The notes beneath the pieces were generated by a model. That model was not told the DNA's origin. It did not search any database and worked only from the letters and a program-made list of their open reading frames with translations. Positions 1 to 64,000 of a stretch of 64,000 bases of DNA are shown here, piece by piece (the first letter of the stretch is position 1; each line of letters opens with the position of its first letter). The position numbers and the translations under genes are program-made. Source of the DNA: Paucihalobacter ruber (GTDB lineage: Bacteria > Bacteroidota > Bacteroidia > Flavobacteriales > Flavobacteriaceae); the NCBI RefSeq assembly GCF_006494535.1, contig NZ_VHIQ01000002.1:62001-126000 (forward strand). Direction: 5' to 3'.

Positions 1-2094
1 ATCCACATAATTTGGTCTGGCCAATGTGTTGGTCCAGGCGAATCTAAATACTGTTTTATTGCTTAGGTCATATTTAAAATGAACACCCGGTAAAATGTTA
101 GTATATGAACTTTCATCGGTAATTTCACCAATAAGTTCTTCTTCATCGATAATTTGATTACCGGTTGCACGTATTTTAGTTGTTTCTAAACGCACACCTG
201 CGAGAATGCTCAACTTGTCAGACACTTTTTGGTTGGCCATCACGTAGCCTGCAAACACATCTTCTGATACATCGTAATTAGCTCTTAAATATTCATCGGG
301 AATGTCTTGTCTTTCAAACAAAGTAGCATTGTTTAAATCTAAACTACCTAAAAACTCAGGTGTCATGAAAGAGCCAGCCGCATACTGACTTCCGGCCTCA
401 TAATCAGAATCTGTATAATCTCTTGTAGGAACAGCTGCTAACGTGCCAAGGTCTTGCGGATTATCGCCGGTTGGATCATATTCAAAAAAGTTGTTGTCTC
501 TAAATTTATCTTTTAATCGCACTCTGGCTCCAAATTTAAATATACCATCACCCTGACCAAACCAATCTTGTGGCAATGTGAAATTCACAAATGCATTAAC
601 ATCCTCTTCCTCTGTTAATCCATATTGTTCTGAAATAGCGTTCAATCTAAACCTATCCAAAGTAACCTGATCATTATTGGTGGGTCTAAATGACGGAAAC
701 TTTGGATCTGAAAAATCACCGGCCAAGGCCACGCTACTGCCTGTTTGGTATTGGGCATATCGTTCTTCAGGACGCTCTTCAGATGCTTTGGCGAGTGATG
801 TCATCCAATCTACCTGAAGATTTCCAAGAAGATGCTCTCCTGCCAATGTAAAATTATACATTCTTTGGTCTTCTAAACGCGTATTTTGTATTCTGCCTCC
901 CGGTGTTCCACCTTTAGTTTGGCGACGTAATCTACCGGTATAACTTACAATATTTTCGGTGCCGTCTTGAAAAACAGGATTAATTCTGTCATAGCGCAAC
1001 CTAAATCTGTTCTCTCTGTCATCTCGCCAGTTGTACATACCCTTAAAGATGATTTTGTTGTTTTCATTAAAGGCATAATCAAAATTGGCAGAAAGACTTC
1101 TTCTAACACGCTGTACCAAATAAACGCGAATATCACTTTCTTCAAGATAAGGATTTACTGTGATATCTTCACCTGTTAACGGACTTTCAGCTTCGTTAGC
1201 CCAAACTGCTTCAACGTTATCTGAACCAAAGTCGTTATCGTTGATAGAGGCTGAAATCATCCATCCAAATTTGGTGTCTTTTGATCTGTCTCCTAATATA
1301 AAAGATCCCGTTAAAATGCGTTTATTGGTTAAAAAGTTTACCCCAGATCCGGTAGTGGCAGAAAATCTGAAGCTTTGTGGTGATGACCTGGTTATTAAAT
1401 TAACCGATCCACCCAAAGCATCGCCATCCATATCGGGTGTTACGGCTTTGTTCACCTCGATGGTTTGAATCATATCAGACGGAATCAAATCCATTTGTAC
1501 ATTACGGTTATCGCCTTCAGCAGAAGGAATACGGCTCCCGTTTAATGTAACACTGTTTAATTGGGGTGCCAAACCTCGCACGATAATATTTCTGGATTCA
1601 CCCTGATCCACCTGCATGGTAATACCCGGGATTCTTCGCATGGCGTCACCAATGTTGGCATCAGGAAATTTTCCAATCTGATCTGTTGATACAATGTTGG
1701 TAATATTTGCCTTGTTTCTTTGGGTATTTAATGCTCTCGCCTGACTGTTTAACGAAAAGCCGTTAATTTGAACCGCAGATAATTCTTCGGCACTTTCAGA
1801 CAGCTTAAAACTTAAAACAATAGTAGTACCGGCAACTACTGTAGCCGAAACCGTCACGTCTTTGTAGCCCAAGTATTTTACGGTTACTTCATAAGTACCT
1901 TCAGGAATATTAAATATAGTATACGCACCGTTTTCATCGGTAATGGCACCTTTATTTAATGATTGAATTAAAACGTTTGCTCCCGGAAAATACAAACCAA
2001 AATCGTCTGTTACAACGCCTCGGATATTACCGGTTTGCGAGAAAGTGCTAACAATAGCAGCAAAAAATAAAAATAGTGTTAGTTTAGTTTTCAT
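1..2094 (-). CDS. TonB-dependent receptor with N-terminal carboxypeptidase-regulatory-like domain (3' end outside window)
   Basis: An outer-membrane, energy-coupled receptor for a large ligand. The ATG (complement of 2092-2094) opens a signal peptide ending in STFSQ. A beta-sandwich of about 80 residues of the CarboxypepD_reg-like type follows (TGNIRGVVTDDFGLYFPGANV region). Next comes the TonB plug, with PDANIGDAMRRIPGI and DLIPSDMIQTIEVNKA, which is the pattern of the TIGR01782-type receptor family. The frame stays open to base 1, giving 698 visible codons; members are usually about 900-1000 residues, so the end of the barrel is missing. No SusD-like partner is visible on this side, which argues against a typical SusCD polysaccharide pair. 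The substrate is unknown. The next gene (DPP11-type) is on the same strand 232 bp upstream, so a shared transcript is uncertain. Confidence 0.9.
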   Translation of the reverse strand, partial: MKTKLTLFLFFAAIVSTFSQTGNIRGVVTDDFGLYFPGANVLIQSLNKGAITDENGAYTIFNIPEGTYEVTVKYLGYKDVTVSATVVAGTTIVLSFKLSESAEELSAVQINGFSLNSQARALNTQRNKANITNIVSTDQIGKFPDANIGDAMRRIPGITMQVDQGESRNIIVRGLAPQLNSVTLNGSRIPSAEGDNRNVQMDLIPSDMIQTIEVNKAVTPDMDGDALGGSVNLITRSSPQSFRFSATTGSGVNFLTNKRILTGSFILGDRSKDTKFGWMISASINDNDFGSDNVEAVWANEAESPLTGEDITVNPYLEESDIRVYLVQRVRRSLSANFDYAFNENNKIIFKGMYNWRDDRENRFRLRYDRINPVFQDGTENIVSYTGRLRRQTKGGTPGGRIQNTRLEDQRMYNFTLAGEHLLGNLQVDWMTSLAKASEERPEERYAQYQTGSSVALAGDFSDPKFPSFRPTNNDQVTLDRFRLNAISEQYGLTEEEDVNAFVNFTLPQDWFGQGDGIFKFGARVRLKDKFRDNNFFEYDPTGDNPQDLGTLAAVPTRDYTDSDYEAGSQYAAGSFMTPEFLGSLDLNNATLFERQDIPDEYLRANYDVSEDVFAGYVMANQKVSDKLSILAGVRLETTKIRATGNQIIDEEELIGEITDESSYTNILPGVHFKYDLSNKTVFRFAWTNTLARPNYVD

Positions 2095-2326
2095 GTTTGG
2101 TTAATTTTTTGCCAAAATTACATGAATACTAAACCGTGCTATTTACGTAAATTTAAAACTTAGGTTAATAAACACTTAATTTGATAAGGTTTTAAACAAG
2201 GCTTAACGCAAATTTTACTTTTGGTTGATTTTGAAATAACAATTAAGTCTAAAATAACGCACAACAATTTGATAATATGATGTTTAATTTTTAACAATCC
2301 GTCGAGAGTTTTATTTTATCAAAAAG

Positions 2327-4420
2327 TTAATTGCCGGATTTAGGTCTCACCAACGTCATCTCCTCAATCAAATGCGTTGCACCGGCATACTTATCAATAA
2401 TAAATAGTACATAACGAATATCGACCATGATGTTTCTACAGATGTCAGGGTCGTAATAAATATCGCTCATGGTGCCTTCCCAAACGCGATCGAAATTTAA
2501 ACCTATCAAATTGCCGTTCGCATCTACCGCCGGACTACCACTATTGCCACCGGTAGTGTGATTGGTGCCAATAAACGCAACCGGTAGTTTACCATTGGCA
2601 TCGGCATAGTTGCCGTAGTCTTTAGACTTGTGTAAATCGATTAACTTTTGTGGCACATCAAACTCGTAATCGCCGGGAACATATTTTTCTATCACACCGT
2701 CTAAATAAGTAACAGGCTCGTAATACACCGCATCTCTTGGCGCGTAGCCTTTTACTTTTCCGTAGGTAACTCTTAAAGTACCATTGGCATCGGGGAAATA
2801 GCGCTGCTCGGGTAATACCTCCATCAAAGCTTTCATGTATTGCATTTGCAAACCGTTAATTTGTGTATTCATCGTCTGCCATTGCGGCTCAATATCGCTA
2901 TAAAACTCTTGTATAAATGGTTTTGCAAATTGGTAGGCGGCATCTTTATTTAAGTTTTCTACTATTTTCTCTTTGTTGCCTTCGAGTAATTTTAAGGCAG
3001 TTTTAGAATTGGTAAATGCCGTTTTTTCATAAATTGACGACTTAGCATATGGTACATAAAGCGGCATCACGGATTCAAAAACCGCCTTGTCAACATTGGC
3101 GTCGTAATTTCTGTAAATGGATTGCAAACGGCTTTTAACCGATTCTAAGGCCTTGTTAAAGGTATCCTCATCTGCTTTTGCGGCATTCTCTAACTGATAC
3201 AACTGCATGGTGATTTGCATTAGTTCATTAGTTCGTAAAAACACCTCAGAAAAGGCATTTCGTTTGACGTTGACCGCTTCAAAGTTTTGATATAATTGTT
3301 CCAACTGAGGTAAAATATCGCCGTATTGCGACTCCAGGTTTTTAGCTTTTAATTGATCAGTAAATTGAGCTTCTAATTGACGTTTCACTTCAATGGCGCC
3401 ACTTTTATGAATGCCTTGATTTTCGCCTATCCATTTTTTCCAGGCATTGGCAATACGCGCTTGCTTAGATGCATACTGAATGCGTACCTTGTCGCTGGCC
3501 TTCATATTGGCATCAATCACTTTTAAAGCAGCATCTCTAATGGCTATGTTTGTAGGGTTAATCTTGTTCACAATCTGATCTACTGCCACAGCCGGCAAAT
3601 ATTCGTTGGTTCTGCCGGGAAAACCCATAACAAGCGTAAAATCATCTTCGGCTACACCATCGAGAGAAATTGGTAAGTAATGTTTAGGGGTGAATGGTAC
3701 GTTGTCCGGACTGTATTTAGCGGGTTTGTTGTTGGTATCGGCATAAATTCTAAAAATGGCAAAATCGCCGGTGTGTCTTGGCCATACCCAGTTATCGGTA
3801 TCGCTGCCAAACTTGCCTATACTGGTCGGTGGCGCACCAACCAATCTGATATCTTCGTAGCGCTCAATGATGAATAAAAAGTATTGGTTTCCTTCATAAA
3901 AAGATTTTATTCTAACTAATTGCTGTGCTTCCTTTTCAGCTTCTGTTCTTACGTAATAGCTATTGCTGTCTATTTTTGATTGGCGGGTTTTGTCATCCAT
4001 ATCGGGTGTTACACCGTTCAACACACGCTCGGTAACATCTTCAATTCTAACAATAAACTCTACAAACAAACCGTCGTTTGGGATTTCTTCTTCCAATGAC
4101 ATGGCCCAAAATCCGTTTTTAAGATAATCGTTCTCAAGAGATGAATGCGACTGTATTTGTCCGTAGCCACAATGGTGATTGGTAAGTAACAATCCTTTGG
4201 GTGAAATGACTTCGCTGGTGCAACCATTGTTAAAATGAGCAATGGCATCTTTTAGGCTGGAGTTGTTAATGTCGTAAATATCAGCCGCGGTCAATTTACC
4301 GCCAAGCGATTGTATTTCAGACTCATTCATGCCTTCTAAAAGCGAAGGAATCCACATACCGCCTTGCTGGGCTTGTAATTGAAAAAGAATAAAAAGGAAG
4401 AAAATCTTAAGTAATTTCAT
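2327..4420 (-). CDS. S46 family dipeptidyl peptidase, DPP11-type (Asp/Glu-specific)
   Basis: A periplasmic serine exopeptidase that removes N-terminal dipeptides from oligopeptides, serving peptide nutrition. I place the start at the ATG complementary to 4418-4420 because it opens a clean signal peptide (MKLLKIFFLFILFQLQA); the open frame extends 19 codons further upstream without a signal-like sequence. The mature protein starts QQGGMW, as usual for S46. Visible triad: His in LLTNHHCGYG (about residue 83), Asp in the SDTDNWVWPRHTGDF segment, and Ser in GGNSGSPAVD near the C-terminus. Eighteen residues after the catalytic Ser is Arg (GLNFDRVWEG). In the characterised family Arg at this place marks acidic-specific DPP11, and Gly marks DPP7. 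The length of 697 residues is normal. Confidence 0.93.
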   Translation of the reverse strand: MKLLKIFFLFILFQLQAQQGGMWIPSLLEGMNESEIQSLGGKLTAADIYDINNSSLKDAIAHFNNGCTSEVISPKGLLLTNHHCGYGQIQSHSSLENDYLKNGFWAMSLEEEIPNDGLFVEFIVRIEDVTERVLNGVTPDMDDKTRQSKIDSNSYYVRTEAEKEAQQLVRIKSFYEGNQYFLFIIERYEDIRLVGAPPTSIGKFGSDTDNWVWPRHTGDFAIFRIYADTNNKPAKYSPDNVPFTPKHYLPISLDGVAEDDFTLVMGFPGRTNEYLPAVAVDQIVNKINPTNIAIRDAALKVIDANMKASDKVRIQYASKQARIANAWKKWIGENQGIHKSGAIEVKRQLEAQFTDQLKAKNLESQYGDILPQLEQLYQNFEAVNVKRNAFSEVFLRTNELMQITMQLYQLENAAKADEDTFNKALESVKSRLQSIYRNYDANVDKAVFESVMPLYVPYAKSSIYEKTAFTNSKTALKLLEGNKEKIVENLNKDAAYQFAKPFIQEFYSDIEPQWQTMNTQINGLQMQYMKALMEVLPEQRYFPDANGTLRVTYGKVKGYAPRDAVYYEPVTYLDGVIEKYVPGDYEFDVPQKLIDLHKSKDYGNYADANGKLPVAFIGTNHTTGGNSGSPAVDANGNLIGLNFDRVWEGTMSDIYYDPDICRNIMVDIRYVLFIIDKYAGATHLIEEMTLVRPKSGN

Positions 4421-4608
4421 TTTTGAAGTTTTTATTGCAGTAAAGTTAAACAATATGACCCAAATCCAACTGTTCAAAATTTAAACAACAATCTGCGGAT
4501 TTTGTAAGCGTAGTTTGATTTATTTTTTATTAGTGATTTTAAAAGAGTGATTTAAACCGTGCACAGCATTTTACCATTTTTAAAACTTAACAACATTCAA
4601 ATTTTTAT

Positions 4609-4708
4609 ACCACAAAGTTCCCAAAGAAGGCACAAAGCACTCAAAGTAAAAAGATATAATAACGCAGCTCAGTGACCTTTGTGCAAAACTTGGCGGCCTT
4701 TGTGGTTA
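4609..4708. repeat. Hairpin-forming ~100-bp repeat, solitary copy
   Basis: It starts ACCACAAAGTTC, continues GGCACAAAGCACTCAAAG, and ends with CTTTGTGCAAAACTT and CCTTTGTGGTTA. The left half (CCACAAAG, GCACAAAG) is the reverse complement of the right half (CTTTGTGC, CTTTGTGG), so the unit is an imperfect palindrome with an AT-rich loop. Five more copies stand in tandem at 5289-5828. The GxxExxY gene lies between the solitary copy and the array. Confidence 0.9.
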
Positions 4709-4830
4709 AAAAAGCTTAAGCATTATGTTCTCAAAACCACTTTTTATGCGATTTTAATCAGTCAAAATGTTATGTTAGAAATCAAACATAAACCATGCGA
4801 CACCAATCCAAACTTTCCTATTTAGATTCT
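4709..4830 (+). pseudogene. Decayed duplicate of the 5' region of the methionine aminotransferase gene
   Basis: This segment follows the solitary repeat copy exactly as 5829-5940 follows the last array copy, and the two align: both contain CAAAACCACTTTT, then TTTTAATCA, then a TATTAGAA/TGTTAGAA block, then AAACCATGC. The ATG at 4795 begins MRHQSKL, against MHHKSKL at the true gene start (5915). After about eight codons the similarity ends, and the frame stops near 4920. It is a relic of a segmental duplication that took the repeat plus the start of the neighbouring gene. I see no reason to think it is translated into anything useful. Confidence 0.75.
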
Positions 4831-4874
4831 TCTAATAGTTATCTTTCTATCAAATCTTTTTATATTTTTGGTAT

Positions 4875-5261
4875 ATGTCTGAAAATGAAATATCAAAGAT
4901 TATTATCGGATGTGCTTTAGTAGTTCATAAGCAATTAGGACCGGGACTATTAGAAAGTGCTTATAAAGAATGTTTATTCTATAAATTACAGCAAGAAAGT
5001 TTATTTGTAGAGAAGGAAAAACCTATGCCATTAGTTTTTGAGGATATAAAATTAGAATGTGGCTATAGAATCGATCTGTTAGTGGAAAACAAAGTGGTTA
5101 TTGAGTTAAAAAGTGTTGAGAGCTTAACAGATGTTCATTTGGCGCAAACTTTAACATACATGAAATTGGGTGGTTATAAATTAGGGTTGCTTATCAACTT
5201 TAATGTTGCGTTGTTAAAACAGGGTATTAAAAGAGTAATAAATGGCGATTTAAAGCATTAG
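4875..5261 (+). CDS. GxxExxY family protein (PD-(D/E)XK nuclease-like fold)
   Basis: A small protein of unknown role, 128 residues, the normal family length. The family-naming motif is GPGLLESAY (residues about 22-30). Further on are ECGYRIDLLVENKVVIELKS (a D...ExK arrangement that matches the PD-(D/E)XK nuclease core) and AQTLTYMKLGGYKLGLLINF (a conserved Q followed by the Y-K-x-G-L-L-I-N-F strand). A nuclease activity is therefore suggested by fold, not demonstrated. No signal peptide, so cytoplasmic. It sits alone on the + strand, flanked on both sides by copies of the same hairpin repeat (4609-4708 and 5289-5828). The ATG is preceded by TATTTTTG about 4 bp upstream. The physical link with a palindromic repeat resembles REP/RAYT-type partnerships, but that is an inference. 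Confidence 0.88.
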   Translation: MSENEISKIIIGCALVVHKQLGPGLLESAYKECLFYKLQQESLFVEKEKPMPLVFEDIKLECGYRIDLLVENKVVIELKSVESLTDVHLAQTLTYMKLGGYKLGLLINFNVALLKQGIKRVINGDLKH

Positions 5262-5288
5262 TAACATACTTGCAGCGGTTTAAAATTT

Positions 5289-5828
5289 AACCACGAAGCT
5301 CACTAAGAAGGCACGAAGCACTCAAAGTAAAAAGTTATAACAACGCAGCTCAGTGACCTTTGTGCAAAACATGGTGGTCTTTGTGGTTAGAAAAGGGTAA
5401 CCACAAAGTTCTCAAGGAAGGCACAAAGCACTCAAAGTAAAAATTTGTAACAACCCAACTCAGTGACCTTTGTGCAAAACTTGGTGGTCTTTGTGGTTAG
5501 AAAAGGGTTACCACAAAGTTCTCATGGAAGGCACAAAGCACTCAAAGTAAAAACTTGTAACAACCCAACTCAGTGACCTTTGTGCAAAACTTAGTGGTCT
5601 TTGTGGTTAGAAAAGGGTTACCACAAAGTATTCAAGGAAGGCACAAAGCACTCAAAGTAAAAATTATAACAACGCAACTCAGTGACCTTTGTGCAAAACT
5701 TAGTGGTCTTTGTGGTTAGAAAAGGGTTACCACAAAGTTCTCAAGGAAGGCACAAAGCACTCAAAGTAAAAACTTGTAACAACGCAACTCAGTGACCTTT
5801 GCTCAAAACTTGGTGGCCTTTGTGGTTA
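5289..5828. repeat. Tandem array of five ~110-bp hairpin-forming repeat units
   Basis: Units run about 5289-5389, 5399-5499, 5509-5609, 5619-5718 and 5729-5828, joined by a short AT-rich linker (GAAAAGGGTTA). Each has a left arm with CCACAAAG and GCACAAAGCACTCAAAG, a less conserved AT-rich middle plus CAACTCAGTGAC, and a right arm with CTTTGTGCAAAACTT and CTTTGTGGTTA. The arms are inverted relative to each other, so each unit can fold. The first unit differs most (CCACGAAG, GCACGAAG). The period and the whole-unit palindrome rule out a CRISPR array. The aminotransferase gene follows 86 bp downstream. Confidence 0.92.
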
Positions 5829-5914
5829 AAAAATCAATACAATAAATTCGCAAAACCACTTTTCATTTTAATTTAATCAAACAAAAATATTATATTAGAA
5901 CACATACAAAAACC

Positions 5915-7075
5915 ATGCATCACAAATCAAAATTACCCAATGTTGGAACTACTATATTTTCTGTTATGAGTGCTTTGGCGACGCAGCATCAAGCTATTAA
6001 CTTATCGCAAGGTTTCCCCAATTTTGAAAGCGACCCCAAACTTATCGATTTGGTGAGCCAAGCGATGAATTCGGGATACAATCAGTACGCGCCAATGCCT
6101 GGAAGTTTAGACCTTAGACTGGCCATTTCGCATAAATACCAATTATTATATAACAGCAATTACCATCCTGAGCACGAAATTACGGTAACCGCCGGTGCCA
6201 CACAGGCCATTTTCACCATTGTTTCGGCATTTGTAAGACCCAAGGACGAGGTGATTATTTTCACACCGGCATACGATTGCTATCAACCTGCTGTAGAACT
6301 CAACGGCGGTATTACTATTGAAATTCCGTTACACGCTCCAGATTACCGCATTGATTGGAATTTGGTTGCCAAAAAAATTTCAAGTCAAACCAAGCTCATC
6401 ATCATCAATACACCGCACAATCCGAGTGGCACTATTTTAACCGAAGCCGATATGTTTCAGCTTGAAAAACTGACCAATAACACCAATATTATCGTGCTGA
6501 GCGATGAAGTGTACGAGCACATTATTTTTGACGGCGCCAACCACCAAAGCATTTGCAAATTTTCAAATTTAAAAGCGCGCAGTTTTATTACGGCATCGTT
6601 TGGTAAAACCTTTCACAACACCGGCTGGAAGATTGGCTATTGCTGCGCTCCTAAAGATTTGATGACCGAATTTAGAAAAGTACACCAGTTTAATGTGTTT
6701 TCGGTGAACCACCCGACGCAAAAAGGTTTGGCCGATTACATGCAAGACGCCGACACCTATTTAAAATTAGGTGAATTTTTTCAGCATAAAAGAGACTTGT
6801 TTTTAAGCTTAATTGCCAACACCAAATTCACATTTAAACCTGCGCAAGGCAGCTATTTTCAGGTGTTGAATTACAGCGCGCTCACCAATGAAGCCGACGT
6901 AGAATTTGCCAAACGCTTAACTGTAGATTACAAATTGGCATCAATACCGCTGTCGGTTTTTTATTCAAATCAACAAGATGACCGGGTGTTGAGATTTTGT
7001 TTTGCTAAAACCGATGACACTTTAAAACGAGCCACCGATATACTTTGCAAAATATCAGAAAAAATCATCAAGTAA
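5915..7075 (+). CDS. Methionine aminotransferase (class I/II PLP-dependent, YbdL-like)
   Basis: A cytoplasmic fold-type I transaminase, probably converting 4-methylthio-2-oxobutanoate (and related keto acids) to methionine with glutamine or an aromatic amino acid as donor. The 386 residues fit the family. Features visible: INLSQGFPNF near the N-terminus, the substrate/PLP region VTAGATQAIF, NTPHNPSGT, SDEVYEHI, the PLP lysine in TASFGKTFHNTGWKIGY, and the Arg region DRVLRFCFAK near the end. It is close to kynurenine-oxoglutarate/glutamine transaminase K types, so the exact substrate is a family inference. The next-but-one gene is an omega-amidase-type nitrilase, the usual partner that hydrolyses the 2-oxoglutaramate made when glutamine is the donor. 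Its 5' region is duplicated at 4709-4830. Confidence 0.9.
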   Translation: MHHKSKLPNVGTTIFSVMSALATQHQAINLSQGFPNFESDPKLIDLVSQAMNSGYNQYAPMPGSLDLRLAISHKYQLLYNSNYHPEHEITVTAGATQAIFTIVSAFVRPKDEVIIFTPAYDCYQPAVELNGGITIEIPLHAPDYRIDWNLVAKKISSQTKLIIINTPHNPSGTILTEADMFQLEKLTNNTNIIVLSDEVYEHIIFDGANHQSICKFSNLKARSFITASFGKTFHNTGWKIGYCCAPKDLMTEFRKVHQFNVFSVNHPTQKGLADYMQDADTYLKLGEFFQHKRDLFLSLIANTKFTFKPAQGSYFQVLNYSALTNEADVEFAKRLTVDYKLASIPLSVFYSNQQDDRVLRFCFAKTDDTLKRATDILCKISEKIIK

Positions 7076-7155
7076 AGTTTTGAAAATCTTTTAATTATAA
7101 ATTTGTTTTACAGTTTTATATTTTGTATATTATAGGTTACAAAACAATAGAAAAA

Positions 7156-7683
7156 ATGACAACAAGAATCTTAAAATTATTAGTAGTATTTGTATTATCG
7201 GTGTTTTTATATAACTGTGGAAGCAGTCACAATGTGATTCACGACGGAAAAGTTTACGAAGTAAAAGGCAATGAGTTTTACCAGGCAGGCGTTGACGTTA
7301 CTGAGTCACTTTCTGAAGAAAAGCGCAGCAACATTAAAGAAACACTTAGCGAGCGACTGAAGCAAGATGCCGAATTTGAAGCCAAACAAAAAGAGCTGGA
7401 GAAACAACAGAAAGAACAAGAAAAAATTCAAAAACAAGCCGAAAAACAGCAGAAAGAGCTAGAAAAAAGGCAAGAAGCCATTGAAAAAGCCCAAAAAGAA
7501 AAGGACGATGCCCGAAAAGCCATGGTGAAAGCCAGTAATAAGCTTAAAAAAGAACAGAGAAAATACGACCGACTTTTAGAAAAAGGAAAATTGTCTCCTA
7601 ACGATATAGAAAAGTGGGAAGAGAAATTAGAAAAGTTAAAAGCTGAAAAAGCAGAAGCTGAAGAAAAATTTAATACACTTTAA
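7156..7683 (+). CDS. Small lipoprotein with long charged coiled coil
   Basis: Unrecognised family. I choose the ATG at 7156 because it opens a lipoprotein signal (MTTRILKLLVVFVLSVFLYNCGSS, split by me as signal up to YN and Cys near residue 20). The frame could begin 11 codons earlier at 7123 but would only add non-signal residues. After the Cys comes a short domain (IHDGKVYEVKGNEFYQAGVDVT), then about 120 residues rich in K, E and Q that form a continuous coiled coil (repeats of EKQQKE and KAQKEK). Likely anchored in a membrane facing the periplasm. It lies 80 bp after the aminotransferase and 3 bp before the nitrilase gene, so co-transcription is plausible, but nothing ties it to their reaction. 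Confidence 0.75.
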   Translation: MTTRILKLLVVFVLSVFLYNCGSSHNVIHDGKVYEVKGNEFYQAGVDVTESLSEEKRSNIKETLSERLKQDAEFEAKQKELEKQQKEQEKIQKQAEKQQKELEKRQEAIEKAQKEKDDARKAMVKASNKLKKEQRKYDRLLEKGKLSPNDIEKWEEKLEKLKAEKAEAEEKFNTL

Positions 7684-7686
7684 AAT

Positions 7687-8466
7687 TTGGAAAACTTAAA
7701 AGTTCTACTGGTACAAACAGATTTAATTTGGGAACAACCCGAATCAAACAGGCAGCATTTAGAAGCACTCATAGCCGATAAGGCAGCCGAAGCCGATTTG
7801 GTAGTGCTACCCGAAATGTTCACCAGTGGTTTCACCATGAATCCGCAGTTGGTGGCCGAAACCATGAAAGGCGACACCATTACATGGATGCAAAAACTTG
7901 CAAAACAATACCAGACTGCCATTACCGGCAGTTTGGTTATTTTAGAAAACGGCGCCTATTTCAACCGATTGATTTTTGTGCATCCCAACGGCGACATCGA
8001 CCAATATGATAAACGCCACACTTTTACCTTAGCCAAAGAACATCTGCATTACAATGCCGGAAAAGAAAAGATCATTATTAATTACCAAGGCTGGAAGATT
8101 TGCCCCATGATTTGCTACGATCTGCGCTTTCCGGTATGGTCCAGAAATGCAGATTACTACGATGTATTGTTGTACGTTGCCAACTGGCCCGAACCACGAG
8201 TGAATGCCTGGGATGCTTTGCTAAAAGCCCGCGCCATCGAGAATATGAGTTACTGCATTGGCGTGAACCGCGTTGGAAAAGACGGCAACAACCACAACTA
8301 TGTTGGTCACTCAGGAGTTTACGATGTGCTAGGTCATAAAATAGATACGCTCAAACTTGAAGCAGAAAATGCGGCACTGGTAACTTTAGAAAAAGAACAC
8401 GTACAATCTACAAGAGAAAAGCTGCGGTTTTTAGATGATAGGGATAAGTTCACGATTGATAATTAG
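7687..8466 (+). CDS. Nitrilase-superfamily amidohydrolase, omega-amidase (YafV/Nit2-like)
   Basis: A cytoplasmic carbon-nitrogen hydrolase likely to deamidate 2-oxoglutaramate or 2-oxosuccinamate. The Glu-Lys-Cys triad is visible: Glu in VLPEMFTSGF (about residue 41), Lys in YDKRHTF, and Cys in CPMICYDLRFPVW. Also typical are ANWPEPRVNAWDALLKARAIEN and VGHSGVYD. The 259 residues are normal. The start is a TTG at 7687, three bases after the stop of the preceding lipoprotein gene; no ATG is available before conserved sequence begins (ENLKVLLVQTDL). With the aminotransferase two genes upstream it forms the glutamine-transaminase/omega-amidase couple, which pulls transamination forward. Confidence 0.9.
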   Translation: MENLKVLLVQTDLIWEQPESNRQHLEALIADKAAEADLVVLPEMFTSGFTMNPQLVAETMKGDTITWMQKLAKQYQTAITGSLVILENGAYFNRLIFVHPNGDIDQYDKRHTFTLAKEHLHYNAGKEKIIINYQGWKICPMICYDLRFPVWSRNADYYDVLLYVANWPEPRVNAWDALLKARAIENMSYCIGVNRVGKDGNNHNYVGHSGVYDVLGHKIDTLKLEAENAALVTLEKEHVQSTREKLRFLDDRDKFTIDN

Positions 8467-8961
8467 GTTTTGATCTTATTTCTGTTTTAAATCAAAACAA
8501 TGTCAATCCAAAAAAACAAACTCCAGCACATAATCACATTTGGCGCCTAATTCGGCCTCTCATTGGCATAAAACAAAATATCGTAATGACCAATAGTTAT
8601 GCTTATTCGTCATTTTAATGTCGTGATTTTTTATCTGTTTAATCTTTTGCACGATCACAGCAACATAAATACGGAACCGAAAAGCTGTAAATCGAGCAGG
8701 AATAATTTATTCGGCTTCTACAAGTTTTGAGGAAGATCCTATGGGCGAGTGTAAATCAGCGAGTTGTGGTTATGGTGACAGCCAAAAACCATGTTCACAG
8801 TTCGATACGCAAAACGGAACGTGGGTTTGTAACTATTGCTGTATCCTGCCATAGTTTTATTAAAACCGTTTAGTTAATTAATTTATAAATAATTATAACC
8901 AAATTTATTTTTTTATACTTCTAAGCGGTTTTGTATTTTTAAAAAATTAAAACCCATCAAA
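8467..8961. other. Gene-poor stretch carrying a diverged copy of the peptide-gene upstream block and a Cys-rich mini-ORF
   Basis: About 8467-8640 shows nothing I can recognise on either strand. From about 8650 the sequence contains CTTTTGCAC and then CGGAACCGAAAAGCT...GAGCAGG.ATAATT. This matches the block CGGACACCGAAAAGCTT...GAGTAGGTTATAATT upstream of the two precursor-peptide genes at 10296 and 15324. It is followed by the mini-ORF at 8741-8854 and then by 107 AT-rich bases before the first TlpA-like gene. Confidence 0.65.
8741..8854 (+). CDS. Possible six-cysteine small peptide (37 residues)
   Basis: A short open frame, ATG at 8741 and stop at 8852-8854. It reads MGECKSASCGYGD, then SQKPCSQFD, then TQNGTWVCNYCCILP: six Cys in 37 residues. 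A purine-rich GAGGAAG stands 6 bases before the ATG, unusual for this phylum. It lacks the 25-residue double-glycine leader of the peptides at 10296 and 15324, yet it sits just after a diverged copy of part of their upstream block, and a TlpA-like gene follows as it does near the others. It could be a genuine exported mini-peptide by another route, the core of a decayed precursor (the frame is open back to 8690 without a start), or chance. Evidence is composition and context only. Confidence 0.4.
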   Translation: MGECKSASCGYGDSQKPCSQFDTQNGTWVCNYCCILP

Positions 8962-10017
8962 ATGAACTTTAACAAAAAATCAAGCCTGAGCATTTTACTT
9001 TTTATTTTTATAACTTTTTTCTTAATAATACGATTTTATCCAAAAGAAAAAACAAAAATCACATACCTAATTGGGCACATTGATGAAAAATATTTCGAAA
9101 TAAACCAATTTGAATCAGAAGTCGTCAATATGAAGGGCACTATTGAAACAATCGTTACTTACCCTCATGCATACAGATATTTGTTAGAAAAAGATAAAGG
9201 CGTTTACCCATTTAGAAAAGGGTATTATTTTATTGATACATCTACTAAGTCAATTATTATTGATACGTTGTTTAACGCTTGTACTGATATTGTTTACTCA
9301 GATTCTAATCAAGAATATAAAGATAAATTCATCCCTTATCACTATAAAAATAGTTTTGAAAACTGCAGCAATGTGATAGAAAATGTTTATTTTAACCGTT
9401 CGGAAGACGATGTAAATTTAAATAATTACATTCTTGAAAATCCAGATTCTTATGTTGCACTTTGGCATTTAATAGAAAGAGTGAGCTTTCGAGGCTATTT
9501 AGACATAAGAAAAACAGCCTTATATAATTTTTCTAATGAGCTTAAACAATCTAAAATTTGGAAACTTCTTGAAGCCGATTTATCAAGACTTGAAAAATAC
9601 GCTGTTGGTAATGTGTTACCAAAATTAAAGCTAAAGAATGATGCATTAAAAGAAGAAACACTTGATTTTTCATCTCTGGATGCTGAATACACCCTAGTTG
9701 AGTTATGGTTCTCGAGGTGTAAACCTTGTCATAAAGCATTTGAAGTATTAATTCCTATGCAAGAAAAATATAAGTCCAAAGGTTTCAACATAATTGGCAT
9801 CTCAACAGATGTAACCGACGAAATTCCATTATGGCAAAAAACATTAGATAAGTATCAGTTTGAGTGGCAAAATTATTTAGATGAAAATTCTGCTGTTGCG
9901 AAAGAAATGAATATTAGTAGTTTTCCGTCAAATTTTTTATTAGATCAAAATGGTGTGATCATAAAAGTAAATATAACCCCTAAAGATTTAGAGATTTTTT
10001 TGGCGAACTCACTTTAA
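8962..10017 (+). CDS. Membrane-anchored TlpA-like thioredoxin-fold protein
   Basis: An envelope thiol-disulfide protein. A single N-terminal hydrophobic segment (SLSILLFIFITFFLIIRFYP, about residues 8-27) anchors it in the inner membrane with the rest outside the cytoplasm. Residues about 40-225 are an unrecognised domain. The C-terminal part is a TlpA/AhpC-TSA thioredoxin fold with the active site FSRCKPCHKAF (Cys about 253 and 256), then FNIIGISTDV and the cis-Pro region NISSFPSNFLLDQNG. It is the first of three such proteins in the locus. Each has a Cys-rich peptide gene close by, so a role in forming or breaking disulfides in those peptides, or protecting the host from them, is a reasonable guess. 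It stands alone between gene-poor stretches, so it probably has its own promoter. Confidence 0.8.
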   Translation: MNFNKKSSLSILLFIFITFFLIIRFYPKEKTKITYLIGHIDEKYFEINQFESEVVNMKGTIETIVTYPHAYRYLLEKDKGVYPFRKGYYFIDTSTKSIIIDTLFNACTDIVYSDSNQEYKDKFIPYHYKNSFENCSNVIENVYFNRSEDDVNLNNYILENPDSYVALWHLIERVSFRGYLDIRKTALYNFSNELKQSKIWKLLEADLSRLEKYAVGNVLPKLKLKNDALKEETLDFSSLDAEYTLVELWFSRCKPCHKAFEVLIPMQEKYKSKGFNIIGISTDVTDEIPLWQKTLDKYQFEWQNYLDENSAVAKEMNISSFPSNFLLDQNGVIIKVNITPKDLEIFLANSL

Positions 10018-10098
10018 AATAGATTTATAAACTCACGTTTAAATGCGAATAATTGTTTATATCTAAATTTTAAGAAATTTTAAGACCTAATTTTATTT

Positions 10099-10129
10099 TT
10101 GGTCAGCACATCAGCATATTTTATATTTA
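10099..10129 (+). promoter_or_regulatory. Candidate promoter of the first precursor-peptide gene
   Basis: TTG at 10099-10101 and TATATTTA at 10122-10129 are 20 bp apart, matching the Bacteroidota pattern TTG-N17-23-TAnnTTTG except for the last base. Transcription from here would give a 5' leader of about 160 nt that contains the paired element at 10164-10254. This is a pattern match only. Confidence 0.4.
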
Positions 10130-10163
10130 AAACGGGTTTCACAACTGCTAATTATTAAACAAA

Positions 10164-10254
10164 CTTTTCCGCTTTCGCTTACTTATTTTATGCTTTTGCA
10201 CACCATACATCTTATTAAATTTTAATAACTTATACATCAAAATAAGCGGACACC
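10164..10254 (+). promoter_or_regulatory. Conserved upstream element with long-range stem (copy A)
   Basis: CTTTTC (10164-10169) can pair with GAAAAG just downstream of 10253, and CGCTTA (10176-10181) pairs with TAAGCG (10243-10248) across a 61-base loop. The same element occurs at 15192-15282 with the same 61-base loop, where the inner arms read TGCTTA and TAAGCA, a compensatory C:G to T:A change. The block GACACCGAAAAGCTT and the following GAGTAGGTTATAATTAAAAC are nearly identical in both copies up to the ATG. It could be an RNA leader structure or a DNA-level inverted repeat bound by a regulator. Confidence 0.5.
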
Positions 10255-10295
10255 GAAAAGCTTAAAGAGTAGGTTATAATTAAAACAATTTAATC

Positions 10296-10517
10296 ATGTT
10301 AAAAAACATTTTAAATTTGAAAGGTGTTGTTCAACTAAATAGAGAACAACAGAAAAGTATTAATGGCGGTGGCACTTACAGTTGCTTTTGTGGTTTTGTT
10401 GGCGGAGAGTGGGAAGACTTTAAAGTACTTGTAGAGGCCGATAGTGTTGGAGATGCCTTAAACTCGATGAATTGCGGTGGACTTGGTGCCACCTGCGAAG
10501 GCGTTGGTTTTCATTAA
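10296..10517 (+). CDS. Double-glycine-leader, cysteine-containing precursor peptide
   Basis: A 73-residue precursor of a bacteriocin-like or signalling peptide. The leader begins MLKNILNLKG and ends REQQKSINGG (25 residues), the classic double-glycine leader cut by a C39-type peptidase during export. The predicted core is 48 residues, starts GTYSCFCGFVGGEW and has four Cys, with the last two in MNCGGLGATCEG. The leader and the upstream region are almost identical to the gene at 15324 (three base differences in the 75-base leader), while the cores are unrelated. No peptidase-containing ABC exporter lies in the window, so export must rely on genes elsewhere. A strong terminator follows at once, so the gene can be a monocistronic abundant transcript. 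Neighbours are thioredoxin-fold proteins, a GLPGLI protein and a TonB-type outer-membrane protein. Confidence 0.85.
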   Translation: MLKNILNLKGVVQLNREQQKSINGGGTYSCFCGFVGGEWEDFKVLVEADSVGDALNSMNCGGLGATCEGVGFH

Positions 10518-10523
10518 CTTTTA

Positions 10524-10560
10524 ATACAAAAGGCTGTTTTTTTTGAACAGCCTTTTGTAT
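10524..10560 (+). terminator. Rho-independent-type terminator after the precursor peptide gene
   Basis: ACAAAAGGCTG and CAGCCTTTTGT form a stem of about 13 bp including flanking AT pairs, with a T-rich loop; the stem itself ends in a T run. It starts 7 bp after the peptide stop codon. Confidence 0.85.
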
Positions 10561-10626
10561 TTCGCTAAAAATTTATCATTGGTATAAAAAATTTAACTAC
10601 CTTTATATATGCGTTTTATGATAAAC

Positions 10627-11424
10627 ATGTTCAAACAATTGCTTGTATTGATATTACTATTCTTTGGGAATAACGCATTAGCACAAAAAAAATTAACCAC
10701 CAATTTTAATTACCGAGTATCTTATGAACTCAATTATCACCTAGACTCTACCAATCTTGAAACTAAAAAAACAGAAGATGTGGTACTCTTTATAGGCAAT
10801 GACCTATCGGTATATTCTAGCAAAGCCAAATTGTTTAAAAATGAAATCGTTGTTAAAGGAAATTCTGCTCATACCTCAAAACAGAGTATAACAGATTTTC
10901 CTTCTGTAATTATTAAGAATTTTAAAAAGAAACAATTGTTGTATACACTTCAAATTGTAGACGATTTCTTCTACTACGAACAAGATATGACGATCTCTAA
11001 CTGGCAGTTGCATGAAGACACCAAAGAAATTCACGGCTATAAAGTACAAAAAGCAAGTACATCTTATGCAGGTAGAGACTATATTGCATGGTTCACAACA
11101 GACATACCAATTGCCGATGGCCCATTTAAATTTAATGGCTTACCTGGCTTAATATTAGAGATCTACGACACCTTAAAACACTACCATTTTACTCTTATTA
11201 ATTTTGAGAAACTTAAACCCGAAGTCCCGTTTAAAATTAATTTAGGTCAGTACATAGTTACAAGCAAAGAAAAAATGTTTGAAGTTTGGTACCGTTACAG
11301 GAGAGATCCTTTTACTTATGTAAACAACCCAAATGTAAAAATAACTCCTGAAATACATCAAAAATACATTGAATCTTTTACTGCTTTACTAGCAAAGGAA
11401 AATAACCGAATAGAAAAGAATTAA
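10627..11424 (+). CDS. GLPGLI family protein
   Basis: An exported protein of the TIGR01200/GLPGLI family. The naming motif appears in full in ADGPFKFNGLPGLILEIYD. I choose the ATG at 10627, which opens a signal peptide (MFKQLLVLILLFFGNNALAQ). An ATG six codons earlier (10609) is possible, but a TACCTTTA -7 box at 10598-10605, preceded by TTG 16 bp upstream, would place the transcription start near that codon. The C-terminus ends with a short charged tail. The family is common in Bacteroidota, and its biochemical role is not established. It lies 10 bp before a carboxypeptidase-regulatory/TonB-type outer-membrane gene, the usual pairing for this family, so the two probably work together at the envelope. 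Confidence 0.88.
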   Translation: MFKQLLVLILLFFGNNALAQKKLTTNFNYRVSYELNYHLDSTNLETKKTEDVVLFIGNDLSVYSSKAKLFKNEIVVKGNSAHTSKQSITDFPSVIIKNFKKKQLLYTLQIVDDFFYYEQDMTISNWQLHEDTKEIHGYKVQKASTSYAGRDYIAWFTTDIPIADGPFKFNGLPGLILEIYDTLKHYHFTLINFEKLKPEVPFKINLGQYIVTSKEKMFEVWYRYRRDPFTYVNNPNVKITPEIHQKYIESFTALLAKENNRIEKN

Positions 11425-11433
11425 CCATTTTAA

Positions 11434-14073
11434 ATGCAATGCAATTACGTACCAATACTACTATTTTGGATTGTTTCATACGCTTTTGGCCAAAATAGTG
11501 TTGAAGGATATGTAAAAGATATTAATAACACACCGTTATCAGGCGCTTTGGTTAGTTTAAAAAAATTAGACACAACTCATATAATAAACTACACCGTTTC
11601 AGATGCAAACGGATATTTTAAACTCATACTTAAATCAACCGAACAAGAATTACAAATAGATGTGTCTTTTTTAGGCTTTGAGACTGAAAGTAAAATAATT
11701 ACAAACACAAATCAAACTATTAATTTCATTCTGTTAGAATCTGAAGAATCCTTGCGAGAAGTCATTATAAAAGCCTTCAACATAGAAAAAAGAAGCGACA
11801 CTTTGAGTTATTCTGTATCTCAATTTAAAGATTTAAAAGACAGAACAATAGCTGATGTGATGAAAAAAATGCCAGGCATTGAAATTTTGCCAAATGGTCA
11901 AATTTATTATATGGGTAATCCAATAGAAAAATATTATATTGAAGGTTTGGATATGCTCGAAGGCAGATATAATCTCGCCAATGACAACATTTCGGCTGAT
12001 GATGTAAGTAAAGTTGAAATTTTAGAAAACCATCAACCCATACGTGTTTTAGATAGCCTAATTTCAAGCGAGCGAACGTCTTTAAATATTAAATTAAAAA
12101 ATAACACTACCGTTACTGGCACTGCAAAGATGGGTGCAGGATTTTCACCGCTATTGTTCGAAACAAATATTACACCCTTGCTATTTAAAAAAAACAGTCA
12201 ATCACTACTTAGCTATCAATACAATAATACCGGAAACGATTTGTTGAGAAATAACAATGATTTTTCTGTTTTAAATAGTCAATTAAATGATATTGTATCT
12301 TCACAAAATTTATTAGCGATTAGACCTTTATCGCAACCGCCCTTAAAGAGCCAACTATGGTTAGACAACAAAGACCACTTCTTCTCTATTAATCATTTGT
12401 ACCGCTTAAAAAACAAAACAGAGTTAAAACTTAACGTAGCCTATTTTAATGGCGACAGAACAGAAAATGGAGCAAGAAATACGGCCTATTTCACGGCCAA
12501 TGATACTATAAGTTTTCGAGAAGATATCAGCAATAAGATTTATAGAAGCACTCTTAACACAAAATTGATTGTAGAAAAAAATTCTGACAAAAATTTTATA
12601 AAAAATGTTTTTAATATCTCCTCATTGTGGAATACCGAGCGAGGTGTCGTAAATAATAATAGCACAAATATCAATCAACGCGTTAAAAATCCTTTAATTT
12701 CTGTTAGTAATCAGCTTGAAATTATTAAACCTTTTGGAAAACAACTAGTAAATTTTAATTCTGTAGCAGCCTATTTAAAAACAGATGAAAGTTTAATGGT
12801 TAAACCGGGGCAATTTAACCAGATACTAAACAATTCAGAGAGTTTTGAACAAAACCGGCAAAATGTTGCAACTGCAACATTTTACACGCAAAACACTATT
12901 GGACTAACCAAAAAAGTGAAGTCATTTACCATTTCTCCAGAAATGGGATTCGATCTAAAAAATGAAAATTTGAGTTCTAGTCTATTTAAGCTTGAAGACC
13001 AAGCACTGACATCTCAAGATATCGAGTTCCAGAATGACTTATCTATGCTCAACTCTAATATATTCATTAAAAAGCGAATTCAATTCAAAAATAATAAATG
13101 GCTCGTTGTTTTAGATTCACCATTTTTATTGCGCTATTTTAATATCAACAACCAAATTTCAAACAACGATCAAAATTTAACGAGATTCAATTATGAACCT
13201 AGTTTAACAGCAACCAAAAAACTATTACCCTATTGGGAAGTTGGTATCAATGCTGGAATTAAAAATAATTTTGGTGGTTTAAATAGTGTTTATGACGGTT
13301 TTATACTTAAAAATTACCTAACGTTACTAAGGTATAATTCAATATTAAGCGAACAAAGAGCTTATAGTACAAGGTTTAATATTGGTTATAGAGATGCCTT
13401 AAATGCCATATTTACAAAATTATCGATTGCTCTGGGTGAAAATCAAAATAATTTATTATTCAATAATTTCATTGCAGATGATGGTTCTTTAATTGTTGAA
13501 ACTTTTGAGCAAAATAATAAGAGTAGCTTTAACAGAATTGAATTAGTTGCCAGCAAATACTTTAACAATATTAAAACAACTGTTAATGCAACAGGTCGAT
13601 ATTCTTTAAATAAGTTACCCCAAATTGTAAACGGCGATTTAGTAACCTTCACAATACCTAGTCAATCTTATAAACTCAATATAGAATCTAACATCAATAA
13701 AATAATAAGTTTAAGTGCCGAAAGTTTAATTAACCTGTCTAAAATACGCTCAGAAACTACTAGTTTCAGTAGCATTAAAAATTGGGAGAATACCTTAAAT
13801 GTGTTTTTCTACTTTAGCAATCGTCAGTATCTCAATTTCGAATTTGAAAACTATTTCAATAAAATTGGAGATAATACAAACAACAACACCTTCTTAAACT
13901 TAAGCTATCAGTTGACCATTAATAAGCCAAAGTTAGACACTAAAATATCTTGGACTAACATTTTAAACACTAACGACTATATAAGTTTATTTAATAATCA
14001 ATTTTCAACAAATGCCAATGTGTTTGTTTTAAGACCGAGTCAGCTATTATTGAGTGTTCAGTTTTCGCTTTAA
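11434..14073 (+). CDS. Carboxypeptidase-regulatory-domain outer-membrane beta-barrel protein (TonB receptor-like)
   Basis: An outer-membrane protein of 879 residues. A signal peptide (PILLFWIVSYAFGQ) is followed by a CarboxypepD_reg-like domain (EGYVKDINNTPLSGALVSLK, to about residue 110) and a plug-like domain with RTIADVMKKMPGIEILPNG and DDVSKVEILENHQPIRVL. A long region of alternating hydrophobic strands then ends LLLSVQFSL, typical of a barrel closing strand. It is smaller and more divergent than true SusC proteins and matches the class that travels with GLPGLI proteins. It begins 10 bp after the GLPGLI gene, so the two are co-transcribed. In this locus it may let the Cys-rich peptides, or a ligand for them, cross the outer membrane; that is inference. 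The start at 11434 has a second in-frame-free ATG nearby, so it may shift by a few codons. Confidence 0.82.
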   Translation: MQCNYVPILLFWIVSYAFGQNSVEGYVKDINNTPLSGALVSLKKLDTTHIINYTVSDANGYFKLILKSTEQELQIDVSFLGFETESKIITNTNQTINFILLESEESLREVIIKAFNIEKRSDTLSYSVSQFKDLKDRTIADVMKKMPGIEILPNGQIYYMGNPIEKYYIEGLDMLEGRYNLANDNISADDVSKVEILENHQPIRVLDSLISSERTSLNIKLKNNTTVTGTAKMGAGFSPLLFETNITPLLFKKNSQSLLSYQYNNTGNDLLRNNNDFSVLNSQLNDIVSSQNLLAIRPLSQPPLKSQLWLDNKDHFFSINHLYRLKNKTELKLNVAYFNGDRTENGARNTAYFTANDTISFREDISNKIYRSTLNTKLIVEKNSDKNFIKNVFNISSLWNTERGVVNNNSTNINQRVKNPLISVSNQLEIIKPFGKQLVNFNSVAAYLKTDESLMVKPGQFNQILNNSESFEQNRQNVATATFYTQNTIGLTKKVKSFTISPEMGFDLKNENLSSSLFKLEDQALTSQDIEFQNDLSMLNSNIFIKKRIQFKNNKWLVVLDSPFLLRYFNINNQISNNDQNLTRFNYEPSLTATKKLLPYWEVGINAGIKNNFGGLNSVYDGFILKNYLTLLRYNSILSEQRAYSTRFNIGYRDALNAIFTKLSIALGENQNNLLFNNFIADDGSLIVETFEQNNKSSFNRIELVASKYFNNIKTTVNATGRYSLNKLPQIVNGDLVTFTIPSQSYKLNIESNINKIISLSAESLINLSKIRSETTSFSSIKNWENTLNVFFYFSNRQYLNFEFENYFNKIGDNTNNNTFLNLSYQLTINKPKLDTKISWTNILNTNDYISLFNNQFSTNANVFVLRPSQLLLSVQFSL

Positions 14074-14225
14074 TATTATGGTTGTTCAAATTTAATTTGA
14101 AAACTATGTTCTTGTATCCTAAAGCACTAAGTTTCGGATTTAAAATAATATGCTTATATTTATGAGATTAAACAATAATTCCCTCTTTAAATTTCAAAAC
14201 ATGACAGTCAAATCTATTTAATCTT

Positions 14226-15077
14226 ATGAGACAATATTTTATATCATTTTCAATAATATTTTGTTCAATTTTGAGCTGTGATGAATTACCAGTAAAAGAT
14301 AAATTAACGCAAGATTTTGAAATATTACATGTTGACTTTAAAAAATGGCATTCTTACCATTACCAAAATATTATTTTATCTACCAACTTTAAAGCTATAG
14401 ATGATAGTAACGACAAAATAAGTAAAGAAGCTTTTTTAAAATTACTACGATCCGGTGAGTATATTACCTTAAAGTTAGAACAATATGATTCGGAGATAAC
14501 GTACAAGCTTTTCAAACTAAACGAGGCCTCAGATGAGACTATTAAAAAATCCATAAAAATATATAGCTCCATAGCTTATGCCCATTTTAAGTTTGAAGGT
14601 AAAAAATTTCCTGATTTTCATTTTACAACACTTGACGGAACCAATTATACCAACGAAAACGTTAAAGGGCATTTCTTAATTGTAAAGTGTTGGTTTATTA
14701 ATTGCAAACCTTGTATAGCCGAATTCCCAGAACTAAATGAATTAGTAGATGTGTATAAGTACGAAAAAGATATTATTTTTGTTAGCCTAGCTTTAGACCA
14801 AAACGATGCTTTGCGCACGTTTCTACAAAATAATACCTTCAACTACGAAACAGTAGGTTTACAAACATCTTTTATTAAAGAGTCTCTAAAAGTTTCTAGC
14901 TTTCCTACGCACTTTATTATTGATAAAAACGGCATAGTTGTTAAAGTTGTAAATAATGTTAAGGAATTAAAAATTGGACTAAAAAATCTTATTGAATCTG
15001 ATAATTTGGGAGATATAAATAATAAAAATGAGTCTATGCCGGGCAGAGATTATCACAGAAGATTTAAGGTTGGTTGA
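14226..15077 (+). CDS. TlpA-like thioredoxin-fold lipoprotein
   Basis: An envelope lipoprotein of 283 residues. The signal MRQYFISFSIIFCSILSC ends in a lipobox-like ILSC (Cys 18). After about 105 residues of unknown fold comes a TlpA-type domain: FPDFHFTTLDGTNY, then the active site CWFINCKPCIAEFPEL (Cys about 160 and 163), IIFVSLALDQND, and the cis-Pro segment KVSSFPTHFIIDKNG. The last 30 residues are polar. It is the second of three thioredoxin-fold proteins in the locus and precedes the second precursor-peptide gene by 246 bp. It follows the outer-membrane protein by 152 bp and probably has its own promoter. It may act on peptide disulfides or protect the producer; substrate unknown. Confidence 0.82.
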   Translation: MRQYFISFSIIFCSILSCDELPVKDKLTQDFEILHVDFKKWHSYHYQNIILSTNFKAIDDSNDKISKEAFLKLLRSGEYITLKLEQYDSEITYKLFKLNEASDETIKKSIKIYSSIAYAHFKFEGKKFPDFHFTTLDGTNYTNENVKGHFLIVKCWFINCKPCIAEFPELNELVDVYKYEKDIIFVSLALDQNDALRTFLQNNTFNYETVGLQTSFIKESLKVSSFPTHFIIDKNGIVVKVVNNVKELKIGLKNLIESDNLGDINNKNESMPGRDYHRRFKVG

Positions 15078-15191
15078 GCGGTTTTTTTATCAGTTTAGAG
15101 ATTTGTTAACACGTAAGTAATTGGTTAAATATTATTTACGAATAGTTCAACAAGCTACTTTGATAAAATGATTAAAATACTAACCTGTGAA

Positions 15192-15282
15192 ACTTTCCGC
15201 TTTTGCTTACTTATTGGATGCTTTTACACATCTTATATCTAAATAAAATTCAGTAACTTACATTTCAAAATAAGCAGACACC
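15192..15282 (+). promoter_or_regulatory. Conserved upstream element with long-range stem (copy B)
   Basis: This is the second copy of the element at 10164-10254. TGCTTA (15204-15209) pairs with TAAGCA (15271-15276) across a 61-base loop. CTTTC just upstream can pair with the GAAAG of ACCGAAAAGCT. Relative to copy A the inner stem carries a compensatory pair change. The sequence from the right arm to the ATG at 15324 is nearly identical to copy A. Confidence 0.5.
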
Positions 15283-15323
15283 GAAAAGCTTAGAGAGTAG
15301 GTTATAATTAAAACTATTTAATC

Positions 15324-15539
15324 ATGTTAAAAAACATTTTAAATTTGAAAGGTGTTGTTCAACTTAGTAGAGAACAACAAAAAAGTATTAATGGCGGTGC
15401 AGGTAATTATTCGATAAAATGCAATAGCGGGGTTTGGATTCATCATGCTCCAAATGCCGAGCCAGAAACTACTTCGTTTGCTTGTCAAAATCAGGGTGGT
15501 TATTCGGGTGAATATATCTGTTCAGTTAATTGTGATTAA
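15324..15539 (+). CDS. Double-glycine-leader, cysteine-containing precursor peptide (second)
   Basis: A 71-residue precursor. Its leader (MLKNILNLKG ... REQQKSINGG) differs from the one at 10296 by one residue (Ser for Asn before REQQ). The 46-residue core begins AGNYSIKCNSGVW and ends GEYICSVNCD, with four Cys, and shares no visible similarity with the core at 10296 beyond small size and four Cys. The pattern (constant leader and upstream region, variable core) points to duplication followed by diversification or replacement of the cargo. A terminator follows 13 bp after the stop. The next gene, 66 bp downstream, is the third thioredoxin-fold lipoprotein. Confidence 0.85.
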   Translation: MLKNILNLKGVVQLSREQQKSINGGAGNYSIKCNSGVWIHHAPNAEPETTSFACQNQGGYSGEYICSVNCD

Positions 15540-15552
15540 ATCATTTTGAATT

Positions 15553-15585
15553 AAAGTGGATGTTTTAATTAAACATCCACTTTTC
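15553..15585 (+). terminator. Terminator after the second precursor peptide gene
   Basis: AAAGTGGATGTTT and AAACATCCACTTT form a 13-bp perfect stem with a short AT loop, followed by TTCC. It should end most transcripts from the peptide gene; read-through may feed the next gene 20 bp downstream. Confidence 0.82.
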
Positions 15586-15605
15586 CAAAAAATAAATAAA
15601 AACAG

Positions 15606-17189
15606 ATGAAAAATACAATCACTAAACTATTTATTATACTGTATATAATTTTAATCTCTTGCGTAGAAAAAAGTAAAAACATAAATCAACTACAAACTGA
15701 GCCCACTACAGATACATTAGTTAAACACGCACAAGTTGTTATAAATTTCAAATCAGACCGAAAGGAACTTTTGGATTATATCAATATTGTTGATTATGAA
15801 ACTTTCTATGGCAATCAACCTTCTATTGATAAGGATAGAATTGATTCTACCCATTTAAAGATTGTGCTCAATTCCTTTACAAAATCTAAAATAATCGAGA
15901 TGGTAATCTTTGACGCGCAGGAGATATATCAAACTAGAGTATTTATATCACCCAATGACACTTTAAATATTGAACTAATAGGCGGGGAAATGAGTTTTGT
16001 TGGTAAAAACAAGCACCATGGTTTTTTTAAATCTTTGGATAGTTTAACTAATAATTGGTCATCATTAGTCGCTAATAAAGGCTTAAACCATTATAAACAA
16101 CAAAGTGTAGAACTTTATAATGAAAAAATCAATTTCTACGAAGATTTTATAAAAAAAAATAACACTACAGAAGAGTTTAACTCTCAAATAAAATCCGAAA
16201 TTAAATTTGAATATTTATATAATTTGGTAGCACCAAGATCAAAAAAATCTGCGGATGGCGCATATAACCTAAATGATGAAAATGGATTGGGAAATTTGCT
16301 TGGGGATTCTTTTCTGGCAAATGAAAAAGAATTAATCAATTTGGAAAAATACTTTGATGGCATAGAGCTAGAATATTTTAAACAGAATCAACATATTGCA
16401 AACGACTATTATAAGAGAAGCTTAGTAATGTATATAAGACATTACTTTACTCAACAAGAATTTATTGATTACACAAGAGAAAATTTTGAAAGAGAGTTGC
16501 TATTTATTAATGAAAATCTAGACAACAACATTGCCAATTATGCAAAAGGAAGATTAATAACCGACTTTTTTGATAAAGGTTTTGGATTAGATGTTAAAAA
16601 TAAGAACTATTTAAAAAGTCAAATAGACACATTTTTAGAAAATGATAATCTCCCGGATGATTATAAATCTGAAGTTGAAAAAGTCAAAGAAGAATTAACA
16701 ATATTGAGTTCAAAAATTCCTAACGAAATACTCGAAGAGAAACTTTTAACCTATAATGGTGATACAATTACACTTAAGAATCTTATTGAAAGTTCAAAAA
16801 ATAAACTATTGATAAGTTTTTGGGGTTATGAATCTAGATGCGACCCTTGTATTTTTGGAATACAAAGATTGAATAAGTTTGAATTAAATTACAATATTGA
16901 TTTTAAATATATTTCTGTGGAAAATAATTCTGACAATTGGAAAAATGGCTTGAAATCTATTTCGCATTTAATAAATAAAGATCATCATTATAAAATATTA
17001 GATGACAATATGAAGTCTAAGATACTATCGTTTTTTAAAGTTAGAATTAATCAAACCATAGAGATACCGAGATATTTGGCAGTGGACAATAACTTCAACC
17101 TATTAATGAATAATATTCCTCGCCCTTTTGATAGTTTAGTATTTAAAAATTCATTAAAGAATTTATACGAACTCAACTTTGAAGAGTAA
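15606..17189 (+). CDS. Large lipoprotein with C-terminal TlpA-like thioredoxin domain
   Basis: A 527-residue envelope lipoprotein. The signal MKNTITKLFIILYIILISC carries a lipobox-like ending (Cys 19). Residues about 45-125 look like a beta-rich domain (VVINFKSDRKELL, VFISPNDTLNIELIGGEMSF), and about 130-370 are helical. The thioredoxin-like domain runs from about 380, with active site SFWGYESRCDPCIFGIQRL (Cys about 412 and 415). The layout (beta domain, helical region, thioredoxin) matches DUF4369-like/TlpA-family proteins of Bacteroidota, although I cannot assign the N-terminal domain with certainty. It is the third thioredoxin-fold protein of the locus, directly downstream of the second precursor gene. 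The C-terminal portion is shorter than a classic TlpA domain. Confidence 0.78.
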   Translation: MKNTITKLFIILYIILISCVEKSKNINQLQTEPTTDTLVKHAQVVINFKSDRKELLDYINIVDYETFYGNQPSIDKDRIDSTHLKIVLNSFTKSKIIEMVIFDAQEIYQTRVFISPNDTLNIELIGGEMSFVGKNKHHGFFKSLDSLTNNWSSLVANKGLNHYKQQSVELYNEKINFYEDFIKKNNTTEEFNSQIKSEIKFEYLYNLVAPRSKKSADGAYNLNDENGLGNLLGDSFLANEKELINLEKYFDGIELEYFKQNQHIANDYYKRSLVMYIRHYFTQQEFIDYTRENFERELLFINENLDNNIANYAKGRLITDFFDKGFGLDVKNKNYLKSQIDTFLENDNLPDDYKSEVEKVKEELTILSSKIPNEILEEKLLTYNGDTITLKNLIESSKNKLLISFWGYESRCDPCIFGIQRLNKFELNYNIDFKYISVENNSDNWKNGLKSISHLINKDHHYKILDDNMKSKILSFFKVRINQTIEIPRYLAVDNNFNLLMNNIPRPFDSLVFKNSLKNLYELNFEE

Positions 17190-17242
17190 AAAGTTAATTT
17201 TAAGAATGGCAATTCTTAGTTTCATCAATGAATTGTCACACT

Positions 17243-18862
17243 TTAATCTAACAAAGTAAAAGTCTCAACATAATCAAAATTAGCGCGCACCTCAATTTCA
17301 GCTGGATGATAACTAATGCGCTCCGGTTGAAAATTATTTAAAAAACTGCCGGTGTCGTATCTGCCGTTTTGGTTGGTGTCAAAAATGGCTCTTAAATAAT
17401 AGTTTCTGGGTGCTACATCAAAAAAATCAACAAAATTGTTGGTGTCGGCATAACGCTCGTACTTCACCTCATCTTTATCGTCTACCAACTGCACAATCAA
17501 CGGTAGTTTGGCGTTTACCAAATTCACCCTAATATTGCCGTAATCAGATTTTTGCTTGGTGTTCAAACTAAAATTTAAGGTGTCGGTGGTGTTACCGTAA
17601 AAATCTTTAATGGCTTCGGGCAGGATTCTAATTTTGTATTGCTGCCGTTCTTCGGTTTCAAAATCGAATACAAATTTGTGCCATAAGGTGTCTAATTGTG
17701 TGGTGAACTGCACATCAACCGAGTCGCGATTCATAATACTTATCAAACTTTCATCTAAACTCACCAGCGGTATAGAACCTTCAAGCGAAAATTGCTTGCC
17801 AAAATCCAATGTCCCCGACGGATTGCCCGTAACGGTTAAACTGTCTGTATCTGCCTTAAAAAATTTGTGTTTTAGTGTGTCGGCATAAGTACCTTTTCTC
17901 ACTAAAAACAAGGTGGAATCCAATTCTAACTTCGGCTTATACCAATAGTAAAGTGTATCGGCTTTGCTGTCTTTAGATATTTTAAAATCGAAGTCGCTTG
18001 GCAAGGTGTCTAAAAGTGTTATTTGCGAGCCTTTGTAATCGCCTTCAAAAGGAAATTGAATGCGCTGCTCAGCCACTTGTTTTGGCCGTAACACTTTAAA
18101 ATCAATAATTTCATTAAACATTTTTAAGATGTAGCTCGTGTCTTTAGGCACGGTGACGACACCTTCTACAAAGCCAATTTTATCGGTTTTAGGCTGAAAG
18201 GTAAAATTGCTGGTTTGTTCTTTTAGCGCCACCATTTTATAGGTGCCGGCTTTGATATTTTCAATTTTAAAGGTGGTGACGCTGTCTAAGGTATTGGTAA
18301 TGTATCTGGGTTTTTGCTTGTAGATAACAGAATCGGTGTAGGTTGAATCAACTTCGTACAACATCACCGAAATAAACTTATCGGTGATGCGTTTTTCGGA
18401 ATCCATCACGCTGCCGGTTACCGTTAAAGAATCGATATAACTGCCTGTTGAAAACACGTAACGGTAATACGGATACGGATTTTCTTCATTATTATCTACA
18501 ATACTATTGCCAAAATTAATGGCGTAAGTGGTATTGGCCAACAAGGTATCGGGCAGTTCTATGGTGATGTATTTACTGGCGGCACCCATAGGTGTTATAA
18601 TGGGTTCGGGATCCATTGGCGGCGACACAATTAACTGTTTTCTCAGGTCTTTTAGTTTGACGTATTCATCGAAATAAATTTTAACCTCTTTGCTTTTAAA
18701 ATTGATGCTGAAATTTTCTGGAACCGATCTGGTAATTACCGGTGGGTCTTCGTCTTTAAGTCCGCCATCAGGCATACCGCGATTGGCACAAGAAGCAATG
18801 GCTACTATAAAAAGTAATGCCAAAAGATATTTGATACCGGTATAAAAATATGTGATTTTCAT
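17243..18862 (-). CDS. Ig-like-domain lipoprotein (Big_5/SbsA-like)
   Basis: An exported lipoprotein of about 539 residues. I use the ATG complementary to 18860-18862, which opens MKITYFYTGIKYLLALLFIV followed by AIASC (lipobox). Starting at 18901 would only add 13 residues before the signal. After the lipobox the NRGMPDGGLKDEDPPVI segment leads into a bacterial Ig-like domain (SVPENFSINFKSKEVKIYFDEYV, LPDTLLANTTYAINFG), the Big_5 pattern, and then further beta-sandwich repeats ending in DTNQNGRYDTG. This arrangement is a conserved, uncharacterised surface or periplasmic protein of Flavobacteriia. The stop of ComF lies 42 bp upstream on the same strand, so the two are probably one transcript. 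Confidence 0.82.
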   Translation of the reverse strand: MKITYFYTGIKYLLALLFIVAIASCANRGMPDGGLKDEDPPVITRSVPENFSINFKSKEVKIYFDEYVKLKDLRKQLIVSPPMDPEPIITPMGAASKYITIELPDTLLANTTYAINFGNSIVDNNEENPYPYYRYVFSTGSYIDSLTVTGSVMDSEKRITDKFISVMLYEVDSTYTDSVIYKQKPRYITNTLDSVTTFKIENIKAGTYKMVALKEQTSNFTFQPKTDKIGFVEGVVTVPKDTSYILKMFNEIIDFKVLRPKQVAEQRIQFPFEGDYKGSQITLLDTLPSDFDFKISKDSKADTLYYWYKPKLELDSTLFLVRKGTYADTLKHKFFKADTDSLTVTGNPSGTLDFGKQFSLEGSIPLVSLDESLISIMNRDSVDVQFTTQLDTLWHKFVFDFETEERQQYKIRILPEAIKDFYGNTTDTLNFSLNTKQKSDYGNIRVNLVNAKLPLIVQLVDDKDEVKYERYADTNNFVDFFDVAPRNYYLRAIFDTNQNGRYDTGSFLNNFQPERISYHPAEIEVRANFDYVETFTLLD

Positions 18863-18903
18863 GCGAAGCAAAGAAACAATTTTTATGAAAATAAACGGCA
18901 AAT

Positions 18904-19584
18904 TTAATCCGTAATTGCCATGGTTGCCACACTTAGTTTGATATTTTTGGCTTTATTCAAAACTTCGGCGCATTTTTCTATGGTGGCACCGGTGGTGATA
19001 ATGTCGTCTACCAGTAAAATGTGTTTGTTGTTTAATTCTTCCGGATTATTTATATCAAAAATGGCATTGGCGTCGCTCCATCTTGTCAATCTGTTTTTAA
19101 ACACCTGCGTTTGGGTGTTGCTTACCTTCAACAGTAAATCTTCTCTGTATTCTGTTGCCAATGCGGTTGCAATGGCCTTTCCAAATTTAGAAACCTGATT
19201 GTAACCTCGTTTGCGTTGTTTGGCCTTGTGCAATGGTACCGGAATCACCACATCCACGGTTTTATAGGCTTCTATTTGTGCCAGTTCAGCACCCAACCAT
19301 TCACCTAAAAACAAGCCAACATCTTCGTGGCCACGATACTTTAAATTATGCATGAGTTGTTGCACCATTCCCTTTTTTGAAAAATGTAAGAGTGCGGTGG
19401 CGTTCTCAACTTTCACCCTTCCGAAGAACACCTTTTTAACCCGATCGTCATCTTTAAAATGGAAATTGGTAACCGGTAACTGATGACGGCAATCGGTACA
19501 AACATGTAACTCGTTATCGCTTAAATGTCCGGTACAAGACAAGCAAACCTTCGGAAAAAACAAGTTTAACAAATTAATCACCAC
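18904..19584 (-). CDS. ComF family phosphoribosyltransferase-like protein
   Basis: A cytoplasmic protein linked in other bacteria to uptake of transforming DNA. The N-terminus has a four-Cys zinc-binding pattern (CLSCTGHL ... CTDC, about residues 14-34). The middle has VIPVPLHKAKQRKRGYNQ, the ComF signature. The C-terminal half carries the PRPP-binding loop HILLVDDIITTGATIEKCA. The 226 residues are standard. The start is GTG (complement of 19582-19584); a second GTG directly follows. The Ig-like lipoprotein gene is directly downstream on the same strand. No other competence genes are nearby. Confidence 0.9.
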   Translation of the reverse strand: MVINLLNLFFPKVCLSCTGHLSDNELHVCTDCRHQLPVTNFHFKDDDRVKKVFFGRVKVENATALLHFSKKGMVQQLMHNLKYRGHEDVGLFLGEWLGAELAQIEAYKTVDVVIPVPLHKAKQRKRGYNQVSKFGKAIATALATEYREDLLLKVSNTQTQVFKNRLTRWSDANAIFDINNPEELNNKHILLVDDIITTGATIEKCAEVLNKAKNIKLSVATMAITD

Positions 19585-19650
19585 TTTATCGATAAAAATA
19601 ATTTAACAATAAGATAATATTTACTTTCGCACCTAAATTTACGATTAATA

Positions 19651-20499
19651 ATGATAGTTAACCCTCAATTATTTAACTACAGATTAATTAAAAGTACTTT
19701 AGTAATTGTTTTAGCGGTTTTCGGCGTTCTTGGATACTTAAAATATCAATCCATTGAAGCACAAAATGTATTCACAGAACAGGAAAACAAATTAATTGAA
19801 CACGAGCTTGCTGAAGTTCTAAGGCAAAATGATCGGCTTTCAAATGAAAAGTCGGTTATTTTAGAAAACTTGGAACAGGCCAACGCGGTGTTACAAAATG
19901 CGCAGGATTCAATTGCTGAATTAACTTCAAATTTATCGGTGTTACAAGGTGTTAAAGCCGAAAATTACAGATTAAAGCAACAATTGGCGCAAGCCGATAA
20001 TGTATTAGCGCAAACTTCTAATCAGGTATTAGCATTACAAAAAGAACTGCAGGCTAAAGAAACAGTTATTGAAACTGTATCAGAACCTACAGTAATGGCA
20101 TCTAATGCTGTACTTGCTACCAGTTTTATTTCGGTTCAGGGGTTTGAAACCAACTCGGCCGCGCGCTATGCCACTTACAAGGCCAAACGTATTAATAATT
20201 TGGAAGTATGCTTTAACTTAGCAGGTAACGAACAAATTACACCGGGCAATAAGACTGTGTATGTACAAATTATCAATCCTGATAATAATGTTCTGGCCGA
20301 TAAGGGCGTGGTTAAAAATAATAAGTATTCGTTGGTTTACAGCTTTAAAACCAATGTAGAATATTACAACCAAAACACCAAAGTTTGTGTGGCTGTTGAA
20401 GCCGACAGAGACGATAAACCGCTTCAAAAAGGCAACTATAAAATAAACATTTTCAACGATTTTACCTTAATTGGTAGTACAGAATTACATTTAGAGTAA
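19651..20499 (+). CDS. Membrane-anchored coiled-coil protein, conserved in Flavobacteriia
   Basis: Function unknown; 282 residues. One N-terminal transmembrane helix (STLVIVLAVFGVLGYLKYQ, about residues 15-33) is followed by a long coiled coil (about 40-140, with repeated leucines and glutamines). The C-terminal beta-rich domain contains SFISVQGFETNSAARYATYKA, VYVQIINPDNNVL and YKINIFNDFTLIGS. The overall shape suggests a cell-envelope protein facing the periplasm. It is divergent from comF, with 66 bp between them; a TACTTTCG box lies about 28 bp before the ATG. Its terminator overlaps the promoter zone of glyQS. I do not recognise a named family. Confidence 0.72.
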   Translation: MIVNPQLFNYRLIKSTLVIVLAVFGVLGYLKYQSIEAQNVFTEQENKLIEHELAEVLRQNDRLSNEKSVILENLEQANAVLQNAQDSIAELTSNLSVLQGVKAENYRLKQQLAQADNVLAQTSNQVLALQKELQAKETVIETVSEPTVMASNAVLATSFISVQGFETNSAARYATYKAKRINNLEVCFNLAGNEQITPGNKTVYVQIINPDNNVLADKGVVKNNKYSLVYSFKTNVEYYNQNTKVCVAVEADRDDKPLQKGNYKINIFNDFTLIGSTELHLE

Positions 20500-20520
20500 C
20501 TAGCTAAGTAATTATTTTTC

Positions 20521-20550
20521 AAAACCGTTCCACTAATTGGAGCGGTTTTT
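20521..20550 (+). terminator. Terminator between the coiled-coil protein gene and glyQS
   Basis: AAAACCGTTCCA and TGGAGCGGTTTT pair with one mismatch around a short loop, followed by a T-rich run. The T-run continues directly into the -7 box of glyQS. Confidence 0.85.
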
Positions 20551-20558
20551 TATTTTTG
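20551..20558 (+). promoter_or_regulatory. -7 box of glyQS, partly fused to the preceding terminator
   Basis: TATTTTTG fits TAnnTTTG exactly and ends 4 bp before the ATG at 20563, so transcription would start at or next to the start codon (a leaderless mRNA). No TTG at the ideal spacing is visible because the terminator stem occupies that place. Confidence 0.45.
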
Positions 20559-20562
20559 CAGC

Positions 20563-22104
20563 ATGGTAAACAACGACGATCAATTTAAAAAGGTAATCTC
20601 TCACGCCAAGGAGTACGGCTATGTGTTCCCCAGCAGTGAAATTTACGATGGCCTGAGTGCCGTCTACGATTACGCGCAAAACGGTGTAGAACTCAAAAAG
20701 AACATTCGCGACTACTGGTGGAAAGCCATGGTGCAAATGCACGATAATATAGTTGGCATAGATGCAGCCATTTTTATGCATCCTACCACGTGGAAAGCTT
20801 CGGGCCATGTCGATGCCTTTAACGACCCGTTAATAGATAATAAAGATTCTAAAAAACGCTATCGTGCCGATGTATTGGTAGAAGATTACTGCGCTAAAAT
20901 TGAAGCTAAAATTGACAAAGAAGTCGAAAAAGCTGCCAAACGCTTTGGCGATGCGTTTAACAAACAGGAATTTATAACTACCAATCAACGTGTGGTAGAT
21001 TATCAAGCAAAAATTGAAAGCATTTTATCGCGTTTGGGCAAATCCTTAGAAAACGAAGATTTAGCCGATGTAAAAGCATTGATTGAAGAACTTGAAATCG
21101 CCGACCCATTAACAGGTAGCCGCAACTGGACCGAAGTGAAACAGTTCAACCTGATGTTTGGTACCAAAATAGGTGCTTCGGCCGAGCATAGTACCGACCT
21201 TTATTTACGTCCGGAAACCGCGCAAGGTATTTTTGTTAACTTTTTAAACGTACAAAAAACCGGCCGTATGAAAATACCATTTGGTATTGCTCAAACCGGA
21301 AAAGCCTTTAGAAACGAAATCGTTGCCAGACAATTTATCTTTAGAATGCGCGAGTTTGAACAGATGGAAATGCAGTTCTTTATCAAACCTGGAACCCAGC
21401 AAGAATGGTACGATTACTGGAAAGAAACGCGCCTTAAATGGCACCAGTCGCTTGGTTTGGGTGACGAGAATTACCGCTTTCACAATCACGAAAAATTAGC
21501 CCATTACGCCGATGCGGCCTGCGATATTGAGTTTAAATTCCCATTCGGATTTAAAGAATTGGAAGGTATTCACTCGCGCACCGACTTCGATTTGAGTCAG
21601 CATGAAAAATATTCGGGTAAAAAATTACAGTATTTCGATCCGGAAGAAAACAAAAGTTACGTGCCATATGTATTAGAAACCTCGATTGGTTTAGACCGTA
21701 TGTTTTTGGCTGTGTTTTCAAACTCGTTGGTTGAAGAAGAACTGGACAACAATACTACTAGAACCGTTTTAAAACTACCCGCTGTTTTGGCGCCGTTTAA
21801 AGCGGCCGTGTTGCCGTTGGTTAAAAAAGACGGTTTACCCGAAATTGCCAAAGACATCGTGAACCAGTTGAAGTGGGATTTTAACGTAGATTACGACGAA
21901 AAGGATGCTGTAGGAAGACGTTACAGAAGACAAGATGCCAACGGTACACCATTTTGCATCACGGTAGACCACGAGACTTTAGAAGACCAAACCGTGACCA
22001 TTAGACACCGTGATACCATGGAACAAAAACGTGTAAAAATTGACGAACTGCGCGATTTAATTAAGCAAGAGGTTGATATGAAACACTGGTTAATGAAGAT
22101 GTAA
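20563..22104 (+). CDS. glyQS: Glycyl-tRNA synthetase (single-chain, class II)
   Basis: Charges tRNA-Gly in the cytoplasm. The 513 residues match the eukaryotic/archaeal-like homodimeric type used by Bacteroidota. Class II motifs are visible: EIYDGLSAVYDYAQNGVELK near the start, SAEHSTDLYLRPETAQGIFV, the motif 2 region FRNEIVARQFIFRMREFEQM, and motif 3 in SIGLDRMFLAVF. An anticodon-binding domain follows (KLPAVLAPFKAAVLPLVKKD to the end). The start at 20563 (MVNNDDQFKKV) is set by the -7 box four bases before. It stands alone; a palindromic repeat and then a terminator follow the stop codon. Confidence 0.97.
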   Translation: MVNNDDQFKKVISHAKEYGYVFPSSEIYDGLSAVYDYAQNGVELKKNIRDYWWKAMVQMHDNIVGIDAAIFMHPTTWKASGHVDAFNDPLIDNKDSKKRYRADVLVEDYCAKIEAKIDKEVEKAAKRFGDAFNKQEFITTNQRVVDYQAKIESILSRLGKSLENEDLADVKALIEELEIADPLTGSRNWTEVKQFNLMFGTKIGASAEHSTDLYLRPETAQGIFVNFLNVQKTGRMKIPFGIAQTGKAFRNEIVARQFIFRMREFEQMEMQFFIKPGTQQEWYDYWKETRLKWHQSLGLGDENYRFHNHEKLAHYADAACDIEFKFPFGFKELEGIHSRTDFDLSQHEKYSGKKLQYFDPEENKSYVPYVLETSIGLDRMFLAVFSNSLVEEELDNNTTRTVLKLPAVLAPFKAAVLPLVKKDGLPEIAKDIVNQLKWDFNVDYDEKDAVGRRYRRQDANGTPFCITVDHETLEDQTVTIRHRDTMEQKRVKIDELRDLIKQEVDMKHWLMKM

Positions 22105-22107
22105 CCA

Positions 22108-22130
22108 ATGCCTGCGAAAGCAGGCATCTC
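22108..22130. repeat. Short dispersed palindrome (variant copy) 3 bp after the glyQS stop
   Basis: ATGCCTGC, GAAA loop, GCAGGCAT, then CTC. It is the reverse orientation of GAGATTCCTGC...GCAGGAAT seen at 23081, 30148, 54164 and 54353. Here both arms carry the matching change (T:A to G:C), so pairing is kept. Confidence 0.85.
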
Positions 22131-22247
22131 ATGATTCAAAAGACGGATTTTCCTTGTATTCCAATTTTTGCTGCCGTGAGAAAAGCATGGCAAAGAAACC
22201 AAGTCTTCGTCCAGCTACAACAACATTCATCCCAAATAATTCTGAAT

Positions 22248-22277
22248 AAAAAACCCAAGCGCAAACTTGGGTTTTTT
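22248..22277. terminator. Bidirectional terminator between glyQS and the outer-membrane protein gene
   Basis: AAAAAACCCAAG and CTTGGGTTTTTT are a perfect 12-bp inverted repeat with a 6-base loop, with T runs on both strands. It lies between two convergent genes. Confidence 0.92.
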
Positions 22278-22297
22278 CATTTCGCTTTAGAAAATTA

Positions 22298-22876
22298 CTA
22301 GAATCGTATCCCTAAATTTACCCCAAATCTAGGTTCAACATTATCGATATACTCATCATTATTATTCCCGCCTAAATCTCTGGCGATTTCTCCAAATATC
22401 ATTAGAGAAAATTTATTGTTGAATATCCATTTATGACCTAAACCAAAACCGGCAGAGAAGCCATCAATGTCATAACTAAATTCATATGGTGTAAAATTTC
22501 CATTACCATCAAAAAACCAACCTTCGTCAGTGGTGATCTCTCCTGATCTAATTTTTAACTGCGGATAAAAGAAAAAACCGGCATGGTCTTTAGACTTTGA
22601 AAAGTAAATTAAATACGCCGCTTTAAAACTAAAGGCACTGTTATCTTCTATATAACCAACATCATAATAGGCGAAGGTATCAAAAAAGGTAGCGGAAACC
22701 AGTAACGATTGGTTGCCTTCAAATAATCGTTCGTAAGTGATATTAAAAGAACCGGCAACAACCAAATCAAAAAGGTTTGATGAAATTTCGTTACGCTTTA
22801 TTTGTTCTTCTAAATTTTCCTGACTAAAAGAAACAAACGACATAAGAGCCAATAATAATACAAGAGTTTTTTTCAT
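22298..22876 (-). CDS. Small outer-membrane beta-barrel-like protein
   Basis: Unrecognised exported protein of 192 residues. The signal peptide is MKKTLVLLLALMSFVSFSQ. The rest alternates polar and hydrophobic residues (SFNITYERLFEGNQSLLVSATFF, AFSFKAAYLIYFSK, IDGFSAGFGLGHKWIFNNKF) and ends GVNLGIRF with a terminal Phe, the usual mark of a barrel protein inserted by the BAM machinery. It probably has eight strands. It is monocistronic, with a bidirectional terminator shared with glyQS. Similar proteins are often annotated simply as outer-membrane beta-barrel proteins; function unknown. Confidence 0.75.
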   Translation of the reverse strand: MKKTLVLLLALMSFVSFSQENLEEQIKRNEISSNLFDLVVAGSFNITYERLFEGNQSLLVSATFFDTFAYYDVGYIEDNSAFSFKAAYLIYFSKSKDHAGFFFYPQLKIRSGEITTDEGWFFDGNGNFTPYEFSYDIDGFSAGFGLGHKWIFNNKFSLMIFGEIARDLGGNNNDEYIDNVEPRFGVNLGIRF

Positions 22877-23080
22877 AAAATTTAAGTTAAGTAATTATAT
22901 TGTAAATTCTTAGTTTTTGTCAAAGATGCGAAAAGTATCGAAAAGTTGCGTAAGAAAATACTTAAAATTTATTTTTATACCTCATTGAATCCATTGGTTG
23001 AAATAATTTTTAAGAATTATTGTGATATGTATCGCGTTTTAGAAATTAATAATAATGAAGCATTTTGTCTCTTCAATTTG

Positions 23081-23103
23081 GAGATTCCTGCTTTCGCAGG
23101 AAT
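23081..23103. repeat. Short dispersed palindrome next to the stop codon of the giant outer-membrane protein gene
   Basis: GAGATTCCTGC, TTTC loop, GCAGGAAT. It abuts the stop codon (complement of 23104-23106) of the gene that ends there, so it would form a hairpin at the very 3' end of that mRNA. Confidence 0.85.
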
Positions 23104-26100
23104 TTAGAAGTAAGCGCGCAATTGGACGGTTCCGGTGTGAATGGTTCTTGAACTTTCGCTTTTTCTTCCGAAGTAATTTAAATTTAAATCTAAAAATTTG
23201 GTAAGCTTGCGTTGCGCCAATAAACTCCAAGTAAAATTATTACCCGGTTGTAAACCTTCTAGCATCTGGTACGCAACAGGAGAATTGGAATTGCCGTTAA
23301 AGGCATTTTTAAAATAATTAAACTCGCCCGTAAGTGCTATTTTATCGGCTTTATTAAAGGTGAATGAAGCGCCGTAATTGTTTTGAACTAAGGTTTCTAA
23401 ATTACCAATGGTATTGTCTTTGGTAACGTGATTATAAAATACATTAAACTGGGCGTTCTCATCAAAAATATACGACAATTGGGGTTGCAACCTCAATTCT
23501 TCCAATTTAAAATCGCGTGCCGCAAAGTTTTCGTTAGAGCTTTCATTATTGTCGAAAGTAGATTGTAAGGTTACCAGCCAACTGTTAGCAAATTTATGGT
23601 TAAAATTGATTTGGTGACTTTTAACCGTGTTTTCAATAATGCCAACCGATAGCAAACTTCTGCTGGCGTTACTCAAAAACGTGTAAGACGTGGTGTATTT
23701 TTGTTGTCCACGATTGTAAAAAATCACATTTCTGATACTCTGATTGAGGGCTAACAAATCCGACTCGTCGCCACTAAACGGATTTAAATTAAGCACATTG
23801 CCTTCGCGATTGGTTTTTCGGTCTATTAAAAAAGAGGTTTGATTGTAAAAATGCGACCAAAATTGTTTGGATTTAGACTCTGATACATTCCATTGCTGCG
23901 GATTAATAGTAACCGACTGGCTAAACCTGTTTTGATGCGTTCTTACAAAAACCTGATTAGGTAACAATACCCTGATAAAACTCGCCTGATCCTGAAACTG
24001 GGCAATTTCAAATTCGTCTAATTCTTGAATACCATTACCGTTATAATCAATCCAGGTATAGGTGCCTTGTCCGGGTTCTACTTCAACATAGGTAAAATCC
24101 TGCTGTGGCAAAGTTCCGGCGTTGGTTTCGAAAATGGTGTTTAAAAGAATAATGTTATCGGCCAACTTTTGATTGTAGGTTAATCTCGAATTCAACGATT
24201 GCTCATTTTGAGCCAGTTCGTCTCGAGCCTTTAAACTTCGGTAGTTAACGAACAACTGTAAGGTGGCTTTGGTATTTTGAATCATCCTAGATTTTAAATA
24301 GTAGGTTTCGGAAGTATTCACGCGCTTTAAATTATTGTCCCGCAAACTGTCGTTGGCTCTTAAAATGGCACCAACTTCCACAAAAACTCCGGTGCTATCG
24401 CCTATGCCCGTAAACACTTCACCAGAAGTAAAACGCTGACTCAAATTGGTTAGCAGCTGTGTAGCGTTTTGAGTTTGCACATTATCTTCGGCTGCAATTT
24501 TAGTTCCTATATATTGGTTTTTCATATTGTAAACCAATCGGTTAAAAGTTCTAAAAAAGGTAGAACTGTTGATAACACCTGTATTATTTAAATAACTGCT
24601 GTTGCTGAAAATATTAAACTTCCCCAACCGTAAATCGGCAAATAAGCTGTGTTTGTTACCGTTAAAACTTCCCGAGTAATTTAAATGCTGAAAATTATAA
24701 AAGGCATTGCCTTTTTTAGCGTGCGATAATTGCAAACCACTGGTAAACAACAGCTGATTTCCAATCGGATTGTCTAGATTCCAATCTCGTATAAATTCGG
24801 CTTGATACAAGCGCTCGATAGTTCTAAAATTCTTTTGAATAAAGTCGGCATCGGCAATGGCGGCGAGATTCCAAAGACTGTCGTTCTTAACCAATTGTTG
24901 TTGTAGTTTTAGCTTGGCCGCAAAACCGTCGTTATCGTCATTATCGATGTCTGAAAACAAATTCCGATCGTTTTTACTGCCTGCCAGCTCAAAAAATACA
25001 TTGGTTTTTTCAGATGGCGTGTACAATCCGTTAACCACAGCCACTTGTAATCGAGTTGGTGCGATTAGCTGTACAACAGGTTCATAATTACCTTGAGGAA
25101 CACCGTTTACCGGTGGTACATATTCAAAAATATTACTGATGGCCTGAATATTACTTAACACATAATTACCTTGATTTTCGCCAACCAAAGTGAAACGAAC
25201 GCTAAAAAGCTCGTCGTTTGGGTTGTTTGAAAACACAAATATTTCTTCGCCGTCAATAATTTCTTTTCGATATAAAATGCGGTTTTCAGAAAAATCCTGA
25301 GCTATGGCCGATGGCGCTACCATTTGCGAAGTGTCGTTACCCGCATTGGCTAAAATCTCTATTTGCTCTGTCGATAAATTTTGCTGTAAGGGTTGATTTT
25401 TAGCATCACTTTCAGAATAAAAGGTGGCATTTAACTTGAGTTTTTCGCTTTCGTAATTAGAACCGCCATAAACTATAAATCGCGAATAATTGCGCTCGCT
25501 AAACTGATAATCTACCGTAATTCGCATTTCGGAGGTGATGGGAAAGGTAGAATTAAAAATAATCTCTCCTGCGTTGTAATCGATGATGTAATCTTCATTT
25601 TCACCTCTCCTTAAAGGCACACCATTGACGTACACAGTTTCGCTACCCGAAACAATTAGTACGAAAAGTTGATCGTTTTGCCCACGCAATTTGTACGGAC
25701 CCTGATTACCTTCTTGAGCCGTGAACCGGCTAGTGGTAAATTGCCCACGTACCAAAGCACCCGATGCAAAGACGTTGGTGTGAGATTCATCGTGATCGAG
25801 TTTAAAATTCACCGCCAATCCCTGAACACGCTTGGTAAAATTGGCAAAATGACTGTTGGCATTTACCAAATCGATATCGCCGGCTCTGATGTTCCAGGTA
25901 TCGCTAAAAATCTCAATAAAGACCTGATCAAATTCGTCCAAACGTTGTGAGTAACCGCTTTGTTGCAAGGGAATATTGGCATCTTGAATGGAAGCTCTTA
26001 GCGTTACTTTATCGCTCAGTTTTCCTGAAATCTGTAAATCGAGCTCGCTGTTTAACACCGAATTTTGATTGTTACCAATAGTCACACCGCGCGAAATACT

Positions 26101-26514
26101 ACCCGATGTATTTAACCCTTCAAACGGAACAAAATTTCGGGCGTCACCTTGCTGATTAATTTGATAAAACTTATTGAGATTTGACTGATTGGCCACAATT
26201 AAATCCTTACTGAGCTGTTGATATTTTTTGGTGAAAAAATTAGGGTACTTTAAGTAGTTAATGATAATAGAATCGGTTTCAACAGGTTTTTTAAATGTGA
26301 GAATGGCTCTAACAAAATCTACACTGTAATAACTAGAATCCAGCAATATGTTAGTTTTGGTTTTAACTTCAAAAACAGCCGGATTAATACTGGTACTATC
26401 AATTTGAACTGAATCGGTAACAGCCATTTTTTTAGTTCGGTAGTTAGAAGGTACATCTTGAGCGCCAAGCAGGTTGACACCAAAAAACAAACCTAAACAC
26501 AACAATAACCTCAT
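23104..26514 (-). CDS. Giant outer-membrane beta-barrel protein of unknown function
   Basis: An exported protein of 1136 residues. The signal is MRLLLCLGLFFGVNLLGAQ. Residues about 120-330 hold a conserved segment (FEGLNTSGSISRGVTIGNNQ, LDLQISGKLSDKVTLRASI, GSETVYVNGVPLRRGENEDY, IIDYNAGEIIFN), and the remainder is a long series of amphipathic strands ending IHTGTVQLRAYF. Near residue 820 is a short calcium-like DYNGNGIQELDEFE motif. The design (plug-like N-terminal part plus very large barrel, no TonB plug signature) recalls large Bacteroidota surface proteins, but I do not recognise a named one. It is monocistronic. Upstream is a 42-bp repeat, then the Fic gene pointing the other way. Confidence 0.8.
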   Translation of the reverse strand: MRLLLCLGLFFGVNLLGAQDVPSNYRTKKMAVTDSVQIDSTSINPAVFEVKTKTNILLDSSYYSVDFVRAILTFKKPVETDSIIINYLKYPNFFTKKYQQLSKDLIVANQSNLNKFYQINQQGDARNFVPFEGLNTSGSISRGVTIGNNQNSVLNSELDLQISGKLSDKVTLRASIQDANIPLQQSGYSQRLDEFDQVFIEIFSDTWNIRAGDIDLVNANSHFANFTKRVQGLAVNFKLDHDESHTNVFASGALVRGQFTTSRFTAQEGNQGPYKLRGQNDQLFVLIVSGSETVYVNGVPLRRGENEDYIIDYNAGEIIFNSTFPITSEMRITVDYQFSERNYSRFIVYGGSNYESEKLKLNATFYSESDAKNQPLQQNLSTEQIEILANAGNDTSQMVAPSAIAQDFSENRILYRKEIIDGEEIFVFSNNPNDELFSVRFTLVGENQGNYVLSNIQAISNIFEYVPPVNGVPQGNYEPVVQLIAPTRLQVAVVNGLYTPSEKTNVFFELAGSKNDRNLFSDIDNDDNDGFAAKLKLQQQLVKNDSLWNLAAIADADFIQKNFRTIERLYQAEFIRDWNLDNPIGNQLLFTSGLQLSHAKKGNAFYNFQHLNYSGSFNGNKHSLFADLRLGKFNIFSNSSYLNNTGVINSSTFFRTFNRLVYNMKNQYIGTKIAAEDNVQTQNATQLLTNLSQRFTSGEVFTGIGDSTGVFVEVGAILRANDSLRDNNLKRVNTSETYYLKSRMIQNTKATLQLFVNYRSLKARDELAQNEQSLNSRLTYNQKLADNIILLNTIFETNAGTLPQQDFTYVEVEPGQGTYTWIDYNGNGIQELDEFEIAQFQDQASFIRVLLPNQVFVRTHQNRFSQSVTINPQQWNVSESKSKQFWSHFYNQTSFLIDRKTNREGNVLNLNPFSGDESDLLALNQSIRNVIFYNRGQQKYTTSYTFLSNASRSLLSVGIIENTVKSHQINFNHKFANSWLVTLQSTFDNNESSNENFAARDFKLEELRLQPQLSYIFDENAQFNVFYNHVTKDNTIGNLETLVQNNYGASFTFNKADKIALTGEFNYFKNAFNGNSNSPVAYQMLEGLQPGNNFTWSLLAQRKLTKFLDLNLNYFGRKSESSRTIHTGTVQLRAYF

Positions 26515-26551
26515 GGATTATAAAACTACAAAAGCCTTTAAATATTTTACC

Positions 26552-26593
26552 GTTAAAACAACCTAAAATATAGGGTGTAAATGTACCAATATA
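26552..26593. repeat. 42-bp direct repeat, left copy (flanks the Fic gene)
   Basis: It begins GTTAAAACAACCTAAAATAT and ends GTACCAATATA. A perfect second copy is at 27946-27987 in the same orientation, 1394 bp away. The unit between the copies contains the fic gene and its regulatory signals. The sequence contains the small inverted repeat CCTA/TAGG. Confidence 0.95.
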
Positions 26594-26671
26594 TTTGGTT
26601 GCAACTGAAAGCATCAGGATGAGCCTAACAACTCCTTTTGCAGTGAAAAATAATATATTCGCCGCATTTTT

Positions 26672-26698
26672 ACGGTAATTAATATGTATATTTACCGC
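26672..26698. promoter_or_regulatory. Inverted repeat over the candidate fic promoter
   Basis: ACGGTAATT (26672-26680) and ATTTACCGC (26690-26698) are inverted copies with one mismatch in eight. The candidate -7 box TATATTTA (26687-26694) overlaps the right arm, so a repressor bound here would block transcription. The Fic protein itself has a C-terminal helix-turn-helix-like region and could be the binder. Confidence 0.45.
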
Positions 26699-26714
26699 AT
26701 AATTTATTTGATCA

Positions 26715-27818
26715 GTGGCAAAATACATTTACGAATATAAGATATGGCCCAATTTTATCTGGGATGACAGAGTCGTTAATGCCCTGTTTGGTGAGGTAAA
26801 ATTAATGCAAGGTAAAATCATTGGAGAAATGAACGCCTTGGGCTTTTCGGCAAAAGAAGAAGCTACATTAAACACCTTAACATTAGATGTAGTTAAATCT
26901 TCTGAAATTGAAGGTGAATTGCTTAATTACCAACAAGTAAGATCGTCAATTGCCAGACGTTTAGGTATTAATACGGCAGGTCTGATCCCGAGTAACCGAT
27001 ATATTGAAGGTGTTGTTGAAATGATGCTTGACGCCACGCAGAGACATGAGTTACCACTCACCGAAGAACGATTGTTTGGTTGGCATGCAGCCCTTTTCCC
27101 TACAGGTTATAGCGGACCTTACAAGATAGAAGTAGGTAAATACCGTACGGGCAGAATGCAAATAGTTTCAGGTGGTATGGGTAAAGAAAAAGTCCATTAC
27201 GAAGCCATCGAACCTAAATTGGTTAAAGTGCAAATGGATGACTTTTTGACTTGGTTTAACAACAATCATAGTCTTGACCCTGTTTTAAAGGCTGCTATTG
27301 CTCATTTTTGGTTTATAATCATTCACCCTTTCGACGACGGAAATGGTCGAATTGCCCGCGCCATCACCGATATGCTTTTAGCACGCGCCGAACATAGTAG
27401 TGAGCGTTTTTACAGTATGTCTAGTCAAATTTTAATTGAGCGACAAGGTTATTACAACATCTTGCAAAAAGTACAACACAGCACAGGCAATATCACCGAA
27501 TGGCTCGAGTGGTTTTTACACTGCCTTAAAAATGCCATCATGGCCACCGAACATACCACGCAAAACATCCTGCACAAGGCCCAATTTTGGAAATTAAATG
27601 AACAAACACCCATCAACGAAAGACAACGTTTGATGCTCAATAAACTTCTTGACGGATTTGAAGGAAAACTAAAAACATCTAAATGGGCAAAGATTACGAA
27701 AGTATCAACTGACACAGCACTGCGTGATATCAAGGATTTAGTAGAAAAGGGTATCTTGCAGGAAACTGCTGAAAAAGGCAGAAGTACTAATTATGAATTG
27801 ACTTATCGAGCGGATTAG
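26715..27818 (+). CDS. Fic family protein with DUF4172 N-terminal and HTH C-terminal domains
   Basis: Fic enzymes usually transfer AMP (AMPylation) to a protein target. The 367 residues show an N-terminal DUF4172-like region (YKIWPNFIWDDRVVNALFGE). The inhibitory helix motif SSEIEGE (Ser 62, Glu 66) matches S/T-xxx-E-G/N, so activity is self-limited. The complete Fic active site is HPFDDGNGRIAR (about residues 203-214). The C-terminal winged-helix-like segment (KTSKWAKITKVSTDTALRDI) suggests autoregulation. The start is GTG at 26715; no ATG precedes the conserved sequence. It is a single-gene unit between 42-bp direct repeats and separates two genes that would otherwise share a short divergent promoter region. 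The stop is followed by a perfect 10-bp inverted repeat. Confidence 0.92.
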   Translation: MAKYIYEYKIWPNFIWDDRVVNALFGEVKLMQGKIIGEMNALGFSAKEEATLNTLTLDVVKSSEIEGELLNYQQVRSSIARRLGINTAGLIPSNRYIEGVVEMMLDATQRHELPLTEERLFGWHAALFPTGYSGPYKIEVGKYRTGRMQIVSGGMGKEKVHYEAIEPKLVKVQMDDFLTWFNNNHSLDPVLKAAIAHFWFIIIHPFDDGNGRIARAITDMLLARAEHSSERFYSMSSQILIERQGYYNILQKVQHSTGNITEWLEWFLHCLKNAIMATEHTTQNILHKAQFWKLNEQTPINERQRLMLNKLLDGFEGKLKTSKWAKITKVSTDTALRDIKDLVEKGILQETAEKGRSTNYELTYRAD

Positions 27819-27863
27819 TTATCATTAACATTCAGATTGTAATCAACTTATCCTTAATGATAA
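27819..27863. terminator. Inverted repeat after fic
   Basis: TTATCATTAA and TTAATGATAA form a perfect 10-bp AT-rich stem with a 25-base loop, beginning directly at the fic stop codon. There is no T tract, so it is a weak terminator candidate or a 3'-end structure. Confidence 0.45.
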
Positions 27864-27945
27864 AATATGATAAGCACCTGTATTTTTGTGAGAATTATGA
27901 CGCAGCTTATTTCCTCATATAAAACACATTTTATCTTATATTACA

Positions 27946-27987
27946 GTTAAAACAACCTAAAATATAGGGTGTAAATGTACCAATATA
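27946..27987. repeat. 42-bp direct repeat, right copy (flanks the Fic gene)
   Basis: Identical to 26552-26593. It ends 33 bp before the xth start; a -7-like TATTTTCG lies just after it at 27990-27997. Removing one copy plus the intervening DNA would leave an ordinary divergent intergenic region of about 110 bp. Confidence 0.95.
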
Positions 27988-28020
27988 ATTATTTTCGTGG
28001 CTTAACAAAGATGCATCCCA

Positions 28021-28785
28021 ATGAAAATAGCTTCGTATAACGTTAACGGCATTCGCGCTGCGCTCAACAAAGGTTTTTTAGACTGGCTTAAAGCCGCCAA
28101 TCCTGATGTAATTTGCCTTCAGGAAATAAAAGCCAACAAAGATCAATTAGACTTAGAATTGTTCGAAAAAGCCGGTTATCCTTACCATTACTGGTTTAGC
28201 GCACAAAAAAAAGGATACAGCGGCGTCGCCATTTTAAGCAAAACCCAACCTAACCACGTTGAATACGGCACCGGAATTGCCTCGATGGATGACGAAGGAA
28301 GAAACCTCAGAGCAGATTTTGATCAGGTATCTGTAATGAGTCTGTATTTGCCATCCGGCACTAACGACGCCCGTTTGCAGCACAAATTTGATTATATGGA
28401 TATGTTTCAGGAGTATATCAATCAGCTAAAAACAGACATTCCAAATCTAATTATTTGCGGCGATTACAACATCTGTCATAACGAAATAGACATTCACAAT
28501 CCCAAAGGTCTTAGTAATGTTTCAGGCTTCTTACCCGTTGAGCGCTTGTGGCTTGGAAACTTTATAGACAGCGGTTTTGTAGATTCGTTTCGCTTCCTCA
28601 ACCCCGAAAACCAAACTTATAGCTGGTGGAGTTACCGTGCCAATTCCCGCAACAACAATAAAGGCTGGCGCTTAGATTATGCTATGGTGGCAAAACCCTT
28701 ACAACAAAATATCAAGCGCGCCGTTATACTCACAGAAGCGGTGCACAGCGATCACTGCCCAATTTTATTAGAACTCGATGTATAA
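28021..28785 (+). CDS. xth: Exodeoxyribonuclease III / AP endonuclease
   Basis: A cytoplasmic DNA repair enzyme that cleaves 5' of abasic sites and degrades 3' ends. The 254 residues match the ExoIII group. Conserved elements: MKIASYNVNGIRAALNKGF, the metal-binding Glu in CLQEIKA, Tyr/Asp and Asn in CGDYNICHN, and the terminal SDHCPILLELDV with the catalytic Asp-His pair. The ATG at 28021 is 33 bp beyond the right 42-bp repeat. It is followed by a structured repeat rather than another gene. Confidence 0.96.
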   Translation: MKIASYNVNGIRAALNKGFLDWLKAANPDVICLQEIKANKDQLDLELFEKAGYPYHYWFSAQKKGYSGVAILSKTQPNHVEYGTGIASMDDEGRNLRADFDQVSVMSLYLPSGTNDARLQHKFDYMDMFQEYINQLKTDIPNLIICGDYNICHNEIDIHNPKGLSNVSGFLPVERLWLGNFIDSGFVDSFRFLNPENQTYSWWSYRANSRNNNKGWRLDYAMVAKPLQQNIKRAVILTEAVHSDHCPILLELDV

Positions 28786-28800
28786 AATAAAATGTATTGG

Positions 28801-28903
28801 TTGGGCGTTACCCCCAAGCGCACTTGGGGGTCGGGCTTTACGTTACAATCTTTTTTAAGGCTTTAAGGCCTCAAAAAAGGATTTACACTGCAATCCCTAA
28901 CGC
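28801..28903. repeat. Multi-stem structured intergenic element
   Basis: GCGTTA (28805-28810) pairs with TAACGC (28898-28903) as an outer stem. Inside are two hairpins: ACCCCCAAG/CTTGGGGGT with a CGCA loop, and TTTTTTAAGGC/GGCCTCAAAAAA. Only one copy is in this window. The layout (GGGCGTTAC ... GTCGGGCTTTACG ... CAATCCCTAACGC) resembles an element I have seen between genes in other Flavobacteriaceae, which is from memory and unverified. It lies between xth and an OmpA gene on the same strand. Confidence 0.7.
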
Positions 28904-28950
28904 AAAAGAAACAACAGAACTTAAAAATTAACTTTAGAAAACACATAGCC

Positions 28951-29910
28951 ATGATTAAAAAATTGATATTTATCGCCATAGTGATGGTTACCGCAAGTTC
29001 TTGCGTATCCAAAAAAATCTACACAGAGTTGGAAGACAAATACGCCCAACTTAAAAAAGAAAGTCGTGCCCTGGCCGATGAAAACGCCACATTAGAGCAA
29101 GCCAAAAACCAACTTCAAAATCAGTTAGAAAAATTACAGCAAGATTACGATGCAGCTGTAGCGCAACGCGACAGACTGCAACAAGATTACAACGCCACAT
29201 TGAGTAATCTAAACAATCTTAAAAACTCATACGACGCCTTAGAAAAAAACAGCGCCAGCGCCATTGCAGACAACGCTGCGAAAAATCGCGAATTACTGGC
29301 ACAATTAGAAGCTAAAGAACAAGCATTAGCCGCAGAAAACGACCGACTCAACAAACTCAAATCAGAATTAGAAAGCAGATCGCAACGCGTGGCAGAACTT
29401 GAAAATTTAATAGCCAGCAAAGATGCGGCCATGACTAGGCTAAAAGACGCCATCTCAAAAGCACTTACTAATTTTGAAGGCAAAGGCTTAACCGTTGAAC
29501 AACGCGATGGCAAGGTGTACGTTTCTATGGAAAACAAATTGTTGTTTGAATCGGGCAGTTGGGCAGTTGGCAGTGAAGGCCGAAAAGCGGTTCAGCAATT
29601 AGGGGCCGTTTTAGCCGAAAACCCCGAAATTGCCATTTTAATTGAAGGTCATACAGACGATGTGCCCTATAAAGGTAATGCAGTTTTAAGTGGCAACTGG
29701 GATTTATCAACCAAGCGCGCTACCGCCATTGTCAACATTTTAAGAGAAAACGCAGCCATCAATCCCGAAAATTTAACTGCTGCCGGTCGTGGCGAATATG
29801 CACCTATAGCCACCAATACCACACCCGAAGGTCGGGCCAAAAACCGAAGAATAGAAGTGATATTGACACCAAAATTGGATGAGATTTCTAAGTTGTTGAA
29901 TGAGATTTAG
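28951..29910 (+). CDS. OmpA family lipoprotein with coiled-coil stalk
   Basis: An outer-membrane lipoprotein that grips peptidoglycan. The signal MIKKLIFIAIVMVTASSC has lipobox ASSC (Cys 18). Residues about 25-170 are a long coiled coil (QLKKESRALADENATLEQAK onward). The C-terminal domain (about 185-310) is OmpA/MotB-like, with ILIEGHTDDVPYKG, STKRATAIVNIL, NLTAAGRGEY and the diagnostic NRRIEVILTP. The 319 residues fit the family. It probably links the outer membrane to the cell wall at a distance set by the coil. It has its own transcript; an inverted repeat follows. Confidence 0.9.
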   Translation: MIKKLIFIAIVMVTASSCVSKKIYTELEDKYAQLKKESRALADENATLEQAKNQLQNQLEKLQQDYDAAVAQRDRLQQDYNATLSNLNNLKNSYDALEKNSASAIADNAAKNRELLAQLEAKEQALAAENDRLNKLKSELESRSQRVAELENLIASKDAAMTRLKDAISKALTNFEGKGLTVEQRDGKVYVSMENKLLFESGSWAVGSEGRKAVQQLGAVLAENPEIAILIEGHTDDVPYKGNAVLSGNWDLSTKRATAIVNILRENAAINPENLTAAGRGEYAPIATNTTPEGRAKNRRIEVILTPKLDEISKLLNEI

Positions 29911-29953
29911 GGAGAGCAAGCAACGAAGTATTTAAAAAAATAGGGCTTTTTTC

Positions 29954-30060
29954 TCTCACACAGATTTCACGGATTTCACAGAATTTGGTTCGGCATTACA
30001 TCTGTACTATCTGTGAAATCTGTGAGAACAAAACCTTTGCGAACTTTGCGCCTTTGCGTG
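29954..30060. repeat. Inverted repeat related in style to the GxxExxY-linked units
   Basis: CTCACACAGATTTCAC (from 29954) is inverted against GTGAAATCTGTGAG (to 30026), with GGATTTCACAG as an internal partial repeat. It is followed by CCTTTGCGAACTTTGCG and CCTTTGCGTG. The CTTTG(C/T)G spacing pattern resembles the right arm of the 4.6-5.8 kb repeats (CTTTGTGCAAAACTT, CTTTGTGG). No gene is associated with it here. Confidence 0.7.
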
Positions 30061-30147
30061 CAATAATAATGACAGATTAATTTATAAATGTTACCCAGCG
30101 GTTAAAAATTGAATCTAAATAAACTGATATGAGGATTATTTAACCAT

Positions 30148-30170
30148 GAGATTCCTGCCTGCGCAGGAAT
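30148..30170. repeat. Short dispersed palindrome
   Basis: GAGATTCCTGC, CTGC loop, GCAGGAAT. Same family as the copies at 22108, 23081, 54164 and 54353. Confidence 0.85.
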
Positions 30171-30266
30171 TAGCACTGTTAAATGAAATATAAATATTGC
30201 AAAAAGTAGTCTTAACAATTAACGACATGTTAAATTTGACTTATCATTTAACTTTCAAACCCAACC

Positions 30267-31304
30267 ATGCGTTATACCAAATTACCAAATACTAACATTG
30301 AAGTAAGTAAGATATGTCTCGGCACCATGACCTGGGGCAACCAAAACACCCAGGAAGAAGGCTTTGCTCAAATGGATTTGGCCCTAGATTATGGCGTTAA
30401 TTTTTTTGACTGTGCCGAATTGTATCCGGTACCTGCCGAAGCCAAAACCTATGCAGAGACCGAACGCATTATAGGCAATTGGTTTGCAAAAACAGGCAAC
30501 AGAGATAAGGTGGTTCTCGCTACAAAAATTGTTGGCCCGGGAGATTACACGGCGCACATTCGTACCTCAGGTTTTAGTAAAGAAGCCTTGCACGAAGCGG
30601 TTGACAATAGTCTTAAACGCCTTCAAACAGATTATATAGATTTGTATCAATTGCACTGGCCCGAGCGCAAAACCAACACCTTTGGTATTAGAGATTATCA
30701 ATACGACACGACCGATCCTTGGCAGGAAAACTTTCTTGAAGTCTTACAAACCTTAGATGAGATTATCAAATCCGGCAAAGTGCGGCATATAGGATTGTCT
30801 AACGAAAAAGCCTGGGGCACCATGCGTTATTTAGAACTGGCCAAACAGCACCAGTTAGCTAAAATGATTACCATTCAAAATTCCTATTCTTTATTAAACC
30901 GCACTTTTGAAGGCGATTTAGCAGAAGTGTCACATCGTGAAAATATTGGGCTGTTAGCGTATTCTCCAATGGCATTTGGTGTGCTATCAGGCAAGTACAT
31001 CAAAGGTACGGCCGCAGATAATGCTCGTTTAAAACTGTTCCCAAGATTTGCACGTTATAGTAGCACTCAATCTACCGAAGCGGCCAAAAGGTATTTAGAA
31101 TTGGCAGAGGCTAACGGATTAACCCTAGCGCAAATGGCTTTGGCTTTTGTTAACCAACGACCATTCGTCACCGCCAATATTATTGGTGCTACCAATTTAG
31201 AACAGTTAGAAGAAAACATTAAGAGTATTGATGTAGAACTTTCTGAAGACTTACTTAAAAGTATCAATGCCGTTCATGCTGAGATACCTAATCCTGCGCC
31301 TTAA
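30267..31304 (+). CDS. Aldo/keto reductase (Tas-like)
   Basis: A cytoplasmic NADPH-dependent oxidoreductase acting on aldehydes or ketones; natural substrate unknown. The 345 residues form a TIM barrel. The catalytic tetrad is visible: Asp and Tyr in NFFDCAELYP, Lys in LATKIVG, and His in LYQLHWPERK. The insertion NTFGIRDYQYDTTDPW after the catalytic His and the LLAYSPMAFGVLSGKY segment match the Tas group. The C-terminal IIGATNLEQLEENI binds the cofactor phosphate. The start ATG at 30267 (MRYTKLPNTNIEVSKICLG) is the conserved start. Confidence 0.94.
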   Translation: MRYTKLPNTNIEVSKICLGTMTWGNQNTQEEGFAQMDLALDYGVNFFDCAELYPVPAEAKTYAETERIIGNWFAKTGNRDKVVLATKIVGPGDYTAHIRTSGFSKEALHEAVDNSLKRLQTDYIDLYQLHWPERKTNTFGIRDYQYDTTDPWQENFLEVLQTLDEIIKSGKVRHIGLSNEKAWGTMRYLELAKQHQLAKMITIQNSYSLLNRTFEGDLAEVSHRENIGLLAYSPMAFGVLSGKYIKGTAADNARLKLFPRFARYSSTQSTEAAKRYLELAEANGLTLAQMALAFVNQRPFVTANIIGATNLEQLEENIKSIDVELSEDLLKSINAVHAEIPNPAP

Positions 31305-31483
31305 AAACTGGAAGCCACGTGAACTAAAAATTATTGCATATTTAAAGAAATATAGAAAAACACCCTCTGACACGCCGTTGGATTGCTGTTACCAAAAAAT
31401 ACGTATAAATACGTATTGCGCCGTTTTGTTTTTAATGCTAATTTGTAGCCTTTAAATCCATTAAATCTAAAATAATATGAAAA

Positions 31484-31511
31484 CAACGCACAACGCACAA
31501 CGCACAACGCA
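31484..31511. repeat. 7-bp tandem repeat (4 units)
   Basis: Four exact copies of CAACGCA in a row, followed by CAGCATCTGGCATCTGGC. It lies in the 278-bp gap before the HExxH lipoprotein, in no convincing reading frame. Such tracts can change length by slippage. Confidence 0.85.
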
Positions 31512-31582
31512 CAGCATCTGGCATCTGGCTTCTGTCATCTATCTTTATTGACAACTTTCTAAAATTTAAATTTGGATTAATA

Positions 31583-33283
31583 ATGCTTGTGGCTTTTTTA
31601 ATACTGCCGTATGGTTGCGAAAGGGATGAAGAAATTGATATCTCAACCAAGGCAAAATTTAATGCGCCAAGTATTACCCAAGCCAAACAACATGTAGAGC
31701 AGCATACCACCTTAAATTTAAAAGACCCTAACAATTTCTTACAAAGCAGAGATTTGGAAGGTAGTCTTACTGTTGACTGGGAATTATCAGGCATAAAAGA
31801 ATACAAAGACGAACCTGAGCAGCAGGTTGATATTCTCTATACACCTATCTACATCAACAACGATGCAGATGCCAAAATGTTTGTTGGATCTGTAGAATAT
31901 AATGGTGAAATTAAATCCAATATATTTTGTTTAATTTATACAGATTTAGAAAACACCACCACCTTTTCAGGTTACATTTTACGTTTTGATTTAAACGGGG
32001 CACTTCTAGAAGCACGTAAATATCAAAATGGTAGTATTGTTAACCCACAAGACAACACCAGTGAAGGCATGAGCAGAACTAACTGTGACAACGAAACCAT
32101 TTTTGATATGTTGATAATGCTCTTAGACGGTGGTGGGAGTTTAAGCAACTGGCATGGCTGTTTGGATACTGTAGTAGTTTATGGCTCTAACACCTCAATC
32201 GATGCCGGTGATTCTACTGGTGGTGGCAGCCCTTTAGATTCTGCAATAGTTACTTCAATTAACATCCCAGCGTTAGAGACAAACTCAAACAATCCAGCAG
32301 GTTTAAGTGTACCATATTGGTATACGCAAAGCGTAACCGCCAATGGATTCAATATCTCTCTGTGGTTAGAAATTCACCCACTTACACCTATAGCACAATG
32401 GCTGATGACAGAAGCCACTACAGACCAATTGCAACAAATAGCCAATTTTTTAAACGACCATAGATTTAAAATTAGAGACGAATACCCGGTTTTAGATGGC
32501 TTTGATGGTTTTGAGCCTGCAGACAGCCCAACTGCCAGTACTGGGTATGCGATTAGTGAGGAGGCTAAATTAGAAATTATTGTAATGATTAAGCTTATAA
32601 ATGGAATGGATAAAGATTGCCAAGCAATGGAGCTATTTAAATCTGTTTACAGAATAAATTCAACGTTCACAAACAAAATTAAAAACCATTTCTTATCGTC
32701 CAATCAAAACAATTTAAATTTACAAGATTTAGCAAATGGAGAATCTGTAGACAACGAGCCAGGTATGACCGCTAATGTTGGAGGCAGAGTACTACCAGAA
32801 CCTAGTTCAGATGGCACCATAATTATGCAATTTAATAATGACCACCTAGATACTGCAACTACACTTGGCATTGTTAATACTTTTTATCATGAATTAGTAC
32901 ATGCATACATACTTAGTTTATTTCACAGTGGTCAATTACTAATAGAATATCCTAATTATACAAATCTAAATACCGCGATAACAGACTTTTTTAATAACAG
33001 TACTAATCCGTCATATGCTAATTCTTATAATCAAGAAATGCATAATATTTTTACAGATTTCATAGATCAAATTGCTGAAAGCATAGTTTCCTATGCGGAT
33101 TCAAACAACATTAATGGAGTAGATTTAGCGTTTGCTAAAAAATTAGTTTGGGGTGGTCTTAATGGTAACGATATATTTTTTGAAAACTTAACGCCACAAC
33201 AGCAAAATGAGGCGCAAACATTATTAGCTCATGAAAACACCAATAACACCTCTAATGCAAAAGGCACAAAAACTTGTGATTAA
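31583..33283 (+). CDS. Putative lipoprotein with HExxH metallopeptidase-like motif
   Basis: Not recognised as a named family; 566 residues. A short N-terminal hydrophobic stretch ends in a possible lipobox (MLVAFLILPYGC), but no basic residues precede it, so the true start is slightly uncertain. The central region is acidic and Asn/Ser/Thr-rich. A zinc-peptidase signature TFYHELVHAYILS stands at about residues 435-447 (His, Glu, His), preceded by IIMQFNNDHLDTATTLGIVN. A third metal ligand may be one of the later acidic residues (NIFTDFIDQIAESIVSYAD). The C-terminal tail is Asn/Thr-rich and polar. It heads a run of seven small exported-protein genes, the first of which overlaps its end by 29 bp, so they are transcriptionally linked. 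Confidence 0.65.
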   Translation: MLVAFLILPYGCERDEEIDISTKAKFNAPSITQAKQHVEQHTTLNLKDPNNFLQSRDLEGSLTVDWELSGIKEYKDEPEQQVDILYTPIYINNDADAKMFVGSVEYNGEIKSNIFCLIYTDLENTTTFSGYILRFDLNGALLEARKYQNGSIVNPQDNTSEGMSRTNCDNETIFDMLIMLLDGGGSLSNWHGCLDTVVVYGSNTSIDAGDSTGGGSPLDSAIVTSINIPALETNSNNPAGLSVPYWYTQSVTANGFNISLWLEIHPLTPIAQWLMTEATTDQLQQIANFLNDHRFKIRDEYPVLDGFDGFEPADSPTASTGYAISEEAKLEIIVMIKLINGMDKDCQAMELFKSVYRINSTFTNKIKNHFLSSNQNNLNLQDLANGESVDNEPGMTANVGGRVLPEPSSDGTIIMQFNNDHLDTATTLGIVNTFYHELVHAYILSLFHSGQLLIEYPNYTNLNTAITDFFNNSTNPSYANSYNQEMHNIFTDFIDQIAESIVSYADSNNINGVDLAFAKKLVWGGLNGNDIFFENLTPQQQNEAQTLLAHENTNNTSNAKGTKTCD

Positions 33284-33878
33284 AATAGTCTTTTTAGTTT
33301 CACTGTTTGTTCTAAGCAGTTCAGTTGCTCAGGTTAATAGTGATGCATATGTTTATGCTGGGCAAATCATGAATCTTACTTCTCAGCCCAATGATATGGA
33401 GTATGAGTTAAACCAGAGCGTTGTAGTAAACAAACATATTTTAAAAAAATATTATGAATTTAGAACCCAAGGCAAACCCTTTTTTAAATATTTCGCTGTA
33501 GATAATGCTTCTGATAGCATTCAATTTGATAGTATCCAATTAAAAAAAGACATGGTGCGTTGGAAAGACAAATACAAATATTTAGATAGTTTGTTTAGTG
33601 AGAATGATATTAAACTTGCGCTAAATGATAATGAACCTGAAAAGAAATGGGACACTTCTCATCTCATTTTTAATAAAAATAATTATCTTGTAAAGTGGTG
33701 TACCGGTTTTTACTGTAAAAATTCCATTTCAAAAGCTTATTATAATTATACCAAAACTCATGCCTATGTTTGGTCGAGCCATATTGATAATAATAGAAGA
33801 TATGTTGATTTATATATCTTCCAAAAGAAGGAGGATGATTGGCTTCTTATAGAAAAAATAGAAGATGTTGGTTGGTAA
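33255..33878 (+). CDS. Exported protein of unknown function
   Basis: I start at the ATG at 33255, which opens a signal peptide (MQKAQKLVIKIVFLVSLFVL, cleavage after SSSVAQ); the frame is open from 33231. About 207 residues. It overlaps the end of the HExxH lipoprotein gene in another frame. The mature part is mixed alpha/beta and aromatic-rich, with two close Cys (WCTGFYCKNS), and ends with the strands HIDNNRRYVDLYIFQKKEDD and WLLIEKIEDVGW. That ending resembles the last strands of the next protein (FNFKKVENRWQLL). No family recognised. Confidence 0.6.
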   Translation: MQKAQKLVIKIVFLVSLFVLSSSVAQVNSDAYVYAGQIMNLTSQPNDMEYELNQSVVVNKHILKKYYEFRTQGKPFFKYFAVDNASDSIQFDSIQLKKDMVRWKDKYKYLDSLFSENDIKLALNDNEPEKKWDTSHLIFNKNNYLVKWCTGFYCKNSISKAYYNYTKTHAYVWSSHIDNNRRYVDLYIFQKKEDDWLLIEKIEDVGW

Positions 33879-33952
33879 TGATAGCTATATACGTTTATTA
33901 AGGGATAAAAAAGTGTTTTATTAACATCATGATAAATCAACAATAAAATTTA

Positions 33953-34414
33953 GTGCAATTGAATCATAAAATAAAACCAGTTCTATTATTAATATATCTA
34001 TGTGCATTTTCAAGTTTTGGGCAGTGGTGCGAAAACCTTGACCAAAGTGATAAGCAGATTATTAGTAATGTTATATATGAAAAACTACTAAAACACAAAG
34101 ATTCCTTAGCTTTTAGAAAAAGTATTAGTTCTAGTTGCCTAACCAAATTTCATAACAATAAAGTGAAATTTTTCACGGCTAATGACCTATATTCAAATTT
34201 GATAGATGATTATCTCGATGTTGAATTTATTGCTTTTGAAAACTCAATAACGCGAGTTATAATTACAAATCATAAATTAAATACTATCTACAATTTTAAC
34301 TTTAAAAAAGTTGAAAATCGCTGGCAACTTTTAAACGAAAGTGATTATCTAATTCAAGGAAGATTAAAATATGTTGATTTTTTATATGAACAAGTCAAAG
34401 AGAAAAAAAACTAA
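33953..34414 (+). CDS. Small exported protein of unknown function
   Basis: A 153-residue frame starting at GTG 33953; no ATG exists before the signal sequence (KPVLLLIYLCAFSSFGQ). The mature part has two Cys (QWCENL and SSSCLTKF) and ends in beta strands (TRVIITNHKLNTIYNFNFKK, VENRWQLLNES). The general look of a compact periplasmic protein with a C-terminal sheet is shared with the preceding protein. It is part of a + strand run with short gaps and no terminator, so it is likely co-transcribed. No family recognised. Confidence 0.55.
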   Translation: MQLNHKIKPVLLLIYLCAFSSFGQWCENLDQSDKQIISNVIYEKLLKHKDSLAFRKSISSSCLTKFHNNKVKFFTANDLYSNLIDDYLDVEFIAFENSITRVIITNHKLNTIYNFNFKKVENRWQLLNESDYLIQGRLKYVDFLYEQVKEKKN

Positions 34415-34469
34415 TCGTTTATATCAATGCCTCATTCATTTTTCTGTAAGATAACTTAAAATATACGAT

Positions 34470-34913
34470 ATGAAACGTATTCTTTTATCAATAGTACTTA
34501 TAGCATTTACTTTAACCAATATTTTCTGCTGCAAAGCCCAAGGCAACGTAATAGAGTTGACTTCTAATGAAGACTTAAATTATTATTTGTCGAATATCGC
34601 AGAAATAAATGCCAATAGTTATAGCTTATTCTCAGATGCCATATTTATCAATATTTTTACGGTTCATGACTCAAAAGCTACACCGAACAACTATTTTGAA
34701 GGTTATGATAGCGTGCTTCAAAGTGTACTGATAACTATAACTCCTGATGGAGATTACTATACAAAGAGCAAACTTTTCAAAATTGAAGGACTTGAAGCAC
34801 CGAAGTTAATAGCCATTAAAGAACAGCAATACCCCAATTTTGAAATCACTTTAGAGAGCGGTCCTTTCAAAAAAAGAACAACTAAATCCTTTATTTTACA
34901 AGTTGATTTTTGA
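34470..34913 (+). CDS. Small exported protein, paralogue of the 35709 gene
   Basis: 147 residues. The signal peptide is MKRILLSIVLIAFTLTNIFC followed by CKAQ, so it could be lipidated or cleaved after AQ. The segment NYFEGYDSVLQSVLITITPD and then SKLFKIEGLEAPKLIAIKE aligns with GLFEGYGGVISNLIISIRNT and SNLYFIKGLIAPSILEVEE in the protein at 35709-36137. The two are therefore diverged copies of one family. Paired small exported paralogues next to one another are a pattern of periplasmic immunity or inhibitor families, but no cognate toxin is visible. Confidence 0.65.
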   Translation: MKRILLSIVLIAFTLTNIFCCKAQGNVIELTSNEDLNYYLSNIAEINANSYSLFSDAIFINIFTVHDSKATPNNYFEGYDSVLQSVLITITPDGDYYTKSKLFKIEGLEAPKLIAIKEQQYPNFEITLESGPFKKRTTKSFILQVDF

Positions 34914-34972
34914 AACCCAAGAAATGACCCGACCACAATTAATTTAGGAGGAACTATAAATCAGACTTGGAT

Positions 34973-35614
34973 ATGGACAGAAATAGTAGATTAAAAGTGT
35001 TACCAATTGCTGTTTTAGGAATACTATTTATATTAAATAGCTGTTTACCAAAAAAAGAGCAAGCACCTTACCCATATAAAATAGAATTGAACCCGTTACG
35101 AAAAGAAATTGGGTTAAGAATTATTGATTCTACATTTTACAAAGGCCCTTACGGTTTTGAAAGTGTTAGTACGTTCGATAAGGTGAATGACCTCTATTGT
35201 GACTCGTATATGAAAACTAAAGATAGAGATAGAAAACCTAAAACACAGTCATTATATTGGGAAAAACATACAAAACTAAATAGAGATAAAGGGAAACCTC
35301 AATATGAGCAAGACATATATAGAAGTGGCTTTTATAAATATGGCTATATTGAAGAAACGGATATTTTTGAAACGTTAAAATTTAGATATGTTTTCGAAGA
35401 TTACAACTATTATGATTTTAAGACCAAAGATAGTCTTACTGTATCTAAAGGTTGGGAGTATATTTATGAATATCCAATTGAAATAACAAATGTTACATCG
35501 AACAGATCTGAAAAAAACAAAAACGGTTATTGGAAAAGAAAAACAGAGCAATTAAACAAAAAACAAGCCGATAGTATTTTAAAAGCTTGGAAATTAAAAA
35601 AGTTAAATGATTAA
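34973..35614 (+). CDS. Lipoprotein of unknown function
   Basis: About 213 residues from the ATG at 34973 (a TTG two codons earlier is possible). The signal ends in a good lipobox: LGILFILNSC (Cys about 24). The mature protein is very rich in Tyr, Lys and Asp (PYPYKIELNP, DRDRKPKTQSLYWEKHTK, GYIEETDIFETLKFRYVFED) and has a basic C-terminus. An AGGAGGA run about 21 bp upstream may be a ribosome site at poor distance. It sits between the two paralogous small genes. No family recognised. Confidence 0.6.
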   Translation: MDRNSRLKVLPIAVLGILFILNSCLPKKEQAPYPYKIELNPLRKEIGLRIIDSTFYKGPYGFESVSTFDKVNDLYCDSYMKTKDRDRKPKTQSLYWEKHTKLNRDKGKPQYEQDIYRSGFYKYGYIEETDIFETLKFRYVFEDYNYYDFKTKDSLTVSKGWEYIYEYPIEITNVTSNRSEKNKNGYWKRKTEQLNKKQADSILKAWKLKKLND

Positions 35615-35708
35615 CTTAAAACATTGAGCGGATTTAAAGTTTATTGCGGTCATAAACAAAAAACCGATAAGTATTGATATTACCCTTAACAACCTAAATT
35701 ATAAACAA

Positions 35709-36137
35709 ATGAAAACGATATTCTTGACAGTTTTGTTTATATTGAGCAATATGGCTTTCGGTCAAACTCTTAAATTGGATGAAGATTATCCAAATGAAGA
35801 TTTTAATTATATTTTAGGTAATATCTGGTGGGATAAAATCTTTACTAAAGAACTTAGCGGTTCTAGGGTTACGATTTTAGAACAATCTGATCCACTAAAT
35901 ACTCCTGAAGGTTTATTTGAAGGATACGGCGGTGTAATTTCTAACTTAATAATTTCAATTAGAAATACTGGTGAATTTGCGTATTCAAACCTTTATTTTA
36001 TTAAAGGTTTAATAGCGCCTTCTATATTAGAGGTTGAAGAAGTATCAAATTATGAAAAGATTAAAATTGTAATTGAATTTCAAGATAAGCAATTCAAAAA
36101 TCAGACTCAAACCTTTTTAATACCTTCACTTCATTAG
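35709..36137 (+). CDS. Small exported protein, paralogue of the 34470 gene
   Basis: 142 residues with signal peptide MKTIFLTVLFILSNMAFGQ. The mature part (DFNYILGNIWWDKIFTKELS, GLFEGYGGVISNLIISIRNT, NLYFIKGLIAPSILEVEE) is a diverged copy of the protein at 34470-34913, which shares the FEGY and G-L-x-AP anchor points. It is followed 11 bp later by the broken gene at 36149. Function unknown. Confidence 0.65.
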   Translation: MKTIFLTVLFILSNMAFGQTLKLDEDYPNEDFNYILGNIWWDKIFTKELSGSRVTILEQSDPLNTPEGLFEGYGGVISNLIISIRNTGEFAYSNLYFIKGLIAPSILEVEEVSNYEKIKIVIEFQDKQFKNQTQTFLIPSLH

Positions 36138-36148
36138 AATAGAGTGAC

Positions 36149-36712
36149 ATGTTTTTATTGTTCCATTTAAATTTCTATGGTATGACTTGTATTAATTTTG
36201 AAGATTTATTAGGAAAACATATATCCTTTACTGAAAAAATCACGGGATTTGATTTTGAAGAAACGGATGTTAAATTCCATAATTCTGAAAACAGGCACTA
36301 TAGTATTAAATCTAAGCTAGATGACAGTCTTTTTGAAGTTAGAAATTTATACGGCATACCTTAGAAATTTCTTTTCATTCAAACAGACAAAAATGACAAA
36401 GTACAGTCTATTACGATTTATGCTCATAAACTAATAAATCGTAAAATTTATGAGGACTTTAATCAAATCTATGGTAAACCTATAAGTATATTGGTAGTCG
36501 AAAAAAGAACTGTTTTAAGTGAAAATAGTGGAGAAGATGAAATGTATGGTTTTAAACAATATCTGAGAAAAAGTGAATTAGAACTGAGAGAAGGAACTTT
36601 TGAAGAAAACCCGTTATACATCATTTGGAATAAAGAGCAATACATGATTAAGGCTCTATTAAGACATAATCAAAACATTAGCGAAATTACATTTAGTCTG
36701 ATTGAATATTAA
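36149..36712 (+). pseudogene. Small protein gene interrupted by one in-frame TAG
   Basis: A single frame of 187 codons, broken only by TAG at 36362-36364. The first part runs from MFLLFHLNFY through DSLFEVRNLYGIP. After the stop the same frame continues without a break (KFLFIQTDKNDKVQSITIYA, then INRKIYEDFNQIYGKPISIL) to a TAA at the end. Both halves have the same composition and look like one alpha/beta domain. A point change from a sense codon such as AAG, CAG or TTG explains it. Alternatives are a sequencing error or an unusual read-through; neither can be excluded here. The N-terminus is weakly hydrophobic, so export is uncertain. Confidence 0.7.
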
Positions 36713-36745
36713 TTGTATCAATAGAAATTACATTACTGCTTGATT

Positions 36746-37207
36746 ATGAAAAACTTTTTATATATCCTTCTCCTTTATTCATTAGGAATAAACGCGCAAA
36801 CAACTGGAGACACACTTTACTTAAAGTTAGACAAGAATATGAAAATAGAAGAATCTTTAGATGTTTTAGGTTATAATCAGATTAAATTAAGCTTCGCTAT
36901 TAAGAGTAATAATAAAGCCCCAAATTCAAGATTAACAACCTATAATTTTCTAATCGATAACCTGAATAGTGATTTTGAAAATGAAAAATTTGATCATATA
37001 AATGATTTCGTTTCAAAACCGGAATATGAAAAAATGAAATTAAAAAGTCTAGAAGATTTAACAGTATTATCAGACTGTGAGATATTTTTTCTTTTGGCGG
37101 ACACACAAAATATATTTGTGGTAACACAAAATAATGATGATTTAGTAAAATACAGGCTGATCTATTTAAGTACTCAAAGAGGTTGGGAAACCGTTAAAAC
37201 TCATTAA
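36746..37207 (+). CDS. Small exported protein of unknown function
   Basis: 153 residues from the ATG at 36746 (a TTG two codons earlier is possible). The signal peptide is MKNFLYILLLYSLGINA followed by QTTGD. The mature part contains TLYLKLDKNMKIEESLDVLG, a helical region (NDFVSKPEYEKMKLKSLEDL) and C-terminal strands (NIFVVTQNNDDLVKYRLIYL). It is the last gene of the exported-protein run, and a strong bidirectional terminator follows. No family recognised. Confidence 0.6.
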   Translation: MKNFLYILLLYSLGINAQTTGDTLYLKLDKNMKIEESLDVLGYNQIKLSFAIKSNNKAPNSRLTTYNFLIDNLNSDFENEKFDHINDFVSKPEYEKMKLKSLEDLTVLSDCEIFFLLADTQNIFVVTQNNDDLVKYRLIYLSTQRGWETVKTH

Positions 37208-37282
37208 TATTTGCGATTAAACAAAAAATCTCAAGTATTAAACTTTTAGATTAATAGAAAGATAAGACTAAAGCAAGTCAAC

Positions 37283-37319
37283 AAAAAACCCCTTTCCATA
37301 ATTTGAAAAGGGGTTTTTA
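37283..37319. terminator. Bidirectional terminator closing the exported-protein island and rng
   Basis: AAAAACCCCTTT and AAAGGGGTTTTT are inverted around a short loop, with A/T runs outside, between two convergent genes. Confidence 0.92.
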
Positions 37320-37326
37320 CTGGATA

Positions 37327-38874
37327 TTATTTAATTTCCTTACCATTTTTATCAAAAAAATGATATTCAAGATAGGTGTAAGCATCTCTGGGTATAATTT
37401 TTACCCACTTTTTATATTCCATAAACCACTTAGTACGAATGGATGGAAATCCCTTTGTTAAAAATGCGGCTATAAACGGATGCGCATTAAGCGTTATCTT
37501 TTTATAGTCTTTTTTGAAAATCCGTTCTAAATCCATACCAATTTTTTGAATAATTTTTATTGGTGCTTCAATTTCTTCGCCGTTTAAAACAGCATCCGGA
37601 TTTTCTTCTTGGGTTTTAATATTGCGCTCAGGCCGCACGCGTTGTCTGGTAATTTGAACCAAACCAAACTTACTTGGAGGCAATATTTTGTGTTTTGCTT
37701 TGTCATCTTGCATTTCGTCACGCAAGTGATTATACAATTTTTTTCGGTTTTCGGCCCGATTCATGTCAATAAAATCTATCACTATAATACCACCCATATC
37801 GCGCAGCCTCAACTGTCGTGCTATTTCTGTGGCAGAGATTAAATTAACTTCTAATGCCGTATCTTCCTGGTTTTTTTCTTTGTTAGACCTGTTTCCGCTG
37901 TTAACGTCTATAACGTGCAAGGCTTCGGTATGCTCAATAATTAAATAAGCACCTCTAGCCATTGAAACGGTGCGACCAAAAGAGGTTTTTATTTGTCGCT
38001 CAATTCCATATTTTTCAAAAATGGGAATGCCGTTTTTAAAATATTTTACAATATTTTCTTTGTGTGGCGCTATTTCGTGCAGATAGTCTTTAATTGAAAC
38101 ACACAGCACGTCATCATCTACAACAATGCTGGTAAAGTTGTCATTAAAAATATCTCTTAAAATAGAAGAAGCTTTGTTCATTTCGCTCATCACCTTGGTT
38201 GGGTGGTGTGCCTTATAAAGCTTTTTACACATATTGTTCCATTTTTCTAAGGAATTTTGAAGATCCTTATCCAAATCGGCTACTTTTTTACCATCGGCAA
38301 CGGTTCTAACAATCACACCAAAACCTTTAGGTGTAATGCTTTTTACCAATCGTTTTAGGCGTTCTTTTTCTTCGGCAGATTCAATTTTTTGAGAAATTGA
38401 TATTCTATTGGAAAAAGGCACTAAAACTGTGTATCTACCGGCTATTGAAAGCTCTGAGCTTATTCTTGGCCCTTTGGTAGAGATTGGTTCTTTTACTACT
38501 TGTACTAAAATAGATTGATTAGATTTTAACACATCGGCAATTTTGCCGTTTTTGTCAATATCTTTTTCAAAGGGAAAGTTTTTTAGAGAGTAATCTCTCA
38601 TTTTACCTGTGCTTACGTTCTTAACAAACTTCAGTAAAGAAGCGCATTGCGGACCCATATCGTGATAATGCAAAAATGCATCTTTTTCGTAGCCAACGTT
38701 GACGAAGGCTGCGTTTAATCCGGGAACCGTTTTGCGGACTTTGGCAATAAAAATATCGCCTACCGCAAACTTGTTGCTTTCTTCTTCTTTGTGAAGTTCA
38801 ATTAATTTTCCATCTTTTAGTAAGGCAAAATCAACAATATCGGAAGATGATCTAATAATCAGTTCTTTTTCCAT
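37327..38874 (-). CDS. rng: Ribonuclease G (RNase E/G family)
   Basis: An endoribonuclease for 5'-end processing of rRNA and mRNA turnover. The 515 residues match RNase G rather than the longer RNase E. The S1 RNA-binding domain is near the N-terminus (GDIFIAKVRKTVPGLNAAFV, DAFLHYHDMG). The 5'-sensor and DNase I-like catalytic core includes EALHVIDVNSGNRSN and GGIIVIDFIDM with the metal-binding aspartates. The zinc-link Cys pair (CxxC) of E. coli enzymes is not obvious around LPPSKFGLVQITRQRVRPE. Upstream on the same strand lie a 30-residue basic protein and HU, with gaps of about 190 and 35 bp. Confidence 0.94.
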   Translation of the reverse strand: MEKELIIRSSSDIVDFALLKDGKLIELHKEEESNKFAVGDIFIAKVRKTVPGLNAAFVNVGYEKDAFLHYHDMGPQCASLLKFVKNVSTGKMRDYSLKNFPFEKDIDKNGKIADVLKSNQSILVQVVKEPISTKGPRISSELSIAGRYTVLVPFSNRISISQKIESAEEKERLKRLVKSITPKGFGVIVRTVADGKKVADLDKDLQNSLEKWNNMCKKLYKAHHPTKVMSEMNKASSILRDIFNDNFTSIVVDDDVLCVSIKDYLHEIAPHKENIVKYFKNGIPIFEKYGIERQIKTSFGRTVSMARGAYLIIEHTEALHVIDVNSGNRSNKEKNQEDTALEVNLISATEIARQLRLRDMGGIIVIDFIDMNRAENRKKLYNHLRDEMQDDKAKHKILPPSKFGLVQITRQRVRPERNIKTQEENPDAVLNGEEIEAPIKIIQKIGMDLERIFKKDYKKITLNAHPFIAAFLTKGFPSIRTKWFMEYKKWVKIIPRDAYTYLEYHFFDKNGKEIK

Positions 38875-39067
38875 GATGTTAATTTATATCTGTTTTAATC
38901 AATAAAACAGATGGCGTTACTGTTAATTAATTGACACAGGATTTCTATTTAGTAATTATAAGAAATCCAACAAATCATAATTATTAATACTCAGATTAAT
39001 AACAGATTCTATATCAAAGAACGTTTGAAAAAAAAGAAAAAGTAGTCCGAAAACTACTTTCTCATTT

Positions 39068-39160
39068 TTATTTCTTTTTCTTGTGACGATTTGCACGTGC
39101 ACGTTTTTTACGCTTATGCGTCGCTACCTTGTGTCTTTTTCTTTTTTTACCACTTGGCAT
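39068..39160 (-). CDS. 30-residue highly basic conserved small protein
   Basis: The reading frame is complete: ATG (complement of 39158-39160), then MPSGKKRKRHKVATHKRKKR followed by ARANRHKKKK, then TAA. Twenty-one of 30 residues are Lys, Arg or His, with no acidic residue. The peptide pattern MPSGKKRKRHKVATHKRKK is, from memory, conserved in Bacteroidota between the HU and RNase G genes. The charge suggests binding to rRNA or DNA, most likely a small ribosome-associated protein. It lies 35 bp downstream of hup on the same strand and is probably co-transcribed with it. It is too short for most gene callers. Confidence 0.8.
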   Translation of the reverse strand: MPSGKKRKRHKVATHKRKKRARANRHKKKK

Positions 39161-39195
39161 AATTAAATTTTTAGTGTTTTAATAATACGTTTTAA

Positions 39196-39486
39196 TTATT
39201 TGACGCTAACCTTCTTTTTCACACCTTCTACAAACACTTTAGCAGGTTTAAATGCCGGGATGTTGTGTGCAGGAATTTTGATAGTGGTGTTTTTAGAGAT
39301 ATTTCTTCCGGTTTTCTCAGCTCTTTTCTTGATGATAAAACTTCCAAAACCTCTTAAATACACGTTGTTACCGCTTTCAAGTGAGTTTTTAACTTCTTCC
39401 ATTAATGATTCTACAGTGGCCTGTACGTCGCCTTTTTCCAATCCTAACTTGTCGGAAATCTTAGCTACTAAATCAGCTTTTGTCAT
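39196..39486 (-). CDS. hup: HU-family histone-like DNA-binding protein
   Basis: A nucleoid protein that bends and compacts DNA. The 96 residues have the standard HU layout: two N-terminal helices (MTKADLVAKISDKLGLEKGD, VQATVESLMEEVKNSL) and the beta arm with the signature GSFIIKKRAEKTGRNISKNT, with the Pro-containing tip (KIPAHNIPAFKPAKVF). The C-terminal GVKKKVSVK is basic. The divergent gene is mutY, 134 bp away. Confidence 0.95.
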   Translation of the reverse strand: MTKADLVAKISDKLGLEKGDVQATVESLMEEVKNSLESGNNVYLRGFGSFIIKKRAEKTGRNISKNTTIKIPAHNIPAFKPAKVFVEGVKKKVSVK

Positions 39487-39593
39487 TGTTTTTGTTTTTT
39501 AGGGTTAATTATTAATTATAAGGACTGCAAATATAGGTAAATTAATTTCAAACTTTCAAGCGTAATTAATTAAAATTTAACCTTGTAAAGCAT

Positions 39594-39601
39594 TATTTTT
39601 G
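39594..39601 (+). promoter_or_regulatory. -7 box candidate for mutY
   Basis: TATTTTTG fits TAnnTTTG and ends 19 bp before the mutY ATG. No convincing TTG is found 17-23 bp upstream, so this half-site is a weak assignment. Confidence 0.4.
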
Positions 39602-39620
39602 CAACCTACTCTAATAAAGC

Positions 39621-40664
39621 ATGAATTTCACTGGTATTATAACAGATTGGTATACAAAAAATAAGCGCGATTTACCTTGGAGAAAAACCAATAAGCCATA
39701 CAATATTTGGTTGTCTGAAATTATTTTGCAACAAACTCAGATTAAGCAAGGGTTACCATATTATGAAGTTTTTGTTAAGAAATTTCCAACTGTAAAACAC
39801 CTTGCTTTGGCCAAAGAAGAGGAAGTTTTAAAACTTTGGCAAGGTTTGGGATACTATTCACGAGCCAGAAATATGCATAAAACTGCAAAATTTGTCTGGA
39901 ATGACTTAAACGGTATATTTCCTTTAGATTACAAATCACTTCTAACTCTAAAAGGTGTTGGCGAGTACACAGCAAGCGCCATTGCCTCTATTTGTTTTAA
40001 TGAGCCCAAAGCAGTTGTTGACGGCAATGTTTACAGAGTATTATCCAGGTTTTTTGGAATTGATACGCCCATCAACTCAACCGAAGGCCTTAAAACCTTT
40101 AAATTATTGGCCCAATCTTTAATCAATAACGATCACCCGGGAATTTACAACCAAGCCCTTATGGAATTTGGTGCCTTGCAGTGTAAACCTCAAAACCCAG
40201 ATTGTTCAGTTTGCCCGTTAAATAGCGCCTGTGCGGCACTTAAAAATAATCAGGTAAAAGAACTGCCGGTAAAACTTAAAAAAACAAAAATTCAAATAAG
40301 GCATTTTAATTATTTGGTGTTTATTTCAAGTAATCGTCAAAGTGTATTTGAAAAGCGCACCGGAAATGGCATTTGGCAAAATCTGTATCAGTTTCCGTTG
40401 ATTGAATCGCTTCATGTGTTAAATGAAAAAGACATTACCAAGCATGAGGTCTTTGCAACACATGTTCAAAATAATGCATTTGAAATCTCCTTATATAACG
40501 AGAAACCAATTATTCATAAATTAACGCATAGACATCTGCACACGCACTTTTGGATCATAGAAACTAACCAACTAAGCAAAAACGCGGTATCGTTAGAGGA
40601 TATCCTGAAATATCCAACGCCACAGCTCATTAGTAATTTTCTAGACAGCTTCAATCTAAAATAA
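39621..40664 (+). CDS. mutY: A/G-specific adenine glycosylase
   Basis: Removes adenine mispaired with 8-oxoguanine, preventing G:C to T:A changes. The 347 residues show the usual order: catalytic Glu in SEIILQQTQI, the helix-hairpin-helix LLTLKGVGEYTASAIAS, catalytic Asp in AVVDGNVYRVLSRFFG, the iron-sulfur cluster with Cys spacing 6-2-5 in QCKPQNPDCSVCPLNSAC, and a C-terminal NUDIX-like domain (FEKRTGNGIWQNLYQFPLIE). It is divergent from hup and followed by ssb, gldE and gldD on the same strand, a typical flavobacterial order. Confidence 0.96.
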   Translation: MNFTGIITDWYTKNKRDLPWRKTNKPYNIWLSEIILQQTQIKQGLPYYEVFVKKFPTVKHLALAKEEEVLKLWQGLGYYSRARNMHKTAKFVWNDLNGIFPLDYKSLLTLKGVGEYTASAIASICFNEPKAVVDGNVYRVLSRFFGIDTPINSTEGLKTFKLLAQSLINNDHPGIYNQALMEFGALQCKPQNPDCSVCPLNSACAALKNNQVKELPVKLKKTKIQIRHFNYLVFISSNRQSVFEKRTGNGIWQNLYQFPLIESLHVLNEKDITKHEVFATHVQNNAFEISLYNEKPIIHKLTHRHLHTHFWIIETNQLSKNAVSLEDILKYPTPQLISNFLDSFNLK

Positions 40665-40817
40665 CTTTTAAAACTCAGCTTTTTTTGTTATTTTTAAACT
40701 GAATTACAGTTTGATGAAAAGGATTGAAACCATTATTTAGCAACACCCATATTATTAGTCTGAATGAATAGTCCTGAAAAAAATTGATGTAGTTTTGTAT
40801 TCTAAAATTGAAATGTT

Positions 40818-41276
40818 ATGTCTGGGACTTTAAATAAAGTAATGTTAATTGGCCATTTGGGCGACGATGTTAAAATGCACTATTTTGAAGGTGGCGGCTG
40901 TATAGGCAGATTTCCTATTGCTACCAATGAAACTTACGTGAACAAAAGTACCAACGAACGTATTTCAAATACAGAATGGCATAATATAGTTGTGAGAAAC
41001 AAAGCCGCCGAAATTTGTGAAAAATACCTCAAAAAAGGCGATAAAGTTTATATTGAAGGTAGAATTAAAACCAGAAAATGGACCGATGATAAAGGAATGG
41101 AACGCTACAGTACCGAAATTCAGTGCACCGATTTTACTTTTTTGAGTGATAAAAATCAAGGCGATTCCGGTAATACTTCCAACAATGCATCAGAACCCAA
41201 TGAGGTTTACCATGCCGAGCCAATCAATAATCCGCCAAACATCAATTCCGAAAGCGACGACGATTTACCCTTTTAA
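40818..41276 (+). CDS. ssb: Single-stranded DNA-binding protein
   Basis: A tetrameric protein that coats single-stranded DNA in replication and repair. The 152 residues have the OB fold (NKVMLIGHLGDDVKMHYFEG, EWHNIVVRNKAAEICEKYLK, KGDKVYIEGRIKTRKWTDDK) and a linker rich in Asn. The acidic tip SESDDDLPF recruits partner proteins. A TAGTTTTG -7 box lies about 25 bp before the ATG. It precedes gldE by 22 bp and probably shares a transcript with it. Confidence 0.96.
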   Translation: MSGTLNKVMLIGHLGDDVKMHYFEGGGCIGRFPIATNETYVNKSTNERISNTEWHNIVVRNKAAEICEKYLKKGDKVYIEGRIKTRKWTDDKGMERYSTEIQCTDFTFLSDKNQGDSGNTSNNASEPNEVYHAEPINNPPNINSESDDDLPF

Positions 41277-41298
41277 ATTTATATAATTTCATTTTACA

Positions 41299-42621
41299 TT
41301 GGACACAGAACCTCCAAGTTTACAGCTGATATCACAATACTTGTTAATGGTAGATACACCGTTCATTGTGGGTACGGTGTTAATGGTGATATTACTGTTT
41401 TTTTCAGGTCTCATTTCCGGATCTGAAGTAGCCTTATTTTCTTTAACAAAAGCCAACATAGAACAAGGTCTTGAAAAATATCCCGGCGCATTTAAAATCA
41501 TCGAAAAATTACTGGACAGGCCTAAAAAGCTACTGGCAACCATTCTGGTGGCCAACAACTTTATCAACATTGCCATTGTGCTGTTATTTGCGGGTCTAGG
41601 CGAAACTTTGTTCGTAAATATTGAATCTTACGTCGTAAAATTTATTCTTGAAGTTGTTTTAGCAACATTTCTCATTTTATTGTTCGGGGAAATAATCCCA
41701 AAAATTTACGCCAGTAGAAAAAAGGAACTGTTTGCGCGTAAAATGGCAGTGCCGCTTAATTTTTTAGACACCTTAATTACGCCCATTAGTATGCCTATGA
41801 GGTATGTTACCATTATACTTCAAAATAAATTGGGAAGACAAAAATCTAATATTGGGGTAGAAAAGTTATCTCAGGCCTTGGAATTAACCAGCGAAAACAA
41901 CACAAAACTTGAAGACCAAAGAATTTTAGAAGGCATTGTAACTTTTGGTAACACCGAAACCAGGCAGGTGATGAGGCCTCGAGTAGATATTTTTGCGATT
42001 GAAATTGAAAGCTCATTTGAAGAGGTTATTAAAGACATTGTGGAGCACGGTTATTCTAGAATTCCTGTTTATGAAGACACTTTAGACAATATTAAAGGCA
42101 TACTTTACACCAAAGATTTGTTGCCACATATCAACAAAACTACTTTTAATTGGCAAGACATCATCAGGCCTGCTTTTTTTGTTCCTGAAAATAAAAAATT
42201 AGACGATTTAATGATTGAATTCAAATCTAAAAAAGTACATTTAGCAGTAGTGGTAGATGAATATGGCGGTACGTCGGGTTTATTGTCGCTAGAGGATATC
42301 ATTGAAGAAATAGTTGGCGATATAAGTGATGAATATGACGATGATGATTTAGTTTTCACTAAAATAGACGACTACAATTATATTTTTGAAGGCAAAACAA
42401 ATCTTAAAGACTTTTATAAAATAATTTCGTTAGAAGACGATACCATTTTTGAAACCTACAAAGGAGAAGCCGAAACCATAGCGGGCTTCATACTTGAAAT
42501 TTCCAAAGCCTTTCCCAGAATTGGCAGTAACATAAAATTTAAAAATTACATTTTTACGGTTGAAGCCTTAGATAAAAAACGCATTAAGCAAGTTAAACTT
42601 CAAATAACACCACCCGTTTAA
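41299..42621 (+). CDS. gldE: Gliding motility-associated protein GldE (DUF21/CBS/CorC-type)
   Basis: A membrane protein of the CorC/HlyC family that in Flavobacterium supports gliding, possibly with GldD. The 440 residues have a DUF21 membrane domain (FIVGTVLMVILLFFSGLISG and three further hydrophobic segments), two CBS domains (RQVMRPRVDIFAIEIES, KVHLAVVVDEYGGTSGLLSL) and a C-terminal CorC_HlyC domain (NYIFEGKTNLKDFYKIISLE). The start is TTG at 41299, and an ATG 16 codons later is an alternative. It lies between ssb and gldD, the classic order. Confidence 0.93.
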   Translation: MDTEPPSLQLISQYLLMVDTPFIVGTVLMVILLFFSGLISGSEVALFSLTKANIEQGLEKYPGAFKIIEKLLDRPKKLLATILVANNFINIAIVLLFAGLGETLFVNIESYVVKFILEVVLATFLILLFGEIIPKIYASRKKELFARKMAVPLNFLDTLITPISMPMRYVTIILQNKLGRQKSNIGVEKLSQALELTSENNTKLEDQRILEGIVTFGNTETRQVMRPRVDIFAIEIESSFEEVIKDIVEHGYSRIPVYEDTLDNIKGILYTKDLLPHINKTTFNWQDIIRPAFFVPENKKLDDLMIEFKSKKVHLAVVVDEYGGTSGLLSLEDIIEEIVGDISDEYDDDDLVFTKIDDYNYIFEGKTNLKDFYKIISLEDDTIFETYKGEAETIAGFILEISKAFPRIGSNIKFKNYIFTVEALDKKRIKQVKLQITPPV

Positions 42622-42654
42622 GAAGTAGTTTATAATCTATCAATAGTTATAATT

Positions 42655-43227
42655 TTGAAAAATCTATTAATTACCATTAGTGCCGTAGCCATATTAGGTT
42701 GTGCCGAAGAATACAAACCAAAACCCAATGCCATGCTAAGGTTAGAGTACCCTAAGCCCGTTTACAAACCTTCAAGCCTTGATTTACCTTTTAATTTTGA
42801 AAAAAATTTAGCGTCTAAAGACATCGAGACCATAGTTGTTGAAAGTGATGGTAAGAGTATTGGTCTCAATATAGAATATCCACAACTTAAAGGAACGATC
42901 TATCTAACCTACAAAGCTGTTAACAATAATTTATTTGACCTAATTAAAGACGCTCAAAACCTTACTCAGAAACACACAGTAAAAGCAGACGAAATAGCCG
43001 AGGTTGTTTTTGAAAACCCAAATAACAATGTTTATGGAATGTTTTATGAAATTGGCGGAAACGCCGCATCTCAATCACAATTTTATGTAACAGACAGCAC
43101 CAAACACTTTTTAAGCGGCTCGCTATACTTTTACGCTAAACCCAATTACGATTCTATTTTCCCTGCTTCTGAATACTTAAAAAAAGATATCAAACGCATT
43201 ATGGAAACCTTGGAATGGAAAGATTAA
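42655..43227 (+). CDS. gldD: Gliding motility lipoprotein GldD
   Basis: An envelope lipoprotein needed for gliding in Flavobacterium johnsoniae. The 190 residues begin with a lipoprotein signal (MKNLLITISAVAILGC, lipobox ILGC, Cys 16) and continue with the conserved PKPNAMLRLEYPKPVYK. The C-terminal part contains GMFYEIGGNAASQSQFYVTD and LSGSLYFYAKPNYDSIFPAS, characteristic of the family. The start is TTG at 42655, 33 bp after gldE. The operon ends with a terminator. Confidence 0.92.
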   Translation: MKNLLITISAVAILGCAEEYKPKPNAMLRLEYPKPVYKPSSLDLPFNFEKNLASKDIETIVVESDGKSIGLNIEYPQLKGTIYLTYKAVNNNLFDLIKDAQNLTQKHTVKADEIAEVVFENPNNNVYGMFYEIGGNAASQSQFYVTDSTKHFLSGSLYFYAKPNYDSIFPASEYLKKDIKRIMETLEWKD

Positions 43228-43246
43228 CTTATTCCTGTTAAAATAA

Positions 43247-43275
43247 AAAAGGCTGCTAAAATTTAGCAGCCTTTT
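43247..43275. terminator. Bidirectional terminator after gldD and the Oar-like receptor gene
   Basis: AAAAGGCTGCTAAA and TTTAGCAGCCTTTT form a 14-bp perfect stem with a very short loop, located between convergent genes. Confidence 0.93.
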
Positions 43276-43295
43276 AGTTTTATATATAATTGATT

Positions 43296-46200
43296 TTAGA
43301 AAGTATATCTTAAACCAACTTGTGCTTGCCATCTTGAAGAGTTCAAACCTGAATCATCAATTAAGTTAGCGTTTTCTTCAACACCCGGGTTAAATGAGAA
43401 GGTTGGAGTTGTTCCATCTGGAGCAAATCCTCTAAAGTCTAATAAACTTACTTGGTTAAATCCTGCAAAGGTTCTTACTCCCCAATCTTTATTAATTAAG
43501 TTAGTAAAGTTGAAGATATCAAAAGTAAATTCAAATCTGTGAATTTTTTCTCCGCCGAAGTTAACACCAAATTCCTGAGCAAACTTAAGGTCAACAATAT
43601 GAGACCAATTAGATCTGTCGGCATTTCTTTCTGCAAACTGACCTCTTCTGTTTCTTAAATAATCATTGTTTTCAATCACTTCATTAAGAGCAACCCATTG
43701 CTGAGATGCCGTTAAACCACCTCTGTCAACAAGAACAATTTCAGATTGATTTGCTGGTATGTAAGCCAATGCAGAGTTTGAACCTGTATCACTTAACAAA
43801 CCTGAACCTTGTACGACATAACTAAATGGCGCACCTTCAGCTCCCTCGTAAAATAAGCCTAATCTGGTTTTGATCTTATCTGTCCACTTAAATTCAATTG
43901 TTGAGTTGGTAATAATTCGGTGACCGGGATCAAAATCAGAAACAGATAAATCTGGTCTGTTAGAACCATTAACTGTTTCTAGGTTTCTCCATTGAGAACT
44001 ATTTTGTGAACTAGTTGCATCAAGTAATACTGTAGATTCACCATACGAATAAGTGGCTGCCGTTCTAATATCAACTTTATCCGTGATAAGGGCATGAGAT
44101 AATGTACCACTTACGTTGAAAGAGCTACCTAAACTAGTATTTGAAGCTAAGTAAACGGCGTCGTAAGTATTATCAATACGTCTAAAACCGTAGTTAGGTC
44201 TAGATCCGGCACCTGTAGTTTCAAATTGTGGTCCTTCAAGGTTAATATTTTCGTAAGTAATGGCATTAATATTATCATTCCAAATAAAATCAGCAGAGAA
44301 CGTTAAATTACCGGGTAATTTTTGATCGATAGCTATATTAGTTTTGAATACTTGTGGTAGGCTAAAGTCTTTAGCAAACAAGTTGATTTCGCCACCCACA
44401 GCACCACTACCGGCAGCTGGATTCTGGAATTGACCAAAAGGATCAGGATTAAAGAACGGCGCATTGTTGCCTGTTAACTGAACAAAACCATTGGTTAAAC
44501 CATTATTGTTGTAAACACCACCCGGCCATACCAACGGCATTCTAGAAGTAAAGATACCTAAACCACCTCTAATTTGGGTTTTGCTATCACCTTTAACATC
44601 CCAGTTAAAACCTAATCTCGGAGATATGTTCACATTTGGATCGATACCGGGTCCTGTTGAAGCACCTTGTAAATCTTTACCGGCAGCTTCAAACAATGGA
44701 ATACTTCTGTTGTTAAAGTCTTCGTTAACAAGACCATCTTCCCAGTAAGGAATATCAAATCTCAATCCAAAGGTTACACGGAAATTATCTGTAACGTTAA
44801 CTTCGTCCTGAACGTAGAAACCAACTTGAGCGAAATCAAATTCGGCAGCACCTTGCGATTCATCTCCAAAACCACCTATTAATGAGTAACCATGACGGTA
44901 TCTGTTAGGTCTGTTACCGTTTAAAAAGTCGGCTAGATTAGAAAAACGATAATCACCAAAGTTTTGTCTAAAGAAAACGTTTAAAGAACTCGACAATTCT
45001 ACGTTACCACCAACAGTAATGGTGTGTCTACCGGAATAAATATTAAAGTTGTTAGTTAAAGTAATGATATCTTGCTCTAAAAGGTTAGCAGTCGAAAAAG
45101 GTTCAGATCCAAAGAAAATGCTCCCAGCACCATCTTGGATTTCAACTCTTGGGAAATTTTGACCTATCGGGTCTCTGTTATCTCTTACTGCTGTGTAACC
45201 AAAAACGAAGTTGTTAGAAAATTTGTTACCAATTTTAGAGTTTAACTCTATAGAAGTAGAATTGGTAATAGATTCAAAATTGATACCTCCGTTAAAGAAG
45301 TTGATAGTACCGGTATTAGATGACGGTGCATTTAATTGTAAGGCCTTTACATACGAATGCTTAGCCGAAAGCACATTGTTTTCGTCAATATTCCAGTCAA
45401 GTTTAGCAATTAATTTATCACTCACCAAAGAACCGGTGTTGCTGGCAAAACTTCCGGCATTGTATCCGAAGTTATTTGATAAAAAGTTAGTTAACTGTGT
45501 TATATCAGATGCTCCAGAATCTCCACGGTAGGTAGAAATATCAAAAGGCTGTGGCGTTTCTTCATCTTGTCTTTCGTAGTTTACAAAGAAGAACAATTTA
45601 TCTTTAATAATTGGTCCGCCAAGTCTCACACCATAAATTTGAGATGTAAAATCGTCTAATTTTTGACGACCATCATCACCGGCTAAATCTACAGGTGTTT
45701 TGCCTGCAAAATCTTGATTTCTATAAAACGTATATGCAGAACCTTCCCAGGTGTTAGTACCTGATTTGGTAATAGCGTTGATACTTGCTCCAGAAAAACC
45801 AGACTGTCTAACGTCAAAAGGTGCTACGTTAATTCTAAAAGATTCGATAGCGTCTAACGAAATAGGACTTACTCCTGTTTGACCACCGTTAGTACCACTG
45901 GCAGCAAGACCAAAAACGTCGTTATTAACAGCACCATCAATATAGATAGCGTTGTAACGGTTGTTTTGACCTGCAACAGAAATTACATCATCACCAGAGA
46001 TTTTAGCCTGAGGCGTTAATCTCGCGAAGTCAGCAATGTTACGAGAGATGGTAGGTAAACCTTGTACTTGTCTTCTCGAAACGTTTGTTTCTGCACCGGT
46101 TCTACCGGCTCCAAAAATACCATCTGTAACAGCGGTTAAAACCACCTCATCAAGTACATTGGCATCTTCAGAAAGTGCCACATTAATTTTTTTCGAGTCC

Positions 46201-46502
46201 CCTAATTGAAGGTAAAGATTTTGATCTACAAAATCTTGATATCCCACATAAGAAATGGTTACCTTGTAAGGTCCACCAACTCTCATATTCGAGATACGGT
46301 AAAATCCGTCAAAATCGGTCGCAGCACCATAAGTAGTACCGGAAGGTGTGTGCACGGCCACTACATTAGCACCAGGTAACGGCTCGCCTTGGGCATCGGT
46401 TACTTTACCACCTAAATTGGCAGTTGTAACACCCTGAGCAAAACCGGCAGCCGTAAATAACATTACAGCCACAACAGTTAAAACTTGAGTAATTTTTCTC
46501 AT
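43296..46502 (-). CDS. Oar-like TonB-dependent outer-membrane receptor
   Basis: A large outer-membrane receptor of 1068 residues. The signal is MRKITQVLTVVAVMLFTAAG followed by FAQ. A CarboxypepD_reg domain follows (NLGGKVTDAQGEPLPGANVV, to about residue 115), then a plug (RRQVQGLPTISRNIADFARL, YIDGAVNNDVFGLAASGTNG, VRQSGFSGASINAITKSGTN) and a long barrel ending WQAQVGLRYTF. The GGxxGVSPISLDAIESFRI pattern is that of Oar proteins, which differ from SusC in lacking a SusD partner and are linked to protein or peptide transport and protease secretion in other species. Likely highly expressed: it has good codons and an isolated gene with a strong terminator. Confidence 0.9.
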   Translation of the reverse strand: MRKITQVLTVVAVMLFTAAGFAQGVTTANLGGKVTDAQGEPLPGANVVAVHTPSGTTYGAATDFDGFYRISNMRVGGPYKVTISYVGYQDFVDQNLYLQLGDSKKINVALSEDANVLDEVVLTAVTDGIFGAGRTGAETNVSRRQVQGLPTISRNIADFARLTPQAKISGDDVISVAGQNNRYNAIYIDGAVNNDVFGLAASGTNGGQTGVSPISLDAIESFRINVAPFDVRQSGFSGASINAITKSGTNTWEGSAYTFYRNQDFAGKTPVDLAGDDGRQKLDDFTSQIYGVRLGGPIIKDKLFFFVNYERQDEETPQPFDISTYRGDSGASDITQLTNFLSNNFGYNAGSFASNTGSLVSDKLIAKLDWNIDENNVLSAKHSYVKALQLNAPSSNTGTINFFNGGINFESITNSTSIELNSKIGNKFSNNFVFGYTAVRDNRDPIGQNFPRVEIQDGAGSIFFGSEPFSTANLLEQDIITLTNNFNIYSGRHTITVGGNVELSSSLNVFFRQNFGDYRFSNLADFLNGNRPNRYRHGYSLIGGFGDESQGAAEFDFAQVGFYVQDEVNVTDNFRVTFGLRFDIPYWEDGLVNEDFNNRSIPLFEAAGKDLQGASTGPGIDPNVNISPRLGFNWDVKGDSKTQIRGGLGIFTSRMPLVWPGGVYNNNGLTNGFVQLTGNNAPFFNPDPFGQFQNPAAGSGAVGGEINLFAKDFSLPQVFKTNIAIDQKLPGNLTFSADFIWNDNINAITYENINLEGPQFETTGAGSRPNYGFRRIDNTYDAVYLASNTSLGSSFNVSGTLSHALITDKVDIRTAATYSYGESTVLLDATSSQNSSQWRNLETVNGSNRPDLSVSDFDPGHRIITNSTIEFKWTDKIKTRLGLFYEGAEGAPFSYVVQGSGLLSDTGSNSALAYIPANQSEIVLVDRGGLTASQQWVALNEVIENNDYLRNRRGQFAERNADRSNWSHIVDLKFAQEFGVNFGGEKIHRFEFTFDIFNFTNLINKDWGVRTFAGFNQVSLLDFRGFAPDGTTPTFSFNPGVEENANLIDDSGLNSSRWQAQVGLRYTF

Positions 46503-46640
46503 TGTTATTAATTAATTTTGGTTTTAAATTATGGCGCAAATTTACACTTTGTAAATCCTAAAACATTAAGCTAATGTTAAGAAATTACAAATTTGAGCTC
46601 AATCTGGACCCGTTCTAAATAAAATAAAGTTTAAAGATTG

Positions 46641-48284
46641 TTATCTTTTTGATTTATAAATACTTATAAGTTGGTTTGTTGAGCTATCGTGATTGGCCGC
46701 ACCATCGTTATAGAATTCTTTTAAGATATTATTAGCCAGCTCTTTACCCAGTTCAACGCCAAATTGATCGTAACTAAAAATATTCCATATAATACCTTGA
46801 ACAAATATTTTGTGTTCGTAGTGAGCAATTAACTTACCTAAACTTTCAGGGGTTAATTGGTTTATGAAGAATGTGGTGGTTGGTTTATTACCTTCAAAAA
46901 CTTTAAATGGCGCAAGTTTTTCAATTTCATTTTTAGACACCCCTTTTTGCTCTAATTCTTTTCTAATTTCAGCTTCGGTTTTACCATTCATTAAAGCTTC
47001 GGTTTGGGCGAAAAAGTTAGACATTAATTTATCCTGATGATCTTTATTACCGTGAAGCGGTTTGGCAAAACCAATAAAATCGGCCGGAATTAATTTGGTT
47101 CCTTGATGGATTAATTGAAAAAATGCATGCTGTGCATTGGTACCGGGTTCACCCCAAATAATTGTTCCGGTTTGGTAGTTTACTTTATTACCGTTTCTAT
47201 CGACGCCTTTACCATTACTCTCCATGATACCTTGTTGCAAATAGGTAGCAAACTGATTGAGATATTGCGTATAAGGAATAACCGCTTCGGTTTGTACATT
47301 GAAGAAGTTGTTATACCAAATGGTCAATAAAGCAGCTAATACCGGTATATTTTCATCGAAAGAGGTATGTTTAAAATGCTTATCCATTTTGTGAGCACCT
47401 TTCAGTAAATCGTCAAAATGTTCAAAGCCCACAGCCAACGCTATGGTTAAACCAACAGCACTCCACAGAGAAAAACGACCGCCAACCCAATCCCACATTG
47501 GGAAAATATTATCGGGGTGAATTCCAAAATCCTGAACATTTTCAATATTGGTTGAAACAGCAATAAAATGCTTGGCAACTGCATCTTTAGGTGCCGATTG
47601 TAAAAACCAATCTCTAATAGAGTTGGCATTAGATAAAGTTTCTTGAGTGGTGAATGTTTTTGAAACAATTACAAATAAAGTGGTTTCAGGATTTAAGTTT
47701 TTAATAACTTCTTTAAAATGATCGCCGTCGACATTGCTCACAAAATGTGTGTTCAGATGATTTTTATAGAAAGTCAAAGATTCTACCACCATGGCCGGAC
47801 CCAAATCTGAACCACCAATGCCAATATTAACAACATTGGTGAAAGTTTTACCGGTATAGCCAGTTCGTTTTCCCGAAATGACCTCATCGCAAAAGGTTTT
47901 TATTTTTTCTTTTACTTGGTAAACTTCGGGGATAACGTTTTTACCGTCAACTAAAACTTTAGCCGTTTCTGGCATGCGCAAGGCTGTGTGCGATACGGCT
48001 CTGTTTTCGGTTTGGTTGATGCGCTCACCTTCAAAATAATGCTGCATGGCTTCTTTCAGCTTTACCTCTTCAGCTAATTGCAATAAAAGCTGTTTGGTAG
48101 TGGCATCAATTCTGTTTTTTGAAAAATCTACATAAAAATCTTCCCACTTAATGGTGAAATCTTCTGCTCTATTTGGGTTTTCCTTAAATAAATCTTTTAA
48201 ATGCTGCTGTTGAATGTGATTAAAATGTTGCTGAAGCGCAGTCCACGCCTTGGTTTGGGTTGGGTTAATTGAAGGTAAAGCCAT
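46641..48284 (-). CDS. pgi: Glucose-6-phosphate isomerase
   Basis: Interconverts glucose 6-phosphate and fructose 6-phosphate. The 547 residues are typical of the long bacterial/eukaryotic type. Signatures: [40 protein letters not shown], the first PGI signature [20 protein letters not shown], the catalytic Glu in [15 protein letters not shown], and the second signature [17 protein letters not shown] with its nearby Lys. It starts 4 bp after the M23 peptidase stop, so it is the last gene of a minus-strand operon with kynA and the peptidase. Confidence 0.97.
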
Positions 48285-48288
48285 TAAT

Positions 48289-49584
48289 TTAACTGATAAA
48301 ATTTTTGTTTTCGTCTAAAGATTTAACTTCGGTTTTGTAGATTGGAATATTATCTAATTCCACTTTTAGAGGTTGAATGAATTTTAGATAATCCTCTTTT
48401 AAATTGTCAGGAATTTTTTCGGCCTCCGGTAATTTCTCCTTAAAAGGGTCTACCTGTTTACCGTTTTTCCAAAATCTGTAACATACATGCGGACCACTGG
48501 TATTACCTGTCATCCCTACATAACCAATCACATCGCCTTGTTTTACATACTGTCCTTTTCTTACAGCCTGCCTGCTCATATGTAAATATTGAGTGCTATA
48601 AGTGTCGCTGTGTTTTATTTTTACATATTTTCCATTGCCGCCTCTTTGGGTAGATTCAATCACCACACCATTAGCAGTAGCAACAATTGGTGTGTTGATT
48701 GGTGCGGCAAAGTCTGTTCCTAAATGCGGACGAACTTTATTGCCATAAAGTGCAATTCTTCTGTTTAAGTTATAACGTGATGATATGCGTCTAAATTGAA
48801 CAGGGGCCGTTAAAAAGGTTTTTCGTAAACTATTGGCTTGTTCATCAAAATAATCAGCAATATTTTTGGCGCTGTCAATCGTATAATTGAAGGCGTAAAA
48901 CTCTTTGTCTCGGTGTTTAAAATAGGCTGCTTCAATTTTATCAATACCCACGCTTACTGTATCATCAATAAAACGTTCTTGATAAATCACCTTAAATTCA
49001 TCGCCGGCCGGCAGTTTAAAAAAGTTAATGGTCCAGGCATACACATCGCTCATTTCAAATACCAAATTGGCAGTGTTTTGAACATTTTGAGCGTACAATG
49101 CGCCAAGAATGCTACTGTATTCATCAGAGATAGCACCGGTTGCAATGCTTCTTTTGTAAGTAATTGGTTTGATTTCTCTATAAGCATGTATAGAATCTTC
49201 AAACCTAATTACTACATATTCTGTAAGATTGGGTTGATAAATAAAACACACCGGTTTTTGAATTGAGTCGTTTGAGCAAAGCAAGGTGTATGGTCTCCCG
49301 GCTTGCAATTTTCTGATATCGAAGGTGTCTTTAGACTTTTCAACAATGTTGTAAATATCGGGATAACCAATATTGTTTCTTTGTAGAATTAACCCGAAGC
49401 TTTCACCATTTTTTACAGTATCATTTTTTACGATGTATTTATTGAAATCAAACCCAAACCGCATATTAGGTTCGGGCTCAGCAATGGCTTCGAGTTGATC
49501 GTGTTCTTTTTCGGGATTTTTGTTGCCGCATGAAAGGCTTAAAGTAATTAGAATTAGTGCTATTAATCTCAATTGTTGTTGCAT
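48289..49584 (-). CDS. M23 family (LytM-type) peptidoglycan peptidase lipoprotein with altered zinc ligand
   Basis: A cell-wall peptidase or regulator of 431 residues. The signal [19 protein letters not shown] has lipobox SLSC. Residues about 85-260 form a beta-rich region with a LysM-like opening ([17 protein letters not shown]). The LytM domain (about 280-390) shows the first zinc-ligand motif HLGTDFAAP (His and Asp), THE catalytic His in TQYLHMSRQ, and [12 protein letters not shown] at the place where GPHLHYE is usual. The second His of HxH, normally the third zinc ligand, is Cys here, which can still bind zinc. It sits between kynA and pgi with gaps of 12 and 4 bp. Confidence 0.88.
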
Positions 49585-49596
49585 TAAATTAAATTT

Positions 49597-50526
49597 TTAT
49601 TGGTCGTTGCCCCAATTATCAAGTTCTTCCTGAGTCCAAAGTTCAGGAAAAAAAATGCGTTTTTGATATTTTGGATGCATGTATTTTTTCCAGTCGCTGC
49701 CGCCGGTGGCTTCACCATCGCCTATACCACTGTCTATATAATGTTTAGCAGTATTGTAATGAGCCATTACCCAAGTTACATTAACCGTATAATCGTAATG
49801 GCGCATGGCCGCTACTAGTTTTGGGTTATTTTGGTCTGCTTTGGGCAATTCTTTAAAACGGGTGTATAAATTTTTACTGTTATAGGTTTCCATGAAATTT
49901 AAAAACTCGCTTTTGTAACGGTTTTCAAAATTAACAAGTAAAGTTGACTTTTTACCTGTTTTGTGGTCTTTACCTGCCGCCTGCCAGTATAAATGCTCAA
50001 AAGCATGCGTGTAAGGCGTGTTGCGGTCTATGTTATGCCTAAATCTGTAATCTATCAGGTTGATGAGCTCTGTTGAGGCAAATTCAATGAGTCTGTATTG
50101 TGCACTTTGAAAACCACTGGCGGGTGTTAGGGTATATCTGAATTTCATGTATTGCTCTACTTCCATGCCTTCGCGCATAATGTTGAAAGATGTGGTCAAC
50201 ATATCAAAATAACGACTAACTCGCATTAATTTATCTTCAAAAAACTGAACAGTTAGGTCGTCTTTGTTGGCAACCTGTTCAATTTCCCATAAAATCATTT
50301 TAAAGATGAGTTCGTTAATTTGGTGATAGGCAATAAACACCATTTCGTCCGGTAAGGTGGTACGCTGAATTTGAAGCGATAGCAAAGCATCGGTTTGAAT
50401 ATAATCCCAGTAAGTAATTGGCTTGCTGTATAGCAAACCCATTAAATGGTCGTCTGTTTTTTGATTGATCTCACCGTACTTGTGCTCCAGTGATTTGATG
50501 ATGTGATGATAAGTTTGGTCGTTCAT
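49597..50526 (-). CDS. kynA: Tryptophan 2,3-dioxygenase
   Basis: A heme enzyme that opens the indole ring of tryptophan to N-formylkynurenine. The 309 residues include LLSLQIQRTTLPDEMVFIAY with the distal His region (YHQINELIFKMILWEIEQV), RYTLTPASGFQSAQYRLIEF with the substrate-binding Arg and Ser, and the C-terminal proximal His region WVMAHYNTAKHYIDSGIGDG followed by the GEATGGSDW substrate loop. It lies 8 bp downstream of the DUF3108 gene and in the same run as hppD and hmgA, so aromatic amino acid breakdown is clustered. Confidence 0.95.
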   Translation of the reverse strand: MNDQTYHHIIKSLEHKYGEINQKTDDHLMGLLYSKPITYWDYIQTDALLSLQIQRTTLPDEMVFIAYHQINELIFKMILWEIEQVANKDDLTVQFFEDKLMRVSRYFDMLTTSFNIMREGMEVEQYMKFRYTLTPASGFQSAQYRLIEFASTELINLIDYRFRHNIDRNTPYTHAFEHLYWQAAGKDHKTGKKSTLLVNFENRYKSEFLNFMETYNSKNLYTRFKELPKADQNNPKLVAAMRHYDYTVNVTWVMAHYNTAKHYIDSGIGDGEATGGSDWKKYMHPKYQKRIFFPELWTQEELDNWGNDQ

Positions 50527-50534
50527 TAATTGAA

Positions 50535-51317
50535 TTAATCAAAAATTATCGGCATGGCGTATTTTAGGCCTTTAAAAGCTTCGAGGTCTGCTCGCAACGA
50601 ACCAACCGCCAAATCTGCCTTGATTCGCAAAGGTATTTTATTTTCGTCTTCGCTTACCCATAATGTTAAACTTTCTTGCTCCTTAAATACTCTACCGGCC
50701 ATAACGTAAGGTCTAAAAATAAGGGTATTGATTTTACCAAATTCGGTTTTAATTGTTTCTCTTCCAAGGAATTTAAGTTTAAACTCGTAATTTTCTTCGT
50801 CAAAAAACATGTTGAGTTTAACCTCATCGCCGGGCTTAATACTTTTGGTGTCGTAATTATTTCTTAGGTAGTAAAATGCCGATACCATATCCTGAACGTC
50901 TTTTTCGGTAGCATACGACCCTTTGGTATTGTGTTTTTTATTGTGAACATGCGCCAATCGGCTTTTCTGGTCAAAGGTAATTTCAATGTTTTTGGTGTGG
51001 CCGCCTTCGTCTATATCTCTTATAAATTTATAAGGCAAGCCTGTTGTTTTATCAAAATAAGACTCATATCTGTCTTTCACTTTAAAAAACCATTTAATGG
51101 CACCTGTGGTCCAGCCCTTACCAATTACATGGTAAACCTCTTTATTATTTAACTGCGTAGTTTTTAACTCTAACGTGGCGTTACCTGCCTTAAGCCAACC
51201 GCTATAGCTCATTTTAAACTTAAACCACTCACCATCCTGAAAAGCAGATTTGGTTTGAGCAACCATTGCCGTTTGGAGCAAGAAAAGTAATAGTAATATT
51301 TTAATGGTTTTATTCAT
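50535..51317 (-). CDS. DUF3108 exported protein
   Basis: An exported protein of about 260 residues with signal peptide MNKTIKILLLLFLLQTAMVA. The true start is most likely the ATG complementary to 51315-51317; a GTG one codon earlier is possible. The mature part fits the DUF3108 family (FQDGEWFKFKMSYSGWLKAG, the KDRYESYFDKTTGLPYKFIR segment, GDEVKLNMFFDEENYEFKLK). The predicted beta-sheet-rich fold probably binds a lipid or polymer, but its role is unknown. It begins a subgroup (DUF3108-kynA-M23-pgi) with gaps of only 4-12 bp, placed after a terminator that follows hppD. Confidence 0.86.
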   Translation of the reverse strand: MNKTIKILLLLFLLQTAMVAQTKSAFQDGEWFKFKMSYSGWLKAGNATLELKTTQLNNKEVYHVIGKGWTTGAIKWFFKVKDRYESYFDKTTGLPYKFIRDIDEGGHTKNIEITFDQKSRLAHVHNKKHNTKGSYATEKDVQDMVSAFYYLRNNYDTKSIKPGDEVKLNMFFDEENYEFKLKFLGRETIKTEFGKINTLIFRPYVMAGRVFKEQESLTLWVSEDENKIPLRIKADLAVGSLRADLEAFKGLKYAMPIIFD

Positions 51318-51409
51318 CACCTTAAGTATTGTAATTTGAAAAACTGATTATATGATAAAACATACATTTCAAGCAGAAATTACAATTACCGTTCCAAAAA
51401 TATCAAATT

Positions 51410-51443
51410 AAAAAACTCCGCAACGTTGGTTACAGAGTTTTTT
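51410..51443 (-). terminator. Terminator after hppD
   Basis: AAAAAACTC and GAGTTTTTT form a 9-bp stem (11 with a G:U pair) around a 12-base loop, in the 144-bp gap between hppD and the DUF3108 gene. It separates the hmgA/hppD transcript from the downstream group. Confidence 0.8.
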
Positions 51444-51461
51444 ACGTTAAATATTTATCAA

Positions 51462-52622
51462 TTAAAGCGTTCCTCGTTTTGCCTGCTCTCGCTCAATGGA
51501 CTCAAACAATGCTTTAAAATTACCGGCTCCAAAACCTTTAGCGCCCATACGCTGGATGATTTCAAAGAATAAGGTTGGTCTGTCTTCAACCGGTTTGGTG
51601 AAAATTTGAAGCAAATAACCTTCTTCGTCTGCATCAACCAGAATTGATAATTCTTGAAGTTTTGAAATATCTTCTTTCATCATGTCCATGTGCGTTCCTA
51701 ATCTTCTGGGTATATCGTCATAATAAGCTTGTGGCGGTGGTGGTAAAAATTCAACGCCTCTGGCCTTTAATTGCGCCACAGTCTGGATAATATCGTCGGT
51801 GGCAACCGCTAAATGCTGAACGCCGGGACCTTCGTAAAAGTCTAAATATTCTTCAATTTGAGAACGTTTGGCAGCTTCGGCCGGCTCATTAATGGGAAAT
51901 TTGATTCTGCCATTGCCGTTACTCATCACTTTACTCATCAAAGCTGAATATTCGGTGTGAATTTGTTTATCGTCAAACGACAGGAAATTAACAAAGCCCA
52001 TCACCTCTTCGTACCATTTTACCCAAGTATCCATTTCACCCCAACCTACATTACCTACCATATGGTCGATGTATTTTAAACCGACTGGCTCCGGATTGTA
52101 ATCTGATGTCCACGCTTCAAAACCCGGTAAAAACAAGCCCTTGTAGTTTTTTCGCTCTACAAAAACATGAACAGTTTCGCCATAGGTATAAATACCTGAA
52201 CGGACTACCTCGCCAAATTGGTCTTTTTCGACCGTAGGTTCCATAAAAGGTTTGGCACCGCGTTGCGTTGTTTCGTTAAAGGCAGCTGTGGCATCTTCAA
52301 CCCAGAGTGCAATCACTTTAACACCATCGCCGTGTTTTTCTAGATGCTGATTAATAGGTGATTGGCTGTTAAGTGGTGTTGTTAAAACCAGTTTTATTTT
52401 GTCTTGCTTTAGCACATAACTCACGTGATCTCGCGAACCTGTTTCCAATCCTTTGTAGGCATAAGACTGAAAGCCAAAAGCTGTTTTGTAATAATGGGCA
52501 GATTGCTTGGCATTACCCACATAAAATTCTACATAATCGGTGCCTAACAAGGGCAAAAAGTCTTGTGCGCCCTCAAATATTTTTTCTAATCCGTAATTTA
52601 CTGATGTTACTTGTTTGCTCAT
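51462..52622 (-). CDS. hppD: 4-hydroxyphenylpyruvate dioxygenase
   Basis: A non-heme iron enzyme that turns 4-hydroxyphenylpyruvate into homogentisate. The 386 residues form two vicinal oxygen chelate domains. Iron ligands are visible: His in YIDHMVGNVGWGEMDTW, His in GPGVQHLAVATDDI, and Glu in PTLFFEIIQRMG. The C-terminal gating helix is GFGAGNFKALFESIEREQ. It lies directly downstream of hmgA with two inverted repeat elements in the 167-bp gap, and it feeds HmgA's substrate. Confidence 0.97.
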   Translation of the reverse strand: MSKQVTSVNYGLEKIFEGAQDFLPLLGTDYVEFYVGNAKQSAHYYKTAFGFQSYAYKGLETGSRDHVSYVLKQDKIKLVLTTPLNSQSPINQHLEKHGDGVKVIALWVEDATAAFNETTQRGAKPFMEPTVEKDQFGEVVRSGIYTYGETVHVFVERKNYKGLFLPGFEAWTSDYNPEPVGLKYIDHMVGNVGWGEMDTWVKWYEEVMGFVNFLSFDDKQIHTEYSALMSKVMSNGNGRIKFPINEPAEAAKRSQIEEYLDFYEGPGVQHLAVATDDIIQTVAQLKARGVEFLPPPPQAYYDDIPRRLGTHMDMMKEDISKLQELSILVDADEEGYLLQIFTKPVEDRPTLFFEIIQRMGAKGFGAGNFKALFESIEREQAKRGTL

Positions 52623-52626
52623 AATA

Positions 52627-52660
52627 AGCCCCTCTTAATCTCCCCAAAGGGGAGAAACTC
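52627..52660. repeat. Palindrome-bearing element, copy 1 (between hmgA and hppD)
   Basis: GCCCCTCTTAATC followed by the perfect palindrome TCTCCCCAAAGGGGAGA (52639-52655). It matches the reverse complement of 52756-52788, so the pair faces each other. Confidence 0.75.
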
Positions 52661-52755
52661 AAAGCGGGAAACTTTGAATTTTTTGTTTTAGTTTTAATTT
52701 TAATTTAATGAACGTTTTCTTCTTTTAAATGCCACAACTAGCATTTGGCTTTTTT

Positions 52756-52788
52756 AGCTTCCTCCCTTTGGGAGGATTGAGGTGGGCA
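52756..52788. repeat. Palindrome-bearing element, copy 2 (between hmgA and hppD)
   Basis: AGCTT followed by CCTCCCTTTGGGAGG (52761-52775) and ATTGAGGTGGGC. In reverse complement it reads GCCCACCTCAATCCTCCC, matching copy 1. It ends two bases before the hmgA stop codon. Confidence 0.75.
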
Positions 52789-52789
52789 T

Positions 52790-53944
52790 TTATAACCACG
52801 ATTTAAAATAGTCTTCATCGGCTATTTTAAGCGCGTCTTCTGTAATTTGTAGCGGTTTAAAGGTATCTACCATTACTGCCAACTCGTCTGTTTTTACTTT
52901 GCCGATACTGCGTTCTACGGCACCGGGATGCGGCCCGTGCGGAATGCCTGCGGGATGCAACGAAATATGACCTGCAGCCACATCATTTCGGCTCATAAAG
53001 TCGCCGTCAACATAATACAACACCTCATCACTATCTATATTGCTGTGATTGTATGGCGCAGGAATGGATTGCGGATGGTAATCATACAGTCGCGGCACAA
53101 AACTGCACACCACAAAGGCATCGGTTTCAAAAGTTTGATGTACCGGTGGCGGTTGATGAATGCGTCCTGTAATCGGCTCAAAATCGTGAATTGAAAAGGC
53201 ATAAGGATAATTAAATCCGTCATAACCAACCACATCAAACGGATGTGAGGCGTACACCATTTCAAACATATCGTTTTGTTTTTTGACTTTGATTAAGAAA
53301 TCGCCATTCTCGTTGTATGTTTCCAATTCTTGTGGTCTGCGAAGATCGCGCTCACAAAATGGTGAATGCTCTAACAATTGTCCAAACCAGTTTCTATAGC
53401 GCTTAGGCGTATAAATAGGACGGCGTGATTCTACAATAAACAATCGGTTGTCTTCGGTGTCAAAATCTATTTTATAAATGATACCGCGCGGCACCAGTAA
53501 ATAATCCCCATATTTAAAATCGAGATTACCAAGATGTGTTCTTAATTTGCCTGTGCCTTTGTGTATAAAAATAAGCTCATCAGCATCGGTGTTTTTATAA
53601 AAATAATCTTTGGTAGACTGCTTTGGCGCTGCCAGAATAATGCTGCAATCGCTGTTGGTAAGTACGGTTTTTCTGCTTTCCAGATAATCGTTTTCGGGTT
53701 TGATTTGAAATCCGCGTAAGCGATACGACTGAATGGAATTTGCTTTGGCAATTTTTGGTGCCACGCTGTATTGCTTTCTAATTTCCTTTACCTGCGTGGG
53801 TCTTTGTTCGTGGTAACTGTTGGTGTACATACCATCAAAACCAATGGTACCGAAGAGTTGTTCGCTATACAAACTGCCGTCAGGCTTACGAAACTGTGTG
53901 TGACGCTTTGGTGGAATGTTTCCTAATTTATGATAAAAAGGCAT
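52790..53944 (-). CDS. hmgA: Homogentisate 1,2-dioxygenase
   Basis: Opens the homogentisate ring to maleylacetoacetate using iron(II). The 384 residues have the cupin fold; visible features are GDYLLVPRGIIYKID in the N-terminal cupin, VHQTFETDAFVVCSFVPRLY, and the metal-binding region SLHPAGIPHGPHPGAVERSI. It is the first gene of the aromatic catabolism run. Maleylacetoacetate isomerase and fumarylacetoacetase are not in the window. Upstream lies a 434-bp gene-free stretch with repeats. Confidence 0.94.
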   Translation of the reverse strand: MPFYHKLGNIPPKRHTQFRKPDGSLYSEQLFGTIGFDGMYTNSYHEQRPTQVKEIRKQYSVAPKIAKANSIQSYRLRGFQIKPENDYLESRKTVLTNSDCSIILAAPKQSTKDYFYKNTDADELIFIHKGTGKLRTHLGNLDFKYGDYLLVPRGIIYKIDFDTEDNRLFIVESRRPIYTPKRYRNWFGQLLEHSPFCERDLRRPQELETYNENGDFLIKVKKQNDMFEMVYASHPFDVVGYDGFNYPYAFSIHDFEPITGRIHQPPPVHQTFETDAFVVCSFVPRLYDYHPQSIPAPYNHSNIDSDEVLYYVDGDFMSRNDVAAGHISLHPAGIPHGPHPGAVERSIGKVKTDELAVMVDTFKPLQITEDALKIADEDYFKSWL

Positions 53945-54163
53945 AGTTTTAATATTAGATTTACGATATATGATTTACGATATATGCACTGTTATAAAAA
54001 ATGAACTTTATTATGAGCGTCTAAACTCGTTTTATAAAGATACGGAATTTAAAGATTCCTTAGTGTTGACTGCGGGATATGGCAGGAAAAAAGAGATTAC
54101 TTGAATTGGATTCCTTTCTGATGGTTATCTGAATACAAGAAAATTTTTGGAGTTTACCTGCAC

Positions 54164-54186
54164 GAGATTCCTGCGTTCGCAGGAAT
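54164..54186. repeat. Short dispersed palindrome
   Basis: GAGATTCCTGC, GTTC loop, GCAGGAAT. Same family as the other four copies, and identical in the loop to the copy at 54353. Confidence 0.85.
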
Positions 54187-54352
54187 TTATTCCGGGTTTC
54201 TCTTGATGAGAAAGTGCAAATAAAGTAATATGTCTTGCCAGAATGGTTTCATAGTGTTACAAATATCGGGAATTTATTTATATTGGAAAAATGCTAACAG
54301 ATTCCTCCAAGACATTTTTGTGAGTAAAAGGAAATCTTGGAGTTACCTCCCT

Positions 54353-54374
54353 GAGATTCCTGCGTTCGCAGGAA
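54353..54374. repeat. Short dispersed palindrome next to the patatin gene stop codon
   Basis: GAGATTCCTGC, GTTC loop, GCAGGAA. It lies four bases beyond the stop codon (complement of 54379-54381) of the patatin-barrel gene, the third copy in the window placed directly at a gene's 3' end. Confidence 0.85.
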
Positions 54375-54378
54375 ATTG

Positions 54379-56604
54379 TTAGAACCAAAAGCCCACATTA
54401 AAATACCAAAACCCCTGACTTAGCTGCGGCGAACGTGCATATCTTATTTCTATTGGGCCTAAAAACGTTTCGGTGGCACAGCCCAAAGTGTAGCCACTGT
54501 AAGTTGGCGACTCAATCCATGCGCCGGTGGTAAAAATATTATCGTCTATATTGGCATAGTTGGCGGCAAAAATCAAATAGCTTTTTTTAAAGACTTCGTA
54601 ATTTAGGGTAATGGTGCCCTTTACAAAGCTATTTCCTGTTAAGGAGATATAATCATATCCGTAAAATGTAGAAAAGTTATTGATAAAGTTATTGGCATAA
54701 CCACCAATGGCAAAATCGAGAAAATTGGTGGGCTTACTCCCAATTTGAAATCCGCCCGAAGACTCCAGCAACATCGCAAATCGTTTTGAAAAACTGAAGG
54801 CATAACCAATGTCGGCTTTAGCTATTGAAAAGTTTGAAAAATCGTCGTTTAAGCCGGTAGCACCAATATACCAATGAAAATCGCCATTAAAATAAACACC
54901 TTTTTTAGGGAAATATCGGTTATCGTAGGTGTCTAACTTTAAAGTCCCAAAAATACTGTAGTAGTTGGTGTCTTCAAAAACAAATTCATCGTTTTGATTT
55001 GCATCTAATAAGGTTTCAGACTCTATTCTCAGATTTTTATGTTCAAATCCACCGGTAAGTGCAAAGTCTTGAGCCAGTAAAGTTTGAATATAAATCTGAT
55101 TGGTAAAATCGTGCAATTCGGCATCAATTTTATTAAGACTGGCGCGCAATGGGTCGTTTTCATCCAGAATTAAATCTGCACTTACATTTCTATCAAACTC
55201 ATTATATCTGGAATTTATTCCAAAACTCACATAAAACCCCTGATCGATAAAATAATCAAAGTTATACCTGCTATTATCACCCAGAATGACGTCTAAAGAC
55301 AACACATCGTTATTGGTTAAAAAACGCTTTTTAGTAAAATTGATTAAAGCCGCACTTTTGTATAAATTGTCGTAATGCAATCCAAACCTTAAAAACGTAG
55401 TTTCTGCCGATTCTTGTATGTTAGCTTTAAGCTCATAAATATCATTATGGGCATCTTCGGCCTCTAAGGTATACCTAAACCAGTCAAAATTATTGGTTGC
55501 CACTAAATTGGTAACACCATCTAAAAATCTTTGATAGCTTATTCTTTCGGGCTGTCTTAACTTTAATTTTCCGTTGAGATAGGCTCTGGTGTAACGCTTG
55601 TTTCCGTAATAGTACTTTTCTTTTATAGTAATACTGTCTTGTATAACTATGTTAGGTTTGTTTACAGGCGACTTGGTTTTCACAAGTGATTTCAATGCAT
55701 CGAGCTGTTCAAGTGCTGCAAGTTGACCGCTTTCAATAATTTCAAATCCATCGGAAAAAGAAATCACCGAAAACGAGGCGATATCCGGCTTTATGTATAC
55801 ATCGGCCAAAATGGCTTTGTTTTTCATAGCCTGAATTGTTCTAAAATTATTAATTTGAAGCAAAATATCCTGCGCGGCGGTCAATTGCTCTCTGTCTTTT
55901 AAATCGTCTTGTACATCAACGCCAATGATCACATCAACACCTTTGGCTTTAAGTTCTTCAATGGGAAAATTGTTAATCACGCCACCGTCAATAAAGAGTT
56001 CGTCATTTATATTTACCGGCTGAAATAAAGACGGTAAGGCACCACTGGCCATAACGGCCTCCACCAGATTACCCGATTCCATCAGTACCGACTGTCCGGT
56101 TTCAATATTGGTAGTCATACAAAAAAAAGGAATGGGCAAATCCTTAAAATCTCTAACATCGCTTACATGTAATGTTAAATGATATAGTAAATTATAAACA
56201 TTCTGCCCTCTTGAAAGCGCTCTTGGTAAGTTGATTTTAAAGTTTTCAAATGGTAAGGTTACGGCATATTTCTCTAAATTATCTCTTTCGGTTAAAGAAG
56301 CTGAAGCACGTGGAAACCTATCATTGATAAGTACATCAAAATCTGTACTATTAAAAATAGAATCCAATTGTTTACCCGAATAACCCGAAGCATACAAAGA
56401 CCCAATAATGGCCCCCATACTGGTACCGGCAACATAATCAACCTTAATGCCTAAACTGTCAATAACCTTCAATACACCAATATGAGCAAAGCCTTTGGCA
56501 CCGCCACCACTTAATACCAAGCCAATTTTTGGCTCTTGATCTTCTTGCGCATGTAGTGCAGGAAAGAACAAAAACAGGCTTAATATGATAACTATGTACC
56601 TCAT
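54379..56604 (-). CDS. Patatin-like phospholipase fused to a POTRA/BamA-like outer-membrane barrel
   Basis: An exported lipase-barrel fusion of 741 residues. The signal is MRYIVIILSLFLFFPALHAQ. The patatin domain (about 25-310) shows the oxyanion loop LVLSGGGAKGFAHIGVL, the serine in VAGTSMGAIIGSLYASGYSG, and the Asp of the dyad in FIDGGVINNFP. A POTRA-like domain follows (SITIKEKYYYGNKRYTRAYL onward), then a surface-antigen/BamA-type barrel from about residue 400 to the final WYFNVGFWF. The architecture is that of PlpD-type (type Vd) secretion proteins, with the patatin part in the periplasm or released. Its start overlaps the uvrC stop by 4 bp. Confidence 0.9.
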   Translation of the reverse strand: MRYIVIILSLFLFFPALHAQEDQEPKIGLVLSGGGAKGFAHIGVLKVIDSLGIKVDYVAGTSMGAIIGSLYASGYSGKQLDSIFNSTDFDVLINDRFPRASASLTERDNLEKYAVTLPFENFKINLPRALSRGQNVYNLLYHLTLHVSDVRDFKDLPIPFFCMTTNIETGQSVLMESGNLVEAVMASGALPSLFQPVNINDELFIDGGVINNFPIEELKAKGVDVIIGVDVQDDLKDREQLTAAQDILLQINNFRTIQAMKNKAILADVYIKPDIASFSVISFSDGFEIIESGQLAALEQLDALKSLVKTKSPVNKPNIVIQDSITIKEKYYYGNKRYTRAYLNGKLKLRQPERISYQRFLDGVTNLVATNNFDWFRYTLEAEDAHNDIYELKANIQESAETTFLRFGLHYDNLYKSAALINFTKKRFLTNNDVLSLDVILGDNSRYNFDYFIDQGFYVSFGINSRYNEFDRNVSADLILDENDPLRASLNKIDAELHDFTNQIYIQTLLAQDFALTGGFEHKNLRIESETLLDANQNDEFVFEDTNYYSIFGTLKLDTYDNRYFPKKGVYFNGDFHWYIGATGLNDDFSNFSIAKADIGYAFSFSKRFAMLLESSGGFQIGSKPTNFLDFAIGGYANNFINNFSTFYGYDYISLTGNSFVKGTITLNYEVFKKSYLIFAANYANIDDNIFTTGAWIESPTYSGYTLGCATETFLGPIEIRYARSPQLSQGFWYFNVGFWF

Positions 56605-58394
56605 TTATTAGAATAAAATTCTTTTATTTTAGACGCTCTCGACGCACCAACCACAGCTGCTAAATCTTCTTCAGACGCTTCTGAAATTCTCTTAACCGAC
56701 TTAAATTTTTTCATAAGTTCTACAATGGTTTGGTCGCCTATGCCGTTAATTTCTTGCAATTGAGAATTTAAAGCTGTTTTACTTCTTTTATTTCGGTGAT
56801 GCTCTATGCCAAATCTGTGAGCCTCGTTTCGCAATTGCTGAATGATTTTTAAACTTTCGCTTTTCTTGTCTAAATATAAGGGAATTGAATCGTTTGGATA
56901 AAATATTTCTTCTAAACGTTTCGCAATTCCGATGATGGCAATTTTTCCTCTTAAATTAAGAGCATCCAAGCTTTTAACCGCAGAAGATAATTGACCTTTA
57001 CCGCCATCTATTACTATAAGTTGTGGTAATGATTGATTTTCGTCTAACAATCGCTTGTACCTGCGGTACACTACTTCTTCCATAGAGGCAAAATCATCGG
57101 GACCTTCTACTGTTTTAATATTAAAATGTCTGTAATCTTTTTTACTGGGTTTACCGTTTTTAAACACTACACAAGCCGCAACAGGATTGGTTCCCTGTAT
57201 ATTAGAGTTGTCAAAACACTCTATATGTCTGGGCTCTGTGCTTAAACGTAAATCGGCTTTCATTTGCGCCATTATTCGGTTGATATGCCTATCCGGATCA
57301 ACAATTTTTACCTGCTTTAACTGTTCCATTCTGTAATACATGGCGTTGCGCTTAGACAGGTCTAAAATGTGTTTTTTATCGCCCAATTTTGGAATGGTAA
57401 TCTTCACATCTTCGCCCAATTCTACCGGAAAAGGCACATACAACTCTCTTGATTTTGAATGAAATCGCTGTCTAATTTCGGTAATGCCCAATTGCAGTAA
57501 ATCTTCATCGGTTTCGTCGAGTTTTTTCTTCAGTTCTAAAGTATGCGAACGAATAATTGAACCGTAAGACAATTGCAAAAAGTTAATGTAGGCATAGCTT
57601 TCATCACTTACAATTGAAAATACATCGACATTGCTTATTTTAGGGTTTACCACCGTAGATTTTGCCTGGTAATTGAGTAGAATATCGAGTTTTTCTTTAA
57701 CCTTTTGAGCCTCTTCAAAGCGCATGTTTTCGGCATATTTCTGCATTTGTTGCTTGAAGTTTTGAAGCGAATTTTTAAAATTTCCTTTTAAAATATCTCT
57801 GATGGCATCAATATTTGAATGATAAGACTGCTCTGTTTCCAATCCTTCGCACGGACCATTACAATTGCCTAAATGAAATTCTAAACAAACCTTGTATTTG
57901 CCGGCTTCTACCTTGGCTGCCGATAAATCGTATTTACAAGTTCTGATGTGATAAAGACCTTTAATTAAATCGAGTAAAGTCTTAACCGTTTTCATACTAG
58001 TATACGGACCAAAATACTCCGATCCGTCTTTAATAACGCGCCTGGTTGAAAAGACTCTGGGAAACCGTTCGTTTTTGATACAAATCCAGGGATATGATTT
58101 GTCGTCTTTCAGCATTACATTGTAGCGCGGCTGATGTTTTTTTATGAGATTGTTTTCAAGCAGTAATGCATCGGTTTCTGTCTCTACAACAATGTGTTTG
58201 ATTTCGGTAATTTTCTTAACCATAACCCTTGTTTTGCCATATTCATGGGTTTTGGTAAAATAAGAGCTTACGCGTTTTTTGAGGTTTTTTGCCTTTCCTA
58301 CGTATAAAATCTTACCTTGTTTATCGTAAAACTGATAAACACCGGGCGCGTCTGGCAAAGTTTGCAATTGTAATTGTACTGATGTAGGTTGCAT
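56601..58394 (-). CDS. uvrC: Excinuclease ABC subunit C
   Basis: Makes both incisions in nucleotide excision repair. The 597 residues have the full layout: GIY-YIG nuclease (APGVYQFYDKQGKILYVGKA), a four-Cys-region segment (HIRTCKYDL ... CLEFHLGNCNGPCEGL), a UVR UvrB-binding motif (KYAENMRFEEAQKVKEKLDI), the RNase H-like second nuclease (HIECFDNSNIQGTNPVAACV, QLIVIDGGKGQLSSAV) and a C-terminal double helix-hairpin-helix (EINGIGDQTIVELMKKFKSV). It is translationally coupled to the patatin gene downstream (4-bp overlap). The divergent rimB-like gene starts 108 bp away. Confidence 0.97.
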   Translation of the reverse strand: MQPTSVQLQLQTLPDAPGVYQFYDKQGKILYVGKAKNLKKRVSSYFTKTHEYGKTRVMVKKITEIKHIVVETETDALLLENNLIKKHQPRYNVMLKDDKSYPWICIKNERFPRVFSTRRVIKDGSEYFGPYTSMKTVKTLLDLIKGLYHIRTCKYDLSAAKVEAGKYKVCLEFHLGNCNGPCEGLETEQSYHSNIDAIRDILKGNFKNSLQNFKQQMQKYAENMRFEEAQKVKEKLDILLNYQAKSTVVNPKISNVDVFSIVSDESYAYINFLQLSYGSIIRSHTLELKKKLDETDEDLLQLGITEIRQRFHSKSRELYVPFPVELGEDVKITIPKLGDKKHILDLSKRNAMYYRMEQLKQVKIVDPDRHINRIMAQMKADLRLSTEPRHIECFDNSNIQGTNPVAACVVFKNGKPSKKDYRHFNIKTVEGPDDFASMEEVVYRRYKRLLDENQSLPQLIVIDGGKGQLSSAVKSLDALNLRGKIAIIGIAKRLEEIFYPNDSIPLYLDKKSESLKIIQQLRNEAHRFGIEHHRNKRSKTALNSQLQEINGIGDQTIVELMKKFKSVKRISEASEEDLAAVVGASRASKIKEFYSNK

Positions 58395-58502
58395 AAGGTA
58401 AAATTAAGAATAATTAGAGTAATCATTCTATCTAAAAAAAATATTAACGGTTGCCATGCGTATTTAACTTTAGATTACATTCGCACAATTTTATAAGTAA
58501 TA

Positions 58503-58928
58503 ATGAACAAACAAATTATAGGCAGAACCGATGTTGTTGACTTCCCGGGATTAGGGCTTTATAATATTGAAGTTAAAATAGATACGGGCGCATATACGTC
58601 GGCCGTTCACTGTTCTAAAATTGAAGAAATAGATGGCAGGTTGCATTGCGTATTTTACGACGAATCTCATCCCGAATACGCCGAAAAACCGATAATTTTT
58701 GACACTTACAGCACCACAGGTGTAAAAAGCAGCAATGGGTTTAAGGAAAACCGATTTAAAATAAAATCGACTGTTATTATTTTTGGTAAAATTTATAAGA
58801 TTAACTTAACTTTAAGCACTCGGGACGATATGCGATTTCCCGTGTTAATTGGCAGGCAATTTCTAAAGCGCAAGTTTGTTGTGGATGTGGATTTGCAAAA
58901 TGTTTCCCTTAATCAAAAACATCAATGA
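58503..58928 (+). CDS. Retropepsin-like ATP-dependent zinc protease family protein (RimB-like)
   Basis: A small putative aspartic protease, 141 residues, of the family annotated as ATP-dependent zinc protease and related to RimB. The aspartic protease motif is [17 protein letters not shown] (Asp-Thr-Gly), and the flap/second strand region is [20 protein letters not shown]. No signal peptide, so cytoplasmic. The stop codon overlaps the rimK start (ATGA), so the two proteins are made together. RimB-type proteins are reported to act with RimK on ribosomal protein S6 modification; the precise substrate here is an inference. Confidence 0.88.
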
Positions 58929-59800
58929 ATATAGTTATTCTATCGCGAAATCCACATTTGTACTCAACCAAGCGTTTGGTAGAAGAAGGTTTAATTAGAG
59001 GTCACGAAATAGAAGTCATCGACCCGTTAAAATGCGATATCATTATAGAAAGTGAAAAGCCAACCATTTATTACAAAGACAGGTATCTGGATTACGTTGA
59101 TGCCATTATTCCACGCATTGGTGCCTCGATTACTTTTTTTGGTTGTGCCGTGGTAAGACAATTTGAAATGATGGGTGCTTTTACTACCGTAACTTCAGAT
59201 TCTATTTTAAGATCAAGAGATAAGTTGCGCTGTTTTCAAAGACTGTCAAAAGCCGATATTGGTATGCCTAAGACCGTTTTCACCAACTACTCGCGAGATG
59301 TTGAAGAGGTGATTTCGCATGTGGGAGGTACACCAGTGGTGATTAAATTATTAGAAGGTACGCAAGGTTTGGGAGTGGTGTTGGCCGAAACAAAAAATGC
59401 CGCAGAATCGGTTTTAGAAGCTTTTAATGGGTTACAGGCCCGAGCATTGGTACAGGAATATATAGCAGAATCTAAAGGCGCCGATTTACGCGTGTTTATT
59501 GTAGACCATCAAGTAGTTGGTGCTATGAAACGTCAGGGCAAAGAAGGCGAATTTCGCTCAAATTTACACCGGGGCGGCAGTGCCAATCTCATCAAATTAA
59601 CCGTTCCTGAAATTCAACTTGCTATCAGAGCTGCAAAAGCCCTTAAGTTACCTGTTTGCGGTGTTGATATGTTACAGTCTAAACGTGGCCCATTAATCTT
59701 AGAGGTAAATTCATCACCCGGATTGGAAGGTATTGAAGCAGCTACTCAAAAAAATATTGCCCGAGCCATCATTACCTATATAGAACGAAACAGAAAATAA
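58925..59800 (+). CDS. rimK: RimK-type ATP-grasp ligase (S6 alpha-L-glutamate ligase-like)
   Basis: An ATP-grasp enzyme that adds glutamate residues to the C-terminus of ribosomal protein S6, or makes related peptide tags. The 291 residues match RimK. An N-terminal pre-ATP-grasp domain ([40 protein letters not shown]) is followed by the ATP-binding loop [20 protein letters not shown], the specificity region [20 protein letters not shown] with [13 protein letters not shown], and the metal site [13 protein letters not shown]. It overlaps the upstream protease gene by 4 bp and abuts the downstream deacylase gene with no gap. Confidence 0.93.
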
Positions 59801-60796
59801 ATGGGAAAAGTTGCACCGTTAACCATTCTTGGCCAGGTAATAAAGCCCGGTGAGCGAAAAGAAGTAAGTTTTAATGTTGCAAAACTTCACACTCAAAATT
59901 CTATTGATATTCCTGTAATTATCAACCGCTCTAAAAAACCGGGGCCAACCATTTTAATTACAGCTGGCATACATGGTGATGAAGTTAATGGCGTAGAAAT
60001 TGTTCGACAAATTATTGCCAAGGGTATTAATATACCCAAAAAAGGAACCATTATATGCATGCCGCTCATCAATGTTTTTGGGTTTATACAAATGAACAGA
60101 GAATTTCCCGATGGCCGTGATCTAAACAGAGTTTTTCCGGGAAGTGCATTCGGTTCTTTAGCCAGTAGAGTGGCACACCAACTAATGACCGAAATTGTGC
60201 CTCATGCCGATTTGGTAATAGATTTTCATACCGGAGGTTCCAGGCGCTTTAACGCACCACAAATACGCATTGTAGAAGACCATCCGCAATTGCTTGAACT
60301 GGCCGGTGTTTTTGGCGCGCCTTTTATTTTGTATTCTAAAAACCTGAATAAGTCTTTTAGAAACGCTTGTTTCAAACTCAATTTGCCCATCTTGCTTTTT
60401 GAAGGTGGCAAGTCATTTTTTATTGATAAAAATATTACCAATCACGGCGTTAACGGCACCAAACGCCTTTTGGCACATTTGGGTATGCTGAAGAAAAATT
60501 TTAAAGCGTCTGACCCAAAAAAGAAAACAGTTGTTATTGCACAAAGCAGCTGGATACGTGCTAAATATTCAGGATTGTTTAAGGCTTCGATAGACATTGG
60601 CGATTTTATCAATGCCGAAGAGGTGATAGGCAACATCACCGATCCTTATGGTAAATTTAATTCCTTTGTACGCGCTTCTCATAGTGGTTATGTACTTAAC
60701 GTTAACCATTCACCAATTGTATATCAAGGCGATGCGCTGTTTCATATTTCAACCCAACTGGCCAATGATCAAAACACAACTCCGGAAACTATATAA
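59801..60796 (+). CDS. Succinylglutamate desuccinylase/aspartoacylase family zinc enzyme (M14-like)
   Basis: A zinc carboxypeptidase-fold deacylase of 331 residues. Zinc ligands: His and Glu in TAGIHGDEVNGVEIVRQI, and His in ADLVIDFHTGGSRRF. NREFPDGRDLNRVFPG forms the substrate pocket, and LLFEGGKSFFID carries the catalytic Glu. It begins at the base after the rimK stop. The tight three-gene set (protease-like, ligase, deacylase) suggests one pathway of adding and removing a glutamyl-type tag. The usual small-molecule substrates (N-succinylglutamate, N-acetylaspartate) are not supported by the context. Its 3' end overlaps the next gene by 32 bp. Confidence 0.9.
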   Translation: MGKVAPLTILGQVIKPGERKEVSFNVAKLHTQNSIDIPVIINRSKKPGPTILITAGIHGDEVNGVEIVRQIIAKGINIPKKGTIICMPLINVFGFIQMNREFPDGRDLNRVFPGSAFGSLASRVAHQLMTEIVPHADLVIDFHTGGSRRFNAPQIRIVEDHPQLLELAGVFGAPFILYSKNLNKSFRNACFKLNLPILLFEGGKSFFIDKNITNHGVNGTKRLLAHLGMLKKNFKASDPKKKTVVIAQSSWIRAKYSGLFKASIDIGDFINAEEVIGNITDPYGKFNSFVRASHSGYVLNVNHSPIVYQGDALFHISTQLANDQNTTPETI

Positions 60797-61337
60797 AGAC
60801 AAACGCGCCAGACTTTCAGATGACGAGGTTGACAGTTTAAGCATGGCCATTGCCAACAGGTGTTTAAATCTCGATATTTGGGATTTTAACTGTTATCACA
60901 TTCACCTTAGTATTGAACGACATAAGGAAATTAACACCACCTATTTACTCAACATTTTACAGGGTAAAGACAAAACTGTTGTAATCCCTAAAACCGATTT
61001 TTCAACTTTAAATTTGCAGCATTATTTATTGGATGATAACACCAGACTAGCAGTTAACAGCTATGGAATTCCTGAGCCGGTAAATGGTATTTTGATAAAT
61101 GAACAACAAATAGACGTAGTTTTTGTACCGCTTTTAGCTTTTGACGAAAAAGGCAACCGAGTTGGCTATGGCAAAGGGTTTTACGACCGATTTTTATCCG
61201 GTTGCAGGCCCGATTGTTTAAAAATTGGCCTTAGCTTTTTTAATGCAGAAGCTGAAATTGAAGATATTAACAGTAATGATGTCCTTCTCAATTTCTGTGT
61301 GACTCCGGAAAAAATTTACAAGTTTAATTACATCTAA
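60765..61337 (+). CDS. 5-formyltetrahydrofolate cyclo-ligase
   Basis: Recycles 5-formyl-THF to 5,10-methenyl-THF using ATP. I place the start at the ATG at 60765 (MIKTQLRKLYKDKRARLSDD), which matches the family N-terminus and gives 190 residues. The open frame begins further upstream only inside the preceding gene. Signatures: the Lys/Arg-rich N-terminus, YGIPEP in the substrate site, and FVPLLAFDEKGNRVGYGKGFYDRFLSG for the ATP/Mg site. It overlaps the deacylase gene by 32 bp and converges with the OmpA-like gene, overlapping its stop by 4 bp. Confidence 0.94.
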   Translation: MIKTQLRKLYKDKRARLSDDEVDSLSMAIANRCLNLDIWDFNCYHIHLSIERHKEINTTYLLNILQGKDKTVVIPKTDFSTLNLQHYLLDDNTRLAVNSYGIPEPVNGILINEQQIDVVFVPLLAFDEKGNRVGYGKGFYDRFLSGCRPDCLKIGLSFFNAEAEIEDINSNDVLLNFCVTPEKIYKFNYI

Positions 61338-63214
61338 TTTCTGCAATTCTCGCAGTAGGTAGTTCTTAAAAAATCGTCCTCTAACAACTGAAAAGTCACA
61401 CCACCTTGCCCGTATGGATTAAATAAACCACAAAATCTATCAGGATTTAAATTGTAGGCATTAAGCATGATTGTACGGTAGTCTGGTGTTTTTGTAAGTG
61501 ATCTGTCTACTACGGTAAGATTTATATAGTAAAACAATAAATCTTCGTCAATATCAATACTTTTAGCCTTAGGAGTTAATAGTTCTCTAGACATTTCCGT
61601 ATTGCCGTAATAACTAAAAAATTGGGCCAAACTTAAATAATCAAAGTTAGAAAGGTTAACGCTGTTGTAATTATTATTAATATAAGTAACACTTTTATCT
61701 TTATTTTTAAAGTCGCGGGCGCGCATATAATTTTCGGCTAAAATAATGTGATAATTAATCATCATGCGATTGATTAAAACAGCATCAATACCATAATTTT
61801 TTAAATTTGATATGTCAGTTTTAAATTTATTAGCATCGACTTCAATTGCTTTATAACGCCACAATTTAATTTTAGTGGCAACTAGATTGTATTTAATTCT
61901 TGGATCTTTAGGCGCCAGTTTTTCCAGCTCTTTAAGTTGATTATGGGTAATAAGCACCTGTCTTTCATCTAAATAGTAATTAAATGAGGTTTGTTTATTG
62001 ATTAATTGAACAAATAAGTCTTGTTGCGGTATTTCCATTTTCATCAAAAAATCAGGCGAAATTTCTTTGCCATTAAGTCGTTCAAAAATGGTGTTTTGAA
62101 TTTTCGAGGCTTCATCTATATCGGCAACGGCCAAGGCAGCATTAAATTTACCCAATAATTCTTGAGGTGAAATATTATTATAAGCATCAATTTTTTCCAG
62201 TTCTAACTCAACAACCGCCTTTCGGTGTCTTTTTAAAATGGGTTCCATTTCATCAGCCAAGGCACCCACTATCTTTGATTTAACTTCTCTTTTACTAAGG
62301 GCTGCAAATTTTTCATATTTGGTGCCTTGAATATCGTTTAAAAATTCAACCCAATTTTCAGAAGATGAAATGGAAGTTTCGATAGATGGGGCTTGAAAAG
62401 ATTGTAAGGCCACCGCAATATTCTTAGCTCGTTGTTCTTGTAATTCAATATTTCGGTCTTCACGTCCTTCAACCGATGCATAAGCCTTAATATTGATGGT
62501 TTTTATATTAAAATCGGTAAGCCTTAACGAGTCGTATAGTGGTTTAATGTCTTCAGAAGAATACGCTGTTTTATTTTTCTTAAAAGGTATTGAAAATTTT
62601 AAAGTTTTGTTTTTTAACACATAACCATCATCATTAGTGCTAATTTGTTTGTTGCTGTAGGTGAGCGTATCCAAATAGATGCCCATGTCCAGTAAATCCC
62701 ATGCGTAGGCTTTTAAGTCGTAAATAACAAAGTACTGACATAAACTGTTATCACTTAAAAACAAAATATTAAACTCTAATTCTCGATCTTGCCATTTCTC
62801 AGGCACACGACCAACAAGAGCTCTAAACCTATTGTCATCAATCTTTTTTAATGTGGATTTTAATTGTTTGGTATATACAGGTTTTTGTAGCTGCCCTCTT
62901 ATTTGTTGTTTAATAATTGAAACTTCTTCACAGCTATATCGTTCTTTGTCAACGATATCAATAGCTATACCATCTTCAGCACTTCTAAACAAGCTATTAA
63001 ACCACCGCTCGTCGTTGGTTTCAAAATACAAATTGTTGCCTTCTCGTTTAACGGAAAAGCTGCTTTCATTAGGCCTGTTTTGGAAGGCCTGATTGAAAGC
63101 GGCACACAATTGCTGATTATTGCCTAAATTAATGTTGAATTGGTTTTGAGCCAAGCTAATTTCAAAAGCAAACAAACCCATTAAACCCATTAAAATACAG
63201 AAGTGAAATTTCAT
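61334..63214 (-). CDS. Large exported protein with OmpA-like and helical-repeat regions
   Basis: Function unknown; 626 residues. The signal is MKFHFCILMGLMGLFAFEIS followed by LAQ. Residues about 20-240 are beta-rich. About 245-350 resemble an OmpA/MotB fold (INIKAYASVEGREDRNIELQ, EQRAKNIAVAL, then KRHRKAVVELELEKI). Residues about 350-600 are helical and look like irregular TPR-type repeats (KELEKLAPKDPRIKYNLVAT, NYDSVN-like segments, LAQFFSYYGNTEMSRELLT). The C-terminal tail has two Cys (TTYCENCRN). I do not recognise a named family. It converges with the cyclo-ligase gene (4-bp overlap), so transcripts can interfere. Confidence 0.72.
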   Translation of the reverse strand: MKFHFCILMGLMGLFAFEISLAQNQFNINLGNNQQLCAAFNQAFQNRPNESSFSVKREGNNLYFETNDERWFNSLFRSAEDGIAIDIVDKERYSCEEVSIIKQQIRGQLQKPVYTKQLKSTLKKIDDNRFRALVGRVPEKWQDRELEFNILFLSDNSLCQYFVIYDLKAYAWDLLDMGIYLDTLTYSNKQISTNDDGYVLKNKTLKFSIPFKKNKTAYSSEDIKPLYDSLRLTDFNIKTINIKAYASVEGREDRNIELQEQRAKNIAVALQSFQAPSIETSISSSENWVEFLNDIQGTKYEKFAALSKREVKSKIVGALADEMEPILKRHRKAVVELELEKIDAYNNISPQELLGKFNAALAVADIDEASKIQNTIFERLNGKEISPDFLMKMEIPQQDLFVQLINKQTSFNYYLDERQVLITHNQLKELEKLAPKDPRIKYNLVATKIKLWRYKAIEVDANKFKTDISNLKNYGIDAVLINRMMINYHIILAENYMRARDFKNKDKSVTYINNNYNSVNLSNFDYLSLAQFFSYYGNTEMSRELLTPKAKSIDIDEDLLFYYINLTVVDRSLTKTPDYRTIMLNAYNLNPDRFCGLFNPYGQGGVTFQLLEDDFLRTTYCENCRN

Positions 63215-63272
63215 TATGAACAGATTGATTTTGAACTCTAAAGTTAACAGTTTTTAGATTGATTTATAAACT

Positions 63273-63899
63273 CTAAGCACTTTTTCTATCAAATATCCTT
63301 TTATTGAAAAAAATAATCAAACAAAAACCGGTGCTAATGGCTATATCTGCAATATTGAAAACCGGATCGAAAAAGCTAAAATGTTGACCTCCTAAAAAAG
63401 GCACCCAGCTTGGTAATATTCCACTATAAATAGGCAGGTGAATCATATCCACTACTTTCCCGTGAAACAAGCTGTCGTAGCCACCTTGCTCAGGCAAAAA
63501 TGTGGCAACCTCATTAAAACTATCGTTAAATAAGATTCCATAAAACACAGAATCTAAAATATTGCCCAAAGCGCCGGCAAAAATCACGGCAACCGATATA
63601 ATTAATAATCTTTTAGCCTTATTTTTGATACTCATCCATAGCCAATACCCTATTCCGGCGAGTGCAACAATTCTAAATAAAGTAAGAATCAACTTGGCTG
63701 TACGCTCAGACATAAAGGTAATGAGGTCACTAATTTTTGCACCCCAAGCCATCCCATCATTTTCAACAAATGTAATTTTAAACCACGATAAAATTTCTAC
63801 TTCTTCGTTCAGTAAAAAATGGGTTTTGATATAAAATTTACTGATTTGGTCCGCCAGCAGAATAACCGCAATCAGTATTGATGTCTGTTTTAAATTCAT
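63273..63899 (-). CDS. lspA: Lipoprotein signal peptidase II
   Basis: The inner-membrane aspartyl protease that removes signal peptides from lipidated prolipoproteins; several such proteins are encoded in this window. The 208 residues have four hydrophobic segments. Conserved boxes: ILLADQISKFYIKTHF, ITFVENDGMAWG, GALGNILDSVFYG with the first catalytic Asp, and FNIADIAISTGFCLI with the second. Compared with E. coli it has an insertion around SFNEVATFLPEQGGYDSLFH, usual in this phylum. Upstream on the same strand is a TraR/DksA-type gene, the usual neighbour, with a terminator between them. Confidence 0.95.
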   Translation of the reverse strand: MNLKQTSILIAVILLADQISKFYIKTHFLLNEEVEILSWFKITFVENDGMAWGAKISDLITFMSERTAKLILTLFRIVALAGIGYWLWMSIKNKAKRLLIISVAVIFAGALGNILDSVFYGILFNDSFNEVATFLPEQGGYDSLFHGKVVDMIHLPIYSGILPSWVPFLGGQHFSFFDPVFNIADIAISTGFCLIIFFNKRIFDRKSA

Positions 63900-63914
63900 T
63901 GGTGATTAAAAACA

Positions 63915-63941
63915 AAAAGCCCTGCTAAATGCAAGGCTTTT
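63915..63941 (-). terminator. Terminator between the TraR/DksA-type gene and lspA
   Basis: AAAAGCCCTGC and GCAAGGCTTTT pair with one G:U around a 5-base loop, with A/T runs at the ends. It lies in the 64-bp gap between the two minus-strand genes. Confidence 0.8.
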
Positions 63942-63963
63942 AATGTATTTTGAATTAGAACAT

Positions 63964-64000
63964 TTACTTTTGCATGTTTTTGGCCTCAATACTCAAAGTA
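63964..64000 (-). CDS. TraR/DksA-type zinc-finger protein, last codons only
   Basis: Only the 3' end is in the window. Reading in from base 64000, the complement gives TLSIEAKNMQK and a TAA at 63964-63966. The ending PHATLSIEAKN(L/M)QK is, from memory, that of the TraR/DksA-family protein encoded directly upstream of lspA in Flavobacteriaceae. The identification rests on 11 residues plus gene order. Confidence 0.6.
   Translation of the reverse strand, partial: TLSIEAKNMQK

Follow-up and report, generated by a model that had tools for sequence, protein, structure and literature searches.

A probably orphaned, partly decayed locus of double-glycine-leader peptides and thioredoxin-fold envelope proteins in Paucihalobacter ruber

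In this study, we analysed a stretch of 64,000 nucleotides from Paucihalobacter ruber (the window). An island within it (about 8.6-17.2 kb) probably belongs, as an orphaned and partly decayed member, to a system by which Flavobacteriaceae secrete hypervariable peptides rich in disulfides; these peptides would most likely be bacteriocin-like, and TlpA lipoproteins would act on their thiols. The peptide family, its gene associations, the loss of machinery from the window genome and the fossil that marks this loss come directly from the computation.

Results

Two precursor genes with double-glycine (GG) leaders and four-Cys cores, noticed at 10296 and 15324 in a sequence-only reading of the window, are both present as described (all features given here lie on the + strand). 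PEP1 (10296..10517) encodes a precursor of 73 aa with a 48-aa core, and PEP2 (15324..15539) one of 71 aa with a 46-aa core, each core having 4 Cys. The leader, MLKNILNLKGVVQL(N/S)REQQKSINGG, is 25 residues long, varies at a single position between the two precursors and has the conserved ending in GG that marks the family; PEP1 and PEP2 carry its only copies in the whole genome (n=2). The same reading had pointed out a six-Cys mini-ORF (8741..8854), and this frame is indeed open and holds its six Cys. It is without a leader, lies downstream of a degenerate RNA element and is probably a third peptide gene that has decayed. No significant homolog of the PEP1 and PEP2 cores or of the mini-ORF was found among the small ORFs of the relatives' loci that were fetched.

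Both peptide genes are preceded by a DUF805b RNA element (RF02914), of which the genome holds no other good copy. The copy upstream of PEP1 (10243..10275) scores 36.3 bits against a gathering threshold of 35.6, and the one upstream of PEP2 (15271..15303; 30.4 bits, E 1.8e-5) falls under it. The degenerate DUF805b-type element in the 5' UTR of the mini-ORF (8667..8707) is below Rfam detection and was recognised by local alignment with the PEP1 element, at a score of 46 that was reached by 0/1000 shuffles. The relatives, in contrast, mostly carry an H-type pseudoknot without an Rfam match at a similar position upstream of their peptides. Moreover, a terminator-like hairpin of 17 bp follows PEP1 (10523..10561; fold -22.9 kcal/mol), and another lies between PEP2 and TlpA3 (15553..15583; -18.1 kcal/mol for the stretch) and is resembled by hairpins at loci L117, L031, L124, L166 and L171.

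The sequence-only reading had taken the island for a secreted peptide system and had proposed a search for a C39 ABC exporter elsewhere in this genome. A C39 peptidase domain (PF03412) is found nowhere in the window genome, which is 99.9% complete, and the C39 ABC exporter is missing; VKOR is likewise absent, in a search that was positive in 7 relatives. At the locus itself, the HlyD membrane-fusion gene is reduced to a fossil (15043..15120) that comprises the last 24 residues and the end of the deleted protein, with 15043-15114 being its final 24 codons. This fossil is 79% identical to the HlyD protein of L035 (tblastn, E 2e-7), the HlyD proteins of nearly all relatives match the same site (15043-15120), and the final codons of TlpA2 run through it out of frame. 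With C39 and VKOR missing from the genome and the HlyD fossil marking a deletion at the site, a complete working system at this locus is not supported. Apparent remnants of VKOR in the window were rejected, as they proved to be the thioredoxin domain of TlpA1 itself. Similar loci have eroded independently in other lineages: L210 retains 41 residues of C39 fused to the HlyD C-terminus, L209 has about 70 residues of C39 left, and L208 is broken. The island is AT-rich (GC 0.29 vs 0.38 on each flank), and most of 29 relatives have nothing at the corresponding site.

The leader family is widespread in the Flavobacteriaceae, far above chance, with 293 hypervariable peptides at 98 loci, among which 114 have 4 Cys, 123 have 6 and only 20/293 have an odd number. 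Across 73 leader loci the neighbours include a VKOR fusion (37), a C39 ABC (36), a TPR-AraC regulator (35) and HlyD (30). The exporter of these relatives consists of a full C39-ABC of about 730 aa and an HlyD of about 430 aa beside the peptides, and their enzyme is a C39-like/VKOR/thioredoxin fusion adjoining them. The even Cys counts, the VKOR fusion and the C39 exporter imply a multi-peptide, disulfide-dependent, double-glycine secreted system in the relatives; the sequence-only reading had proposed such a system for the window, where it is incomplete.

Three envelope proteins with CxxC sites (CKPC, CKPC and CDPC) had also been proposed, and all three are borne out. TlpA1 (8962..10017) and the lipoprotein TlpA2 (14226..15077) match AhpC-TSA/Thioredoxin_8 above the Pfam cut-offs, and a TlpA1 homolog at L056 (11202-12308) immediately precedes a C39 exporter. 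TlpA3 (15606..17189), a lipoprotein with a thioredoxin-like C-terminus (CDPC, cis-Pro), itself has no match in Pfam or NCBIfam, nor to solved structures at E 0.01. Its assignment comes from the family alignment and from its homologs, which match Thioredoxin_8/Redoxin at the corresponding place with the CxxC and cis-Pro columns aligned; these catalytic residues are conserved in 20/20 aligned family members. A search seeded by the window TlpA3 alone gave 20 matches in 17 other genomes, and 12 of 19 loci, including one weak case, have the gene next to GG peptides, to their machinery or to remnants of that machinery. The TlpA3 lipoprotein family is therefore a genuine partner of the GG-peptide system, while the seven relatives without peptide or machinery nearby may include some housekeeping proteins. 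We relied on this search because the density model for all leader loci (17.2 TlpA per Mb within 1.5 kb vs 1.1 per Mb at 4-11 kb) was trained partly on matches near peptides, and a general TlpA enrichment was set aside for this reason. Furthermore, a TlpA gene is absent from many exporter-bearing loci, including arrays of about 20 peptides, so that TlpA is no general requirement for folding or immunity. The suggested link of TlpA proteins to the peptides is real for one lipoprotein family.

There is a real chance, somewhat short of even, that the TlpA partners are dedicated maturation enzymes, either disulfide isomerases or proofreading reductases, and not protection factors. The conserved CxxC and cis-Pro would suit such enzymes, and peptide-TlpA couples do sit in clusters whose exporter is intact or nearly so (L117, L166, L167 and L171). 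In addition, bacteroidetocins reach full activity only with their thiol oxidoreductase, which did not confer immunity (Coyne et al. 2019, PMC6671954). However, most exporter-bearing arrays manage without TlpA and already have a VKOR-thioredoxin fusion, and TlpA3-type genes have outlasted both exporter and VKOR in the window, L209 and L210. The thiol-active partners are perhaps kept at the orphaned locus as self-protection, although the fossil is still so close to its L035 counterpart that it may have been deleted too recently for TlpA retention to prove selection.

We regard it as rather unlikely that the peptides are secreted signals, or adhesive or regulatory peptides, and not toxins. The large number of paralogs in a genome, with single arrays reaching about 20, and the TPR-AraC-type regulator close to 35/73 loci are consistent with signalling, but the cores are hypervariable, partner genes are swapped, and the nearest tested analog is a bacteriocin (PMC6671954).

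The pair of a GLPGLI protein and a TonB-type outer-membrane protein seen in the middle of the island is largely confirmed. The GLPGLI family protein (10609..11424) reaches 179.8 bits with TIGR01200, for which the cut-off is 50, and its gene partner (11434..14073) is a TonB-receptor-like outer-membrane protein with a CarboxypepD_reg domain (PF13715), in which the Plug match is sub-threshold only. With PEP1 91 bp upstream, a hairpin arrangement like that of other peptide-partner couples and CarboxypepD_reg proteins preceded by peptides at L117, L040 and L122, the pair might be taken for functional partners of PEP1 that help the peptide, or else its target, to cross the outer membrane. This is improbable, as GLPGLI homologs were found at none of roughly 100 leader loci, leaders stand beside 0/26 other GLPGLI matches, and L207 has a homologous GLPGLI-barrel pair next to a TlpA gene with no peptide. 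The enrichment predicted near such leaders exists for the TlpA3 family and not for GLPGLI, and GLPGLI is rejected as a component of the peptide system, membership of the pair as a whole being unsupported.

It is very unlikely that the window locus is complete and exports its peptides through another transporter, for although the peptide ORFs, the DUF805b leaders and the TlpA genes are intact and further ABC exporters are encoded, the open frames of the best-matching ones, at about 560-620 aa, are too short for a C39 ABC (about 730 aa), C39 and VKOR are missing from the genome, and the HlyD fossil lies at the site.

Discussion

If the island is an orphaned member of this secretion system, the pathway may be reconstructed from intact relatives. 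Both the C39 exporter and the C39-like domain of the fusion enzyme would bind the 25-residue GG leader, the peptide disulfides would be made by the fusion's VKOR and thioredoxin parts, the C39 domain would cut after GG, and the ABC/HlyD pair would export the peptide. In one version of the cluster, a terminator-like hairpin and then a dedicated envelope protein come after each peptide gene, and this protein is often a lipoprotein with a thioredoxin fold. In the window the C39 ABC gene, the fusion enzyme and all of HlyD but the last 24 codons are gone, and with one of three peptide genes probably decayed, two peptides and three TlpA proteins are left. The TlpA lipoproteins would most likely act on the thiols of the peptides, either to catalyse folding or to reduce them and so protect the producer. 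We infer disulfide formation, toxicity and this role of TlpA.

A bolder proposal, which we hold to be unlikely, is that TlpA3-type lipoproteins protect bacteriocin producers from their own peptides in a new way: a catalytic envelope thioredoxin-fold protein, matched one-to-one with a disulfide-bonded peptide, would disarm that peptide by reduction and be retained as an orphan defence once production was lost, with the expression of both set by the structured 5' UTR and the intergenic hairpin. Should the partners indeed protect the producer, immunity would here work by catalysis, through a mechanism that is testable with a handful of genes. The finding points to a large group of hypervariable disulfide peptides in Flavobacteriaceae that is served by VKOR-based oxidation and export machinery of its own and accompanied by one lipoprotein family. 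It also shows how such loci erode, with peptides and partners left behind that an annotation would present as a working system. Our literature search, whose scope stopped short of subscription papers, returned nothing relevant on DUF805b and nothing on VKOR with bacteriocins, so an earlier description is possible.

The closest known system is that of the bacteroidetocins (class IIf bacteriocins), which bring together a 4-Cys peptide with a GG leader, a thiol oxidoreductase and an exporter that contains a peptidase (Coyne et al. 2019, PMC6671954); the general design is thus already known, although the sequence-only reading had put the locus forward as a candidate for an undescribed system. The likeness lies in described features: small GG-leader precursors with a mature peptide of 42-48 aa and usually 4 Cys (48 and 46 aa with 4 Cys each in the window), a thiol oxidoreductase gene and a peptidase-containing ABC exporter nearby, and occurrence in Bacteroidetes. 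However, the bacteroidetocin leader has 15-16 aa (PMC6671954) and that of the window 25 aa. There is usually one bacteroidetocin per region, whereas the relatives of the window locus have arrays, together with a VKOR fusion, HlyD and one-to-one TlpA lipoproteins, and the window has lost its exporter. The short GG leaders also recall the bacteriocin-like NCBIfam family NF047798 (leader_Chryseo), although the window leaders match weakly, at 18.0 and 15.2 bits against a cut-off of 23.5, and are not members by the curated score. Similarly, the relatives encode C39-ABC and HlyD with their peptides, as in the export of class II bacteriocins by PCAT and HlyD, but the window genome is without a C39 ABC and keeps only 24 HlyD codons at the locus. 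Lastly, TlpA3 shares with TlpA/ResA proteins the Trx fold, CxxC, cis-Pro and a membrane or lipoprotein anchor; it differs in a large N-terminal region that matches no Pfam family, and whereas TlpA/ResA proteins are tied to cytochrome maturation, TlpA3 is tied to GG peptides.

RESULTS

Both double-glycine (GG) leader precursors with four-cysteine cores described by the sequence-only reading are present. PEP1 (10296-10517) and PEP2 (15324-15539) each encode a 25-residue leader ending in INGG, followed by a four-cysteine core of 48 and 46 residues, respectively. The leaders are near identical, and a search of the whole genome found no others of this type. Among 397 same-family genomes the leader is present in 16 with a single-sequence query and in 50 with a 45-row profile, and a broad genome collection holds it at 73 loci, whose neighbours include a VKOR protein (37), a C39 ABC exporter (36), a TPR-AraC regulator (35) and HlyD (30). 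This VKOR protein fuses C39-like, VKOR and thioredoxin parts, of which the C39-like one (21.5 bits against a cut-off of 22) matches profile positions 46-132 only, leaving the N-terminal part of the C39 domain unmatched. A profile search of the examined loci identified 293 peptides across 98 loci (including a few duplicates), with core cysteine counts mostly even (four in 114, six in 123, odd in 20), as expected for paired disulfides. The cores are hypervariable, and those of the window had no significant relative among small ORFs of the examined loci.

The three proposed thioredoxin-type envelope proteins also hold up. Pfam assigns a thioredoxin fold to TlpA1 (8962-10017) and TlpA2 (14226-15077). 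TlpA3 (15606-17189) itself matches nothing in Pfam or NCBIfam, but its homologs hit Thioredoxin_8/Redoxin in the corresponding region, and the CxxC pair and cis-Pro are kept in 20/20 aligned family members (CDPC in the window, CERC in one member). Seeded with window TlpA3 alone, a search of the 397 genomes recovered homologs in 17 besides its own, and 12 of the 19 non-own loci adjoin a gene, or gene fragment, for a GG peptide, VKOR, C39 ABC or HlyD (L160, L161, L162/L210, L166, L167, L169, L170, L171/L208, L172 weakly, L175/L209, L176 and L179); by simple arithmetic, fewer than 0.1 of 19 would be expected within 6 kb by chance, assuming one such locus per ~3.9 Mb genome. Exporter-bearing examples among them are L166 (VKOR, peptide, TlpA3, C39 ABC, HlyD) and L167 (four peptides, three thioredoxin-type lipoproteins, C39 ABC, HlyD). 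Moreover, a thioredoxin-fold lipoprotein gene directly follows the peptide gene in L117, L031 (twice), L124 and L119, and a TlpA1 homolog directly precedes the C39 gene in L056. The partnership of thioredoxin-fold proteins with the peptides therefore stands for the TlpA3 family but not for the large Flavobacterium peptide arrays, in which no TlpA was found, indicating two cluster architectures. After some peptides at L031 (12293-17101), L117 (7176-8087) and L122 (7461-9452), CarboxypepD_reg-type or other envelope proteins come next, not TlpA, and are possibly alternative partners.

No PF03412 domain was found in the window genome (99.94% complete), and no VKOR by protein search or PF07884, which gives matches in 7 of 10 relatives searched likewise. 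The best-matching ABC exporters sit in open frames of ~560-620 aa, which cannot accommodate a C39 ABC (~730 aa); the C39 exporter sought elsewhere in this genome did not appear. Positions 15043-15114 encode AEIITEDLRLVERFFYQFRDLLTR, the HlyD C-terminus (79% identity, E 2e-7), which nearly all HlyD proteins of relatives match and which meets a stop two codons further on. The last codons of TlpA2 run through this remnant in another frame; therefore, a deletion fused TlpA2 with what is left of HlyD, and the locus is probably a relic. In L041, L067 and L122, too, additional peptide genes come after HlyD. Exporter loss of the same kind is independent in other genera, beside TlpA3 homologs: L210 joins 41 residues of C39 to 103 of HlyD (12312-12702), L209 retains ~70 residues of C39 (16854-17201), and in L208 C39 is broken (18842-19901). 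VKOR is also absent from G062 and G199, two genomes of this set.

DUF805b motifs (RF02914) lie upstream of PEP1 (10243-10275, 36.3 bits) and PEP2 (15271-15303, 30.4 bits). No other good copies exist in this genome, and this near-exclusive placement in front of the two GG peptides suggests that the motif regulates secreted peptides. Since a degenerate copy (8667-8707) precedes the 8741 mini-ORF, the latter is probably a third, decayed peptide gene. Strong hairpins lie 3' of PEP1 and PEP2, and hairpins separate peptide and partner genes in L117, L031, L124, L166 and L171. An AGAC...GTCT stem occurs in 106 of 253 upstream regions of relatives' peptides (start median 62 nt before the ATG), and in 91 of 94 distinct copies 5 nt or more of its loop pair with sequence further downstream; 500 re-deals of partners gave at most 61. 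This conserved H-type pseudoknot precedes GG peptides at L044, L122, L040, L069 and many other loci, often accompanied by a small 5' hairpin (TTCTTGC..GCAAGAA). It had no Rfam 15 match in L122 and L044, and none at gathering threshold in seven loci.

The GLPGLI protein (10609-11424) is a clear TIGR01200 member; the barrel protein (11434-14073) has a CarboxypepD_reg domain and a sub-threshold Plug match only. Their proposed place within the peptide system was not borne out: no GLPGLI homologs were found at leader loci, none of 26 GLPGLI matches beyond the window copy has a leader nearby, and L207 carries TlpA-GLPGLI-barrel (barrel homolog near full-length) without a peptide, so that the pair looks like a separate module. 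The two could still, though less probably, be partners of PEP1, which lies 91 bp upstream of the GLPGLI gene with the usual hairpin between. At L207 (1331-13821), ORFs that by eye are integrase-like and relaxase-like adjoin the trio, which may thus be mobile on its own.

The amidohydrolase and Ig-type genes flanking the island (~8.6-17.2 kb) form an adjacent convergent pair in most of 29 relatives. Since the GC content of the island is also lower than that of each flank (0.294 vs 0.38), the island was most likely inserted. The counterpart of this amidohydrolase in L075 and L130 has a peptide array immediately upstream.

DISCUSSION

The anatomy of intact relatives leads us to propose a pathway in which the leader would be bound first, the VKOR fusion would form disulfides in the peptide, and cleavage after GG would be followed by export. 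That the one-to-one TlpA partners may protect the producer is favoured by the persistence of TlpA genes after exporter and VKOR loss in the window, L209 and L210. That they may instead serve maturation is favoured by analogy with the bacteroidetocins, the nearest tested system, which share a GG leader, four cysteines, a thiol oxidoreductase and a peptidase exporter, and in which full activity requires the thiol oxidoreductase, yet the enzyme confers no immunity (PMC6671954).
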